Shown here piece after piece: positions 1 to 64,000 of a stretch of 64,000 nucleotides of DNA. The translations under genes and the position numbers were made by a program. This stretch comes from Candidatus Altimarinota bacterium (lineage in GTDB: Bacteria > Patescibacteriota > Gracilibacteria > BD1-5 > UBA6164): assembly GCA_025210615.1 (NCBI GenBank), contig JAOARJ010000015.1:1-64000 (forward strand), in the 5' to 3' direction. Positions within the stretch are counted from its first letter, which is position 1; every line of letters starts with the position of its first letter. The notes beneath the pieces are model-generated. The model was not told the DNA's origin, ran no database searches, and worked only from the letters and a program-made list of their open reading frames with translations.

Positions 1-2
1 AT

Positions 3-1493
3 GGAACACAATCATTTGATGTACAAAACGCAACATCACCAGCAGCAGGTAATGGGACAGAAACATTTAATGTACAAAATGCAACATCACCAGTTGCAGG
101 TAATGGAACACAAACATTTAATGTGCAAAATGCAACATCACCAGCTGCAGGTAATGGGACAGAAACATTTAATGTGCAAAATGCAACATCACCAGCTGCA
201 GGTAATGGGACACAATCATTTGATGTGCAAAATGCAACATCACCAGCTGCAGGTAATGGAACACAATCATTTGATGTAAACGCTACAACATCAATGGCAG
301 GTAATGGAACAGAGACATTTGATGTACAAAATGCAACATCACCAGCTGCAGGTAATGGAACAGAAACAATAGTTGTAGAAGAAGTTAAACCAGAAGATGA
401 TACTACTGAGGAAATAATTATTGACGATTCAGCAACAACTTGAGTAACTTCTGAAGACTGAAAACAAGAACAAGCAATTCAAACTAGTTCAACTTCTAAA
501 ACTTCAAAAATGAATAAATCAGATGACATAAAGATAGAAAGTGATGTTGATAAGACTGAAAAATATACAGTTGTTAAATGAGATGTTTTATGGAATATTG
601 TAAAAGCTAAATATAATTTAACTGATAATAGTCAAATTGCTAAAGCTTGTACTGCGATTGTTAATTATAAAGGAAATGAAAAAATTAGAAACCGTAAGAA
701 TGTAGATATAGATAACGATGGTATTTTATGAGATATGATTATACCAGGTGATGTAATCACTTTACCAGCTTTTGATGATTTATTAGAAAATGGTAAATTA
801 CCAAAACTTAAAAAAACTACAAAAAAGAAAGAAGTTGTTGAAAAAGCTGTTGATAAAAATGAAGTAGAAGCTCAAAAACATATGGCTAATATTGCAAAAT
901 TTCAAAATGGTGAACAGACAAAAGATGAGTTAGAAGCATTAAAAGATTCTTTATCTAACCTTAAAACAGAAGTAAAAGAAGCTATTTTAAATGAATTAAA
1001 AGATGCAGGATTTCCAGAAGAAAGACAAGAGTTTTATAAAGGGTTAATGGAACCGAAAAAATTAGAAACACAACAAAAGGTTGAAGATTATGTTAATATT
1101 ATATCTGATTTGGAATGAAAAAATTTACCGATGGAGAGATATATGCTTCGTGTACAATTATTAGAAGATCGCATTTTTAAAGAAAGTCAAGAAGTACAAG
1201 ATGCTGTTTTACCTAAACTAAGACAATTAAAATTACCTATAATTTCTAGTAGATATTTTGATCTTATATCTGATTTGGAATGAAGAGATTTGCCAATGGA
1301 TAATTACAGACGTGGTATAAAACTTTTGCCAGAAATGTTTTCTAAAGAAAATCCTTATACAAGGTGAATTGTTTTAGAAGAATTAGAAAAATTAGATTTA
1401 TCGCAAGATAAAAAAGTTTTCTATAAAGGTGTATTAGAATGAAAAGAAGAGATAAAAAACTCAGATGATGAAAAAATTGAAGACGAAAGATAA
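3..1493 (+). CDS. Repeat-rich LysM-type surface protein, 5' end outside window
   Basis: The frame is open from the window edge, so the N terminus is missing; 496 residues are visible. It begins with seven 17-residue repeats of the type QNATSPAAGNGTETFNV. An acidic linker follows, then a LysM-like domain at about 564-770 (KYTVVKGDVLWNIV, ending in IIPGDVITLP). The C-terminal half is charged and holds two copies of a helical unit beginning ISDLE (about 1100 and 1263). LysM domains bind N-acetylglucosamine polymers such as peptidoglycan, so I infer a wall-bound or secreted protein with a flexible Thr/Ala-rich stalk. UGA-Gly codons join the pieces. A hairpin terminator follows directly. The exact role is unknown. 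Confidence 0.75.
27..380 (+). repeat. 51-bp in-frame tandem repeats, 7 copies
   Basis: Units start near 27, 78, 129, 180, 231, 279 and 330. Six are nearly identical; the sixth is diverged and shifted by 3 bp. Each encodes 17 residues with two N-x-T triplets (NAT and NGT). The +1 frame also stays open through the array, but only because 51 is divisible by three. Confidence 0.95.
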
Positions 1494-1519
1494 ATTTATA
1501 GATTTTAATATTTTAAAAG

Positions 1520-1550
1520 CTTACTAAATCATTAGTAAGTTTTTATTTTT
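1520..1550 (+). terminator. Rho-independent terminator after LysM gene
   Basis: An 8-bp perfect stem (CTTACTAA / TTAGTAAG, loop ATCA) is followed by a run of T. It lies 26 nt after the stop codon of the LysM gene. Confidence 0.85.
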
Positions 1551-1560
1551 GTAAATAAAC

Positions 1561-1588
1561 TTGAAAAAAAAATAATTTTTATTATACT
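1561..1588 (+). promoter_or_regulatory. Sigma70-like promoter of nusA
   Basis: TTGAAA, a 16-nt spacer, then TATACT. Transcription would start near 1595, giving a leader of about 75 nt that contains the hairpin at 1609-1635. Confidence 0.65.
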
Positions 1589-1608
1589 GAATTTAATTAG
1601 TTAAGAAG

Positions 1609-1640
1609 TGAGGATTTGCAAGTAGCAGATTCTCATTTTT
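1609..1640 (+). promoter_or_regulatory. Leader hairpin with U-tract, possible attenuator of nusA
   Basis: An 11-bp stem (TGAGGATTTGC / GCAGATTCTCA with two G-U pairs, loop AAGTA) is followed at once by TTTTT. It lies between the predicted nusA promoter and the nusA start, so it could terminate transcription in the leader. Attenuation is inferred from position and shape only. Confidence 0.45.
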
Positions 1641-1669
1641 AATGAAAATATTACTTAAATTATAAAAAA

Positions 1670-2731
1670 ATGCTAAATTTTAAAAGAATTGAAGAAGCAA
1701 TAAATATTATTTCTAAAGAAAAAAATATCTCAAAACAAGATTTAATTGATGTTATTGAAGCTGCTTTAAAAACGGCTTATAAAAAGGATTATTGAAATAA
1801 AGAAGAAAATGTCAATGCTCATTTAGATTTAAAAGCTTGAGAACTTGAAATAACTGTTGAAAAAACAGTAGTATCTGAGGTAGAAAATCCTTTTACTGAA
1901 ATTACTTTGGAAGAATTATGAGATGACGGAGAAGGTTTTGAAGAGGGGGATATCGTAGAACTTGATGTAACTGATAATATAAAATGAAAAGATTTAGAAG
2001 AAACTTTTGGTAGAATAGCTTCTCAAGCGGCTAGACAAGTTATCGTACAAAAAATTTGAGAAAGAGAAAAAGAAAAAATTTATGAATTATTTAAGGATAG
2101 AGAATGAGAAATTATCTCTGTAAAAGTTGATATTATTGAGAACGGTAAGGTAATTTTAGATTATAATGGGACTCAAATAACTCTTCCAAAATGAGAACAA
2201 GTTTCAAGAGATAGATATGAACAAGGACAAAGAATGTATGTTTATATTGCGGAAGCGGTTGAAGTAGAAAATGCTCCACCCAAAGTTGTTATATCAAGAA
2301 AGCCTGCTGATTTAGTAGCGAAAGTTTTTGAAACACAAGTTCCAGAACTAGAAGATGGAACTATTAGAATAGAAAATATTGTGCGTCAAGCATGAGTAAA
2401 AACTAAAATTTTAGTGACTAGTGATTATGATGAGATTGATCCAGCTGGAACGCTTATTTGACCTAAATGAATGAGAGTAAAAGCTATTATGGATGAGTTT
2501 AATTGAGAGAAAATTGATATAATCTCAGCAAATGATGAAGTATGAGAAATGATAGCTAAATCGCTGACACCTGCTAAAATTACTAAAGTGGAATTCGATG
2601 AAGAAAATAAACAAGCGATAGTTTATCTAAATGCTGAAGAAAGAAGTAAAGCTGTTTGAAAAAATTGAATTAATGTAATTCAAGCTTCAAAATTAACAGG
2701 TTATGAAATAGATATTCAAGAGAATAAATAA
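1670..2731 (+). CDS. nusA: Transcription elongation/termination factor NusA
   Basis: 353 residues. NusA binds RNA polymerase and modulates pausing, termination and antitermination. The N-terminal domain (RIEEAINIISKEKNISKQDL) is followed by an S1 domain, then two KH domains: the first contains PAGTLIGPKGMRVKAI and the second begins near EERSKAVGKNGINVIQ. Both KH loops depend on UGA-Gly. The C-terminal acidic repeats of E. coli NusA are absent, as in many bacteria. The ATG follows TATAAAAAA with no Shine-Dalgarno sequence. It is probably the first gene of a nusA-rplI unit. Identity is secure. Confidence 0.95.
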
Positions 2732-2753
2732 TATAAAATTCACTTTTAATAGC

Positions 2754-2800
2754 TACCCTCTTTTTTTAGGAGAGGGGCTGGGGGTGAGGTATTGAAAAAA
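2754..2800 (+). repeat. G-rich repeat-like element between nusA and rplI
   Basis: CCCTCT and AGAGGG form a short stem around a T-rich loop, followed by a G-rich stretch (GGCTGGGGGTGAGGT). Composition differs sharply from the AT-rich surroundings. A diverged relative occurs at 37363-37402. There is no ORF. Confidence 0.5.
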
Positions 2801-2824
2801 AAATATTTTTATAATTATAGAATT

Positions 2825-3280
2825 ATGCCAAGAGTATTATTATTAGAACATGTGCCTTGAGTAGGGAAAAAATGAGAAGTTAAAGAAGTAAAACATTGAT
2901 ACGCATCAAATTTTTTATTTCCAAAAAACTTAGCAAAAATAGTTACAGCTCAAGATGAAAAAAAATTAATGCAAGATAAAAAAAGTCAAGAAGCTAAAAG
3001 AGTAGAACTTATAGAAAAACGCCATGAAATAGCTGAAAAACTAAACTGACAAGTATTTCAATTTACTTTTAAAACAACGTGAAGTTGAAAAATATTTTGA
3101 AGTGTTTGAGAAAAAGATATTTTACAAAAAATAAAATCAAAATTTAAAATAGAATTAGCGAAAAAACATATAGATATGTGACCAGATGGGCATTTAAAAA
3201 AGGTTTGAGAAAGACAAGTTTTTATTAAATTATGAAAAGATGTTCACTGTAAAATTACTGTAAAAGCAGTAGAAAAATAA
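2825..3280 (+). CDS. rplI: 50S ribosomal protein L9
   Basis: 151 residues, the normal length. The N-terminal rRNA-binding domain (RVLLLEHVPGVGKKGEVKEV followed by KHGYASNFLFPKNLA) is the L9 signature; a connecting helix and a C-terminal domain follow. Of 13 glycines, 11 are UGA and 2 are GGG, an extreme preference. It lies downstream of nusA and ends at a strong hairpin. Confidence 0.97.
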
Positions 3281-3308
3281 AACTCTAGAATTAATCTAGA
3301 GTTTTTAA
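3281..3308. terminator. Bidirectional terminator between rplI and PfkB kinase
   Basis: A 9-bp stem (AACTCTAGA / TCTAGAGTT) with A-rich and T-rich flanks serves convergent genes. The stop codon of the minus-strand kinase (3305-3307) lies in its T-tract. Confidence 0.85.
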
Positions 3309-4258
3309 TTTACTTCTAAGTCTTTTTTATTTAATGGAGTTGCTCAAGTTCTATAAAACTGTAAGGTTCAAGATAATATTCATTTCTTTATTGAATAATC
3401 AAGATGTTCTCATTTAGCTAAGTAACTTGATATTGTTGCTATTGTTTGATCTCAGCATCAAGTTTCATCTTTTTGTGTTTTATTAATATTGATATCAGGT
3501 ACTTTATAATGTTTTTCTTTATTGTTACTAAAATAATAAGCTCATTTTTCTCAGACTGTTATAAGTACATTTTCTATTCCATATTTTAAAAATTTTTTAG
3601 ATGCAATTCTTGCTGTTTCAAAATCTGTTACCTTTATTCATGTTAAAATCTCAGTTTCTTGTTCGTTTGGTTTTATTAAAAATATTTTTTGATTTAATAA
3701 CTGAGAATAATTAACTCATTGTATCATTCATCCTGAATCTAAAATAACCTTTAATCAATATTTATTTGCTAATTTAATTCAATAAATAGCTGTTTCTAAA
3801 GGTAACTCTAAAGAAAGGACTAATAGTCAGTTATTTTTTCATATTTTTTCAAAAATATCTTGTTTTTGTTCTAAATCTGATGCCGAAAAACTGTTATTTA
3901 TTCATGGTAATACATATATTTGATTATTTCAATTTTTATCTACTGGTATTAATGCCACTCATGGTTTGTATTTTCATGATTCATTTATAATTATATTTTC
4001 TGTATCTACTCATGATTGTTTTAACGAATCTAATGGTATTTTATATAATCAATATTTATCTTTTGCGGTTTTTCATATCATAGTTACTTCTCAAGTATTC
4101 ATCTGATTTGATATCATTTGAGCTATATTTCTAGATTTTCCACCAGGTTTTATATCAAACTCTCATCAGTATCAAAGTTCTCATTTTCAAACTATTCTAT
4201 TTACTCATACTCATAAAAAGTCTATATTTAATCCTCAGATGACTATTATTTTTTGCAT
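3305..4258 (-). CDS. PfkB-family carbohydrate kinase, ribokinase-like
   Basis: 317 residues, typical of ribokinase-family enzymes, which phosphorylate sugars or nucleosides with ATP. Visible are the N-terminal strand with VIGGLNIDF, the glycine motif KPGGKSRNIA, and the C-terminal signature DETGCGDQTIATI, corresponding to DTxGAGD with the catalytic Asp. UGA codons supply many of the conserved glycines. Closest in feel to RbsK, but the substrate cannot be fixed from sequence alone. It is divergent from ruvX and convergent with rplI. Confidence 0.88.
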
Positions 4259-4287
4259 AAAAAATATTTTATTTAATAATTTAAAAC

Positions 4288-4315
4288 AGTATATTATATT
4301 TACAAAAAAATACAA
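4288..4315 (-). promoter_or_regulatory. Promoter of the PfkB kinase gene
   Basis: On the minus strand: TTGTAT, a 16-nt spacer, then TATACT. It lies about 30 nt upstream of the ATG. Confidence 0.55.
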
Positions 4316-4327
4316 GTTAAATTAAAT

Positions 4328-4354
4328 TTGATAAAAAAATTAAATATTTATAAT
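4328..4354 (+). promoter_or_regulatory. Promoter of ruvX
   Basis: TTGATA, a 15-nt spacer, then TATAAT, 27 nt before the start codon. Confidence 0.55.
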
Positions 4355-4381
4355 AAAAACTAATAGAAATTAATAAAAATT

Positions 4382-4774
4382 ATGACAAAAAAATATTTAG
4401 GGATAGATTTAGGAAATAAAAAAGTTTGAATCGCTGTTGAACAAAATAAAATAGCGATGCCTTATAAAATTATAGAACGTGTAAAAATAATTTGAGAATT
4501 AAAAAAATTAGTTAAAGAGAGAAATATAACAGATATTGTTGTTTGACTTCCTTTTGATTTATATTGAAAAGACAATACTAGACTTGATAAAGCCAATAAA
4601 TTTATAAAAAAATTATCTGATATTTTTCCTGATATAAATATTCATGGAGAAGATGAGAGATTTTCTAGTTTTGAAGCAGATTTAAGTTTAAATCAAATAT
4701 GAAAAAAAGATAAAGAAAAAATAGATGATATATCGGCGAGTTTAATTTTATGAAGTTTTTTAGAAAAGAATTAA
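4382..4774 (+). CDS. ruvX: YqgF/RuvX-type putative Holliday junction resolvase
   Basis: 130 residues, normal for YqgF. The RNase H-like fold begins with KKYLGIDLGNKKVGIAV (first catalytic Asp), followed by the VVGLPFDLYG motif with an Asp and by IHGEDERFSS. The ending DDISASLILGSFL matches the family's C-terminal Asp region. Family members act in pre-16S rRNA 5'-end maturation or at Holliday junctions. Start ATG follows AAAAATT, with no Shine-Dalgarno. Confidence 0.92.
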
Positions 4775-4789
4775 ATAAAAAATAAAAAC

Positions 4790-4818
4790 TTGATTTTATA
4801 TATAAAACTTATTATAAT
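4790..4818 (+). promoter_or_regulatory. Promoter of fibrinogen-like gene 1
   Basis: TTGATT, a 17-nt spacer, then TATAAT. The -10 region and the following leader (AAAACTTATTATAATT onwards) are nearly identical to those upstream of the paralogue at 40158. Confidence 0.75.
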
Positions 4819-4847
4819 TAAAACAATTATTATTTATAAACAAAATT

Positions 4848-5795
4848 ATGAAGAAGTTTATATTATTTCTTTCAATATTATTAAGCTGAATTTATTTAAC
4901 TAATTTCATTAGTGCAGTCACTATAACTAAAACTTCTTGAGAAGTTTTAGATAATACTACTTGGGCTAGTATTTCTAGTTTAACTAATAAAATAGACGTT
5001 AGTTCTAGTGATATAAAATTAAATTGAAAATTATATGTTACAGGAAAAATATGTGATAATAGTTGAAAATGTTTGTGAGAAACAAAATTATGAACAGAAA
5101 ATAATCCTTGAGAATCTTGTAAAAAAATTTTAGAAGATGATAATACTTCTGTTGATTGAATGTATTGGATTGATCCAAATGGTTGAGATATCTCTGATAA
5201 ATTTGAATCTTATTGTGATATGACAACTGACTGAGGATGATGGACTTTAGTTTGATATTCAAACGCATTTGCTAATTCAATGGAACCATTATATCAAAAC
5301 GCTTGAACACGGAACCCAACTGTTAGAAATAATGCAGCAAGTAAAGACTCAAGAGATTTGGTAAAAAAATCTACTCATTTTTTATTAACTTACAAAAGCA
5401 ATATATTAAATCATACTTGAAATGCATCTACTTATGATTGAGTTTTAAAAGTAAAAGTACCAAATCCTGCTACAGTAGATTTTTGAAAAGACCAAACTAA
5501 TAAATGATTATGTAAAACCCTAACCAAAGATGTTGATTACTTTACTATAAAATGAATTAAATATCCTAATATTACTGATTCAAAGATGTATTTATATGAA
5601 AATGTTTTATGAACTGAGCGGATTGGATATAAACTTTATGGTATATCAAACTATAGTTCATGCGATAGTTGGAACTGAGGACAGGCATTTTTATTAGTTT
5701 TTGATAATGATAATAGTAATTATACAAGTTGACGGAAATGGACAACGAATTGAGACCGGAGAGTAGATGGTTCAGTATGATTTTGGTTAAAATAA
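4848..5795 (+). CDS. Secreted fibrinogen-like (FReD/COLFI-type) protein 1
   Basis: 315 residues. An N-terminal signal peptide (KKFILFLSILLSGIYLTN) is followed by a linker and one fibrinogen-like domain, with GMYWIDPNGG and YCDMTTDGGGWTLVGY near residues 104-140. Such domains often recognise glycans or act in adhesion. Cysteines at the expected places (GESCKKIL, ESYCDMTT) suggest disulfides. The first 100 residues are about 80% identical to the start of the two-domain paralogue at 38665-40158. A role in binding other cells is inferred. Confidence 0.8.
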
Positions 5796-5826
5796 AACAC
5801 TTCCTAAAAAGAAGTGTTTTTTGTGA
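5795..5826. terminator. Bidirectional terminator, fibrinogen-like gene 1 / RelA-like gene
   Basis: A 9-bp stem (AAACACTTC / GAAGTGTTT) with a T-tract. The stop codon of the minus-strand gene (5804-5806) is inside the loop. Confidence 0.85.
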
Positions 5827-6919
5827 TTTTTCAATGCTCTTCTAAATATTTTGTAGTATGATAAACTCAATCTTGAACTTCTTTGAATACTTCATCCCAT
5901 TTTTTTCTTTTTAATGAATATGAAAAATGAGAAATTTTTGTATTCTCATAAGTATCTTTGTCCATTTTCTTTGTTCTGATTTGCAACTCAGTATTATAAT
6001 TATTACTTTCAAAATTGTAAAGGAAAGTATAATGAAGCGACTTATATCAGTTTGGTTTAGGATGCTTGATAAAATCTTTTTTTGTCTCTATAATAAATCT
6101 TTTTTCAAAATTTTCTACAAATAAATTTAGGTCATTAATAGTATTAAAAATAATCCTAACTCAAATAAAATCATAAATACTATCTCATTTTTTTCTTTTT
6201 ATCTTATTATAGACACTAAAATAAGTTTTTCTTCTTATCATTACTAAGCCACAAACTCAGATTTTTTGCATTATTCTTGATAAATCATTGATTACATCAA
6301 CCATTAAATTTTCTATAACAGTAACTTTTTCTATATCTTTTTTATACTGTTTTCTTATCCATTTATATTCCCTAGGATAAATAGTTTCAAAATAAAAATC
6401 TTGAAATTGACTTAATAATTTTGGATAATGTTTATACGATAAAATAGGGATTAGCCATCATATTGCTCTGTAATACTGTTTTACATTTGGGATTATTTTT
6501 CAGAAAATTTTTGGCTCTAGAATTATTATTGATTTTAAAATGATTTTAAAGACGAATAATTTTTCTTCCATTGATAATATATTTTGAAAAAATGTTTCAA
6601 TGTCTCAAGATACTTCTGCTTTTAATGTTGTCGTTAATATATCTATTTTTTTTGTATCTTCATTTGTTAAGAGAGGATTATTTTTATCTATAATTTTGAA
6701 ATAATATAGCCCATATAAAACACAAAACACTAGGTACTGTTCATCGTCTATATATTTTTTTAATCTAACAAAAACTAATTTTGTTATTCTAATTTGGTCA
6801 TAAGTAAGGCGATGTCAGTATAATTCTAGTATTTCTTGTAATTTCTCGTTTAATTTTTCATCTTGTAATTTGAATATTTCCATTTTCTTTTTGTATTTTC
6901 TTAAATTTTCTAAGGTCAT
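5804..6919 (-). CDS. RelA/SpoT-type (p)ppGpp synthetase without visible hydrolase motif
   Basis: 371 residues. The C-terminal half is a RelA/SpoT synthetase domain: RRKTYFSVYNKIK, IYDFIGVRII with the metal-binding Asp, HPKPNGYKSLHYTF, and ELQIRTKKMDK with the catalytic Glu. These make (p)ppGpp from ATP and GTP or GDP. The N-terminal 190 residues are helical but lack the HD motifs of the hydrolase domain, and there is no TGS or ACT region, so it is shorter than classical RelA (about 740). It lies downstream of ssb and has no obvious promoter of its own. Confidence 0.85.
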
Positions 6920-6976
6920 ATTTTATCCCAAAAAAAAATAAAGTAAAGAGTAAAATAAAAAAAGTTTACTCAAAAT

Positions 6977-7001
6977 AAAAAAGCCTTAAGTTAAAGGCTT
7001 T
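6977..7001 (-). terminator. Terminator of ssb
   Basis: On the minus strand, an 8-bp stem (AAAGCCTT / AAGGCTTT, loop of 6) followed by TTTT and a T-rich stretch. Some read-through into the RelA-like gene is likely if that gene has no promoter. Confidence 0.75.
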
Positions 7002-7013
7002 GATATAAGTTTA

Positions 7014-7445
<432 letters not shown>

Positions 7446-7512
7446 ATACTATATATAACTAATAACTAAATTATTTTTCAATTTTAAATTTACTTTTTTT
7501 AAAATTTAAGGT

Positions 7513-7540
7513 ATTATATACTTAAACTAGAAAAGTGCAA
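7513..7540 (-). promoter_or_regulatory. Promoter of ssb
   Basis: On the minus strand: TTGCAC, a 16-nt spacer, then TATAAT, about 70 nt before the ssb start. Confidence 0.6.
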
Positions 7541-7625
7541 GAGATTTTTTATTATATTTTTTTATAAACTAGATTATAAATACTATTTTTTTTATTAAAA
7601 AAGTTGAAAAAAAAGGCTATATTTT

Positions 7626-7654
7626 TTGCAAAAAAAAATATTATGTGGTAAAAT
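7626..7654 (+). promoter_or_regulatory. Promoter of the giant PKD protein
   Basis: TTGCAA, a 17-nt spacer, then TAAAAT preceded by TGTGG. The ATG lies about 33 nt downstream. A related TTGCAA promoter is at the right window edge. Confidence 0.55.
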
Positions 7655-7686
7655 AAAGAAAAGTTATTTTGTAAAATGTAAATTGT

Positions 7687-10600
7687 ATGCAACAAAAAAA
7701 GGGAATTAGCAATAAAAATAAAAGTATGAAAAATATGATGAAGAAGACATTTAAGCAGATAATGCTGATGACAATAATGATGTTTATGTGAGTAAGCCTG
7801 GTTAATTGAGCTTGAAATTCTGCAGATAAATGAACTTTTAATGAATATAGATATAATATTAATGCAGAAGCAGTAAAATTAAGAAATGATTTTGATTTAA
7901 ATAAGCGTATGAATCCGGAGCTTATCAATAACCTTATTAAATTAACAGAAGAATCTTTTAAATACTTGCCAGATTGAGATAATTGAAAACCTTTATTAAC
8001 AAATCAAAGAAGAAAAGGAGATTTAGTTGCTAATTTAGGTAAATGATTAAAATATCCTACAGATGTTTGAACCTTTAATGAAATTATAAAAACTCTTGTT
8101 AATTATTTAGATAATGCTAGAATTGAAAAAGTATCTGGGCAAATTGTTGCTACGCCTAGTTCTTGAAATGCACCATTAAAAGTAACTTTAAGATGAGATG
8201 TAATTGATCCATATGGGGCGATTATTCCAAATAATAATTATGTGTGGTATATTAATGATACTTCAGGAATAAAAATATTATGAAGAAAAAGATCTTTAAA
8301 TTATACTTTTGATAAAGAAGGTAGATTCGATGTATTTTTGGCAGTATTATCTGATCATAAGAATAGTTTTTGAAATAGAGATGTACTTCCATTTTCTTCA
8401 AGATATAGTATAAATGTAAAAGAAAGATTTATTGATTTCAACATTAAAATAAATGGAAGAAGTTTATGAAATGATGATTATATTAAATTTACTCCAGAAG
8501 AAGCAAGAAGTGGTCTTAGAATAGATGCGACAGGTTCTTCTCCTGCTAAATGAAGTGATTTTTCTAGAACAGAATGGGATTTCTGAAACTGAACAAAAGA
8601 AAAAGAATATTCATGAGATCCTAGAATAGAAACGGTTTATTATAATAAAGAATGAACTTTTGATGTAGATTTAAAATTACAAACAAATGATAATCATGTA
8701 GCGACTAAAAAATTTACAATAGAAGTTAGAGAAACATTAGCTGAAATAAATGCTACTACTACAAGTTGATATATTTGAGATAAAGTAACTTTTTCAGCGA
8801 GATTAACTTCTTCTGAAGATGAAGAAAATTTCTCTTATTCTTGGCAAATAGTTGATGTAGATCAAGATAAAGTGATTTTTAAAACTAATGGAGCAGTATT
8901 TACTTATACTTTTGTTGATAAATGAAGATTTAATATATTATTAAATGTAGTAGATAATTATTGAGAAACAGATCAAGATAATCAAGTTATATTTATAAAT
9001 TCTCGCCCTCCTGTCGCTGATTTTGATACAAAAATTCCTAAAAGATCAGAGCCTAATAGAGTATTTTTAAATGGTACAAAGAGTTATGATCCTGATTTTT
9101 CAGATTTTGGTAAATTAGAATATAGATGGATTATTGATGGAAGTGAAGTTAGACTTGAAAATCCAAATAAGAATAATTCAACAGGTTATTATACTTTTGA
9201 TTCAGTGTGAGAACATAATGTAGGTCTTGAAGTATCTGACCCTGATGAAGTTGTTTGAACAAGAGTAGAATCAGTGAATATAACATCAGTATTAAGTGTA
9301 GACTTTAGCGCTTATCCTAGAGTAATTACTAAATGATGAACAGTTACTTTTATCGCTAATTCTCCAAATGCTAGATTCTTTGAATGGGATTTTGATGATG
9401 GAAGTACAAGAAAATGAGATGATAGGAGAGTAAATCATAAATTTGAATCAGCAGGGGTATATGAAGTAAAATTAACAGTAGTAGATAAAGATTGAGAAAG
9501 AAATAGTTTCACAAAAGAAGTTTATGTATGAACAGGGAATATTCCTTTTGCCGTAATAGATACTATGTATTCAAATTGAGAAGATATTTGAATTGAGTAT
9601 AACGCTTGTGATTGAAATCCTGCTTATATGGCTAATAGAGTACAAAATATTAGATTTTCTTGAGAAGAAAGTATAAACGCGGATTGATGAAGTAGTAACT
9701 TAGAATATTCTTGGAAAATAAGAGGAAGATATTATTCTAAAAGAGAAGTTAGTATTAAATTTACTGAATTAGGATGTTATCCTGTTAAATTAACTGTTAA
9801 AGATAAAACTTCTGGAAAGACAAATTCTTTGACTCGTTATGTAAAAATAGAAAATGAACTTCCAACATTTACTCAAATAGACATCACTCCACAAGATATG
9901 TCAAAAGATCCAGTTGTCTTAAATGTATCTCTTAGAAATGCAAAAGATCCAGATGGTGTAATTCAATCTTATTTATGGTATTATTATACAAATACTGATC
10001 CTGAACCACAAGGATTTAGAGTTACTAATGTACCTAGTACTTCTTTTGTAATGCCGAAAGTAACAAACGATTATTACTTTGCGGTTGTTATGACAGATAA
10101 TAATGAAGAAAAAGTTAATACTGAAGAAATTTCAGATGCTAGATATTTTATTACTCTTGAATGAGATAATTTAAATACTCCTTTAGTATCATTAAAAATA
10201 AACAATTCTTCTATTTCAATGTGAGATGACGTAATATTTAATGTTGTTGTAAAAAATGTTTTATGACAAGATATTACTAATAAATCACAATTTGAATGGG
10301 ATTTTGATGGAGATGGACTTTATGAACAAAAAACTTCAATACCTAATATTACTTATAATTTCAGAAAATCAGGAGAATTTCATCCAAAAGTAAAAGCGAC
10401 TTTTAAATGAATCAGTAATACAAAAAATGTTACTATTAATGTAACAAATAAATTAATTCCAGATTTTGAATATATTTCTATCTGAAAAAAAGTTATATTT
10501 ATCAATAAATCTATCTGAGAAATTGTTTCATCTATATTAAAATATGATGGAAAACAAGTTTCTTTCCCTGATAAAACATTAGTTCACGAATTTGAAGATA

Positions 10601-13515
10601 GTAAAAAATTACACAATGTTACATTAAAAATTCAAGAATGAACTAATGTAAAAGAAATTAAGAAAAGAGTAATAACAAATACTTCAAATTTAATTAAAGC
10701 AAGAAAACCATGATTAAATGTTTTCACTTATCCAGCTTATGATAGAGAAGTTAATATTGTAAATATAAAAGAAGATTGAGATAAATTTGTAGTTTATTTA
10801 TGAGAATCAAGAGGAGAACATAAATTCTATGCTGTTGATTATGATATTTATGAAGATACTGATTTAAATTGAGGAAAAGCTGATGATATTGATAATAAAT
10901 TAGACAGAAGTTTCTGAACAGGTGAACCTTTAGAAGTAAAATTAAATGATTTAAAAGAACAAACAATAAGAATTTTCTTGTTAAAAGATGATAAAAAAAC
11001 AGTAACTGAAACTTTAGATATAAAAATTATAAAAGATTATATTTTTGAAGTTGATGTTGATGAAGTTGAGTTTACAGGGCTTACTACTCAAGAAGAAGTA
11101 AAAATCGAAAAAATAAAAGATTATGTAAAAACTTTTGAACCTAAATATAGATTAGAAGCATCTAAATTTGTAGAAAAACTTCAAGCATCTTGGTTAGATG
11201 ATAGAGAAAAAACAGAAACTATTCTAGCTTTTGAGCAATATGTAGATAATATCACTGGATTAGATATAACTGAAAAAGATGATATTATTAATATGCTTGA
11301 ATCATTCTTAGTTAATGATGCTGAGGACAATACTGTTAAAAATCTTGCATTTAATGTAGTAAAAAACTTGATTCCTAGTGATATAGACGGTTATTCTAAT
11401 ATCGTGGATAAACTTGAAACTATTAAAAATCAAAAAGATGTAGAAAAAAATAGAGCGATTTGAAGTGAAATTTTGGCTTCTATTAAAGATAATGAAGATT
11501 TAACAGATGAAGATAAATTAACTATAAAGAGTCAATTAAAAGTATTAATTTATAATAATGATATTCCAGAATCTGAAAAACCAAAAGAAGAAGATACTGT
11601 AAAACCTGAAGATACAACTACTTCTGGAGATAAATGAGGATTCATCTGAATTATTATATCAGCTTTTAAATGGATTGTTATAATAGTTTGAATCTTTGTA
11701 TGAATATTCTTAGTTTGAATCATTGCTTTCTGGATTTGGTATAAAGTTGGTAATAAAGATAAAAATGTAAAATTTGCTGATTTTATTATAGAAAAAACAG
11801 GTTCTAAAAGAAATAAAAATAACCAAACTGATGTTTTTGATGATTTAGAAGAAGAATTAGTAGTAGATAAAAAAGAGGATAAAAAACAGGAGAAAAAAAT
11901 AGAGAAGAAAGAAGAAGTAAAACAAGATAAAAAACTAGAGGCTAAACCAGAAATAAAAGAAGAAAAACAAGAACAAGAAGAAAAAACAGAAGATAAATTA
12001 GATACAACAGAAGAGAATAAAGAAGAATCAGCTCCTATGGATAAAGCTGATTGAGAAATGCCTAGTTGGATGAGAGGTGCTGTTGAAAAAGTGGGTTCTT
12101 GAGTTCCTGTAACTGATACTAAAGAGGGTACAGAATTTAATGATGAGGTTCAAGATATTGGATTTAAACCTAAAACAGAAGAAGAAAAGATAGAAGAAAC
12201 TACTGAGCAAAAACAAGAAAATCTTCCATCTTGGTTAGATATAAATACTGATGAAGATACTTCTAAAGCTGAAAATAAAGAAGAAGAAAAATTAGAGGAA
12301 AAAGCGATAGTAGAAGATAAAGAAACAAAAGAAGAAGAAATCAAAGAAGAAAAAATAGAAGCTGAAGAAGCTAAAGCTGAAAAAGAAGCCATTTCAGAAG
12401 TAGAAAAAGAACAAAAAGAAGAAAAGAAAGTAGAAAAAAAAGAAATTAAAGCGGAAGATAAAAAACAAGATGATGATGTAGAAATTCCTAGTTGGTTAAA
12501 ATCTAGTTTATGAGAAGATGAAATCAAAGAGGAAATTAAAGAAGAATTATTAGATACTAAAGTTGACGAAAAAGTTGATAACACAGAAGACAAAAAAGAA
12601 GAAAATGATGATAAAAAAGAAGAAGAAAAAATTCCTAGTTGGTTAGAAAAGAGTAAAGAAGAAAAAGCTCCAGAAAAGAAAAAGCAGGAAGATAATTTAC
12701 CTTCTTGGTTAAAAGCGGATGAAGCAGAAGCTTCTGAATCTGAAAATAAAGAAGATAAAGAATCAGAAGATAAAATAGAAGAAAAAGTTGAAGAAACTTC
12801 AAGTAAGTTAAATAAAGAAGAAGAAAAAAAAGATGAAGAAGAGGTAGATACTAAAAAATCTTATGAAAATGATTCTTCTGAGGAAATTGAAATTCCTAGC
12901 TGGTTAAAGAGCGAAGAAAGAAAAGCAGAAGAAAAAGCAGAAACTGAAGCAAAAAAACAAGCTGAGGAAGCTACAGAGCAATTAGAAAAATCAGAAGAAG
13001 AAAATATTCCTTCTTGGCTAAAGAGTGAAGAAAATGAAGAAGATAAAAAATCATCTGAAGATGATGAAAAGATAGAAGAAATAATAGAAGATGACAATAC
13101 AGAGGATAATAATAAAGAAGAAGAAAAGACGCAGGAAGAATTGCCTTCTTGGTTGAAGTCTGATGAATTTAGTGAAGAAGAAAAAACTTCTGAAACTGAG
13201 ATTAAAGAAGATAAAGTTGAAGAAAAACAAGAAATAAAAGAAGATGAACCTAAAAAAGGAGAAAAGAAGAAAAATACAGTAGCTAAGAAAAAATCCCCAG
13301 CGAAAAAATCTTCTACTACAAAAGCTAAAAAAACTGAAGATAAATCGTCAAAAACAGATAAGAAAGAAACAAAAAAGAAATCTGATACGACAAAAAAATC
13401 TACAGTAAAAAAGACAACTACTAAAAAAACAACAGCCAAGAAAGTTGCTACAAAAAAAGCAACTACAACAAAGAAAACAACTAAGAAAAAAACAACAAAA
13501 AAAGATGAAAAATAG
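7687..13515 (+). CDS. Giant PKD-domain membrane protein with acidic PSWL repeats and H1-like tail
   Basis: 1942 residues in one open frame. A signal or anchor segment lies near residues 20-45. A long ectodomain of Ig-like and PKD-like modules follows, with clear WDF(D/G)DG cores near 565-600 (FEWDFDDGSTRKGDD) and 868-905 (FEWDFDGDGLYEQ). A helical segment precedes one transmembrane stretch near 1316-1352. After it comes about 500 residues rich in Glu and Lys with eight [MIL]PSW[LM] motifs (nt 12060, 12223, 12484, 12631, 12697, 12890, 13005, 13141). The last 85 residues are Lys/Thr/Ala-rich like the tail of histone H1. Ectodomain outside and tail inside is inferred from the single helix. The downstream ATG at 7726 is an alternative start. 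Function unknown. Confidence 0.85.
12060..13155 (+). repeat. Eight PSWL motifs spaced through an acidic coding region
   Basis: The protein motif [MIL]PSW[LM], usually followed by K or D, recurs eight times within a Glu/Lys-rich region. Spacing varies from about 22 to 90 residues, so this is a recurring short motif and not a strict tandem repeat. It could be a docking site for a partner; that is inference. Confidence 0.85.
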
Positions 13516-13526
13516 TAGTGAAAACT

Positions 13527-13567
13527 AAATAAGAGTTTGCGATAAAAAGCAAATTCTTATTTTTTTA
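13527..13567 (+). terminator. Terminator after the PKD protein
   Basis: A 14-bp stem with one G-T pair (AAATAAGAGTTTGC / GCAAATTCTTATTT) followed by TTTTT. Confidence 0.88.
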
Positions 13568-13568
13568 T

Positions 13569-13596
13569 TTGTATTTAGCAAAATAAAAATTATAAT
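13569..13596 (+). promoter_or_regulatory. Promoter of lepB-truB
   Basis: TTGTAT, a 16-nt spacer, then TATAAT, 33 nt before lepB. Confidence 0.65.
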
Positions 13597-13629
13597 ATGT
13601 GCGTTTTGAAATTAATTTATTAAAAAATT

Positions 13630-14400
13630 ATGAATTTTAAAGAAAAATATAAAGAAATGTTTTCTAAAGAAAAAGAAGATAAAGACTTATTAAATAGCCA
13701 AGAACCAGAAAAAAAATTAACAATGAAAGAAGAAGCAATAGATTTTTTAAAAGATTTGGTTGTAATACTTTTTATTGTGATTTTGATTAGAACTTTTATT
13801 ATGGTGCCTTTTCAAATAAGCGGAAGCTCGATGAGTGATAGTTTTTATGATAGAGAATACATTATTGTTGATAAATTTTCTTATCTGAAATTGCCATTCT
13901 TTGGAAGTATGAGTAATCCAACTAGATGAGATGTTGTTGTTTTTAGACCTTGAGTAAGCCAAGACAAAGAATTTTTTATTAAAAGAATTGTCTGAGTACC
14001 TTGAGATACTTTAAAAATAGAAAAATGAGAAGTTTATATTAAAAAATCTTGAAATGAAGAATTTATAAAACTTGATGAAACTTATCTAAACGGCAATAAT
14101 AAAGGATATACTTATGTTTCAGGAGATGCTGAAGAAAAATTATATGTAGTTCCAGAAGATTCTTATTTTGTGATGTGAGATAACAGATGACATTCAACTG
14201 ATTCAAGAGAATGTTTTTATAGTTGTGTAGTTCATAAGACAAATTTTATCAAAAGAGCTGATATTGAAGGGCTTGTTTTAATGGATTTATGATATTTTGA
14301 TTTATGGAAATTTGGATTTAAAAACGAAAATGATCAATCCACATCGCCAAAATTTTTCAATATACCTAGACAACACGAATATCCGGAATTATCTAAGTAG
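13630..14400 (+). CDS. lepB: Signal peptidase I
   Basis: 256 residues. A membrane serine peptidase that removes signal peptides from exported proteins. One transmembrane helix (about 38-58) precedes the catalytic Ser motif ISGSSMSDSF (Ser about 67) and the Lys motif FFIKRIVGVPGD (Lys about 118). The C-terminal conserved box FVMGDNRGHSTDSRE is present. The gene ends 2 nt before truB and likely shares its transcript. The many secreted proteins in this window are its likely clients. Confidence 0.95.
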
Positions 14401-14402
14401 TT

Positions 14403-15296
14403 ATGAAAGCGTTTTATTTTATTGATAAACCTTTGAATTTTACTAGCTTTGATGTTATCAGAAAGCTAAAAAAGATTTTGAATACAAAGAAAATATGACA
14501 TACTTGAACACTTGATCCTCTTGCTACTTGAGGGCTTTTAGTGGCTGTCTGAAAATATACTCGTCTTATTCCATTCTTAGAAAAAGACAGAAAAACGTAT
14601 GAATTTGAAATTAGTTTGGATTGAACAACCGATAGCTTTGATTTATGAGAAGAAATAAATTATTTATCAGAAGAAAAACAAGATTATTATAAAAAAAATC
14701 TAACTTTAGAGCAAATAAAACAAGAAATAAAGAATAATTTTACTGGAAAAATAACTCAAATTCCACCAAAATATAGCGCATTAAAAATCTGATGAAAAAG
14801 AGCTTGTGATTTGCTTAGAGAAGGGAAAAAAGTAGATATAACAATAAAATCAAGAGAGGTAGAAATTTTTGATATAAAAATATCAGATTATAGTTATCCA
14901 AAATTAAAATTAGAAGCAACAGTGAGCGCTTGAACATATATTAGAAGCATTGCAAATGACTTATGAGAAATTTTATGAACAGGAGGTTATATAACTTTTT
15001 TAAGAAGAATAAAAATCGCGAATTTAGATATAAAAAATGCAAATAATTTAGATGAGACTTTAGAAAAATTAGATATAAAAAAATTATTCTGAGAAGAAAA
15101 ATTTATAGAATTAAATAACGAGGAATTATCAGAAATAAAAGCATGAAGATATATAGAAAATAGTTATAAATTAGCTAAAAATAAGGCTTATTTTGTATTA
15201 TTAGATAACGAAATAGTCAGTGTGATAGAAGTTGTAAATAATGAAGAAAATGAAAATGATATGAGCTTATTAAAAGCAAAAATTAATTTATTTTAA
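14403..15296 (+). CDS. truB: tRNA pseudouridine(55) synthase
   Basis: 297 residues. Converts U55 of tRNA to pseudouridine. The catalytic motif GHTGTLDPLATG (Asp about 38) is intact, with several glycines from UGA. KYTRLIPFLEKDRKTYEFEI and later IPPKYSALKIGGKRA follow family order. The ATG sits two bases after the lepB stop, which suggests translational coupling. Confidence 0.95.
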
Positions 15297-15306
15297 TTAA
15301 ATTTTT

Positions 15307-15861
15307 ATGGTGAAAAAAATATTGTTATTTTTAGTTTTCAGTAGTAGTTTATTTTTATGAAAAATAGTTTTTGCTGATGTTGAAATATATTCTTTAATGC
15401 CTAATACAAGCGATGATAAGAAGTTAGAATATATAGAAATTATAAATAATAATAGTGAAAAAATTGACCTATCGTGATATAAATTAGAGGATAAATCTTG
15501 AACTAATTTTGTGATAAAAAATCTAATTCTAGAATCTAAAAAAACTCATAAATTTTATTATAATACTACTAAAATTAGACTTAATAATTCTAAAGAAGTC
15601 GTAAAATTGTATGATGATAAAAATAAATTAATAGATAAAGTAGAATATTCTAGTAGCCAAAAAGATAAAAAAATAATTATAAAAAATCTAGAAAAAAAAG
15701 TCTTTGTAATAAAAAAAATTGAAGAAGATGATAGTATTAATGAGAATAATTTTTTTTGAGGAAATAAGGATGAAAAAGTAATTATTTTTACTTTATTTTT
15801 CTGCCTTTTAATATTTAGTTTAACTTATTTTTTTATTATAAAAAAGCTAGTCAGAGATTAA
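15307..15861 (+). CDS. Lamin-tail-domain (LTD) protein with C-terminal membrane anchor
   Basis: 184 residues. A signal peptide (KKILLFLVFSSSLFLGKIVF) precedes an LTD-like Ig fold, with YIEIINNNSEKIDLSGYKL and then a NNSKEVVKLYDDKNKLIDKV strand pair. A hydrophobic helix (IIFTLFFCLLIFSLTYFFII) near the C terminus likely anchors it. Bacterial LTD domains occur in secreted or surface proteins, often near nucleases or adhesins. Third gene of the lepB-truB run. Its end overlaps the convergent recO-like gene by 15 nt. Confidence 0.75.
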
Positions 15862-15872
15862 ACTAGTTTTTA
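15841..15872. terminator. Hairpin at convergent LTD / recO-like gene ends
   Basis: AAAAAGCTAGT pairs with ACTAGTTTTT with one bulged G, followed by T-rich DNA. Both stop codons lie inside or next to it. Confidence 0.6.
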
Positions 15873-16419
15873 TAATTTGTTCTAATTTTTCTATAATTTT
15901 TGTATCCAATTCTTGTAATAAAAGAATTTTTTCTATATTATTTTGCTCTATAAATTTTAGAATTTTATTAATAATTTCATCATTATTTTGTATTTTTAGA
16001 ATTCATAATTGATGTAATATTTTTAGTTTTGCTAAAATAATTTTGCTATAATTTATATTTTTTAAATTATTAATTTTGTTAATAATATCGTAAAAAATAG
16101 GATTAATAACTCAGGTTTTTAAATTTTGATTTAATAGTCAGATTAGCTCTAAATAGGCTAAAATAAGCTGATAGTTTTTACTAGTATAATTAAATTGATT
16201 GATAATTTTTATATTTTTAATTTTGTGAATATCTTGTTTTTGGTTTACTTCTATTTCACAATTTATGTTGTATCAGATATCTAGATTTTTCTCTTTTGGT
16301 TTAACTTTTTTGTTTACTAAAATTTTTCAATAATCACTAGAAAAAACAAAGTAAAGGTGATTATCTTTACTTTGCTTCTTGATTTCCAATATTATCGCTT
16401 TAGTTTTAAAAAGTGACAT
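15847..16419 (-). CDS. recO: RecO-like DNA repair protein
   Basis: 190 residues, shorter than typical RecO (about 240). The N-terminal OB-fold region (FKTKAIILEIKKQSKDNHLY) and the helical C-terminal part (NYQLILAYLELIGLLNQN, then AKLKILHQLGI) match the RecO layout. The zinc-binding cysteines of some RecO proteins are absent. RecO loads RecA with RecR on SSB-coated DNA. Identification rests on domain pattern, so it is moderate. Confidence 0.6.
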
Positions 16420-16429
16420 AAATTTATTT

Positions 16430-18442
16430 TTATCTGATTATTATTCAATCGTCAGTTATATCAAATTTTAGCTTATAAACGCCATTATTATATACGACAC
16501 TAACTTCTCAAATTTGATTATCGTGGTCTACATAAATATCTTTGATTTTTTCTTTTGCTCATTCAATTTGCCCAATATATTCTAACGATTTTACATCTTG
16601 GTATCTTTTTGAATTTGGTTTAAATATCCAGATTCTGTTGTTAAAGAAGAAATATACATAGCTTAAATCACTTCTAGCAACAATTTTTACTAATTCATCT
16701 TTATTCTCTAATTCATAGTTTTTTGGTAATTTATTCAGTGTTATTGATTGGATTTTATATTCTGGATAAGTGAATAATTTTTCTAAAACTAAGTCTTGTT
16801 TCATCATATAAATTCAACCATCTATATCTATTGAATTTAATTTATTAGCATTTAGTAGTAATGAGTCTTCATCTTTTAAATAAGGGCTTCCTGCGCTATA
16901 TCATCCAGCAACAGGTTTATGTTTAAAGATTTGATTTCTATCTTTATTTAGAAGATAAATATTTCAAGAATAAACTTTTAATAAACTTGATTCTTCCCAT
17001 TTATCATCTCAAATAACATTTAGATAAGAAAATTTATTTTGAGGTGAGAATTTAACAACTGCGCTAGAGTTTGTTAATAAAATGATGTTATTATTATCAA
17101 AATCAGCATCGATAAATTCATTTTCTCAGATATTTTCAAAAGCATATTCTCAAGCTGATTCTCCGTTTATAATAGGTCCTGTGATTGATTTTTTATTAAT
17201 TAAGTATAACTTGTTATCTTTGTTTAGAATTTTGATAGTATTAGTTAAGTCTCAAGTATAAGCGAAATCTTCGATAGGAGCAGAGAAAGTTTCTATTCAG
17301 TTAAATTGTTTTTTTAATAAATTTATTTGGTCTTGCAACTCATCTCTATTTGTTTGGAATAAATCTTTTTCTTTTATTTCTCCGATTAATCATTCTGCTT
17401 TATCTATATTTAAAGAGAAAACTTCTGGATTATTTACGTTTTGTGAGGCTATATTTTTAAATCTTGTTGCTTCGTTTAGTTTTTCCTTATAGATAGCGGT
17501 CATTTTTGTTCCTGAAGTAATTCAGATAACACCAGAAATAATCACATATAATAATATAAAACTTACTATAGTACCTGAAATAAAGATAGCGTTTTTGATA
17601 TTTTTATTGTCAGTGATGCTAATTTTATCCTGAATTATTGCTGTTTTATTTTGTGCTTGTTGAGTAAAATTAGAATTTTTTACTTTATTAAAAATATTTT
17701 TTGAATTTGTTTTTATTGTGTCTAGAATTTTATTGAAATCTATATTACCAACTTTTAAAGATGATTCTTTTTCAGGTGTATTATTAGTTTTTTTATCTTC
17801 TTTTATAGCTTCTTCTTCAGCCTTTTTTTCAAAATTTATACTAATGATATCAAGATTATCAATAGGAGTTTCTTCTTTAAATATAATATCTAAATTTTTA
17901 TTTATATCTTTAGCTTCTTCTACATTAGAAACTGCGTTTAAAACATCAGTTTTTGTTGTATAATCAAATAATCTTGAAGAGCAGACGATAATGTTATCTC
18001 CTCATGATAATTCTCAGCTAGAAATATAAGAGAATGTTTCGGATTGTTTGTCAGTATAACTTACTTCAGTAACTTCTTCGTTTTGTATTAAATAACAAGA
18101 AGCTTCTCAAATTTTTGAAAAATGAAAATTATATCAGTCTTCAATAGCGATTAAAACATTTAAATTATCTAAATTAGTTCATTCTTGTTTTATGTTGTTT
18201 AAAAACAAATTTGTATTGTCTAATACATTTGATAAACTATTATAAGCATCAGAAAAAGTTGCAAAATGTTCAACAATATTATCAACAATTTTATTTAAAA
18301 TCAAAGTAGCTCAAACAGTTTTTGAGTTACTTATAACGATATAACAATTTAGTTTTGGAGCTATTTCTATTACTTTAGAAACAACGTGATTTCCAGCATT
18401 TTCGTTTTGTATTGAGATTATATCTTGGCTAGACATTTTCAT
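16430..18442 (-). CDS. Membrane protein with degenerate PP2C-like domain and propeller-like C-terminal domain
   Basis: 670 residues. The first 210 follow the order of a PP2C phosphatase fold: HFSKIGEASCYLI in the GDSR position, GELSGGDNIIVCSSRLFD in the gD-(x)-SDG position, and PIDNLDIISI near the end. The catalytic Asp positions read Glu, Ser-Arg and Asn-Leu-Asp, so it may be inactive. A charged linker, one transmembrane helix (about 304-326) and a 320-residue beta-rich region with repeated Trp/Tyr blades follow. It ends 10 nt from the recO-like gene. The STAS protein next door suggests a signalling link; that is inference. Confidence 0.55.
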
Positions 18443-18507
18443 AAATTATTAAATTCTATTTTATTATGAAACTTATACTAATCATTTTGGCTATTTTGTC
18501 AAAAAAT

Positions 18508-18906
18508 TTATACATAAATAATTTCTATTTCGCGCTTATAATCATCTTCTAATTTATTTAAAAAGATTTTTATATTAGGGGAATAATATTTTTCAAGTAT
18601 TTCTGGCCATTCTATAAGGCAAATATTATTTGGATTATCCAAAATTTCTTCTCATCAAATATTTATAAATTCATCAAAATTATTTAGTCTATATAAATCA
18701 AAATGATAAATATTATCGTATTTTTGATAGTAAGTATAAGTTGGACTGGTTACATCTTTATCAGCTCAAAAATGGTTTTTTATTATGTTTTTTGTTAAAG
18801 TTGTTTTACCCGAAGCTAAATCTCAGTATAAAAAAACAATTGTTCAAGGGGATAATTTTAGCTTTATAGAGCTAAGTTCTTCTAATTTGTATATTTTTTT
18901 CGTCAT
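18508..18906 (-). CDS. tsaE: tRNA threonylcarbamoyladenosine biosynthesis ATPase TsaE
   Basis: 132 residues, normal size. TsaE is the ATPase that works with TsaB and TsaD to make t6A37 in ANN-reading tRNAs. Visible: the P-loop VFLYGDLASGKTTLTKNI (first Gly from UGA), the TSPTYTYYQKY motif, HFDLYRL and CLIEWPEIL. The start follows AAATTTTT-type AT-rich DNA and has no Shine-Dalgarno. It is upstream of, and probably co-transcribed with, the PP2C-like gene. Confidence 0.95.
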
Positions 18907-18911
18907 AAAAA

Positions 18912-18940
18912 TTGCAATTATTTAAAATATAGTGTATAAT
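18912..18940 (+). promoter_or_regulatory. Promoter of the STAS gene
   Basis: TTGCAA, a 17-nt spacer, then TATAAT, a near-consensus promoter. The sequence around the -10 (AAAATATAGTGTATAAT) resembles that of the next gene's promoter at 19393. Confidence 0.75.
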
Positions 18941-18971
18941 CTACTCAGAATTTATATATTAACAAGTTTTT

Positions 18972-19322
18972 ATGGAAACTTTAATGGAAATAAAAAAATC
19001 AGAAATTGATGGAATTCAAATCTTTGAATTCAACGGAGAATTAGATGAAACAAACGCTGATTCAACTTTTAATTCTATTTATAAAGAAATAGGAGATTTC
19101 TCTGATAAAAAAATTATATTTAATATGAGTGGATTAAAATACCTTAATTCAAAATCAATTTGATATATCGCTGATATTTTCTCAAATATTGAAGATAATG
19201 ATGGTGATATGGCTATTTCAAATTGTGATGAAGGTGTAAAAGATGTTCTAGAATTGGTAGGTATTACTACGATTGTTAAAACTTTTGATACATTAGATGA
19301 AGCTATTGAATCTATGGATTAG
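18972..19322 (+). CDS. STAS-domain protein, anti-sigma-antagonist-like
   Basis: 116 residues, the size of a stand-alone STAS protein such as SpoIIAA or RsbV. It begins with beta strands (IQIFEFNGELDETNADS) and has KIIFNMSGLKYLNSKSIGY, where the usual phosphoserine loop DS(S/T)GLG reads NSKSIG. It then continues to a C-terminal helix. Such proteins are switched by serine phosphorylation and release a sigma factor or other partner. No kinase (RsbW-type) gene is in the window. Monocistronic, with its own promoter and terminator. Confidence 0.85.
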
Positions 19323-19341
19323 ACAATAAATAAAGATTATT

Positions 19342-19372
19342 AAAAGCTCTAGTTTTGTGCTAGAGTTTTTTG
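19342..19372 (+). terminator. Terminator of the STAS gene
   Basis: CTCTAG / CTAGAG stem with A-rich and T-rich extensions, then TTTTTT. Confidence 0.8.
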
Positions 19373-19392
19373 TTTGAGAAAATATCCGAAAT

Positions 19393-19421
19393 TTGTATTT
19401 TTTTATAAAATAGTGTAGAAT
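19393..19421 (+). promoter_or_regulatory. Promoter of hypothetical gene 19457
   Basis: TTGTAT, a 17-nt spacer, then TAGAAT. It shares AAAATA-GTGTA around the -10 with the STAS promoter, which hints at common control. Confidence 0.55.
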
Positions 19422-19456
19422 AGTATTGATATATTTTATTTTTTTATATTAAAAAA

Positions 19457-19984
19457 ATGGTAAATGTTAGAGAAGATTCAGATGATTGAGTTGGATTACA
19501 TATTAAAGTAGCAGTATCAGAAGGAGCTGGTGTTTTAAGAGAGGATTTTTCTTGAAGATTTGCAAGTGCTTTAGAAGAAGATTTTGAACCAGAATATACT
19601 GTAATTAGTTCAGATGCAGAACCATCAGGAGAATATGATATAACAGTAGGTCAAATATTATCTTGTGATTATGTTGTTGAAGAAGAAGATGTTACTGAAA
19701 ATTTAAAAGATAGAATTAATATTGAAGAAATTAATGATTGAAGTCTTATTTCTTGAATTTATTTTTCTATAATGAATTGAAGTTTAGAAAATTGAATGCA
19801 TACTGAAGATGAATTTATCGACAGAGTAATATGTGATTGAATGGATACTAAATCAGAAGAAGAATTTGATTTTTACAGAAAAATTTATAGAAACACTCTA
19901 CATAATATGGCTTCTAAATGATATATTATTTTTGATAGTCAAGGAAAATTATATTTCAATTTTAAGTTTTGAAATAATAATTAA
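19457..19984 (+). CDS. Acidic hypothetical protein
   Basis: 175 residues, unrecognised. The first half is acidic and beta-rich (GVGLHIKVAVSEGAGVLRED). The second half is predicted helical with a conserved-looking end (GYIIFDSQGKLYFNFKFG). There is no signal peptide or membrane helix. UGA-Gly codons occur throughout, supporting a native coding gene. Own promoter and terminator. Proximity to the STAS gene and promoter similarity are the only functional hints. Confidence 0.65.
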
Positions 19985-19985
19985 A

Positions 19986-20016
19986 AGCTCTAATTTAATA
20001 TTAGAGTTTTTATTTT
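19986..20016. terminator. Bidirectional terminator 19984/20010
   Basis: CTCTAAT / ATTAGAG stem with A-rich left and T-rich right arms, between convergent genes. Confidence 0.8.
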
Positions 20017-20276
20017 TCCTTTATTAAAATAATTTTATTTTGGCTAATCTTTCAAGAAGTTATTTCTATATTAGATTTATTTATTTTTAATGTTTTTGAT
20101 AAAAATTTAATAATTTCCTTGTTTACTAATCATTTTTCAGGGACTCATTTTATCCTGAATTTAAGCGTTCAATTTTCAAGTACTCAAAAAAATTCATTTT
20201 TAGGTGATTTTGGCGTAATTTTTAATTTTAAATACGCTTTTTTATTTTCAAACTTTACATATTCTCGTAAATCCAT
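20010..20276 (-). CDS. YggU/DUF167 family protein (UPF0235)
   Basis: 88 residues. The family pattern is clear: LKLKITPKSPKNEFFGVLEN, then LKFRIKGVPEKGLVNKEIIK (alanine is common where this protein has Leu after the Gly), ending ITSGKISQNKII. UGA supplies the conserved glycines. Biochemical role unknown in bacteria. Short gene, convergent with 19457. Confidence 0.85.
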
Positions 20277-20312
20277 ACAATAGTAAAAATAAATATTAAT
20301 TATATATATAAT

Positions 20313-21386
20313 ATGAAAATTTGAATTGATGCAAGAAAAATTTCTAATTTTTCTGATAAATCTAACTTTATAAAATTTCTGATAAATTTTTTAAATAAAA
20401 AAGACACAAAAAATAATTATATAATTTATTCTAATAGCTTATTTAAAGCGGATAATTTAAATAAAAACTTTGAAATAAAAAAAGTAAAAAGTGATTTTTC
20501 TGGATTATGACAAATAAAATTTTGAAATCTATTAAAAGCTGATAAATTAGATTTAGTGTTATTTTTTGACTATGATAAGCCACTTTTTTATAATAAAAAA
20601 TATTTAGCTTTTCCTTGGTGACTAGAAGATTTATTTTTTCCATGAGATAATTTTAAATCAACTTTTAGTAAAACAAAATATAATTTACTTACTCAAATTT
20701 ATCTTGATAGAGCTGAAAAAGTTTTTGTTTTTAATAACGAAATGAAACAAGATTTAAACGATAAATTAAATTTAAAAGAAGATAAAATAATAGTTTTTAA
20801 TCCGCCATTATTTAAGTATGCAAATAAGTCATTAGATATTAATACAAAGCTAAAACATTGAATAGCGAATGATTATTTTTTGACTAATTGAGATTGAGCA
20901 ACGAATAATAATTTAGAAAGAATTATAAAAGTTATTTGAGAAATAAATAATAGTAAATCTAAACAAAATATTGATTTAATAATTTCTTGAAATAAGGCTA
21001 GTAGTAACATAGAACTTAGAGATTTTGTGGTTAGAAATAATTTACAAAACTGTATTCATTTTGTTTGAGATATAAATCCAAACGAGGAAGAAAGTTATTA
21101 TAAAAAATCGATTTGATATATTTATAGCAGTATTTATGATTTATATCCTTTTTCGCTTAGTAAAGCGATAAACTATAATACTTTTATTCTTGCAAGTGAC
21201 AATGATGTTGTGAAAAATATTTTTTGAAATAGGATAAATTATTTTAATAGTTTGTCAGATTTAGAGATGAAAAATATCTTATTAAAGCAGATAAAAACAC
21301 CAAAACAAGCTGATTATAAATGAATTTATGAAGATAATTATAAAAAATTTGAAGAAGATATAGTGAGGTTAATAAAAAATTTTTAA
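20313..21386 (+). CDS. GT-B glycosyltransferase, family 4-like
   Basis: 357 residues. The start GIDARKISNFSDKSNFIKFL resembles the donor-proximal start of GT4 enzymes. The middle has LDRAEKVFVFNNEMKQDL, a linker typical of the two Rossmann domains. The second domain contains YFLTNGDGATNNNLERIIK, IHFVGDINPNEEESYYKKS and IYDLYPFSLSKAI, which corresponds to the EGFGLPxLEA box but lacks the usual Glu pair. Probably transfers a sugar from a nucleotide sugar to a surface glycan. The HD gene starts 18 nt downstream. Confidence 0.75.
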
Positions 21387-21403
21387 TATTTAAATATAAA
21401 AAA

Positions 21404-21997
21404 ATGGGAAATTTAAGAGAAATACTATTATTTTTAAATAAAGCTGAAAAATTAAAAACTATAAAAAGACAAGTTGCAGTAAGTGATAATTCTAGGAAAG
21501 AATCGCCAGCCGAACATAGTTGGAGAATGGCTTTGATGGCGATGATTTTACATCGTGAATTAGAATTAGATTTAGATTTATTAAAGGCGATGAAAATAAT
21601 AATAGTTCATGATATTATTGAGGCTATTGCTGATGATGTTTGGATTTTGGATAAAAATGATGAGAAAGCAAAACAAAATAAGCAAGAAAAAGAATATAAA
21701 GCGGCTGATGAGATTTTTGGAATGCTTCCAAATGGTTTGTGAGATGAGTTTAAAACATTTTGGTATGAGTTTGAAGATAGTGCATCTAAGGAAGCAAGAT
21801 TTGCTAAAGCTATTGATAAAATAGAGGTTATTATACAAAGAAATGATTTATATGTAGATAACTGGGAGAGAAATGATATCTTTGATGTTTTATTGCATCG
21901 GGCTGATGATAGTGTAGAAAATTTCCCAGACTTAAAAAAACTTTGGAATCTAGTTCAAGAAGAATTAGTTAATCAAAATAATAAAAAAATAAATTAA
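21404..21997 (+). CDS. HD-domain hydrolase, YfbR/HDDC2-like
   Basis: 197 residues. The HD motifs are intact: SPAEHSWRMALMAMIL (His), IIIVHDIIEAIADD (His-Asp), and a later Asp in ARFAKAIDKIEV. Members are metal-dependent 5'-deoxynucleotidases or related phosphohydrolases. The exact substrate is unknown. Its stop codon overlaps the stop of the convergent PrsW-like gene by 2 bases in the sequence TTAA. Confidence 0.85.
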
Positions 21998-22986
21998 TCT
22001 TCAGATTTATTTTTATAAAAAATTCAAGTGATATACAAATATCCAAATATAAAATAGATAAATATTATAAAAGAAAAGCCTAAAGTAAGGGAAATGTCGA
22101 ATATCGCGTGCATTATTACAGAGAACATTAAACCTGTCAGAAATAATTTTAAAAACACCGAATTTAATTTTTTGATGTTGTATTTTTGTAATCATTGAGC
22201 GAAGTAATAAGCGACTATTGTGCTACAAGTAACGTGTACAAATACAGAAAAAATAGATCTAAAGAAAAAAGTTCAGATTAGTGAAGAGGTAATAGAATTT
22301 GAAGAATTATAGATATTTGATAGATATAAAATATTTTCTACAAATCAGAATCATAAAGCGATAAAAATGGCATATAATACAGCAGATTTTGTATCTTTTA
22401 TATAGATAAAACTTGATTCTATAAAATTAAAATGTTTGCTAACTTCTTCTATAATTCCAACTAATAAATAGTAAAATAATACTAATTTAAAGCTATTAAA
22501 AGCTGTTTCTCAAAAATTTACTCAAGAAGAAATTTCAAAATTTAAATTTGGAATAAAATTAAAAATATTAAATAAAATAAAAATAATACTAGAGATTATT
22601 ACAGAAAAAATTATTATAAATAAAATATTTTTTAAGTATATTTTAAAGCTACTAGTTACATTTTTATAAAAAAATATTAGTGAAATAAGTAACACTAAAA
22701 TTCAGATAATTAATAAAAAGCTATTCAGAGAAATAAAAAAGTTTAAACTAGATGAAAGATTATTAATATTTGCGATATTTTCAAAAATATTCAGATTTAA
22801 ATTTCAGAAATAAGCGATAATTTTATCCATATATAAAATAGGAAAAACGCTTACTCATCAAGCTAAAATACCAGAAAAAAACCTAAATCTATTAATAGGC
22901 GAATTATCAATGTACGAAAATAAATATCCCCATAGTAAAATAGGAATAAGAGCAATAAATCAGATAATAATCAGGCTTATACTCAT
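21994..22986 (-). CDS. PrsW-family intramembrane metalloprotease
   Basis: 330 residues with about eight to nine hydrophobic helices. The family motifs are visible: VGIIEEVSKHFNFIE (paired Glu), IALGFGFVENILYLS (Glu), FFRSIFSVFVHVTCS (His) and IMHAIFDI (His). PrsW proteases cleave membrane anti-sigma factors or related proteins in the membrane. The substrate here is unknown. A short two-helix protein gene lies directly upstream. Confidence 0.85.
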
Positions 22987-23004
22987 ATTTTTTAGCTTAA
23001 ATAA

Positions 23005-23217
23005 CTATTTTTTATTTTTGTAGATTTTGTAATTTCAAAAAGTGAAATAATCTCCATCATCTTTATATTTTTTTCTATTTTGACTTAAAACAAGGTGTCA
23101 GATAATAGAAGATATTCAGATGAAAACAAAAATTCATCAGATAATATAAGCAATAATATCAGGATTTATAATAATTATTATTCAAATTAATAGTGAGAAT
23201 AATCCAGAAAATAGCAT
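23005..23217 (-). CDS. Small two-helix membrane protein
   Basis: 70 residues, too short for confident family assignment. Two hydrophobic segments (LFSGLFSLLIGIIIII and IIGGIFVFIGISSIIGHLVL) are followed by a basic, aromatic tail. Four UGA-Gly codons lie in positions that make a continuous frame. It is probably co-transcribed with the PrsW-like gene (18-nt gap). Confidence 0.6.
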
Positions 23218-23293
23218 AAATATATTTTTTATTTATTAAAATTTGTGACTATATAATATAATATTTTTTAAAAAAGTAAATATTTTTGCATAA

Positions 23294-23323
23294 AAAAACT
23301 TCCCTGAAAATTAATTAGGGAAG
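23294..23323 (-). terminator. Terminator of rpsU
   Basis: On the minus strand: CTTCCCT / AGGGAAG stem followed by seven T. Confidence 0.88.
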
Positions 23324-23330
23324 AATTTTA

Positions 23331-23531
23331 TTAATCATATTGATTAGCGTTTGCTTTTCTATAAGCATCTCTAATGATTGCTTGTTCTCTTACTTTTCTT
23401 TTAGAAGGAGCTTTTACAGCGTATCTAGTAGTTTTAATTTTACTAGCCATTCTAGTTTGGAAGAACATTTTTTTGTATCTTAAGATGAATTTTTCGTTTG
23501 ATTCACCTTGATTTTTAACAGCAAAAATCAT
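23331..23531 (-). CDS. rpsU: 30S ribosomal protein S21
   Basis: 66 residues. The pattern FILRYKKMFFQTRMASKIKTTRYAVKAPSKRKVREQ is S21-like: KF..ALRRFKR becomes EKFILRYKK, with a basic helical C terminus. S21 sits at the 30S platform near the anti-Shine-Dalgarno region. The gene has a single glycine, encoded by GGT. Own promoter and terminator. Confidence 0.85.
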   Translation of the reverse strand: MIFAVKNQGESNEKFILRYKKMFFQTRMASKIKTTRYAVKAPSKRKVREQAIIRDAYRKANANQYD

Positions 23532-23641
23532 AATTATATAATTATAAGTAATAAATTAAATCGCGACTTATCAAAAAGGTTGATTTAGTTTATTCTCCAT
23601 ATCTTAGTTTTAAAATAGTACTTTTTTAAAGTTACGCAAAC

Positions 23642-23668
23642 ATTATATAGAAAAATAGTATAAGTCAA
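23642..23668 (-). promoter_or_regulatory. Promoter of rpsU
   Basis: On the minus strand: TTGACT, a 15-nt spacer, then TATAAT. The -10 region ATTTTTCTATATAAT is identical to that of the ndk promoter. It implies a leader of about 100 nt. Confidence 0.65.
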
Positions 23669-23672
23669 GTTT

Positions 23673-24677
23673 TTATTTTGCTTGTTGAAATAAAAATGTT
23701 ACAGAATTATTTTTTCAAAGTTTTATTTCTTTAAAAGGTTGGTTCATTTTTAATCTCTTTATTTTTTTTCAATCCTTGTATTCTGTAGTTTCTGTGTATC
23801 AAACTTGTGAATTTAAATCAAGAATATTTTCAGAGATATCTTTTTTAGGATTTGGGAAAAATTTTTTAAGAGATGAACCAAAACTACTTACATTAGTGTA
23901 TATTCTTCATCATTCAATTCTAACATATAATGTTTGATAACGAGCATAATCTTTATCTCAATCATTGAATTTTAAATATATTTTATAATTATATTCCGGG
24001 TTATCAGATTTTGTTAGTTTATAATCTTGTAGAAAAAGTTCTTTTTTATGGTTCCAATTTGTTATATTGTCTCTGATTGCCAACTTTCCAGATAATAATC
24101 ACACTATCTTAAATAAGGGGAGATTTAAAGTTTCATTTCACTCTGATAGTTTTTTATTAGATGTAAAATTAGATTTAAATTTTCTTGCTCATACTATTAT
24201 TTTTTTAAATAAGTTTCTTTTTTTAGAATTTTGTTCTAAATGTTGTTTACTTCTATAAAGACTTAAAAATCATTCTAATTCATCTTGATTTAACTGTTGG
24301 ATACTACTTATAATAAAGTCATAATTATCTTTATTTGGGTCAAGTAAATATTCATCTATTCAATATTCTATTTCTAAATTATATTTTGAATTACTATAAT
24401 TATCAGTTTTTGCTTGTTCAGCATCTACTTCACCTTTGATATCAGTATATCAATAACTTCATAAAGTTGTCCTAGAAGAACGAGCTTCAGCTACACTATC
24501 TCAGTTAGTAATAATTCACATCGCTATAATAGCAAAATATTGTCAATATTTACAAACCTCTCACCATATTTCTTTAGCTGTAGTACTTGGTCCTTCTGTA
24601 TTAATTTTTGTATCAGAAACCTTAGAAGTTAAAGCTTCTGGAATTATATCAGGTCATGTTTTAAATTCTTCAGCCAT
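23673..24677 (-). CDS. Hypothetical protein, 334 residues
   Basis: Unrecognised. It is predicted cytosolic: no signal peptide, one moderately hydrophobic stretch near residues 45-60 (YFAIIAMGIITNG). A helical middle (LSLYRSKQHLEQNSKKRNLF) leads to a beta-rich C-terminal half (YKIYLKFNDGDKDYARY, LYVRIEGGRIYTNVSS). Many UGA-Gly codons are read through smoothly. It has its own promoter and stands between rpsU and the divergent tmk. Confidence 0.65.
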
Positions 24678-24703
24678 AATATTTTTTTATAAAAATAGAT
24701 TAT

Positions 24704-24731
24704 ATTATACTCATAATAATTATTGGGGCAA
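24704..24731 (-). promoter_or_regulatory. Promoter of hypothetical gene 24677
   Basis: On the minus strand: TTGCCC, a 16-nt spacer, then TATAAT. Confidence 0.45.
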
Positions 24732-24737
24732 ATTGAT

Positions 24738-24765
24738 TTGCTTTTTATTAATAGTTTGTTATATT
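24738..24765 (+). promoter_or_regulatory. Promoter of tmk
   Basis: TTGCTT, a 16-nt spacer, then TATATT, 32 nt before tmk. It lies back to back with the promoter at 24704. Confidence 0.5.
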
Positions 24766-24797
24766 AATTTTAATATATTTTTTAAAAATAGTCAAAA

Positions 24798-25451
24798 ATG
24801 TTTGTAGTTATTGATGGAATTGATTGAAGCGGGAAGTGAACTCAAGTAAAACTTGTTAAAAAAGAGTTAGAAAAATGATGAAAAACAGTAAAAATTATAG
24901 ATTATCCGAGATACTGAGAAAAGGCTTGTTATTTCGTAGAAAAATATTTAAATTGAGAATATGGTAAGTATGTAGAGCCTAAAACGGCTAGTTTATTTTA
25001 TGCTGTCGATAGATATGATTCTAGCTTTGAATTACGCGAGGATTTAGAAAAATATGACTATATTATAGGGAATAGATATGTGTCTTCGTCAATGATTCAT
25101 CAAGCAGGAAAAATAGAAGATTTAAAAAAATTAGAAGATTATCTTGATTGGTTATATGATTTAGAATATAATGTTTTGGCTCTACCTCAACCAGAAAAAG
25201 TATTATTTTTAGATGTAGCACCAGAAGTGAGTGCTAAATTGTTATTAAAAAAAGAAAAGAGAGATTATATAAAAAATAGTGATAATTTAGATTTACATGA
25301 AGCAGACAAAAATCATTTAAAAAACGCTTATAATAGAGCAGTATTCGTAGCTGAAAAATATGATGATTGGATAAGAATAGAATGTACAAAAGATAATGAA
25401 ATAAAATCAAGAGAAGAAATAACACAGCTTATTCTAAGCCAAATTAAATAA
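24798..25451 (+). CDS. tmk: Thymidylate kinase
   Basis: 217 residues. Phosphorylates dTMP to dTDP with ATP. The P-loop FVVIDGIDGSGKGTQVKLV (residues about 7-15) contains two UGA-Gly. The substrate motif IIDYPRYG replaces the usual TREPGG, as in some archaeal-type or divergent TMP kinases. YDYIIGNRYVSSSMIHQAGK is the DR(Y/W) region, and VLFLDVAPEVSAKLL precedes the lid. An alpha/beta hydrolase gene follows after 27 nt. Confidence 0.9.
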
Positions 25452-25478
25452 AAAATAATAATTATTAATTTTATAATT

Positions 25479-26237
25479 ATGATTTCAAAAAAAATATTAG
25501 TAGATGAGATTCCTTTAAATATAGTTGTATCAGATTTTTTTCATAAAGAAGAAGATACTGTTATTTTTTTACATTGATGGTGACAAAATGCTAAAACTTT
25601 TGATGATTTAATGAAAAGATTTGAAAAAGAAAAAAAGAGTTTTGTAGCAATCGATTTTCCTTGATTTTGATTGACTCCATTGCCAAAATGAATTTGGTGA
25701 GTGAGAGAATATTGTTTATTTTTAAAATCAGCTTTAGATAAATTATGAGTGAAAAAAGCTACTTTTATAAGCCATTCTTTTGGTTGAAGAGTTTTGATAT
25801 ATTTAAATAATTTATATCCTGAAAAAGTAGAAAAAAATATCTTTATAGCTTCAGCTTGAATAAAACCAGAGTTTAATAAAATAAAATTAGCTATAATTAA
25901 ATTATGAAAATGGATTTTTAAAATTCCATGATTAAAAAAAATTTGAAATAAAATAAGGAATAAAGTTGCTTCTAGAGATTATTTAGCTAGTTGAGAATTA
26001 CAACAAATTTTCTTAAAAACTATAAACGAAGATTTAAAAGAGAAAATAAAAAATATTCAGGCAGATTCATTATTAATTCGGGGAGATAAAGATTCAGAAA
26101 CTCCAATAGAAGATTGAAGATGGTTTAATAAAAATATAAAAAATAGTGAATTATTAGAGCTAAAATGAACACATTTTATTTATTTAGAAGAGCCAGAAAT
26201 CATTTTTAATAATATAAATAAATTCTTAGAAAAATAA
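25479..26237 (+). CDS. Alpha/beta hydrolase
   Basis: 252 residues with the classic fold: VIFLHGWGQNAKTFDDLM (oxyanion region HGWG), VAIDFPGFGLTPLP, the nucleophile elbow ATFISHSFGGRVLI (Ser in HSFGG), a late Asp in LLIRGDKDSETPIED, and the catalytic His in LKGTHFIYLEEPE. Probably an esterase, lipase or related acyl hydrolase with unknown substrate. UGA supplies the glycines of the HGWG and SFGG motifs. Confidence 0.88.
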
Positions 26238-26263
26238 AAAGCTAATTAATTTTTAGCTTTTTT
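26237..26263. terminator. Bidirectional terminator 26237/26246
   Basis: AAAAGCTAA / TTAGCTTTT stem between convergent genes, with T-runs on both strands. Confidence 0.75.
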
Positions 26264-26626
26264 ATAATATTTTGATTCTAAATAGAATGAAAATTTTTTT
26301 CTTTTAATTATACAATAGGTTATATGTGGTATAAAATCAATAAAAAAATGTAAAAAAAATAGAGGAAAAAATTTATTATAATTTCAGTGATCTTGGTGAA
26401 GGTAGTATAAATCATCTTTTTTTACTGCGTGAATATGTTTCCAAAATGAATAACTTTTTAAGCTTTTTGTTTTTCAAGAAATATGAAGAACATTAAAATC
26501 CTTTTTAAAATATTTATTTATTTTTTGAAAATCCTGTTCTTTTAGAATTAAAAAAGTTCTAGGGTAGGCAAAGAACTTTTTATAATTATTTTCTAAACAA
26601 TATTTCCAGATTTCTTTTTCAGTCAT
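26246..26626 (-). CDS. Hypothetical basic protein
   Basis: 126 residues, unrecognised. Rich in Lys, Phe and Tyr; SFWKHIHAVKKDDLYYLHQD and a hydrophobic stretch PLFFLHFFIDFIPHITY suggest a membrane-associated segment. Only two UGA-Gly codons. It ends inside the shared terminator. The next minus-strand gene upstream ends 27 nt away, so co-transcription with 26653 is likely. Confidence 0.55.
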
Positions 26627-26652
26627 TTTTTATTTGTAAAAAATTATTTAAT

Positions 26653-27048
26653 TTATTTTATTAATTTTTTTATAAATTTTTTAACCATTTTTTGAACTTG
26701 TTGTAATATTGAAGTTTTTTCTTTAAGAAACTCTGGTAGCTCAGCTTCTTTATATTTTCAAGATAATATATCTTCGACAAATTGGTTTGTTTTTTCCTGT
26801 GTTATGCTTGCTGCGTATGTTATTCTTTCCTCTGTATTTTCAATACTATCTAGCATATTTCTAAAAAGTTCTCTGAATGGTTTTGCTCAATCTTCATCTT
26901 CTAATTTTTCTGCAGCAAGAATTAGAGAACTAGTTGTAACAAGCAATTGCTTTATTTCAGAAACATCTTTTAAAGATTTAAAACCTTTGGCCTTATCTAC
27001 AACATGGTCATAAAATTCAGTACTAAGTTTATCTGCTAAACTAGACAT
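26653..27048 (-). CDS. Hypothetical helical protein
   Basis: 131 residues, unrecognised and predicted almost wholly helical (LADKLSTEFYDHVVDKAKGF; ELFRNMLDSIENTEERITY). The C terminus is Lys-rich with an amphipathic helix (QVQKMVKKFIKKLIK). No signal peptide. It is flanked by two other small minus-strand unknowns (26246 and 27113), which may form one transcript from the promoter at 27754. Confidence 0.6.
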
Positions 27049-27112
27049 ATTTTCAATAGTTAACAACTAAGACGGTATTATAATTATTTATTTGAGTTTG
27101 TAAAAAATTTTT

Positions 27113-27721
27113 TTACATTACTTGTTTTTGAGGTATATCTTCTTCTCTTATTTCTTCATGAGTTGTTTTTATTCAAGCACTTATAGGGATTACCTTTGAT
27201 TCTTTTGTCTTTGCTTTTGGTTTTTCAGCTATTCTTCTTTTTTCTTTAGCTTCGGCTACTGCATTTTCTCTTTCTTTTTTAGCTGCTTCTTCGTTTGCTG
27301 CTCTTTCTTCTCTATCAATTTTTGCATATTCTTCCATTTTCTTTAGTACAGGAGCCCTTTCAAGAAGTCTTTTATCTATTATTTCATTCGCTTTGTATCT
27401 AGCTTTTCTTATTTCTGACTTAATTGTTTTTTTTGTTTTTCTTCATTTATAATCTAACATTATACATTCATCTAATAGGTTATAGTCTTTTGCTAATTGT
27501 TCAGCTTTTAATACCAAATTAGAGGGATTATATAAGTTACTTTTATTTCTTGCTGTTTGTAATATTTCAATTACTTGTATCATTATTTTTATACGTGAAT
27601 AATCTGTTTCTGAACTCCTTATTTTTTCAACTTTTTTAGCTAATTGTTCTCATATAGTGAAACTTTCACTATCATAGTTAGTAAATTGTGGTTCATAAGA
27701 GCTAGATGTGTTAGGTGTCAT
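27113..27721 (-). CDS. Coiled-coil hypothetical protein
   Basis: 202 residues, unrecognised. An N-terminal Ser/Thr/Pro-rich segment is followed by long charged helices typical of a coiled coil (KKMEEYAKIDREERAANEE; AKKERENAVAEAKEKRR). The frame carries three UGA-Gly codons. It is the first gene of a likely three-gene minus-strand unit, behind a strong promoter. The function is unknown. Confidence 0.6.
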
Positions 27722-27753
27722 TGTTAAATAATTTATAGAAATAAATTTTATAG

Positions 27754-27781
27754 TTTATATGAATAAAAAAGCTTTTGTCAA
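27754..27781 (-). promoter_or_regulatory. Promoter of the coiled-coil gene unit
   Basis: On the minus strand: TTGACA (perfect -35), a 16-nt spacer, then TATAAA. Confidence 0.65.
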
Positions 27782-27797
27782 GAAAAAAATATTAACC

Positions 27798-27825
27798 TTG
27801 AAAAAAATCCCTTTTTTAATATAAT
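27798..27825 (+). promoter_or_regulatory. Promoter of hrcA
   Basis: TTGAAA, a 16-nt spacer, then TATAAT. No CIRCE inverted repeat (TTAGCACTC-N9-GAGTGCTAA) is near it. Confidence 0.65.
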
Positions 27826-27877
27826 TTAGCTAGTATAAAAAATTTGATCAATAATTTAGATAAAAATAATTATTTTT

Positions 27878-28579
27878 ATGCAAGAATTAACACCTAGAAA
27901 TATTGACATTTTAAGGCTTATTATTGAGGAATACTTAAATTCTTGAGAATTAGTATGAAGTCAAAAACTACTCAAGAAGTATGATTTGTGAGTTAGTCCT
28001 GCGACAGTTCGTAATGATATGGCGAAGTTAGAAGAATATGAACTTATTTTTCAACCATATAATTCAGCGGGAAGATTTCCGACTTCAAAGGGATTACGCG
28101 TATTTATTAATCATATGATGAAAGCTAGGCCTGATTATTTTATAGCGCCAGTAAATCAAAATTTATTTAATTATGACTGAAACGCGAGTTTGGAGAATAA
28201 AATCCATTCGATAGTCTATAATTTGGCAAATGCTACGAAAGAAATAGCCTTTTTAGTTATTCCAGAAGAAGGGATTTCTAGATATGCTTGAGTACCGCAT
28301 TTTATAGAGAAAAATCAAAAAGCTTTTTGAGAAAATGTTTTAAATATCATAAAAATTTTGGAAGAAAAAAATAGTTTTATCGCTTTTATAAAGTCTTTGT
28401 GAGCTTCTGAGCAAGTGAGCGTTTTTGTTTGAGAAGAAAATATGATTGCATATTTAAAAGATTTTTCTATAATCATAAAGAAGATAAATTTATCTTGAAA
28501 AACTTGATACGTATGATTAATCGGTTCACTCAGAATGGATTATTCATTTAATATATCTGCGATAAGGGGAATAGTATAA
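27878..28579 (+). CDS. hrcA: Heat-shock repressor HrcA, shortened
   Basis: 233 residues against about 340 in most bacteria. The N-terminal winged helix is well kept (LTPRNIDILRLIIEEYLNSG; YDLGVSPATVRNDMAKLEEY; SAGRFPTSKGLRVFI). The C-terminal end LSGKTGYVGLIGSLRMDYSF also matches HrcA. The missing length is in the middle (dimerisation/GAF-like part). HrcA normally represses groE and dnaK via CIRCE; no chaperone gene is in the window. Its stop TAA overlaps the ATG of the next gene. Confidence 0.85.
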
Positions 28580-30060
28580 TGAAAAAATATGAAATGTGGT
28601 TTAGTTTACTAAAAATTCCACTAGATTTTTTGATAGTATTTTGTGCATTTTATCTAGCTCGTGACATCAGGCTTGTCGCGGACTTTTTGCCATTTATAAA
28701 TCTTCCTATTCAAACAATAGACAATATAAATTTATTAAAATTCGCTATAACATGAGGATTATTATATGTTTTTATTTTTTCAATGCATAATCTATATTCT
28801 CTAAAAATCACAAGTTCAAAGATAAAAGAACTGATAGATGTCGTTAGATATTCGATTTATTGGTTTATTTTTTATTCAGCTATTATTTATTTTTCAAAAG
28901 ATTTTGTATATGAATTTGCGATTCCTAGATTAGTTGTTTGATATACTCTTATTTTGTCTATAATTTTCGCTATTTTATCAAGAATTTTCTTAAATATTTT
29001 CCAAAATATATTATTAAAGCGTTGAATTTTAGATAAAAGAAAAATAGTTTTAATTACTAAACAAAAAGACAAAAATATAAAACAAATTCTAGAAGATATA
29101 AACAGAAGTTGAGTTTATAATTTGCTTTGATATAGCAATACTAAACAGTTAAAAACCTCTAAATTAAATTATGTTTGAGATATAGAAGAATTAAAAAATT
29201 TGATGAAAAATAGGCTTATAGATGAAGTGATACTACTCGATAGTAATTTTACAAAGAAAGAATTATATGAAATTTGGGATTATTCGCGTATTTATGGGAT
29301 AAGATATAGATATGTTACGAATAATTTTGATGTGACTAAAACTAATACCGAAGTTTCTTTACTACACGAAATTCCTTTAATAGAGATAAAAAATACGCCA
29401 TTAGATGCTTGGTGAAAAGTATGGAAAAGATTTTTTGATACGCTTGTATCTGGTATTGCTTTTGTTTTATTATTGCCATTTTTTATAGTTATAGCAATTT
29501 TAATAAAAATAGAAGACCCAAGTGGACCTGTTATTTATAAAAATAGGAGAGTTGGGCAAAAATGAAAAGAATTTTTCCTTTATAAATTCAGATATATGAA
29601 GTGGAAATATTGCGTGAAAGATAGCTATGGAATAAGTAAAGACCAAGATGATGCGCTTAAATTTGAAGAGCAGTTAATAGAAAATTCTTCAGATAGAACT
29701 TGACCACTATATAAAATAAAAAATGACCCTAGAAAGACAAAAATAGGAGCTTTTATAGAAAAATGGTCGATAGATGAATTACCGCAATTAATGAATGTAA
29801 TTAAGTGAGAAATGAGTCTTGTTTGACCTAGACCGCATCAACCGAGAGAAGTAGAAAAATATGATTTTAGAGAGAATAGGGTATTGACTATAAAACCGTG
29901 AATAACAGGTATGGCTCAAGTAAATTGAAGAGAGAAAAATACTTTTGAAGATGAAGTTAGACTTGATATTTTCTATATTGAAAACTGGAGTTTACTCCTT
30001 GATTTAAAAATTATTTTAAAGACGATTTCAGTTGTTTTTAGAAGAGGATTTAAGAAATAA
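28579..30060 (+). CDS. Polyprenyl-phosphate sugar-1-phosphate transferase (WcaJ/WbaP-like)
   Basis: 493 residues. Four to five N-terminal membrane helices, a Rossmann-like CoA-binding-type middle domain, and a C-terminal bacterial sugar transferase domain: [20 protein letters not shown] helix, [38 protein letters not shown] and [20 protein letters not shown] followed by GPRPHQPRE. Such enzymes start lipid-linked glycan synthesis at the inner membrane. The ATG overlaps the hrcA stop (TAATG), so the two are translationally coupled. Confidence 0.92.
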
Positions 30061-30087
30061 AATTTATTTAATAATTTCAATAAGGCT

Positions 30088-30747
30088 ATGGTAGAAATAG
30101 ATGGACAAACTTCAGAAATTTATAAGTGAGATAAAAAGGCAAAAATTGAAACAAGGGAAGTTGTTTCAGTAGTTGCTGATAATGTAAAAGAATGACTAGA
30201 TATTGCTGATTTAGAAAATGAATTATCAAGTTATTTTGAGAATATAGAGGTCTCAGAAGGTTTAATTATTACTGTTAAAGCTAGTTGTGATGCAGATAGA
30301 ACTGCCCAGTGATTAGGAAAAATAAGAGAACTTTGAATTTGACTTGAAAGTTTTTTATTAGATTGTAAAGAATCCAAAATAACGAAAAAAGTAGCTGAGA
30401 AGTTAGTTCTAATAAATATAAAAAATTTATTTTTAGAATTTGATTTTAGAACGGATATTCCTAATGATTTCTTTGCAAAATTAGAGGAATTTAAATGAGA
30501 AAGTATTTTTATAGATTGGTGATGAATTATTGATGAAAATATAGCTCAAAGTTTAGTTAATATGAATGAGTGTAGAATTATTGAAATTGCTTGTGTTTTG
30601 TCAGAAGATAATTTAGAATTAGTAGAGTGTTTATCTCAAAATAAAGGTAGTTGAAAACAAATTATTATTAATAATACTTGACCAGAATTATCAGACGACA
30701 CTATTAGTGAATTAGAAGATGCATGAATAATTGTTCAAATTTATTAA
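30088..30747 (+). CDS. Hypothetical protein in the hrcA unit
   Basis: 219 residues, unrecognised. No membrane segment. It alternates predicted beta strands and helices, with a Rossmann-like feel in the second half (SIFIDWGGIIDENIAQSL; CRIIEIACVLSEDNLELVEC; QIIINNTGPELSDDTISELE). UGA-Gly codons are frequent. It follows the sugar transferase by 27 nt and precedes the EamA gene by 19 nt, so it probably belongs to the same transcript. Confidence 0.6.
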
Positions 30748-30766
30748 TTAAATAATAAATAATTTT

Positions 30767-31609
30767 ATGTGGTATTTTCCGATTGTTTCTGCGATTTTAG
30801 AGAGAACTTGAAAATTAGTAGATAAATTTCATTTTAATAAATTTAAAAATTTAAAACCAACTACTGCGGTAGTACTGGTTTTTTTATGAATGCTTAGTTA
30901 CTGCACGATTTATACTTTGTTATTTAATACAAATTTTCCGCCATTATCTAGTAATGTGATTTGATTATTATTGTTAATGATTTGATTTTCCTATTTTCAA
31001 AATTATTTTGAATTTAAATGATTAAAAATAGTTGATTTATCTGTTAGAGAACCTATTAATTTATTAAAACATATTTTTACAGGATTATTAATCTTTATTT
31101 TATTTCAAGATGAAAGAAATATATCTCATCTAGTATGAATTATTCTAGCTAGTTTAGTTACTATAGCATTTAACTTTGATTATAAAAAATTTAAAATAAA
31201 ATTTAATTCTTGAGTGATTTATGTTATTTTATCTTGTTTTTTCTCATCAAGTATTGTTATAGTTACTAAATATTTGCTAGAAATTTTATCTCCGGAGCAT
31301 ATTTTTTTATTTAGAATAATTTGAGTATTTTTATTGATGAATTTAACACAAAATATATTTAGAGAAAATCTAACAAAAGAGAATGTAGGATTATGATTAT
31401 TATCAGGATTATTTTATTTTTCTTCTAATTTATTGTATATTTATTCTTATAAAGATTTGTGAGTAAATTTTACTATATTATTAATGTTTATTTGACCTAT
31501 TTTTACTTATTTAGTCAGTTATTTTATACTAAAAGAACAAGTGAGAAAAAAAGATATTTTATTATCAGCAATATTATTAGGGATTATAATAACTACTTTA
31601 ATAAAATAA
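30767..31609 (+). CDS. EamA/DMT-family membrane transporter
   Basis: 280 residues with ten predicted hydrophobic helices in two five-helix halves. The halves are separated near FDYKKFKIKFNSGVIYVILS, and the C terminus LKEQVRKKDILLSAILLGII is typical of the second EamA half. DMT transporters export or exchange small metabolites. Substrate unknown. Last gene of the likely hrcA-to-EamA unit, followed by a strong terminator. Confidence 0.8.
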
Positions 31610-31624
31610 ATTTAATTTTCAAAT

Positions 31625-31655
31625 AAAAAACTCTAGCGATAAACTAGAGTTTTAA
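31625..31655. terminator. Bidirectional terminator EamA / ndk
   Basis: CTCTAG / CTAGAG core stem extended by A and T, T-rich on both strands. Confidence 0.85.
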
Positions 31656-31669
31656 TTTTTAGAAACTTT

Positions 31670-32113
31670 TTATAAAGTATCATCAGAAATTTTACTATAT
31701 TCAAAAACATCTTGTCCTTTGAAGAATCTTTGTAATTCAACTTTTGCAGTATCTTCACTATCTGAAGCGTGCATAATGTTAGCATCAATTGTCATACCAA
31801 AGTCACCTCTGATAGTACCTGGTTGAGCTTCTTGTGGATTAGTAGCTCCTGCAACAGTTCTAACAACTGAGATAGCATTTTCTCCGCTAACAGCTAAAGC
31901 AACAACTGGACAACTAGTCATATATTCTTTTAACATAGGGAAAAATGGTTTATCCATAAGGAAATCATAATGTTCATTGATGATAGCATCATCTAATTGC
32001 ATCATTTTTAGACCATTGATTTTTAATCCTTTTCTTTCAAGTCTAGCAATAACTTTTCAAATTAAACTTCTTTGAACAGTATCTGGTTTCAATAGAATTA
32101 ATGTAGTTTGCAT
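31670..32113 (-). CDS. ndk: Nucleoside diphosphate kinase
   Basis: 147 residues. It transfers phosphate from ATP to nucleoside diphosphates through a phosphohistidine. The start MQTTLILLKPDTVQRSLIGK, the active-site NIMHASDS (His about 115) and the FFKGQDVFEY end are canonical. The start at 32113 is chosen because it recovers the LIL-KPD N terminus across a UGA-Gly. Only one of nine glycines uses UGA, far below the L9 gene. Own promoter. Confidence 0.97.
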
Positions 32114-32158
32114 ATTTTTTTTATTAAAATTTAAAATAATTTTCAAAAATACGAGATA

Positions 32159-32185
32159 ATTATATAGAAAAATTAATTTTTTCAA
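32159..32185 (-). promoter_or_regulatory. Promoter of ndk
   Basis: On the minus strand: TTGAAA, a 15-nt spacer, then TATAAT, with the same ATTTTTCTATATAAT stretch as the rpsU promoter. Confidence 0.65.
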
Positions 32186-32196
32186 GAATTTTTTTC

Positions 32197-32224
32197 TTGT
32201 TTTTTAGTTGATTTATAATAAAAT
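32197..32224 (+). promoter_or_regulatory. Promoter of murF
   Basis: TTGTTT, a 16-nt spacer, then TAAAAT, 36 nt before the start. Confidence 0.45.
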
Positions 32225-32260
32225 ATCAAAAATAAATTTAATAAAAATAATAAAAAAAGA

Positions 32261-33583
32261 ATGAAACAAGAATTATTAAAAAAATATTATGACATTATAG
32301 CTAGTCTAGCAAGAAAATATTTAAGTAAAAATAAAGATATAAAAATAATATGAGTAACCTGAAGTGTAGGTAAAACAAGCTGCAGAATGATAGTTGCTGA
32401 AACACTGCAAAAATTAAATAAAAATAAAACAATTTATACTTCACCAAAAAATTTTAATAGTGAATTATGATTAAGTTTGTCTATTTTGAAAATTGAAAAA
32501 TATTCTCCAAGTGTGATTATTTTATTAAAAACTTTATTTATTGCCTTTTATAAAGCGATTTTTAGTAAGCCTGATTATGATGTTTTAGTGTTAGAATATG
32601 GGATTGACCATAAATGAGATATGGATTATTTATTAAAAATAGCTGAGCCGAATATTTCTATTTTTACTAAATTAGACAAGGTACATAGCGCTTATTTTAA
32701 TTCTCTTGATGAGATTTGAGATGAAAAATTTAAATTACTTCAAAATACGAAAAATACAGTTTTTATAAATAAATTAGAGGAATATATTTGTGATAAATCA
32801 AAAAATTTAAAAAATAATTTAGAAGTAATTTTTTATTGAAAAGAAGAGGAACATTATAAAAATTATAATATAATAAAAAATATTAAAAATAATATAGAAG
32901 CTAGTTTTGAAGTTATTTTAGATGATGAAATAATAAAAGTTAACACAAATTTAATTTGAAAAGAAAATATTGCTTATATCGCTTTAGCACTAAATATAGC
33001 GAAAAATTTGTGATATCAAGTTGAAAATAATATTATTATTGATTATAAGCTGCAAGCTTGAAGATTTAGTATTTTTGAGGGAATAAAGGGTAGTGTTTTA
33101 GTAGATTCTAGTTATAATGCAAGTCCGTTAAGCATGAAAAAAATGATAGAAAATACTTATAACTTAAAAAATCAGATATTTAAAAATCATAAAATAATGC
33201 TTGTTTTATGAGATATGAGAGAGCTTTGAGAATTTAGTGAAAATGAGCATAAAATGCTGGCCAGTAGTATAATATCAGTAGCTGATAAAGTTATAACAGT
33301 TTGACCAGAAATGCAAGATTTTTTGATAAAAGAACTTAGAATGTGTAATTTTTCTGGAGAAATTTTTACTTTTTTGAAATCAAATAAAGCAGGAGAAAAA
33401 GTTTTAGAAATTTTGGAAGAAGACAGTGAAAATAAATATCTAGTTTTATTTAAATGAAGTCAAAATACGATTTTTATGGAAGAATCTATCAAACCAGTTT
33501 TAAAAAATTATAATGATGAGAGTGAGTTATGTAGACAAAGCGTAGATTGGATGATTAAAAAGAAAAGATTTTTTGGAGAATAA
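32261..33583 (+). CDS. murF: UDP-N-acetylmuramoyl-tripeptide--D-alanyl-D-alanine ligase
   Basis: 440 residues, normal for MurF, which adds D-Ala-D-Ala to UDP-MurNAc-tripeptide in the cytoplasm. The ATP loop IIGVTGSVGKTSCR (about 30-43, two UGA-Gly) is present. The central domain has YDVLVLEYGIDHKGDMDYLL and later LVDSSYNASPLSMKKMI, the family's DD(A/S)YNANP-like box. The C-terminal domain ends with VLFKGSQNTIFMEE. It shows that this lineage makes peptidoglycan precursors at least in part. Confidence 0.92.
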
Positions 33584-33600
33584 AAAAATTATAAAAAAAC

Positions 33601-33628
33601 TTGAAAAAGGTATTACTTTTATTATAAT
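33601..33628 (+). promoter_or_regulatory. Promoter of the toxin-antitoxin pair
   Basis: TTGAAA, a 16-nt spacer, then TATAAT. The -10 lies inside the inverted repeat at 33610-33636. Confidence 0.75.
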
Positions 33629-33636
33629 AGTAATAC
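33610..33636 (+). promoter_or_regulatory. Palindromic operator over the toxin-antitoxin promoter
   Basis: Perfect 8-bp arms GTATTACT / AGTAATAC separated by 11 nt that contain most of the -10 box. This is the expected layout for autorepression by a dimeric ribbon-helix-helix antitoxin. Binding itself is inferred. Confidence 0.65.
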
Positions 33637-33646
33637 TAATTTAACT

Positions 33647-33949
33647 ATGAAAAAATTTTGTATTATGAAATCTACCTACCCAAAAGAAAAAGCTGTGAGA
33701 AACAGTTTTACTTTGAAACCCAAAAACTTTAAAAAGTTATCTCAATATAAAAACAAGTCTTTACTTGTGAATAAAGCTTTAGAACTTTATTTTAGTAGAG
33801 AAAAAGCTCTTCAAGATGCTGATGATAAATGGTTAAGAAAAACCATAAAAGAGGCTCAAGAAGAAATAGCAAGAGGAGAATATACTATTATTAATCCTAA
33901 TTGATGAGATATTACTGATGAAATGTTAGAGGAAACTTTATGGAGTTAA
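33647..33949 (+). CDS. Ribbon-helix-helix antitoxin
   Basis: 100 residues. The segment RNSFTLKPKNFKKLSQY followed by KSLLVNKALELYF fits a ribbon-helix-helix DNA-binding domain: a short strand, then two helices. The C-terminal part is charged and ends in an acidic stretch, typical of the toxin-wrapping tail of RelB- or ParD-like antitoxins. It starts 11 nt after the operator and is 29 nt upstream of the RelE-like toxin. The ATG at 33665 is an alternative start. Confidence 0.8.
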
Positions 33950-33978
33950 GGATATTTTAGTTATTTATTATAAGTAAG

Positions 33979-34272
33979 ATGGAGTTTTGATATTCTAATA
34001 AATTTAAAAAATCTGCTAAAAAGATTTGAAAATCAAATTTAAAATATAAATTAAAAATTAACGATTGTATTAAAGATTTTCAAAAAAAATTATTTAATAG
34101 TAAATATTATAGAAAGAAATTAAAAAATTATAAAAATTGTCATTCATTAACTGTTACTTGAGATATTAGAATAGTTATTGAAATCTTAATTAAAGATAAT
34201 AAATGTTATTTTCTGAATATCTGAACTCATAGTGATTTAGAAATTTCATCAGAAAAAAGAAACAAATTTTAA
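33979..34272 (+). CDS. RelE/YafQ-family toxin
   Basis: 97 residues, basic. YSNKFKKSAKKIGKSNLKYK, then HSLTVTGDIRIVIEILIKDN and CYFLNIGTHSDLEI match the RelE/YafQ fold: a helical hairpin, then a beta-sheet with a conserved Arg (DIRIVIEI) and a His near the C terminus. These toxins cut mRNA on the ribosome. It follows its antitoxin and ends in a bidirectional hairpin. Confidence 0.82.
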
Positions 34273-34274
34273 TA

Positions 34275-34308
34275 AAAAACTCTTAAATTAATAAGAGTTT
34301 ATTTTTTT
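34275..34308. terminator. Bidirectional terminator toxin / TraD-like gene
   Basis: AAACTCTTA / TAAGAGTTT stem followed by a T-run; the stop codon of the minus-strand gene lies in its right flank. Confidence 0.8.
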
Positions 34309-36815
34309 GATTTATTTTCTTCTTCTTTTGTTACGTTTACTTGAATTTTTGCTTCTTCTTCAAGTCTTTTAGCTTTTTCTTGAGCTTGTTTAGCAAGCAA
34401 GGCTTCGTGTTTTTTTTGTTTTTCTTTCTTCATTTTTTCTTTATAATCATCTCTTCTTTTTTGGAATTTTTTCTCTTGCGTTTCAATTTCTCTTAGAGAA
34501 GAGTTAATTTTATCCTCTACGAATTTCTTGCTTTTACAATATTTTTCACGACTAACTCTAAAAATTTTATCATACCTTATAGAAAATACTTCAGGGTCAA
34601 GATTTTTAGGAGGGAAAGTATCAGCTGAAAATACCGGAGTCGGCATTCAATCTACTAATAATTTAGTATAAATAGTATATTTCCTTAAGTTTACTAAATC
34701 TTCAACTTCGACTTCTCATCATAAAACTTCCTTTAAAATAGCTCAATCATGGTATCCAACTTGGAAAGTAACCATACTTCAAACATTTCAGAAAACAGCT
34801 CATCTTACATCTTCAGGCATTTGTTCAATATATTGATTTGCCATTACTAAATTTAGCTTATATTTACGCGCCTCTGATAAAATTGAAGCGAAAGATTCTG
34901 TCGCAAAGTTTTGGAATTCATCTACATAAAGATAAAAATCTTTTCTGTCTTTTTCTCAGATATCCGCACGGCTCATAGCATCTATTTGGAATTTTGTAAC
35001 AAGCATGGCTCATAGTAAACTAGAAGCGTCTTCTCAAATTTTTCACTTTGATAAATTAATTATCACTATTTTTTTATTATCCATTGCCCAACGCAGTCCA
35101 AATGAGTTTTTAGGTTGTCATAAAACATTTCTAAGGATAGGACTTGATAAAAATTGTCCAACTTTATTTAGTACAGGAGCTACATATTCTGCTTGGTTTT
35201 TTGGATCCCAACTACCAAATTCGTTCACCCAGAATTTTTTTACGATAGGGTCTTTTATTTTTGCTACAACTTTTTCTCTATAAGAAGCCGTTGTTAGCAT
35301 CATTGGAATTGAAATTAAAGTAGTATTAGGATATTCAAGCAATGCTAAAATTGTATTTCTCAAAATATGCTCTAATCTAGGTCACCAACTATCACCAAAA
35401 ATTTTCTTAAAAATCCCTACAAGTCAAGATGCTATAAGCGGTCTATAAGCAGGTTTCACATCTTCAAGCATATTAAATGCGACAGGAAAATCAGTATCAC
35501 TTGGGTCAAAAATTACTACATCATTTGTTCTTGATTTCGGTACATTTCATAAAACTGTTTCAGCTAAATCTCAATGAGGGTCAATAACAGCGACTCATCT
35601 TCATTTATGAATATCGTCTAAAATCATATTTTCCAAAATTGTAGACTTTCACATTCAAGTTTTTCAAACGATATACATATGTCTTCTTCTGTCGTTTGGT
35701 CCTATTCAGAAGTCTAAATTACTTCATCTAAAATTTGTTTTTCAAATAGGAGTTAAATCCTCTTGTTTGTGAAGTAATGGCAGATTAGAAGGTGGTTCAA
35801 ATCATCTCGCTTGTATCCAGTTTATAGATGGAGTTTGTACATAAGAAGTAGGTAAATGAACTAATCAAGCCAACTCTACCGTATTCATAATCATTCCATC
35901 ATTACAATTTCTTTCTTTGATATTGTTATTATTTTCAGTTATTTTATCTAGTTCTAGACTATTTACAGAAGGAACACTATAAACTCAAAGCGTAGAATAA
36001 AGCTCTTTTATGGCCATTTTTCATTCAACTTTATCATCTCATACGAATACTAAATTCATATCAACTCAATATCAAAAAGAAGCAATTTTTTCTTTAAAAA
36101 GTGTGAAATGTTCATCATTTTTTTCAAAAATATTTCATTCTCAAGTAATTTTTTCTTTACTGAGCATTATGATTTTATAGAAAAATCTAAAGATATAAAT
36201 AAAAGGAGCGTATAAAAAATACCAATTAGTTTTATGTCTAGTAAGCAGTAATTTTTTTAAAAATTTTGGATATCCTCAGAATAAAATTTTTGCTGTATGT
36301 TCATAATCTTTTTTCCAGTCTTCATCCCAAAGTGGAGAAAAATTTACTTGGAAAATATTGATACTACGTGTAGAAGCTGTATTTAAAGCAGAAGTTATAG
36401 AAGAAAAAGGGTCAATAATTCATTTTACAGAAGAATCAGAAAAAGTTGTATAGTTTTTGATAGGGTACAAGAAATGTTTTCATTGTTTAATTTTTCACAC
36501 AATAAATTTATCATCTGGCAGATTTGCCAAATAATCTTGTACTTCTACAATTTCTACATTTGAATAATGAGCATAAATTTGATTAGTTAAGAAATTTTTA
36601 TATTCTGGTGTTGTAATAAAGAAAAATCTAATTTTATTTCAAATATGAGCTATCTCAAAGGAAAAACAAGGTCTTCCTGTTGTAGCTTTTTGAAAAATAG
36701 TAGGTTTTTCATCTAAAACTTTATATAAAATTCTTAAAATATGTTCAAAGGCTAATGCTCATTTTTCATTCAGTCTATCTACAAGTATTTCTAATACGAC
36801 TTTTTGCTTATTCAT
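34299..36815 (-). CDS. TraD/VirD4-like conjugative-type DNA-binding ATPase
   Basis: 838 residues. A divergent N-terminal region with one hydrophobic segment (LLTRHKTNWYFLYAPFIYIF, about 215-235) precedes a TraD/TraG-type ATPase: Walker A HMYIVGKTGMGKSTIL (about 380-392), AVIDPHGDLAE, and Walker B DFYLYVDEFQNFATES (about 625-635), then VMANQYIEQMP. The tail of about 90 residues is Lys/Glu-rich coiled coil. Such ATPases pump DNA or protein at the membrane. No relaxase or other T4SS gene is near, so a role in DNA uptake or a pilus-like machine is possible. Confidence 0.85.
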
Positions 36816-36861
36816 TACCTTTTTTTAGTTTTATAATCTTCTATTTTTATTTTCTGTTTTT

Positions 36862-36890
36862 ATTTTATCATAAAATTATAAAAAATACAA
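36862..36890 (-). promoter_or_regulatory. Promoter of the TraD-like gene
   Basis: On the minus strand: TTGTAT, a 17-nt spacer, then TAAAAT, about 47 nt before the start. Confidence 0.5.
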
Positions 36891-36975
36891 AAATCAGCAC
36901 TACTTTTTTTGCTAAAGATAATTATATCTAAATTATATAAAAAAGCTATTTAAAAATACTTGCGTTTAAGGAAAA

Positions 36976-37329
36976 TTATTTTAAATCATCAAATAAAATT
37001 AGCATAAAAATTTCTTCTAACTCAGGATTGGAAGTTGAATTTAATTTATTTACGCTATAAGCAGCGTTTTTTTCTAAAAATTTTTTATTACATTTCTCTA
37101 CACTAGAAAATCAGATTTTTATGTTTGCATCTATTAAATCTATAATATCTTCTCATTTTACACCATCAATATCAAGAAAATAATCTATAAAAGCGATATC
37201 AAATTTTTGTTCTAAAGCATCTTTATAAGAAAAAAAATGAACAAAATCATATTTAATTCACTTAGGTATAGAATTAATAATTTGTGCTATTCAGTATTCT
37301 TGGTCATCTATTAATGCGATTTTTAACAT
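36976..37329 (-). CDS. Receiver-like (CheY-type) single-domain protein
   Basis: 117 residues. LKIALIDDQEYGIAQII gives the acidic pair, FDIAFIDYFLDIDGVKGE the phospho-acceptor Asp (about residue 55), IGFSSVEKC the Ser/Thr switch, and AYSVNKLN the conserved Lys. It has no output domain. It may be a phosphorelay intermediate or a degenerate receiver; no histidine kinase is in the window. Downstream of the PolA-like gene with a G-rich repeat in between. Confidence 0.7.
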
Positions 37330-37362
37330 AAATTTTTATTATTTATTAAAAAATTATTCTTG

Positions 37363-37402
37363 ATACTCCTTCTCCTTATAGTAGAGGGGTTAAGCAAGGT
37401 AC
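37363..37402 (-). repeat. Second copy of the G-rich repeat-like element
   Basis: CTCCTTATAGTAGAGGGGTTAAGCAAGGTA on the plus strand aligns with the element at 2754-2800 (AGGAGAGGGGCTGGGGG...), with several changes. It sits 17 nt beyond the stop of the PolA-like gene. Confidence 0.4.
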
Positions 37403-37418
37403 AAAAATGCAATTAATA

Positions 37419-38654
37419 TTAAAATAAACTAACTTGTTTAGCATCATTTTTAGTATTGCTTTCAGCTTTTTTCTCTAAAAAATTATAGATTATATGTAAA
37501 TCATATTTTAGATTATGTCAGATAATTATTTTATCACTATTTAATAAATTTTCTAAAAATTCTTGAGCAGTTTTTATGTCAATTTTATCTCAAGAATGCC
37601 TGATATTTATATAATATCAAATATTATTTATATATAAACTAATCCCTACTAACTGCGCTTCCATATAATTTAAACTTGTTGTTTCAGTATCCAAAACTAT
37701 TTCATTATTTTTATCTATTATTTTATTTAATTTTTCTAAATCTTTATTATTTTTTATAATTTGTAATTTAATTTTTTCGCTATCAAAATTTTTTAAATCT
37801 TTGTTTTCTCATCAAGTTATAGAGTAAAATTCTAAGTTATTTAAAAAATCTATTGCATCAGGATTAAATATTTTTTCTTTATCAAAAATATGTTCTTTTT
37901 CATTAATTTCTAAATTAATATTACAGACTATTGTAGCTAAGCGTTTTGATAAAAAAGCATTTTCTTTTCACGCGATTAATTTTTCTCAGGTTTTTCAAGT
38001 AAAATCATCGCTGTTATTATAAATTTCTTCTAAAGTGCCATATTTTTCTAGCATAGTTTGAGCTTTTTTTGGTCAAAATCAATCTAAGCCTGGAATATTA
38101 TCAGATTTATCTCAAACAATAGCTAAATAATCTATAACTTGCTCTGGTTTTATACCAAATTTTTCTATCGTTTCTTCTACTCCGAAATCTTTTTTCTTCA
38201 TAGTATCTTTTATTTTTACATTGTCTTGTACTAGCGAATATAAGTCTTTATCTCAAGATAAAATATAGACATTATTATTTTTATCTTGTCAGAATTTTGT
38301 AGCTAGAGTTCAAATTACATCATCAGCTTCATAACCAGGAATTTCTATAATTTTTATTCAAGTTTTTCAAATCATTTCATCAACTAAATCAAATTGTGAT
38401 TTTAGATTATCAGGCGCTTTATCTCTAGTTCATTTATATTCTGGATAAAATTCTTCTCTAAAATTTTTTTCTTTAGAATCACGGACAAAATATATATAAT
38501 CAGGTTTAAATTTATCTCATAGAGATTTTATAAATTTCGCCATACCGAAAACAGCATTAACATAGCGTCAATCCTTTGTAGTAAATTCAGGAATAGCATA
38601 AAACATTCTATAAATAAAATTGTTTCAGTCGATTATATATATCTTTTTTTTCAT
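37419..38654 (-). CDS. PolA-like nuclease: 5' flap nuclease plus cut-off 3'-5' exonuclease, no polymerase
   Basis: 411 residues. Residues 1 to about 290 form a PolA-type 5'-3' nuclease (IYIIDGNNFIYRMFYAIP; IPGYEADDVIGTLATKF; VYILSGDKDLYSLV; YLAIVGDKSDNIPG). Then a DEDD 3'-5' exonuclease starts with motif I (VLDTETTSLNYM, Asp about 322) and motif II (IIIGHNLKYDLHII, Asp about 385). The frame ends soon after, so motif III and the whole polymerase domain are missing. The last five residues are QVSLF, a sliding-clamp-binding motif, which argues for a functional product. Expected roles are Okazaki fragment and repair flap removal. Confidence 0.88.
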
Positions 38655-38664
38655 TATAAAGCTT

Positions 38665-40158
38665 TTATTTTATATAAAATTCTGTTGGTTCAGTATTAAC
38701 TTTCCATGTTCCAGGGGGTGGTCAAAATCAGCTATGAGAATAACTCATATAGTGTTGGTCACTCCAATATCAAGCATTTCACACCATTCATCAAACCTCC
38801 CGTTTATCTCAAACTAATCAAGGGTTACAATAACTATATCATAACCAAATCATAGTTGTATTATCATAGGTTGGAGTAACTCATTCTATTGCTATAGTCA
38901 TATAGTCTGAATGTCATTTACAATGAATTCCTGGAGAAGTAATCTCTTCTACATTAGTTTCTATTAATCAATTCAATGCTTCAAAATAATTTTGTCATCA
39001 AGTTTTTAGCATAATATTATTTGCTGCCATATTATATCTATTTGGGTTAAAACATTCTAGATTCGTATAATTAGTTGCTGGTCAATCAGATTTTTGCCAA
39101 CAATCTTTTGCATTAGCAAAGGTATAATTTCAAAGTATATTTACATATCTTGTCCGTCCTCATCAATCTGTTGTCATATCACAATAAACTTCAAAAGCAG
39201 CATTTCATCAAGAACCATCTGGGTCTATCCAATACGTTTTATCTTGATTTAAATAAGACGGTTCAGTGTCTAAAATATTTTTACAGCTTGTTCAAGGATT
39301 ATTTTCAGTTCATATTTTTGGTGTTCATTTTCTAATAAAAACATTTATGGTATGAGTACTAGAATTAGTAGGTCCATCTTGCATCCAACCATTATTCCGT
39401 GTTCAATATGATAAAGCCATTACTCAACCATGACTATCATCAGAAAAAATTATTCAACTATTATTGTCCCGAAATTGGTTCCAAAATTCATCTCTAGAAA
39501 CATTTGTTCATTTATCAAGTATAGTTAGTCAAGCATTTGTTCTACTTCATCATCTTGAAGCATCGTCTTTCATAGCTAGTGCCCATTTTCAAGTTTTATC
39601 ATAATTTAATTTTGCCCAATAATTACTATCAGTATGAAATAATACTTCATCAGAAGCATCTACCAAAGTATTATTTACTTTGTAATTACAATGTTGATTT
39701 AACTGAGTACAAGAGCCATCTCATTTAAATTCTTGACCATATGTAGTAGTTTCTCATACATGCACTAGTGTCCATCATCAATCGTCAAATGTCATATTAC
39801 AATAAACTTGATATGCAGCATTTGAATTAGGTTTTATCCAGTAAATTCAGTTTTGAGTAACTCAAGAACTTTGTACATCTAAACAAGATAATCAAGGATT
39901 ATCACTTGTTAATCATTTCTTTACATCTCATAGACAATTTCAAGAATTATTACATAATTTTCCTGTTACATATAATTTTCAATTTAATTTTATGTCACTA
40001 GAACTAACATCTATTTTATTAGTTAAACTAGAAATATTTGTCCAAGTAGAGTTATCTAAAACTTCTCAAGAATTTTTTGTAACAATAATAGCACCAATAA
40101 AATTAGCTAAATATATTCAGCTTAGAATTAGGCTTAAAAATAGTATAAACTTTTTCAT
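38665..40158 (-). CDS. Secreted fibrinogen-like protein 2, two domains
   Basis: 497 residues: signal peptide (KKFILFLSLILSGIYLAN), then a stem region nearly identical to the first 100 residues of the protein at 4848. Two fibrinogen-like domains follow, each with the Y(W/C) and Gly-Gly core: NGIYWIKPNSN with YCNMTFDDGGWTLVHV, and KTYWIDPDGS with YCDMTTDGGGRTRYV. Cysteines recur in both. UGA-Gly codons are dense. Duplication of one domain within the protein, plus a paralogue elsewhere, points to a small expanding family. Probable role in surface recognition. Confidence 0.8.
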
Positions 40159-40187
40159 AACTTTATTTAAAAATAATAATTATTTTG

Positions 40188-40216
40188 ATTATAATAAGTT
40201 TTGTATAGAAAAGCAA
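40188..40216 (-). promoter_or_regulatory. Promoter of fibrinogen-like gene 2
   Basis: On the minus strand: TTGCTT, a 17-nt spacer, then TATAAT. The stretch AAAACTTATTATAAT and the leader to the ATG match the promoter of the gene at 4848. Confidence 0.75.
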
Positions 40217-40389
40217 ATTTTATTATTATAAAGTCTTGATAATTTTAAAAAAAGTAGTAGAATAATGTCAGCTTATAAATATTGCAGAGAGAATTATATA
40301 AGTTAGTTTTATTTAAAGTTAGTTTGTATAATTTTCACTGCCAAAGATGATAAAATTTATAAGCAATTTTAATGCTTAATTTATTTATT

Positions 40390-42657
40390 ATGCACGGAAT
40401 TTCTGACAAAACTGCGCCAAATTTAGAGGTGCTTAAAAAAACTTATAATATAGCTTGAAAAGATATTACTTTTGAAGCTGGAAGAATTTGATTACTAGCG
40501 TCTTGAGCTGTAACTATAAGCGATGAATATGGAAATGTTTTATTTGTTACAACTTGAATTGAAGAAAATAATGTAGATGAAAATGCTCCGTTTTTTCCTT
40601 TAATGGTTGATTATCAAGAAAAATTTTATGCGATTTGAAAAATCTGATGAAATAGATTTCAAAGAAGAGAATGAAGACCTTCTGATACGGCAGTACTTCT
40701 TTCTAGACTTATAGATAGACCTATTAGACCAATGTTTGCTGATGGATTTGTAAATCCAACTCAAATTATAGCGACACCTCTTTCTTCAAATTGAGAATGA
40801 GATTTATGATTTTTTGGTATAACTTGAGCGAGTCTTGGTTTACTTATGGCTTGAGCGCCTTTTGAATGACCTGTTTCTTGAGTAAAAATTACGCTAACTA
40901 GTGAATGAAAATATATTTTTGACCCTAGTAATGAAGAACAAGAAGCGGGATTATTAACAGTCGTTGTAGCTGGTACAAAAGACGCTATCACAATGGTAGA
41001 AGCGAGCGCAAACGAAGTTTCTAACGACCAAATGGTTTCTATGCTTGAATATGCTCATGGCGTGATTATCAAGGTCTGTGAAGCGCAAGAGGATTATTTA
41101 GATGCTTATTCAAAATTATATTGAATCAAAGAAATAAAAGCTGTTTACAAAAAATATGATGATTTTATGTTATCAAAAATTTCTGACTTTTTAACGAAAG
41201 AAAGGTTAGAATGTCTTTATAATAAGGGGAAAAAAGAGTTTTCTCACGAAGTGAAACTTTTAGAAGAAGCTGTTATAGAAAATTTTGATTTAAAAGAAGA
41301 AAATCCAGAAGGACAAAGGATAAAATATAGCGAAGTAGGGAAATATGTATGAAAGAGAATTAAACAAGTAATGAGAGAAAATATTTTAGAGAGAGAATTA
41401 AGATTAGATTGAAGAAAAGTTGATGAAGTTAGACAAATAAAAACAGATGTTTGATTACTTCCTAGAGTTCACGGAAGTGGATTATTCCAAAGATGAATGA
41501 CACAAAGTTTATCTATCACGACTTTATGAGGTCCTGCCGATGTACAAGTCGTTGACGATATGTTTGAAGAAGATGAAAAAAGATTTATTCATCACTATAA
41601 TTTTCCACCTTATTCAGTTTGAGATGTAAGATTTTTAAGATGAGCGGGGAGAAGAGAAATAGGACATTGAAAACTTGCTGAAAAAGCTTTAATGCCTGTT
41701 CTTCCTAAAGAAGAAGATTTTCCTTATATGATGAGAGTCGTTTCTGAAATTACTACTTGTAATGGTTCTTCATCAATGGCTTCAGTATGTTGAACTACGC
41801 TTAGTTTGATGCATGCTTGAGTACCTATTAAAGCTCCTGTTGCTTGAGTTGCTATGTGAATGATTTTTGATGATAAAACTAAAGATTATAAGATTTTAAC
41901 TGATATTCAAGCGCAAGAAGATTTCTTATGAGATATGGATTTCAAGGTTGCTAGAACGCCAAATTGAATCACAGCGATGCAACTAGATATGAAAGTAAAA
42001 TGATTAAGTATGCAAGTATTTAGGGAGGCTTTTGCTCAATGAGGAGAAGCTACAAGTCATATTCTAAAAGAAATGATGAAGACTATAAATACTCCAAATA
42101 AGGAGTTATCTCCTTATGCTCCTTGTATTACAACTTGTCAAATAACAGAAAAACAAATTAGTCCAGTTATTGGAAAATGATGAGAAAATGTTCAAAGAAT
42201 GGAAAAAGATTATTGAGCTTCTATTCATATTGCTGATGATTGATTAGTGACTATTACAGCTGAAAATGCTGATAAATGACAAGCTGTTATAGATGATATT
42301 ATGAAACTTATTTGGGAACCTAGCGTGTGAGAAAAACATGAATGAAAAGTTATAAAAATTATAGATTGAGTATGAGCGATTGTTGAATTTAAAGGTAAAT
42401 CATGAATGGTTCATATTTCTAAATTAGAAAAATGAAAAACATTAAAAGTTGAAGATGTGGTAAAAACTTGAGATAATATTACAGTATGAATTTTAAATGT
42501 AGATAAAGCTCAATGAAGAATAGCGCTAGCTAGAATAGGAGAAGATGTATCACCTCATAATCTAAAAAAATCTTGAGAAAATAAAGACGCTAAAAAATTA
42601 GAAATAAAACCAAATAATTGAGATAAAAAATCTGAAGATAAAAAGTGAGAAAAATAA
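40390..42657 (+). CDS. pnp: Polyribonucleotide nucleotidyltransferase
   Basis: 755 residues, somewhat longer than E. coli PNPase (711). It degrades RNA 3' to 5' by phosphorolysis. In order: RNase PH domain 1 (ending about 220), helical linker, RNase PH domain 2 ([48 protein letters not shown]), KH domain ([20 protein letters not shown]) and S1 domain ([20 protein letters not shown]). The tail is charged. An in-frame ATG 18 nt upstream (40372) is an alternative start. Confidence 0.95.
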
Positions 42658-42685
42658 AAATATTTTTTAATTAAAATAATATATT

Positions 42686-42976
42686 ATGACTACTATTACG
42701 AAAGAGGAATTTACTAAACATGCATGTGAACAAGTTCTTAGATTTTCAATTGTAGAAAAATGGGATGATTTATCAGAAGCAAGAAAAGTTCAACTTGGAT
42801 TTAATATGGGAGCAATGTCTCTTGCTTTAAATCTATCTAAAGAAGATTGATTTATGGCTCTTTTTAATGTTAGAACAGGAGAAATTTCTATGCAAGAATT
42901 TAGAAAACATATTGCAAATATTGTCGCTAAATATAATATTAAGGTTGAAGAAAAAATGATTGAATTACCATTTTAG
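42686..42976 (+). CDS. Hypothetical protein after pnp
   Basis: 96 residues, unrecognised and helical, with no membrane segment (EEFTKHACEQVLRFSIVEKW; QEFRKHIANIVAKYNIKVEE). It follows pnp by 28 nt and ends 42 nt before a strong terminator, so co-transcription with pnp is likely. One UGA-Gly codon. Confidence 0.6.
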
Positions 42977-43017
42977 TTTTTCAATTAATAATTTTAAAGT
43001 AAAAAAAAGTGTGACAT

Positions 43018-43046
43018 AAAACTAGCTAAAATAAGCTAGTTTTTCT
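43018..43046 (+). terminator. Terminator of the pnp unit
   Basis: A 10-bp stem (AAAACTAGCT / AGCTAGTTTT, loop AAAATA) ending in T-rich DNA. Confidence 0.88.
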
Positions 43047-43047
43047 T

Positions 43048-43075
43048 TTGACTTTAGCTATTTATTCCATATAAT
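43048..43075 (+). promoter_or_regulatory. Promoter of aspS-tyrS
   Basis: TTGACT, a 16-nt spacer, then TATAAT, placed right after the preceding terminator. Confidence 0.75.
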
Positions 43076-43110
43076 AGGCCTGTTTTAATAATAAAAAGTA
43101 AAAAAGAAAT

Positions 43111-44931
43111 ATGTTAAGAAGTCATAAATGTAATGAGCTTAATAAAGCTAATATTTGAGAAAAAGTACGTTTAGCCTGATGGGTATCAAATAGAAGAGAC
43201 CACGGATGAATAATTTTCATAGATTTGAGAGATAGATATTGAGTTTCTCAAATTGTTTTTGATCCTGAAAATGCGACAGTTTTTAAAGAAGCTGAAGCTT
43301 TAAGAAGTGAATATGTAGTTGCTATTGAATGAGTGGTTAGAGAAAGACCAGCCGGACAAGAAAATAAAAATCTGCCTACTTGAGAAGTAGAAATTTTGGT
43401 TGAATCAATGAATTTACACGCAAAAAGTAAAACTCCTCCTTTTGAATTAGATGACCATTCTACTGAAGCTAACGAAGAAATTAGACTGAAATATAGATAT
43501 TTAGATATGAGAAGAAAGAAAATTCTTGATTATATGAAATTTAGATCAAAAATGACAACTTATACTAGAAATTGGTTTACGCAAAGGGATTTTTTAGATG
43601 TGCAAACTCCTATTTTAGCAACTTCTTCTCCAGAATGAGCGAGAGATTTCTTGGTGCCTTCTAGGCTTCACGCTGGGAAGTTTTATGCTCTGCCACAAGC
43701 ACCACAACAATTTAAACAATTACTTATGGTATGAGGAGTTGATAAATATTTTCAAGTAGCGCCTTGTTTTAGAGATGAAGATCCTAGAGCTGATAGACAT
43801 GCTTGAGATTTTTATCAAATTGATTGTGAAATGAGTTTTGTTGAGCAAGATGATGTTTTTAATGTAGTTGAAGAATTTTTATTAGATGCAACTAATGATT
43901 TATCAGATAAAAAAGTATTAACTCAAACAGTAAATAATGATAAAATAAGAGAAAACGGAAAATTTTTTCAAATGACTTATGAGGAAGCTATGGCGAATTA
44001 TTGAAGCGATAAACCAGATCTTAGATTTGGTTTAAAATTCGTAGATTTAACTGATGTTTATAAAGAAAGTGAGTTTGCTGTATTTAAATCAGTAGCGACA
44101 AGTGGATGAATTATCAAAGCGATAAAATTAGAAAACCAAAAATTATCAAGAAAAGAAATAGATGAACTTACAAAAGTAGCTCAAAAAGCAGGAGCAAAAG
44201 GTCTTGCTTATATAATTTATGATGATGCTGAAGAAGGGGGGAAAAAATCTCCTATCTTAAAATTTATGGGAGAAGCTGAAATTTCTGAAATGGAAAAAAG
44301 ACTTGAGCCAAAACACGGAGATATAATTTTCTTTTCAGCTGATGAATTTGAAAAAGCTGTAAAAATTCTTAACGTAGTAAGACTTGCTTTAAGAGATAAA
44401 TTTGAATTAGCTAGTAAAAATGAAATTTCATTTTGTTGGGTAACTGATTTTCCTATTTTTGAACAAGATGAAAATACTTGAAAAATAGATTTTGAACATA
44501 ATCCTTTCTCAATGCCAAAAGGTGGTATTTCAGATTTTGATAGAGAAGATTTACTAGAAGTTAGATGACTTCAATATGATTTATCTTGTAACTGATATGA
44601 AATTTTATCAGGTGCGATTAGAAATCATGATGTAGACGCTTTAGTAAAGGCTTTTGAAATGGTTGGAAGAGATAAACAAGAAGTTATGGATAAATTTGGT
44701 GCGATGTATGAAGCTTTTCAATATTGAGTGCCTCCACATGGTGGGTTTGCGATTGGTATGGATAGACTTATGATGATTTATGTTGATGAAGAAAATATTC
44801 GTGATATTTATGCTTTCCCTAAATCTGGTAAGGCTCAAGACCTTATGATGAATGGACCAAGTAGCGTAGATAATGACCAATTATTAGAGCTAAATATTGA
44901 AGCAATTTTACCTGAAGAAGAAGATAAATAA
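43111..44931 (+). CDS. aspS: Aspartyl-tRNA synthetase, bacterial type
   Basis: 606 residues. The N-terminal anticodon OB-fold contains [20 protein letters not shown]. Class II motif 1 sits near [15 protein letters not shown] and motif 2 near [21 protein letters not shown] bacterial GAD insertion follows in the middle, and motif 3 is [15 protein letters not shown]. The start shows [17 protein letters not shown], the usual bacterial AspRS N terminus. It charges tRNA-Asp (possibly also tRNA-Asn). The next gene, tyrS, begins 32 nt later on the same transcript. Confidence 0.96.
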
Positions 44932-44963
44932 ATTTTATAAAATATTAAAATAATAAAAATATT

Positions 44964-46169
44964 ATGGAAAATAGAGATAAAATTATAGATAATTTATTAA
45001 AAAAATGAGTATCTAGAGTTATTGATGAAGAAAATCTTAGAAAAAGATTAACCTCTTGAAAAAAGTTAAGAATAAAATTATGAATAGACCCAACAGGAAG
45101 TGTAATTCATATCGGACATGCTGTACCTATTTTAAAACTTAAAGCGTTTCAAGATTTAGGTCATCAAGTTGTATTGATTATTTGAGATTCTACAGCTGAG
45201 GTAGGGGATACGTCTGATAAAAATGCTGAAAGACCATTGCTTACTAAAGAAGAAATTAAAGAAAATTATAAAAATTATATCAATATGTTTTCAAAAATTT
45301 TGGATATTGATAAAGTTGAAGTTAGATATAATAGTGAATGGCTTAGTAAAATAGATTTTAATGGAGTTGGGCATTTAGCGAAAAACTTTTCAGTTGCTGA
45401 AATGCTTGATAGAGATAATTTTTCAAAAAGATATAAGGGGTGAGTGAGAATTTCTCTTCAAGAATTTTTGTATCCACTTATGCAAGGGTATGATTCTATT
45501 GCTGTTGAAGCTGATGTAGAGCTAGGTTGAAATGATCAATATTTTAATCTTTTAGCTGGTAGAAGACTTCAAGAAGCATATGGACAAGAAAAACAAGATG
45601 TGATGATGTTTAACCTTATAGAAGGGACAGATGGTAGAAAAATGAGTAAAACTTATCATAATTTTATCGGTCTTGATGAGTCAGCGAATAATATGTTTGT
45701 GAAAGTTATGGAAATAAAAGATGAACTTATTTTGACTTATTTTGAGCATTGTACTGATATGTTTTTAGAAGATATTGAGCAATATAAAACTAGATTAGAA
45801 TCTTGAGAAAATCCTAGAGAAGTAAAAATAGATTTAGCGAAAACTATTGTTACATTATATTTTGATGAGGACGCTGCGCAGGAGGCTTATAAATATTTTG
45901 AAAAAGTATTAAAAGAAGGATTAGTACCAGATGAAAAAGATATAGAAAAAGTTGAATTAGAAGATTCTGAACTACCTTTAGTAAGTCTTATTAGACAAGC
46001 TGGTATGGTGAATAATTCTACTGAAGCTAGAAACGCTCTTAATTCAAATTGAGTGAAAGTTAATAATGAAAAACAAACTGATGCGAAATTTATGGTAAAA
46101 TTAGATAAAGAAAATTATACTTTATTACAAGTATGAAAGAAAAAATTCAAATTAGTTAAACAAAAATAA
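44964..46169 (+). CDS. tyrS: Tyrosyl-tRNA synthetase
   Basis: 401 residues, normal. Class I motifs: [20 protein letters not shown] (HIGH-type) and [20 protein letters not shown] (KMSKS-type). [20 protein letters not shown] is the tyrosine/ATP pocket region. The C terminus is an S4-type RNA-binding domain ([20 protein letters not shown]). Ends at a strong terminator shared with the convergent cNMP-binding gene. Confidence 0.95.
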
Positions 46170-46200
46170 AACTCTCTAATTAAAGAGAGTTTTTTTTAAT
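46169..46200. terminator. Bidirectional terminator tyrS / cNMP-binding gene
   Basis: AAACTCTCT / AGAGAGTTT stem with T-run; the minus-strand stop codon (46196-46198) lies in the T-run. Confidence 0.85.
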
Positions 46201-46582
46201 CTTCTAAATCTAAATTTTCTTCTATTCTTTGCATAATTTGTTTATTTATAGCGTTTGAATAATTATTAATTATTTCTATAAGAGAGTCTTGAGTTAGAAT
46301 ATAAGTTTCTACCTCAGTTTTTGCGATAACTGTTGCTGTTCTTTCTCCATCATTAAGTAGAGCAATTTCTCAGAATACATCTCATTCTCATAATGTTTTT
46401 CTTTCTTTGTTATCAACAAAGATTTCTACTTCTCAAGATTTGATTATATATCATTTTCAATTGCTTTCTTCTCATTGCGACATAATTTCTCTTCAGGCTC
46501 AAAAAATTTCAATATTACATTTTGATAGAATATAATTTACATCTTCTTGTTCTATTCATCTGAAAATTTTTATATTTTGCAT
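46196..46582 (-). CDS. Cyclic-nucleotide-binding-domain protein
   Basis: 128 residues: a single cNMP-binding fold. REIMSQGEESNGKGYIIKSG is the first half, and GEGDVFGEIALLNDGERTAT is the phosphate-binding cassette with the FGEIALL and ERTAT motifs. There is no helix-turn-helix, so it is not a CRP-type regulator as it stands. It may gate a partner protein. It stands alone between convergent tyrS and the divergent ATP synthase operon. Confidence 0.88.
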
Positions 46583-46718
46583 AGTTTTGTGAGATTATTA
46601 ATTATTAAAATTATAGCATTATTATACAAAAAAATATCTAAAAAATCAAATTTAAAATTAATTAAAAATCTTTTTAACAAATTTTCATCATTATTTGTGA
46701 AAAAAAGTCCCGAAAAAC

Positions 46719-46746
46719 TTGCTTTTTATTTTTTTCTGACTATACT
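46719..46746 (+). promoter_or_regulatory. Promoter of the ATP synthase operon
   Basis: TTGCTT, a 16-nt spacer, then TATACT, about 75 nt before atpB. Confidence 0.65.
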
Positions 46747-46820
46747 CTCCGCGCAAATTAATCTAGGATATATTATATATCCTTTTTTAATTGTTTATTT
46801 GTCTAATGGATAAGTAGAGT

Positions 46821-47675
46821 ATGAGCCACTGATGAAGTGAATTTATCTCTTTTACTCTAGGTGAAACGCACGTATCTATTCCATGGATACCGCAATTTGC
46901 TTGAGTGTGAATTGAGATACTATTGATTTTAGGGCTTATCTTACTATATACGTATAGAAAGAATAGCTCTGGAATGGTGCTGTTTGACTCAATATTTGAA
47001 AAGGTTTATGCTTTTTTTGAAGAAATTCTTTGAGAAGAAACTAAATCTTGGGTGAAAAATTTTGTTACTACATTATTTTTCGTGATATTATTCTCAAACT
47101 TATTAGGTTTGATGATAGAGTTTATCGCACCGATCTTCGGGACAAACGAAGAAGGGCATCTCCTACTTGAATGATTTATCTGATCACCTACGACAGACCT
47201 TAATTTTAATATAGGTATGGCGATTATAGGTGTATTAGTGGTATTAGTTATGCAAGCTAAATCACTATGAATCTGAGGATTTATACATGACTATTTCCCA
47301 ATTATGGGTAAAGGTTATCTTCCTTATGAGAAAGGTAAATTACCTCCAGTTATTGATTATCCAGCATGGGCTATAATAAAAGTATTCGATATTATTTTGT
47401 CATTGTTCTTATGATTACTTGAAGTAATCTGAACATTAGCAAAAATCGTATCACTTTCATTTAGGCTGTTTGGTAATATGACATCTGGTGCTACTCTTAT
47501 AGTTATGCTATATGTAGCGTTAGGTTGAATAACTGCAGGAATAGTATGATTACAATTGCCACTTTGAGTGCCGATTTTAATATATTTACAAGAGCTGTTA
47601 GTATCTTTGATACAAGCCTTTGTATTCCCATTGCTGATTGCTATATTTGTTAAAGTAGCTATCACGCATGATTAA
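46821..47675 (+). CDS. atpB: ATP synthase F0 subunit a
   Basis: 284 residues with six predicted membrane helices. The proton or sodium channel helix has VSLSFRLFGNMTSGATL, including the essential Arg. The following helix with LQELLVSLIQAFVFPLLIAI corresponds to the conserved Gln-rich last helix. It forms the ion path beside the c ring. First gene of the operon. Confidence 0.95.
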
Positions 47676-47711
47676 GAATAATAATAATTTATTTTGTTAA
47701 TTATTGAGAAC

Positions 47712-48173
47712 ATGGAAAACGTTATGGTATATTTAGGGGCTGGTCTAGCTATCGGTCTAGGTTGAGTTGGTGTTGCTATCGCTCAATGACAATTAGCTAA
47801 AACTTCTATGGATGTTTTAGGTAAAAACCCTAAATTAGCTGGTACACTTTTAGTTTATACTATCTTAGGTATAGCTTTAGTAGAATCTGCTGCTATCTAC
47901 TCTTTAGTAGTTGCTATGCAAATTATTTCTACTGAAGGATTAAGTAACTTTGCTGCTATTGGTGCTGGTCTTGCTATCGGTTTAACTTCTTTTGGTGCTG
48001 GTATGTGAGAAGGTAAATTAGTTTCTGGAGCTTTAGAAGCTATCAACAGAAACCCTGAAAATAAAGGTAAAGTATTATCTTTTATGATTCTTTTCGTAGC
48101 ATTAGTAGAAGTAATCGCTATCTACGGTCTAATTATTGCTTTCCAATTAATTGGTACAGCTAGCGCTGCTTAA
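47712..48173 (+). CDS. atpE: ATP synthase F0 subunit c, fused duplicate (four helices)
   Basis: 153 residues, twice the usual c subunit. Hairpin 1 runs from YLGAGLAIGLGGVGVAIAQG to GIALVESAAIYSLVVAMQII, and hairpin 2 from FAAIGAGLAIGLTSFGAGMG to FVALVEVIAIYGLIIAFQLI. Hairpin 1 keeps Gln25, Glu58, Ser59 and Tyr63, the pattern seen in Na+-coupled c subunits. Hairpin 2 has Glu100 and Glu133, with Val replacing the Ser. Each hairpin keeps its carboxylate. A fused c subunit is usual in V-type rotors and rare in F-type operons. Confidence 0.95.
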
Positions 48174-48213
48174 TAGTTAGAAATAACGAAAATATATCTT
48201 AAAATAATTGAAA

Positions 48214-48684
48214 ATGAATATAGATGTATGAGTTTTAATAGCTCAGCTAATAAACTTTTGAATTCTATTCTTTCTTTTCAATAAATTCTTAAGTGAACCT
48301 ATTTCTAAAGAAATACAAACTAGAAAAGAGCAAATATCTAAAATGTCTAATATAGACAAGCAGTTAGAAGAAAAAATGCTTGAAGCTAATAAAATGGCAG
48401 AAGATATCAAATCTGAAGCTAGAAAAACAGCTCAAGAAACTATTGATTCTTCTGTGGTATTAGCTAAAAAGAAAGCAGATGATATTGTAGCAAAAGCAGA
48501 TAGCGAAGCTAAAAATAAAGTATCTGATGCTCAAAAAGAAATAGAAAAAGAAAGATTATCTATGATGAATAATGCTAAAGCTAAGATTACTGGTTTAGTA
48601 TTATCATTAAATAGAAAATTATTCGATGAAGAAAAAACTAATAAAGAATTTATCGAAAAAGAAATAGAAGGTATTAAATTATAA
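48214..48684 (+). CDS. atpF: ATP synthase F0 subunit b
   Basis: 156 residues: one N-terminal membrane helix (VLIAQLINFGILFFLFNKF) followed by a long charged helix with KQLEEKMLEANKMAEDIKSE, typical of the peripheral stalk dimer. It lies 40 nt after atpE and 12 nt before atpH. Confidence 0.92.
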
Positions 48685-48696
48685 ATCTTATATAAT

Positions 48697-49041
48697 ATGG
48701 ATTTAACTTCTTTAAATAGAGAAGAATTAAAAAATCTTCTTAAAAAATTAAAAACTTTTAAAAATTTAAGAAGTTCACTAGGTAAAAGAGGAGATGAGCA
48801 ATTTAAGCATCTTGAAGATGGAACTCCTATTTTAACAGTAGAACATACTTCTAAAGTTAGTTCTAGTTTAGCTTATGAAAAAGCTCTTGAAGTTTTTAAA
48901 AAAGCTTTCAAGCTAGAGCCTAAACAAGAAGATATTAAATTTGTTGTTAATGATAACTTAGTAGGAGGTATAAGAGTTATCAAAGATGATAGTTTAGTAG
49001 ACTTAAGTTTTTTAAAAATTGAAAATGCTTTAACTAAATAA
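48697..49041 (+). CDS. atpH: ATP synthase F1 subunit delta, short form
   Basis: 114 residues against about 175 in most bacteria. The C-terminal part has VVNDNLVGGIRVIKDDSLVD, the conserved delta/OSCP end. The first 80 residues are short and do not form the six-helix N-terminal domain that normally caps the alpha subunits. Position between atpF and atpA supports the assignment. Confidence 0.8.
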   Translation: MDLTSLNREELKNLLKKLKTFKNLRSSLGKRGDEQFKHLEDGTPILTVEHTSKVSSSLAYEKALEVFKKAFKLEPKQEDIKFVVNDNLVGGIRVIKDDSLVDLSFLKIENALTK

Positions 49042-49089
49042 TTATTTATTAAAGCTAGAAAATATTTACACTTTAACCTTTTATAAGAT

Positions 49090-50595
49090 ATGTCAGTAGA
49101 CTTATTGAATAAAATTATTAACGAGGTTGAAAATCGTATAAATACTACTGAAATTACTCCAGACGTAGAAAATACTGGTGAAGTATTTTACTTATGAGAT
49201 GGTGTAGCGAAAGTTTCTGGACTTAGAAATGTTGCATATAACGAAGTAGTAGAATTTGAATCTGGAGCTAAATGAATGGCTTTGAACCTTGAAGAACATT
49301 TCGTTTGAGTTGTTATCTTAAACGGTTTTGAAAAAATCAAGGAATGAGAAAAAGCTAAAGCTACAGGTAAAACGGTTAGTGTGCCAGTTGGTAAGGAATT
49401 AATCGGTAGAGTAGTTGACGCACTATGAAACCCTATCGATGGATTAGGTGAAATTAAAACTAAAGAAACATATCCAGTAGAAAGAGTTGCTACTGGTGTT
49501 ATGGCTAGAAAATCAGTTCATGAACCACTTCAAACAGGTATTAAAGCGGTTGACGCATTGGTGCCAATTGGTAGAGGACAAAGAGAATTGATTATCGGTG
49601 ATAGACAAACAGGTAAAACTCAAGTAGCAATCGATGCTATCTTAAATCAAAAAGGTCAAGGAGTAACATGTGTTTATGTTGCTGTTGGTCAAAAAGAAGG
49701 TAAAGTTGCTAGAATTGTTGAAGAATTAAAGAAAAGAGGAGCTATGGATTATACAATCGTAGTTACTGCTTCAGCATCTGAACCTGCTGCTATGCAATAC
49801 TTAGCTCCATATGCTGGGTGTGCGATGGCTGAATATTTTATGTTTAATAGTGAACACTCTTTAATAATTTATGATGATTTATCTAAACAAGCTAATGCTT
49901 ATAGAGAAATGTCATTATTACTTAGAAGACCACCATGAAGAGAGGCTTATCCATGAGACGTATTCTTCCTACATTCAAGACTTCTAGAAAGAGCTTCTAA
50001 ATTAAACGATAAATTATGAGCTGGTTCTATGACAGCACTTCCTGTTATTGAAACTCAAGCTGGTGACTTATCAGCTTATATCCCAACAAATGTAATTTCT
50101 ATTACTGATGGGCAAATCTTCTTAGATTCTGATTTATTCAACGCTGGTCAAAAACCTGCTATTAATGTTGGTAATTCAGTATCAAGAGTATGAGGTTCAG
50201 CTCAAATAAAAGCTATGAAAAAAGTAGCTGGTACTTTGAAACTAGACCTTGCTCAATTTAGAGAATTAGAAGCGTTTTCACAATTTGCTTCTGATTTAGA
50301 TGCTTCTACTAAAGCTAAATTAGATAGAGGTGCTAAAATGATGCAACTTCTTAAACAAAATGTTTATGCTCCAGTTGTTGTAGAAAAACAAGTTTGTGCA
50401 ATTTACGCTGGTGCTAAAGGTTTCTTAGATAATATAGAAACTTCTAAAGTATGAGAATTTGAACAAAACTTATACGATGCTTTAGATACTGATACTTCTA
50501 TTGTAGAAGCTATTAATAAATCTAAAAAACTAGAAGATGATACTGTTAGCGCATTAGAAGAAACTATCAAGAAAACAGTTGAATTAAGCAAATAG
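49090..50595 (+). CDS. atpA: ATP synthase F1 subunit alpha
   Basis: 501 residues. Non-catalytic nucleotide-binding subunit. The P-loop [16 protein letters not shown] (about 170-185) and the [20 protein letters not shown] arm are canonical. UGA supplies the Gly of [20 protein letters not shown] and others. Order and length are standard. Confidence 0.97.
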
Positions 50596-50621
50596 TTTAC
50601 TTTTTGTAAAAATCTTTATTT

Positions 50622-51536
50622 ATGGCAAATGCTAAAGAGATAAAGAGAAGAATAAGTTCTATAAAAAATACTGCAAAAATTACTAAAGCTATGGAGCTTA
50701 TTTCTACTGTTAAGATGAAAAAAGCTCAAGACGCTGCGACAAGCAAAAAAGCGTTTATGGCTGAAGCAATGAAAGTGTTTTTAAGAATTTGAGATTCTCT
50801 AAATGATTATGCTTTTTTCAAACAAGGTTCTTGAGATAAAACTTTATGAGTAATGATTACTTCAAATAAAGGTTTATGTTGAGGGTACAATGTTAATACA
50901 ATGAAAAAAGTAAATTCATACAGAAAAGAAACAGGAGAAGAAATGGATTATGTTACAATTTGAAAAAGATGAGCTTTATTTGTAGCTAGAACTGGAAATA
51001 ATATTGTTGCTGATTATAGTGATGATTATAGTGATAATATAACGCCAGTATTTAGTAAAAATGTTTCAGACTTAGTTATTGAAAAATTTATGTCTGGAGA
51101 ATACAAAAAAGTTGTAATTTTCTACACTCATTTTGTAAATACTATTTCTCAAGTACCTGTTGCTAGAACATTTTTAGAAATTTCTAAAGACGATATATTT
51201 GCTTATTTTAAACAAGTTTTAGGTGAAGATAAATACGAAGATTTAGCGAAAGAAATCGAAGGAGAGTCAAATGAAGTTTATGAATTTGAACCTTCTAAAG
51301 AAGAAATTGCTAAACAAATCGTTCCAATGATTCTTGAGATGATGTTATATGATATTTTACTTCAAGCGAAAGCTTCAGAGCATTCTCAAAGAATGGTAGC
51401 GATGAAAGCTGCCAAAGATAATGCAAACAGTTTTGCTGGTAAGTTAACTCTAGCTTATAATAAGGCTAGACAAGCAGCTATTACAGCTGAAGTATCAGAA
51501 ATTGTTTCTTGAGTTGAAGCTATGAAAGATGCATAA
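50622..51536 (+). CDS. atpG: ATP synthase F1 subunit gamma
   Basis: 304 residues. The N-terminal helix [20 protein letters not shown] and the C-terminal helix ending [20 protein letters not shown] are the rotor coiled coil. The middle has [20 protein letters not shown], the Rossmann-like part. Slightly longer than E. coli gamma (287). Followed by rnhA within the operon. Confidence 0.94.
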
Positions 51537-51557
51537 TTTATTTACTAATCTTAAAGT

Positions 51558-51962
51558 ATGAAATTAAAAGTTTATACAGATGGAGGTAGTAGATGAAATC
51601 CTTGAATAGCTTGATTAGGCGTTTATATTACTGACTTTTTTGATAAAAAAGTTGAACAAAGATATAAACACTTATGAGAAAAAACTAATAACGAAGCTGA
51701 ATACTTATGAGCTTATTACTGAATCAAAAGAGCTATAGAGCTCTGAGCATCAGAAATAGAACTATATATGGATTCAAATCTCGTTATTAAACAATTATCT
51801 TGAGAATGGAAAATAAAAAAAGAGCAGTTAAGAAAGATTAACGAAGATATAATTAGTGAAATTAAAAAAGCAAATGTAAAAATTAAATATAACTGGATTC
51901 CTAGAGAAGACAATAAAGAAGCTGATAGGCTTAGTAATGTCGCTATGGATAATCCAAGTTAG
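51558..51962 (+). CDS. rnhA: Ribonuclease HI-like protein inside the atp operon
   Basis: 134 residues. RNase H fold with KVYTDGGSRGNPGIAGLGVY (Asp about 8), NNEAEYLGAYYGI (Glu about 46), LYMDSNLVIKQLSGEWK (Asp about 72) and WIPREDNKEADRLSNVA (Asp about 123), so the DEDD site is complete. Cuts RNA in RNA-DNA hybrids. It sits between atpG and atpD in the same direction, with 21 and 29 nt gaps, so it is transcribed with the operon. Confidence 0.92.
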
Positions 51963-51991
51963 AAAAAAATTATTTTTTAAATGTAAAAATA

Positions 51992-53383
<1,392 letters not shown>

Positions 53384-53404
53384 TAACTTTAATCAAAATA
53401 TTCT

Positions 53405-53833
53405 ATGTTTTTAGAAGTTATAGCTTTTGATGGTAAAGCCTTCAGTCACGATAAAGTAAAGAGCGTTAACTTGATGACAAGTGCGTGAGAAATTACCGTG
53501 TTAGAAAACCATATGCCATTAACTTCTGTTTTAAAACCATGAGTAGTGAATATTGAATGTAACAATTGAAATTGAGATTGTGATAAACAAGTATTAGCGA
53601 TTTGAGGTTGAATTATTGAAATCAATAAAAAAACTGTAAAAATCTTAGTTGATACTCTTTACACTCTTGATGAAGTTGATGCAGCTGAAGCTACTGATGC
53701 TGTTGCTAAAGCCGAAGAGTTGATGGACAAATATAAATGAGCAAAAGATAAAGCTGATATGGATAAATTCATACAAGCTGAAGATATGCTTATGAAATCA
53801 ATTGCTAAGTTAAAACTTAGTAAATATAAATAA
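53405..53833 (+). CDS. atpC: ATP synthase F1 subunit epsilon
   Basis: 142 residues. N-terminal beta-sandwich with SAGEITVLENHMPLTSVLKP and VLAIGGGIIEINKKTVKIL, then a C-terminal helical pair (ADKADMDKFIQAEDMLMKSI) that can inhibit ATPase action. Last gene of the operon, ending at a terminator. Confidence 0.93.
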
Positions 53834-53863
53834 AAAATCCTTAAATAAGGATTTTTTTTGTGG
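53832..53863. terminator. Terminator after atpC
   Basis: AAAAATCCTTA / TAAGGATTTTT stem with an extended T-run; also T-rich on the minus strand. Confidence 0.85.
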
Positions 53864-54214
53864 TTATTTTTCTGGAATAAAACCTATATTTAATTCATGA
53901 GAAGTTCAGTTAAAATTTTCTTCTATTTTTACAATTGCTTCTTCAGTTGCTTCTATTATTTGTCATATTGAGCAAGAAACTCTTTTAAATTCATATTCTC
54001 AATTAGTTTTTATTTCAAGCTCCTTTAATGCAGCTGTTATTTCTAAATCAGTAAAAGGTTTATAAAAAATCTTTTTTGCTTTTTTTACAAGAGCATCTTT
54101 TTCATCATCTCTTAATATTTTATTAACAGAAATTTGAATTAAAGTTATAATATTATCATCAGATTCTTTTGGTTTTTCTCTATGCTTAGGTAAACTTTTA
54201 TGAAGTAAATGCAT
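53864..54214 (-). CDS. Hypothetical protein near atpC
   Basis: 116 residues, unrecognised. A basic N-terminal segment (LLHKSLPKHREKPKESDDN) is followed by helices (LIQISVNKILRDDEKDALVK; FTDLEITAALKELEI) and a small sheet. No membrane segment. The frame crosses three UGA-Gly codons near the C terminus. Confidence 0.55.
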
Positions 54215-54281
54215 AATTGAAATAAATTTATTTTAAAATAACATTGTGATTATAAGAAATAAGTATATAAAGTCAAAAGAA

Positions 54282-56216
54282 TTAAATATTTTCATTATAT
54301 AATTTTTCTATTTCTTCTATAATTTTTGGGTTTTCTAGAGTAGAAATATCGCTTGTTATTTTTTCTCAAGCCGTGATACTTCTAAGTAATCTTCTCATAA
54401 TTTTTCCGCTTCTAGTTTTAGGTAACCCTTCTATAATAAGTAAATCATCAAGTTTTACTATTGGTCATATATTTTTTCTTAGTTGTAAATTTATTTCAGA
54501 TAATAATTCTTGTTTTTTATTAATTTCTTTTTTTATTACTATAAATCAAAAAATATTTTCTCAAGTGATTTTATCTTTTCTTCATACAACGCTACATTCA
54601 GCGACAGATTCGTTTTTTGAAATGATGTCTTCAACTTCAGCTGTACCTATTCTATGACCACTTACATTGATAACATCGTCTAATCTTCAAGTAATTTTTA
54701 TATAATTATTATCTAATTTTATAGCTCAATCTCAAGAAAAATAAACTGGCTTTCAATCTATTTTTACATCACTAAAATAAGATTTTATAAATTTTTCATC
54801 ATCTTCCCAAAGTCATCTTATCATACTTGGCCATGGCTTAGTTATACATAATAATCACTTTTTATTATATCAAATATCTTCACCATTTTTATCTAAAATA
54901 TTCGCCATAATTCAAGGCATAGGAAGAGTCGCAACTCAAGGTATAGTAGGTGTGACAGCTGGTAGGGGAGCTATCATATGCCCTCAAGTTTCAGTTTGCC
55001 ACCAAGTGTCAACAATAGGACATTTTTTTTGTCAAACCATTTCATAAAACCAATTCCAAGCTTCTGGATTTATAGGCTCTCAAACAGTTCATAATATTTC
55101 TAAACTAGATAAATCATAATTTTTTGGTAAATCTTTGCATAATTTATGGAGACTTCTAATAAGCGTCGGAGCGGTATAAAATTTATTTACTTTATGTTTT
55201 TCTATAATTTCCCAAACTCTTCAAGCGTCAGGATAAGTAGGTACACCTTCATAAATAACAGTTGTTCCACCGTTTAATAGAGGTCCATAAATACTATAAG
55301 TATGTCCAGTTATCCATCATATATCAGCCGTACACCAAAAAACATCTCACTTTTGTAAGTCAAAAGCCCACTTAGTTGTTAATTTTACCCATAATAAATA
55401 TCCTCAAATAGAATGTTTTACTCATTTTGGTTTTCCTGTACTTCCTGAAGTATAAAGTAAAAATAATAAATCTTCACTAGATAATTTTTCTACTTCACAA
55501 ACTTCAGATTCTTCTAAAATTAAATCATTATAAATATAGTCATTTTCATTGATTTTTATTTCAATATTGTTTCTTTTTATTACTAAAACTTTTGGCTTGC
55601 TATCAATGTTTTCTATAGCTTTATCAACAGTGTTTTTAAGATTATATGCTTTTCATTTTCTATAAGCTCAATCAGCTGTTATAACTAATTTGGCCGAGCA
55701 GCTAACTATTCTTTCTTCTAAAGCTCCACTAGAAAATCATCAGAAAACGATATTATGAATGGCTCAAATGCGCGTGCAAGCTAGTATAGCGTATATGCTT
55801 TCCAAAATCATTGGCATATATAGGGCAACTCTATCTCATTTTTGGATTCATAATTTTTTTAATAAATTTGCAGTTTTATTTACTTGCTGAGATAATTTTT
55901 TGTAAGTAATTTTTGTAACTTCTCAATTTTCTGCTTCAAAAATTATAGCAATTTTATCAGCATTTTTTTCTAAATTAGCATCTATACATTCATACGCTGC
56001 ATTTATTTCTCAGTCTTCAAACCATTTATAAAAAGGCGCGTTTTCACCATTTAGAGAAATTTCAGGTTTTTTAAACCATTCTAAATTATCTTTAGCTAAT
56101 TCAAGCCATTTATTATTATAATCTTCTTCAAATTCTTTTTGTATTTCTAAATACTGTTCCATTGATTTTATATGAGCTTTTTTTTGTAAATTTTCTGGTG
56201 GATTAAATAATTGCAT
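54282..56216 (-). CDS. acsA: Acetyl-CoA synthetase (AMP-forming)
   Basis: 644 residues, normal. Converts acetate, CoA and ATP to acetyl-CoA, AMP and PPi. Adenylation motifs: [53 protein letters not shown], and the catalytic Lys box [15 protein letters not shown]. Many glycines are UGA. Run in reverse with other enzymes it could link acetyl-CoA and ATP; direction here is unknown. Confidence 0.94.
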
Positions 56217-56284
56217 AATTTTTTATGAAAAAATATTAACTTTAATATAAGGTTTTTTAATATTTAGTCAATAATTATTTAAAA

Positions 56285-56313
56285 ATAAAATAGCTAGTTA
56301 ATTCTAGCCATTT
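56285..56313 (-). terminator. Terminator of rlmH/tex unit
   Basis: On the minus strand: TGGCTAG / CTAGCTA stem (one G-T pair) followed by TTTTATTTTT. Confidence 0.75.
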
Positions 56314-56314
56314 T

Positions 56315-56767
56315 TTAATGATGATAATTTCAGCCTTCTTTAATTTTTTTCGCTCTATAAATTTGTTCTAATAGTATTAAAATCGCCATAATATGAGGAA
56401 AAGTCATAGGAGAAAAACTTAGTTTAAAATCAATATTATTTTTTATAATTTCTAAATCTACTCAATAAGCTCATCAAATTATAAAGACAATATCAGAATA
56501 TTTTACTTGTTTTTCTTCAATAAATTTTTCAAACTTTTGCGTAGAAAGTTCTTCAGAATCAATGTATAATAATACTTTATATCAAGAAGTTTTTTCTAAA
56601 ATTTTATTTAAAATTAAACTTTCTTTTTTGATTATTTCATCAGGATTAGTAGATTTTACAGGTTTTAATTTTTGAAAATTAACGCTTTTTCATAATCTTT
56701 TTTCATATTCTTTAATTGACTTATCAAAATGCTTATAAGAATCAACAAAACTTATTATTTTTATCAT
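56315..56767 (-). CDS. rlmH: 23S rRNA pseudouridine-1915 N3-methyltransferase RlmH
   Basis: 150 residues. A SPOUT-fold enzyme acting on helix 69 of 23S rRNA. The knot motifs VFIIGGAYGVDLEII and [20 protein letters not shown], then [15 protein letters not shown], are diagnostic. UGA supplies the two glycines of FIIGGAYG. Co-directional with tex, 14 nt upstream. Confidence 0.95.
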
Positions 56768-56781
56768 AATTTTTTATTATT

Positions 56782-58944
56782 TTATAATCATTTCATACTA
56801 AGGCTCACTCTTTCTCTTTTTTTGTCAATTTCAATAACTTTTACCTCTACATTTTGTCAAACAGTTACAACATCAGAAGGATTAGAAACATAATTATCAG
56901 ATAATTGTGAGATATGCACAAGCCCATCACTATGCAATCAAATATCCACAAAAGCACCAAAATCAGTAACATTTCTAACAACTCAATCCAAAATCATTCC
57001 TTCTTTTAAATCGGTAATTTCAAGTACATCACTCTTGAATTTAGGCGCTTCAATATTCTCTCTAGGATCTAATCAAGGTGTCGCTAATTCTTTAAAAATA
57101 TCATTTAATGTTTCAAATCAAATTTCATATTTTTCAGAAAAATCTCTAATTTTTGAATCAGAAATTTCTAAATTTATAGGCAGTTTTAAGTCTTTTTTCT
57201 TTATGTCAAATTCTTTTTCTAAGATTGCATAAGTTGTTTTATATGTTTCAGGGTGGATTCCAGTTTCATCTAAAACTTCTTTTCATCATTTAATTCTTAA
57301 GAATCAAATCGCTTGTTCAAAACCTTTTGGACCTAATCATTTCACTTTTTTTATTTCGCTTCTTTTTGTAAATTCTCCATTTTCATTTCTATAACTCACG
57401 ACGTTTTGCGCGATTTTTTTCGTTAATCATGCGATGTAGCTAAGAAGAGTATAAGAAGCAGTATTCACATCTACTCAAACAGCATTTACCGTGTCTTCGA
57501 CTTTTTCATCAAGTTTTCCAGCGAGTAATTTTTGGTCAACATCATGTTGATATTGTCCAACTCAAATAGATTTTGGATCAATTTTTGTAAGTTCCGCTAA
57601 AGAATCTTGTACTCTATGTCCGATAGAAATCGCTCATCTAACAGTAACGTCTAATTCTGGATATTCTTCAGTCGCTAATTTTGAAGCGCTATAAACAGAT
57701 GCTCCAGCCTCGTTTACTACCATATAATCTACGCTTAGGTCAGCTTTTTTTATAACTTCGTTAACAAATTTTTCTGTTTCACGAGATGCCGTTCAGTTTC
57801 AAATAACGATTAAATCGACATTATGTTTTTTTGTAAGTTTAACTATTTCGCTGTAAGCTCAAGCGATGTCATTTCTAGGAGGTACATGCCATAAAACGCT
57901 GTTATCTAAAAATTTTCAAGTAGCATCCAAAACAGCTACTTTACAACCTGTTCTAAATCAAGGGTCAATAGCCAAGATAGTTTTTCCTCTTACTGGAGGA
58001 GTTAAAAGCAGTCCTCTCATATTTTCTCAGAATACTTTAATGGCTTCTAAATCAGCCCATTTTTTCTTGTCACTTCTAATTTCTCTTTCAATAGAAGGAA
58101 GCATAAGTCTTTTTAGCCCATCAGTAATAGCTTCTTTTAAGTAAACTACACTAGTATTTGGATTTTCAGGAGTGAATTTATATTTCCCATTTTCTATAAT
58201 TTTTTCTTCGTACATATCTAATTTTACAGATAATTCTTTTTCTTTTTCGGCTCTAGAAACAGCTAAATAAGCATAAGACGGCATAGCTGAAATTTTCTTT
58301 TTATAATCTTTATAAATTTTATATGTTCACTCTTCATCAAATTTTTTCGTAGCTTTAGTTACTAAAGTTGCTCCTTCTTCTTCTTTTTCTTTTGTATAAC
58401 CTCTTAAATCAGCATCATCAGCTACCATTTCTGCGATAATATCTTGTGCTCATTTTATAGCTTCCTGCTTTGTCTTCACAGCTTTTTTCGGGTCTTTATT
58501 TTCTTTGATAAATTTTTCTGCTTCTGCCTCAAATTCCTCTTTAGTCATATCAGCCAAAGCAAGAATATCAGCTAATGGTTCAAGTCATTTAGCTTTAGCT
58601 ATTGTTGCTCTAGTATTTTTCTTTTCTTTGAATGGTCTGTATAAATCTTCAACTCTAGCTAAAGTTTCAGCATTTAAAATATCTTTTTTAAGTTCAGGAG
58701 TTAGCATTCATTTTTCATCAATAAGTCTAATTACATCTTCTTTTCTTGATTCTAAATTTTTTGCATATTCATAAATATCATTAAAATCTCTCAGCGTTTC
58801 ATCGCTTGCTCATCAAGTTAATTCTTTCCTATATCTGGCGATAAAGGGGATAGTATTTCACTCATCAAGTAATTTTATAATAGCTTCAATAGAGCTAGTT
58901 TTCATTCACGTTTTGTTTGAAATTTTTTGTACTAAATCTTGCAT
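56782..58944 (-). CDS. tex: Tex/YhgF RNA-binding protein
   Basis: 720 residues, normal for Tex. An N-terminal helical region (IIKLLDEGNTIPFIARYRKE) precedes the YqgF-like domain (ILAIDPGFRTGCKVAVLDAT), a helix-hairpin-helix region (IAQNVVSYRNENGEFTKRSE; VKGLGPKGFEQAIGFL) and a C-terminal S1 domain (GVVRNVTDFGAFVDIGLHSD; GLVHISQLSDNYV). Tex binds nucleic acid and affects transcription. Upstream of rlmH. Confidence 0.96.
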
Positions 58945-59076
58945 TTTTCTGTAAAAATTAAAAATAAATCCCTATAAATATAAGCAAAAATTAAGGAATT
59001 ACAAAAAAAACTTTTATTTTTTAAAAAATAGGTTAAAATAAAGCAGTTAAAAAATTATTATTTAAAAAATAAAGTT

Positions 59077-59625
59077 ATGCTATATATATTGTTAGGTATT
59101 GCCTGAGTTATCTGATTGTTCTTGATGACAAAATATAATGCAATGGTAACTCTTAGAAATAATAGAGAAAAATCATTCGCTGATATTGATGTGCAGTTAA
59201 AACAAAGATTTGATTTAGTACCAAATTTAGTTAGTGCAGTAAAAGGTTATGCTACTCATGAAAAAGAAACTTTTGAAAATATAACTAAGGCGAGAAGTAA
59301 TTATCAAGAAGCAAAAACTACTGACCAAAAAGTAGCAGCGAGTAATATGTTATCTAGCGCTTTATCAGGGCTTAATTTAGTTGTAGAAAATTATCCTGAT
59401 TTAAAAGCTAATGAATGATTTAATAATCTTCAAATAGAATTAAGCGATATTGAAAATAAAATCGCAGCAGCTAGAAGATTCTTCAATAGTGCAACGACAG
59501 AATTTAATACTTATATCCAAATGTTTCCAGCAAATATCGTAGCAGGTATGTTTGGTTTCTCTAAAGCAGAACTTTTTGCTACTGAAAGTGAAGAAGAAAG
59601 ACAAAATGTAAAAGTTGAATTTTAA
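59077..59625 (+). CDS. lemA: LemA family protein
   Basis: 182 residues. One N-terminal membrane helix (YILLGIAGVIGLFLM) then the four-helix LemA domain: YNAMVTLRNNREKSFADIDV, LKQRFDLVPNLVSAVKGYAT, LVVENYPDLKANEGFNNLQI and ENKIAAARRFFNSATTEFNT. LemA commonly pairs with HtpX and is linked to envelope quality control. htpX follows after 21 nt. Confidence 0.94.
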
Positions 59626-59646
59626 TCTTAATTAGAAAAATAAATT

Positions 59647-60597
59647 ATGGCAGTAATCTGATTACAAAGCTCAATATGGTCAAATAGATTAAAAACAATT
59701 TATTTGCTAATTCTATTTCCGTTATTTTTATTTGGATTATTTTACGCAGTATTTTTTGCAATGAATTATAATTCAGCAGTAGAATTTTCCCAAGTATTAG
59801 ATTCTACAAATAAAATATTTTTACAAGTTATTTCTGTATTAACGCCAGTTTTATTTGTTCGGATGCTTATTTCTTTCTTCTTTTACAGACAAATAATTTT
59901 TAAATTTTCTTGAGCAAAAGCTATTACAAGAAAAGAAAATCCAGAAATTTATAATATTGTAGAAAATTTATGTATTTCTAGAGGTCTTCCTACTCCGAAT
60001 ATTTGAATTTTAGAAGATGATAGTATGAATGCTTTTGCGACATGATTATCAGAAAAAAGTGCGTGGATAGTATTTTCTAGAGGGCTTTTAAATAGACTAG
60101 ATAAAAGAGAAATAGAAGCGGTTGCTGCCCATGAGTTAACTCATATTATAAATAGAGATAGTTTACTTATGGTCGTGATTATCGTGATAATTTGAGCTGT
60201 AGCGACTATCTGAGAAATAGTTTTTAGATGGTGACTATATAGCAGACCTAATAGCGATAGTAAAGATAATTCAAAAGCGTTATTAATTATGATTTGATTA
60301 GTTTTAATGTTTTTGTGATACTTGATTTTTCCATTAGTTAGACTCGCGATATCAAGAAAAAGAGAATATTTAGCCGATGCTTGAGCGGTAGAACTAACCA
60401 GTGATAATAGGGCTATGATAAGCGCTTTAGAAAAAATTAGTACAGATGCTCAAATAGAATCAATAAAGAAAAATACAGTGGCCGCTTTATGTATAGAAGA
60501 TCCTAAGAGCAAAAAAGAAAAAAGAAGTTTTATATGAAATTTATTTTCAACTCATCCAAGTGTTCCAGACAGAATTGAGGCATTAAAAAAATATTAG
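59647..60597 (+). CDS. htpX: HtpX-family membrane zinc protease
   Basis: 316 residues. Two N-terminal helices, the HEXXH zinc site EAVAAHELTHIINRDSLL (His about 162 and 166), a second pair of helices, then the third ligand region REYLADAGAVELTSDNRAMI (Glu). The C terminus THPSVPDRIEALKKY is the family end. Degrades damaged membrane proteins. Coupled to lemA. Confidence 0.95.
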
Positions 60598-60620
60598 GAC
60601 TATCCTAATATTTTATTTTT
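60588..60620. terminator. Bidirectional terminator htpX / minus-strand small gene
   Basis: An 11-bp stem AAATATTAGGA / TCCTAATATTT with loop CTA, flanked by T-rich DNA; stop codons of both convergent genes are in or next to it. Confidence 0.85.
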
Positions 60621-60834
60621 TTATATCTAAATTACTAATTTTTTCATCGTTATATAGAATATAGGTTTGCTTATCACTAGAGCTTAATTTATACTTTGTC
60701 TTTAGTTCTTCTATTTCTATATAATGCTCTTTATTTAGCTCTTGTTTTAGACTTAAATAAGCTACTAAATATCATAAAAAAAACGCAATAATTATAAAAA
60801 TTGTTGAGATAAAAAATTTCGTATTATTTTTCAT
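60613..60834 (-). CDS. Small single-pass membrane protein after folD
   Basis: 73 residues. One N-terminal membrane helix (FFISTIFIIIAFFLGYLVAY) then a charged, possibly coiled-coil segment (KQELNKEHYIEIEELKTKYK). The layout resembles divisome FtsB/FtsL-type proteins, but no specific motif supports that. Its start lies inside the end of folD (11-nt overlap), so it is translationally coupled to it. Confidence 0.55.
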
Positions 60835-61660
60835 TTTGAATATTATAAGCCTTTAAAGTATTTTGCATTAGCATAGCAACAGTCATCGCTCAAACTCCAC
60901 CAGGAACAGGAGTGATCATATTTCAATTATTATTTATAGTTTCAAAATCAGCATCTCAATAAATTTTTCAATCTCTAACTGTGAATCATACATCTATAAC
61001 AATAGTATTTTTATTTATCATATCTAAAGTTAAAAATCAAGGTTTTCAAATTGCAACACAAACTATATCAGCCTTTTTTGTATAATAGCTAATATCTTTT
61101 GTCCTACTATGACAAGTTGTTATAGTAGCTGAATTATTTAGCATCATGAGACTTAATGGCTTACCAACAATATTACTTCTTCAAATAACAACAACATCTT
61201 TTCAAGTTACATCAATATTATATTTTTCAAGAAGTGTCATAATTCAAGTAGGTGTACAACTAGCTAAAAACGAACTATCTCAGATAGCTAATTTTCAAAA
61301 ATTTTGTTTAGTGAATCAATCTACATCTTTTTCTGGCTTGATAGCGTTTATTACTTTTGCTGTATCAATATGTTTTGGTAGGGGAAGTTGCACTATAAAT
61401 CAATGAGTTTTTTTATCATCATTTAGCCATTCTATTTTATTTAATAATTCTTGCTCATCAAAATTTTCTTCATAATGGAAAAGCTCAAAATCAATTCAAA
61501 GATATTCAGCCCATTTTTTTTTCTGATTTATATATCTTATAGAATCTTCGTTATTCCCAACTAAAATAGCTTTTAAATAAACTTTTTCTGATAAATTAGA
61601 AACTTCTTTTTTTAATTCTTCATAAATTTCACTAGCAACTTTTTTTCCATCTATAATCAT
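60824..61660 (-). CDS. folD: Methylenetetrahydrofolate dehydrogenase/cyclohydrolase
   Basis: 278 residues, normal. Interconverts methylene-, methenyl- and formyl-THF. [20 protein letters not shown] with the catalytic Lys, [41 protein letters not shown] for NADP binding, and [15 protein letters not shown] are all present. UGA encodes most of these glycines. Overlaps the next minus-strand gene. Confidence 0.96.
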
Positions 61661-61690
61661 TAATTTTTAGTTATTTTTTAAATCAAAACA

Positions 61691-61718
61691 ATTTTATGAT
61701 TATATATTAAATTGTCAA
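61691..61718 (-). promoter_or_regulatory. Promoter of folD
   Basis: On the minus strand: TTGACA, a 16-nt spacer, then TAAAAT, about 30 nt before the start. Confidence 0.6.
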
Positions 61719-61742
61719 ATTTAAAATTTGTTGTATTTATTT

Positions 61743-61769
61743 TTGAAAAAAATTTTTTATCCATATAAT
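61743..61769 (+). promoter_or_regulatory. Promoter of ruvB
   Basis: TTGAAA, a 15-nt spacer, then TATAAT, 30 nt before the GTG start. Confidence 0.55.
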
Positions 61770-61799
61770 GAAGTTTAATTATTATTAAAAAATAAAAGC

Positions 61800-62843
61800 G
61801 TGGCTATAAAATCAAGTAAAACAAATAATAGACAAGAAAAAAATCAAGCGCAAGAAGATAGGATAATATCTTCTCAAGAAAAAGTTACAGATAAAACTAT
61901 TGATAATAGTCTAAGACCGAAGTTTTTGGATGATTATGTAGGGCAAAGTTCTATAAAAAAACATTTAGATGTATCGATAAAATCAGCTCAAATTAGAGCA
62001 CAATGTTTGGGACATATTTTATTTTATGGTCCGCCTTGACTTGGGAAAACTACGCTTTCTCAAATTATTTCAAATGAAATGGGGAGTAATATAAAAATTA
62101 CTAGTGGACCAGCAGTTGAAAAACAAGCAGATTTGGTATCGCTTTTGACAAATTTGGAGCAGGGAGATGTTTTATTTATAGATGAAATTCATAGATTACG
62201 CCCTCAAATTGAAGAAATTTTGTATACTGCGATGGAAGATTTTAATATTGATATTATGGTTGGGAAGTGAACTTGAGCGACATCTGTAAGAATGGATTTA
62301 CCTGAATTTACTCTTATTTGAGCGACAACAAGATTATCAAGTTTGTCAGCGCCGCTTCGTGATAGATTTTGAAATGTGTTAAAATTAGATTTTTATAACT
62401 CTAGCGAGCTTAGTGAAATTATTTTAAAAAATGCTAAAAAATTAGAAGTACCACTAACGGATAAAACAGCCGAAAATATAGCGAAAAGAAGTAGGTGAAC
62501 TCCTAGAATAGCGAATAGATTATTAAAAATTATTAGAGATTATTTTACGATTTGAAAAGATATTTCTAACGAAGAAATTTTGAACAATATTTTTTGTGAT
62601 TTAAATATTGATGATTTATGATTAGATAGCTTAGATAAGCAATATTTAGAAAATATTTATTATAAATTTGCTGGAGGGCCGGTTTGACTTAATACTTTGG
62701 CTTCAGCAATAGGAGAAGAAGAAGATACGATAGAAGATGTGGTTGAACCTTATTTACTTCAAATTTGATTTTTGGAAAGAACACCAAGAGGGAGAAAAAT
62801 CACTGAAAGTTGAATTGCTCAAATTATAAATAATAATAAATAA
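61800..62843 (+). CDS. ruvB: Holliday junction helicase RuvB
   Basis: 347 residues. The AAA+ motor that drives branch migration. The signature [20 protein letters not shown] opens the domain. [16 protein letters not shown] is Walker A (Gly from UGA), [16 protein letters not shown] is Walker B, and [20 protein letters not shown] is sensor 1. The winged-helix end has [19 protein letters not shown]. The start is GTG at 61800, the only non-ATG start I chose in the window; no in-frame ATG is closer. Confidence 0.95.
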
Positions 62844-62854
62844 AGAAAAGACTA

Positions 62855-62923
62855 TTGATGTGGCGAAGCCTCGCGAAGCGAGGCTCCGCATAGGAGCGGC
62901 GAGCTAGCTCGCCGCTCCATCAA
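62855..62923. repeat. GC-rich cruciform element after ruvB
   Basis: Outer arms TTGATG / CATCAA enclose two hairpins. Hairpin 1 (62867-62885) is AGCCTCGC-GAA-GCGAGGCT. Hairpin 2 (62893-62918) is a 26-nt perfect palindrome with GGAGCGGCGAGC as its left arm. G+C is above 60% in a region of about 25%. No T-run follows on the plus strand, so it is not an ordinary terminator. Probably a small mobile or structural element. Confidence 0.85.
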
Positions 62924-62958
62924 AAAAACAATCCTTATATTTTTATAAAGCTGAAAAA

Positions 62959-63915
62959 ATGTTAATTTTAACAAAAAAAAATATAGATGATAATAAATTA
63001 GACTTAGAAAAAAAATCTAGTTTTTGGCAATCTGTAGAGCGGATAAATATTATTTTGAAATCTGGACAAGCCGAAAAAATTTTTGTATTAAATAATAATT
63101 TAGTTGTAGAAAAAAGACGCGTTGCTTTATGAGAATATTGATTATTTATTTTGTGAATTAATAGCAATTTTGAAATAAATGAAAAGCAATTAATAGCTTT
63201 GGTAAAACAAGAAAAAGCTTTATTTATTCAAGTAGAATATATTAGTTATAATGAGAATTTTGAGCAAATAAAATTAGAGAAATTTAGTGAAGAATATTAT
63301 AAAAAGTTTATTACCCCTTACACGGCTATAATAAATTTAGAAAATACAGAAGATGAAATTTTAGTTAATATGAAACCAAAGTGAAGATATAATATAAAAC
63401 TTGCTAAGAAAAAACTCATAGAAGTAAAAGAGGTAGAAAAAACAGATGAAAATATAAAAATTTATTATGATTTAATGCTTGAAACTACTTCAAGAGACAA
63501 TTTTTTTGGTAATAATTTTGATTATTATAAGACTTTTTTACAAGAAAATAAAAATGCTTATTTATTACTGGCTTATAAAGATGAAAAAGCCATTGCTTGA
63601 TGAATATTTGTAGATTCTTGAGACACAAGCATTTATTATTATTGAGCTAGTACAAGCGATAAAAAATATAGAAATCTTATGGCGCCTTATTTGGTTCAAT
63701 GGACAGCGATAGAGAAGAGTAAGGCTTCTTGAAAAAAAATATATGATTTTTTATGAATAGCTACTCCAGATGAGAAAAATTCTGATTTAGCTTGAGTTAC
63801 TGATTTTAAATTAAAATTAACTAAAAATAAAGTTAATGTTTCTAAAAGTTTTATCTATAAGAACAAAAAATGTAAATATTTTGTTATAAAAATGTTAAAA
63901 AAATTAAAAAAATAA
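62959..63915 (+). CDS. FemAB-family aminoacyltransferase / lipid II bridge enzyme
   Basis: 318 residues with the double GNAT-like FemAB layout. NMKPKGRYNIKLAKKKLIEV and the C-terminal box YYYGASTSDKKYRNLMAPYL followed by GKKIYDFLGIATPDEKNSDL match FemABX proteins, which add amino acids to the peptidoglycan stem from aminoacyl-tRNA. With MurF it suggests a modified cell wall. Start ATG 36 nt after the GC-rich element. Confidence 0.85.
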
Positions 63916-63959
63916 ATAAAAATTGAATCTGTTTTTTATGTGAAGAAATAAAATATTTT

Positions 63960-63987
63960 TTGCAAAAAATAAGAAAAATATTATACT
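63960..63987 (+). promoter_or_regulatory. Promoter at the right edge, for a gene outside the window
   Basis: TTGCAA, a 16-nt spacer, then TATACT. Its gene is beyond 64000. Confidence 0.55.
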
Positions 63988-64000
63988 AAAATAAATTTAA

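Follow-up and report, generated by a model that had tools for sequence, protein, structure and literature searches.

Gracilibacteria are very small bacteria believed to have a lifestyle on the surface of other cells, and the ways in which they sense and hold their hosts are barely known. The window analysed here, a stretch of 64,000 nucleotides from contig JAOARJ010000015.1 of a Gracilibacterial genome, holds a gene whose product combines features that an earlier note, made from the DNA letters, had read as PKD-like surface modules, one membrane helix, an acidic tail with repeated tryptophan motifs and a histone-H1-like end. The question raised by this locus is what such a protein does, and in particular which of its parts carry a function shared with relatives and which are peculiar to this genome.

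The single frame of 1942 residues on which the earlier note was based is real. It is open under genetic code 25 only, with 56 in-frame TGA codons read as glycine, and under table 11 no long frame spans the region. The possibility that a frameshift in the poly-A-rich end of the gene masks a terminal motif was ruled out, since scanning for Trp codons found no TGG between the stop codon and the next gene and a terminator-like hairpin follows the stop. The neighbouring genes encode SSB, signal peptidase and TruB, with no T4SS gene adjoining, and many genomes of family f1 likewise place the orthologue between SSB and signal peptidase/TruB. Coordinates of the gene and its parts are collected in Table 1.

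Table 1 Features of the gene and its product, with positions in the window.
Feature	Residues	Positions	Strand	Remarks
Whole gene	1942 aa	7687..13515	+	genetic code 25
Signal sequence	1-42	7687..7812	+	hydrophobic segment 25-43; signal-like hydrophobic start also in relatives
N-terminal four-helix bundle ('GTFNEYRYxIT...')	51-143	7837..8115	+	predicted structure m7f87db6687f9, pLDDT 84-96
PKD/Ig-like module string	147-990	8125..10656	+	Pfam and predicted structure
Ig-like domain with acidic loop DxDxDG...DDxDN	1008-1120	10708..11046	+	A5 profile, predicted structure
Order-specific all-helical domain beside the membrane	1134-1289	11086..11553	+	predicted structure, profile
Single transmembrane helix	1319-1355	11641..11751	+	hydropathy, predicted structure
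Short conserved helix FADFIIEKT, predicted cytosolic	1363-1371	11773..11799	+	relatives GFQDFIIEKTSG
Acidic low-complexity tail, probably disordered	1376-1855	11812..13251	+	net charge -92
Docking-type motif 1, MPSWM		12058..12072	+	
Docking-type motif 2, LPSWL		12223..12237	+	
Docking-type motif 3, IPSWL		12484..12498	+	
Docking-type motif 4, IPSWL		12631..12645	+	
Docking-type motif 5, LPSWL		12697..12711	+	
Docking-type motif 6, IPSWL		12892..12906	+	
Docking-type motif 7, IPSWL		13006..13020	+	
Docking-type motif 8, LPSWL		13141..13155	+	
Lys/Thr-rich histone-H1-like end	1856-1942	13252..13512	+	basic spacer before terminal PDWLK in relatives; PDWLK missing here
Terminator-like hairpin after stop codon		13527..13562	+	14 bp; consensus match only

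The proposed PKD-like ectodomain was borne out by Pfam, with matches to PKD (E 1e-37) and PKD_4 (E 1e-35) over five and four stretches, respectively, and scores far above the curated cut-offs (PF00801, 127.8 bits against 23.5; PF18911, 121.5 bits against 27). The predicted structure of the N-terminal part (pLDDT 88) consists of a four-helix bundle, which is conserved in alignment A4, together with a string of PKD/Ig domains, while in that of the membrane-proximal part (mean pLDDT 76) an Ig-like sandwich is followed by a domain of eight helices, by the membrane helix and by a short helix on the cytosolic side. The acidic loop of the Ig-like sandwich is likely metal-binding. Fold searches returned generic Ig-like matches only, and a profile search of the PDB found no relative. 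In a structural comparison of the membrane-proximal part the Ig-like domain took up the matches listed, among which the best for the helical domain was to a designed cage (Z 8.0 over 81 residues), and beyond the order the profile of the helical domain gave only weak matches at chance level.

Hydropathy analysis detected only two hydrophobic segments in the protein, the signal segment and a strong transmembrane peak at residues 1330-1348; the claim of one membrane helix therefore holds, and a second helix was not found. The f1 proteins share this layout of a signal and one transmembrane helix, and most f2 proteins, as well as those of f3 and f136, have a signal, a two-helix hairpin and one transmembrane helix. 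Either arrangement would leave the tail in the cytosol, so that hydropathy of both the protein and its relatives supports the cytosolic placement that the earlier note had set as a condition, and we treat the tail as predicted to be cytosolic.

The earlier note had suggested looking for the same architecture in other Gracilibacteria, and it is widespread there. Using the region around the membrane helix (residues 1062-1400) as query against 60 related genomes, we found an orthologue in 57, including all 44 good-quality genomes of the order, with one match per genome except for one case of two neighbouring pieces; in most matching relatives the whole frame was read. Ectodomain and helix position are both conserved, the membrane helix lying at residue 1,300-1,360 in nearly all complete f1 proteins and an alignment of 21 sequences giving a mean column identity of 58% over the N-terminal 517 residues (44-560). 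As judged from these matches and alignments, the protein belongs to the single-copy core of its order and is not a fast-evolving variable adhesin. A search of a public contig collection with the single protein gave no match, and a search of the same collection with alignment A2 recovered relatives named Candidatus Gracilibacteria.

The tail carries the most specific signal. Its 480 residues hold exactly eight [ILVM]PSW[LM] motifs, which account for all eight of its tryptophans, and of 20,000 shuffled versions only 1 contained a motif at all. The description of this stretch as acidic stands with regard to net charge, with the correction that it is rich in Lys as well as in Glu and Asp. The usual form in relatives is [IV]PDWLKG[SA], present in 2-8 copies per tail; across 54 tails, 253 of 307 tryptophans sit in [ILVMF]PxW[LMIV], and most others belong to TPDWL or to an ELW[DEQ][DN]GM that directly precedes the terminal motif. 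The motif closes the protein in 42 of the 49 complete tails of the order, frequent terminal forms being ELWDDGMKVPDWLKTDDDK directly before the stop in f1 and DELPDWLK directly before the stop in f2. In its own genome, a pattern search for [hydrophobic]P[SDAE]WL found clusters in this gene only; among the PDWL[KR] matches listed for the 60 relatives most fall in the orthologue and a few stand alone in other proteins, one of them aminotransferase-like; matches to the control pattern, the same letters reversed, were almost absent. That one tryptophan peptide should be conserved both in repeats and as the very last element of the protein is difficult to account for unless something binds it. The motifs are thus probable, if putative, docking sites for a cytosolic partner, and conservation across the order and in several sister families lends support to the docking role first proposed for PSWL.

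The same observations bear on the possibility that the protein is a structural, wall- or S-layer-like component that merely forms a fibrous coat, with the tail as a passive charged anchor. The PKD rod is highly conserved, and the fibrous surface of Vampirococcus has been attributed to giant PKD-bearing membrane proteins (PMC8080830), both of which are compatible with a coat. A passive anchor would nevertheless not be expected to keep a specific tryptophan motif in repeated and terminal positions, and we regard this explanation as unlikely. We instead favour a receptor or adhesin with a docking tail.

One set of candidate partners is suggested by the C-terminal peptide of FtsZ, whose binders include FtsA, SepF and ZipA. 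The tail motif resembles this peptide in its acidic-hydrophobic-Pro-x-aromatic-Leu-basic pattern, extreme C-terminal placement (PDELPDWLK and GPVPDWLKNA at the very end of relatives, parallel to FtsZ) and flexible charged linker, and could be a mimic of it. FtsZ of the same genome ends in DLDVPAFLRNKN, its gene is adjacent to that of FtsA, and FtsA is known to bind the FtsZ C-terminal peptide (PMC5832921). When 18,084 11-mers from 54 genes of the window were scored against DLDVPAFLRNK, the motif sites ranked 1, 3, 5, 5, 19, 22, 44 and 206, and the median site score in relatives was reached by 0.15-0.2% of background 11-mers. However, this comparison was made post hoc, the likeness having been noticed first, and among real peptides sharing P-x-aromatic the likeness stands at the 4-7% level only. 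Every FtsZ tail read from these genomes retains P[ATS]F[LMI]R, and P-D-W is absent from all of them, whereas the tail motif always has Trp, mostly has Asp at x, and is repeated within a membrane protein; the motif and the FtsZ tails were not found to vary together across the genomes. Such distinct and stable differences suggest another receptor, and mimicry of FtsZ is in our view unlikely. Its extension, in which the rod on the surface would use FtsZ-tail-like peptides arrayed in the cytosol to recruit FtsA or SepF to the site of host contact and so couple attachment to division, is quite unlikely.

A different function had been suggested by the basic end of the protein. This end was described as an 85-residue Lys/Thr/Ala tail like histone H1; a basic Lys-rich end is indeed present, with a low-complexity composition like that of histone H1 tails, but it comprises 87 residues (38 Lys and 22 Thr) and is of Lys/Thr rather than Lys/Ala type. 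If it bound DNA, it could anchor the surface protein to the nucleoid, and its predicted cytosolic location and maximum net charge of +19 per 50 residues, approached or equalled in relatives L088 (+19) and L093 (+17), would fit this role. The other relatives reach only -1 to +12, and in most of them the terminal PDWLK comes after a basic spacer of short length, which argues that the histone-like end is a trait of the lineage and that PDWLK, not the basic stretch, is the conserved terminal element. Even the closest genus (L038) has a weakly basic end with a maximum of +7 per 50 residues; a basic terminus lacking the terminal motif is found in our protein and, to a lesser degree, in L038 and L078. 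Low-complexity Lys/Thr composition, moreover, carries no DNA specificity. A DNA tether as a conserved function is therefore not supported; a nucleoid anchor might at most be peculiar to this genus, and on the whole appears very unlikely. Comparison with the relatives shows our protein to be the outlier, in which PDWL has become PSWL, the pilin hairpin and the terminal motif have been lost, and the Lys-rich spacer is now the terminus. The histone-like end is a local embellishment, an enlarged basic spacer, and not the core of the design.

A pattern search of 99 genomes of the class brought in proteins of other families that combine PKD domains and a membrane helix with a segment of the FEE[LI] type and whose tails close with P[DE]WLK. 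The Ig-like domain that bears a DxDxDG...NDIDN loop was detected by its profile (A5) in 69 of the 99 genomes. Terminal P[DE]WLK occurs in f139, f136, f146, f145, f144 and f141, among them all eleven f139 proteins read and the f136 giants of 2,068-2,098 aa. Proteins of f4, f5, f7, f10 and f11 have a related Ig-like domain without such a tail, and the domain is thus able to occur independently of it. In f139 and f144 the single gene gives way to a neighbouring pair: the upstream gene encodes a T4SS_pilin segment (PF18895) with many PKD domains and aligns with residues 147-922 of our protein, and the downstream gene encodes the Ig-like domain together with the membrane helix and the tail, residues ~1012-1089 aligning with this second gene in f139. 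In f136 both halves and an N-terminal T4SS-pilin-like hairpin are found in one protein, and f2 has the hairpin either fused or encoded immediately upstream. PF18895 itself was matched in f139a and f144a; the two-helix hairpin of f2 and f136 was recognized by hydropathy, and the f2 hairpin, in addition, aligned with the pilin segment of f139a. A split gene in related genomes, which the earlier note had held to speak against its reading, is thus present in f139 and f144, yet f136 has a fused form. Neither Pfam nor hydropathy detected the hairpin in our protein, which by its architecture is a fused form without the pilin hairpin. A 1,327-aa frame adjoining the T4SS pilins of the same genome, considered as a second PKD giant, was ruled out because it encodes leucyl-tRNA synthetase.

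Taken together, we consider it reasonably probable (roughly 0.6) that the protein is a core single-pass envelope receptor or adhesin in which a multivalent linear motif connects contact at the surface with a partner in the cytosol. The PKD/Ig rod, probably stiffened by metal ions, would project from the cell and, to judge from domain type alone, may contact host or neighbouring cells. The membrane helix would relay this contact to the probably disordered cytosolic tail, which would present several copies of [IV]P[DS]WL[KR] spaced by charged linker, and one kind of cytosolic partner could dock on them; if the surface rods cluster, this partner may thereby be concentrated at the contact site. 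Because sister families fuse or adjoin T4SS-pilin-like (VirB2-like) hairpins, the protein probably works with a T4SS/pilin-type surface apparatus. The gene setting and the hairpin-free f1 proteins count against that link.

This receptor or adhesin reading matters in that a single-copy core protein found across the order links a rod outside the cell with a multivalent motif predicted to lie in the cytosol. This motif has enough specificity to serve as bait (for example as peptides DVEIPSWLKSSL and GMKVPDWLKTDDDK) among the ~1,200 proteins that such a genome encodes, and through its fused and split forms the protein is tied to the T4SS-pilin-like proteins of Patescibacteria.

In agreement with the earlier note, we found no published description and no curated family with a defined role for this protein. 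No curated family covers it beyond the PKD domains, and our literature search found no paper on the PDWL motif and nothing relevant on RbmA in Patescibacteria or on PamR. The NCBIfam model NF058578 (CPR_pilus_PamR) matches the PKD stretch weakly (E 0.017, 14 bits; 8.5e-8 for f139b), far under the curated cut-off of 300 bits and through the PKD part alone. The top Foldseek matches of the N-terminal PKD/Ig string are to the Aureispira grappling hook protein GhpA (9fls, 9flp, 9flw), at TM-scores of 0.17-0.19 that indicate generic Ig-string likeness only. Very large PKD-bearing membrane proteins have been reported in the predatory relative Vampirococcus lugosii and other CPR bacteria (PMC8080830), and those of V. 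lugosii share size, PKD domains and membrane location with our protein; in its available part, that source gives a general list and does not mention a conserved family in single copy, a motif in the tail or a fusion to pilin. VirB2-like pilins are likewise known in Patescibacteria (PF18895; PMC12102498), and their two-helix hairpin is carried or adjoined by f2, f136 and f139a/f144a, whereas in our protein the hairpin is lost and the bulk consists of PKD rod and tail. PKD giants and VirB2-like pilins are thus already known, and it is their combination with a motif-bearing tail that is new.

Use of TGA as a glycine codon seems to be variable within f2, a family of relatives, judging from the orthologue sequences: whereas some segments of the counterpart of the PKD surface protein hold no in-frame TGA, others hold up to ten (genomes G036, G038, G041, G043 and G054, among others). 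We also read the f2 neighbourhoods on both sides of the orthologue, at loci L062-L092. A gene for an ABC solute-binding protein lies closely upstream, where some f2 genomes also carry an M23 peptidase gene, and a PKD-type protein of approximately 780 aa is encoded downstream.

In genome G018, a second and weaker FtsZ/tubulin match (73.9 bits) contains no TGA; this genome has 7% contamination, and the match is possibly a contaminant.

Coordinates of additional features in the window, its own genome and G018
Feature	Location	Strand
Second FtsZ/tubulin match	G018, C23:5772-6227	
T4SS_pilin/ATPase locus	Own genome, contig C6, L189:8566-10596 and L189:10640-13429	- (both)
Leucyl-tRNA synthetase frame	Own genome, contig C5 (P0002), L188:6233-10216	-
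LTD protein, 3' of TruB	Window 15307-15861	+
COLFI-matching protein	Window 4848-5795	+

Elsewhere in the window's own genome, a 306-aa protein with two T4SS_pilin (PF18895) stretches and a 359-aa protein with three adjoin a 929-aa T4SS coupling-type ATPase. The leucyl-tRNA synthetase frame (1,327 aa) has serine-hydrolase and NUDIX domains inserted, flanking the editing domain on both sides. Within the window, a small lamin-tail domain protein (LTD, 4e-15) has a hydrophobic stretch close to its C terminus, and another protein matches fibrillar-collagen/fibrinogen C-terminal-like domains (COLFI, 6e-11), an unusual occurrence in a bacterium.
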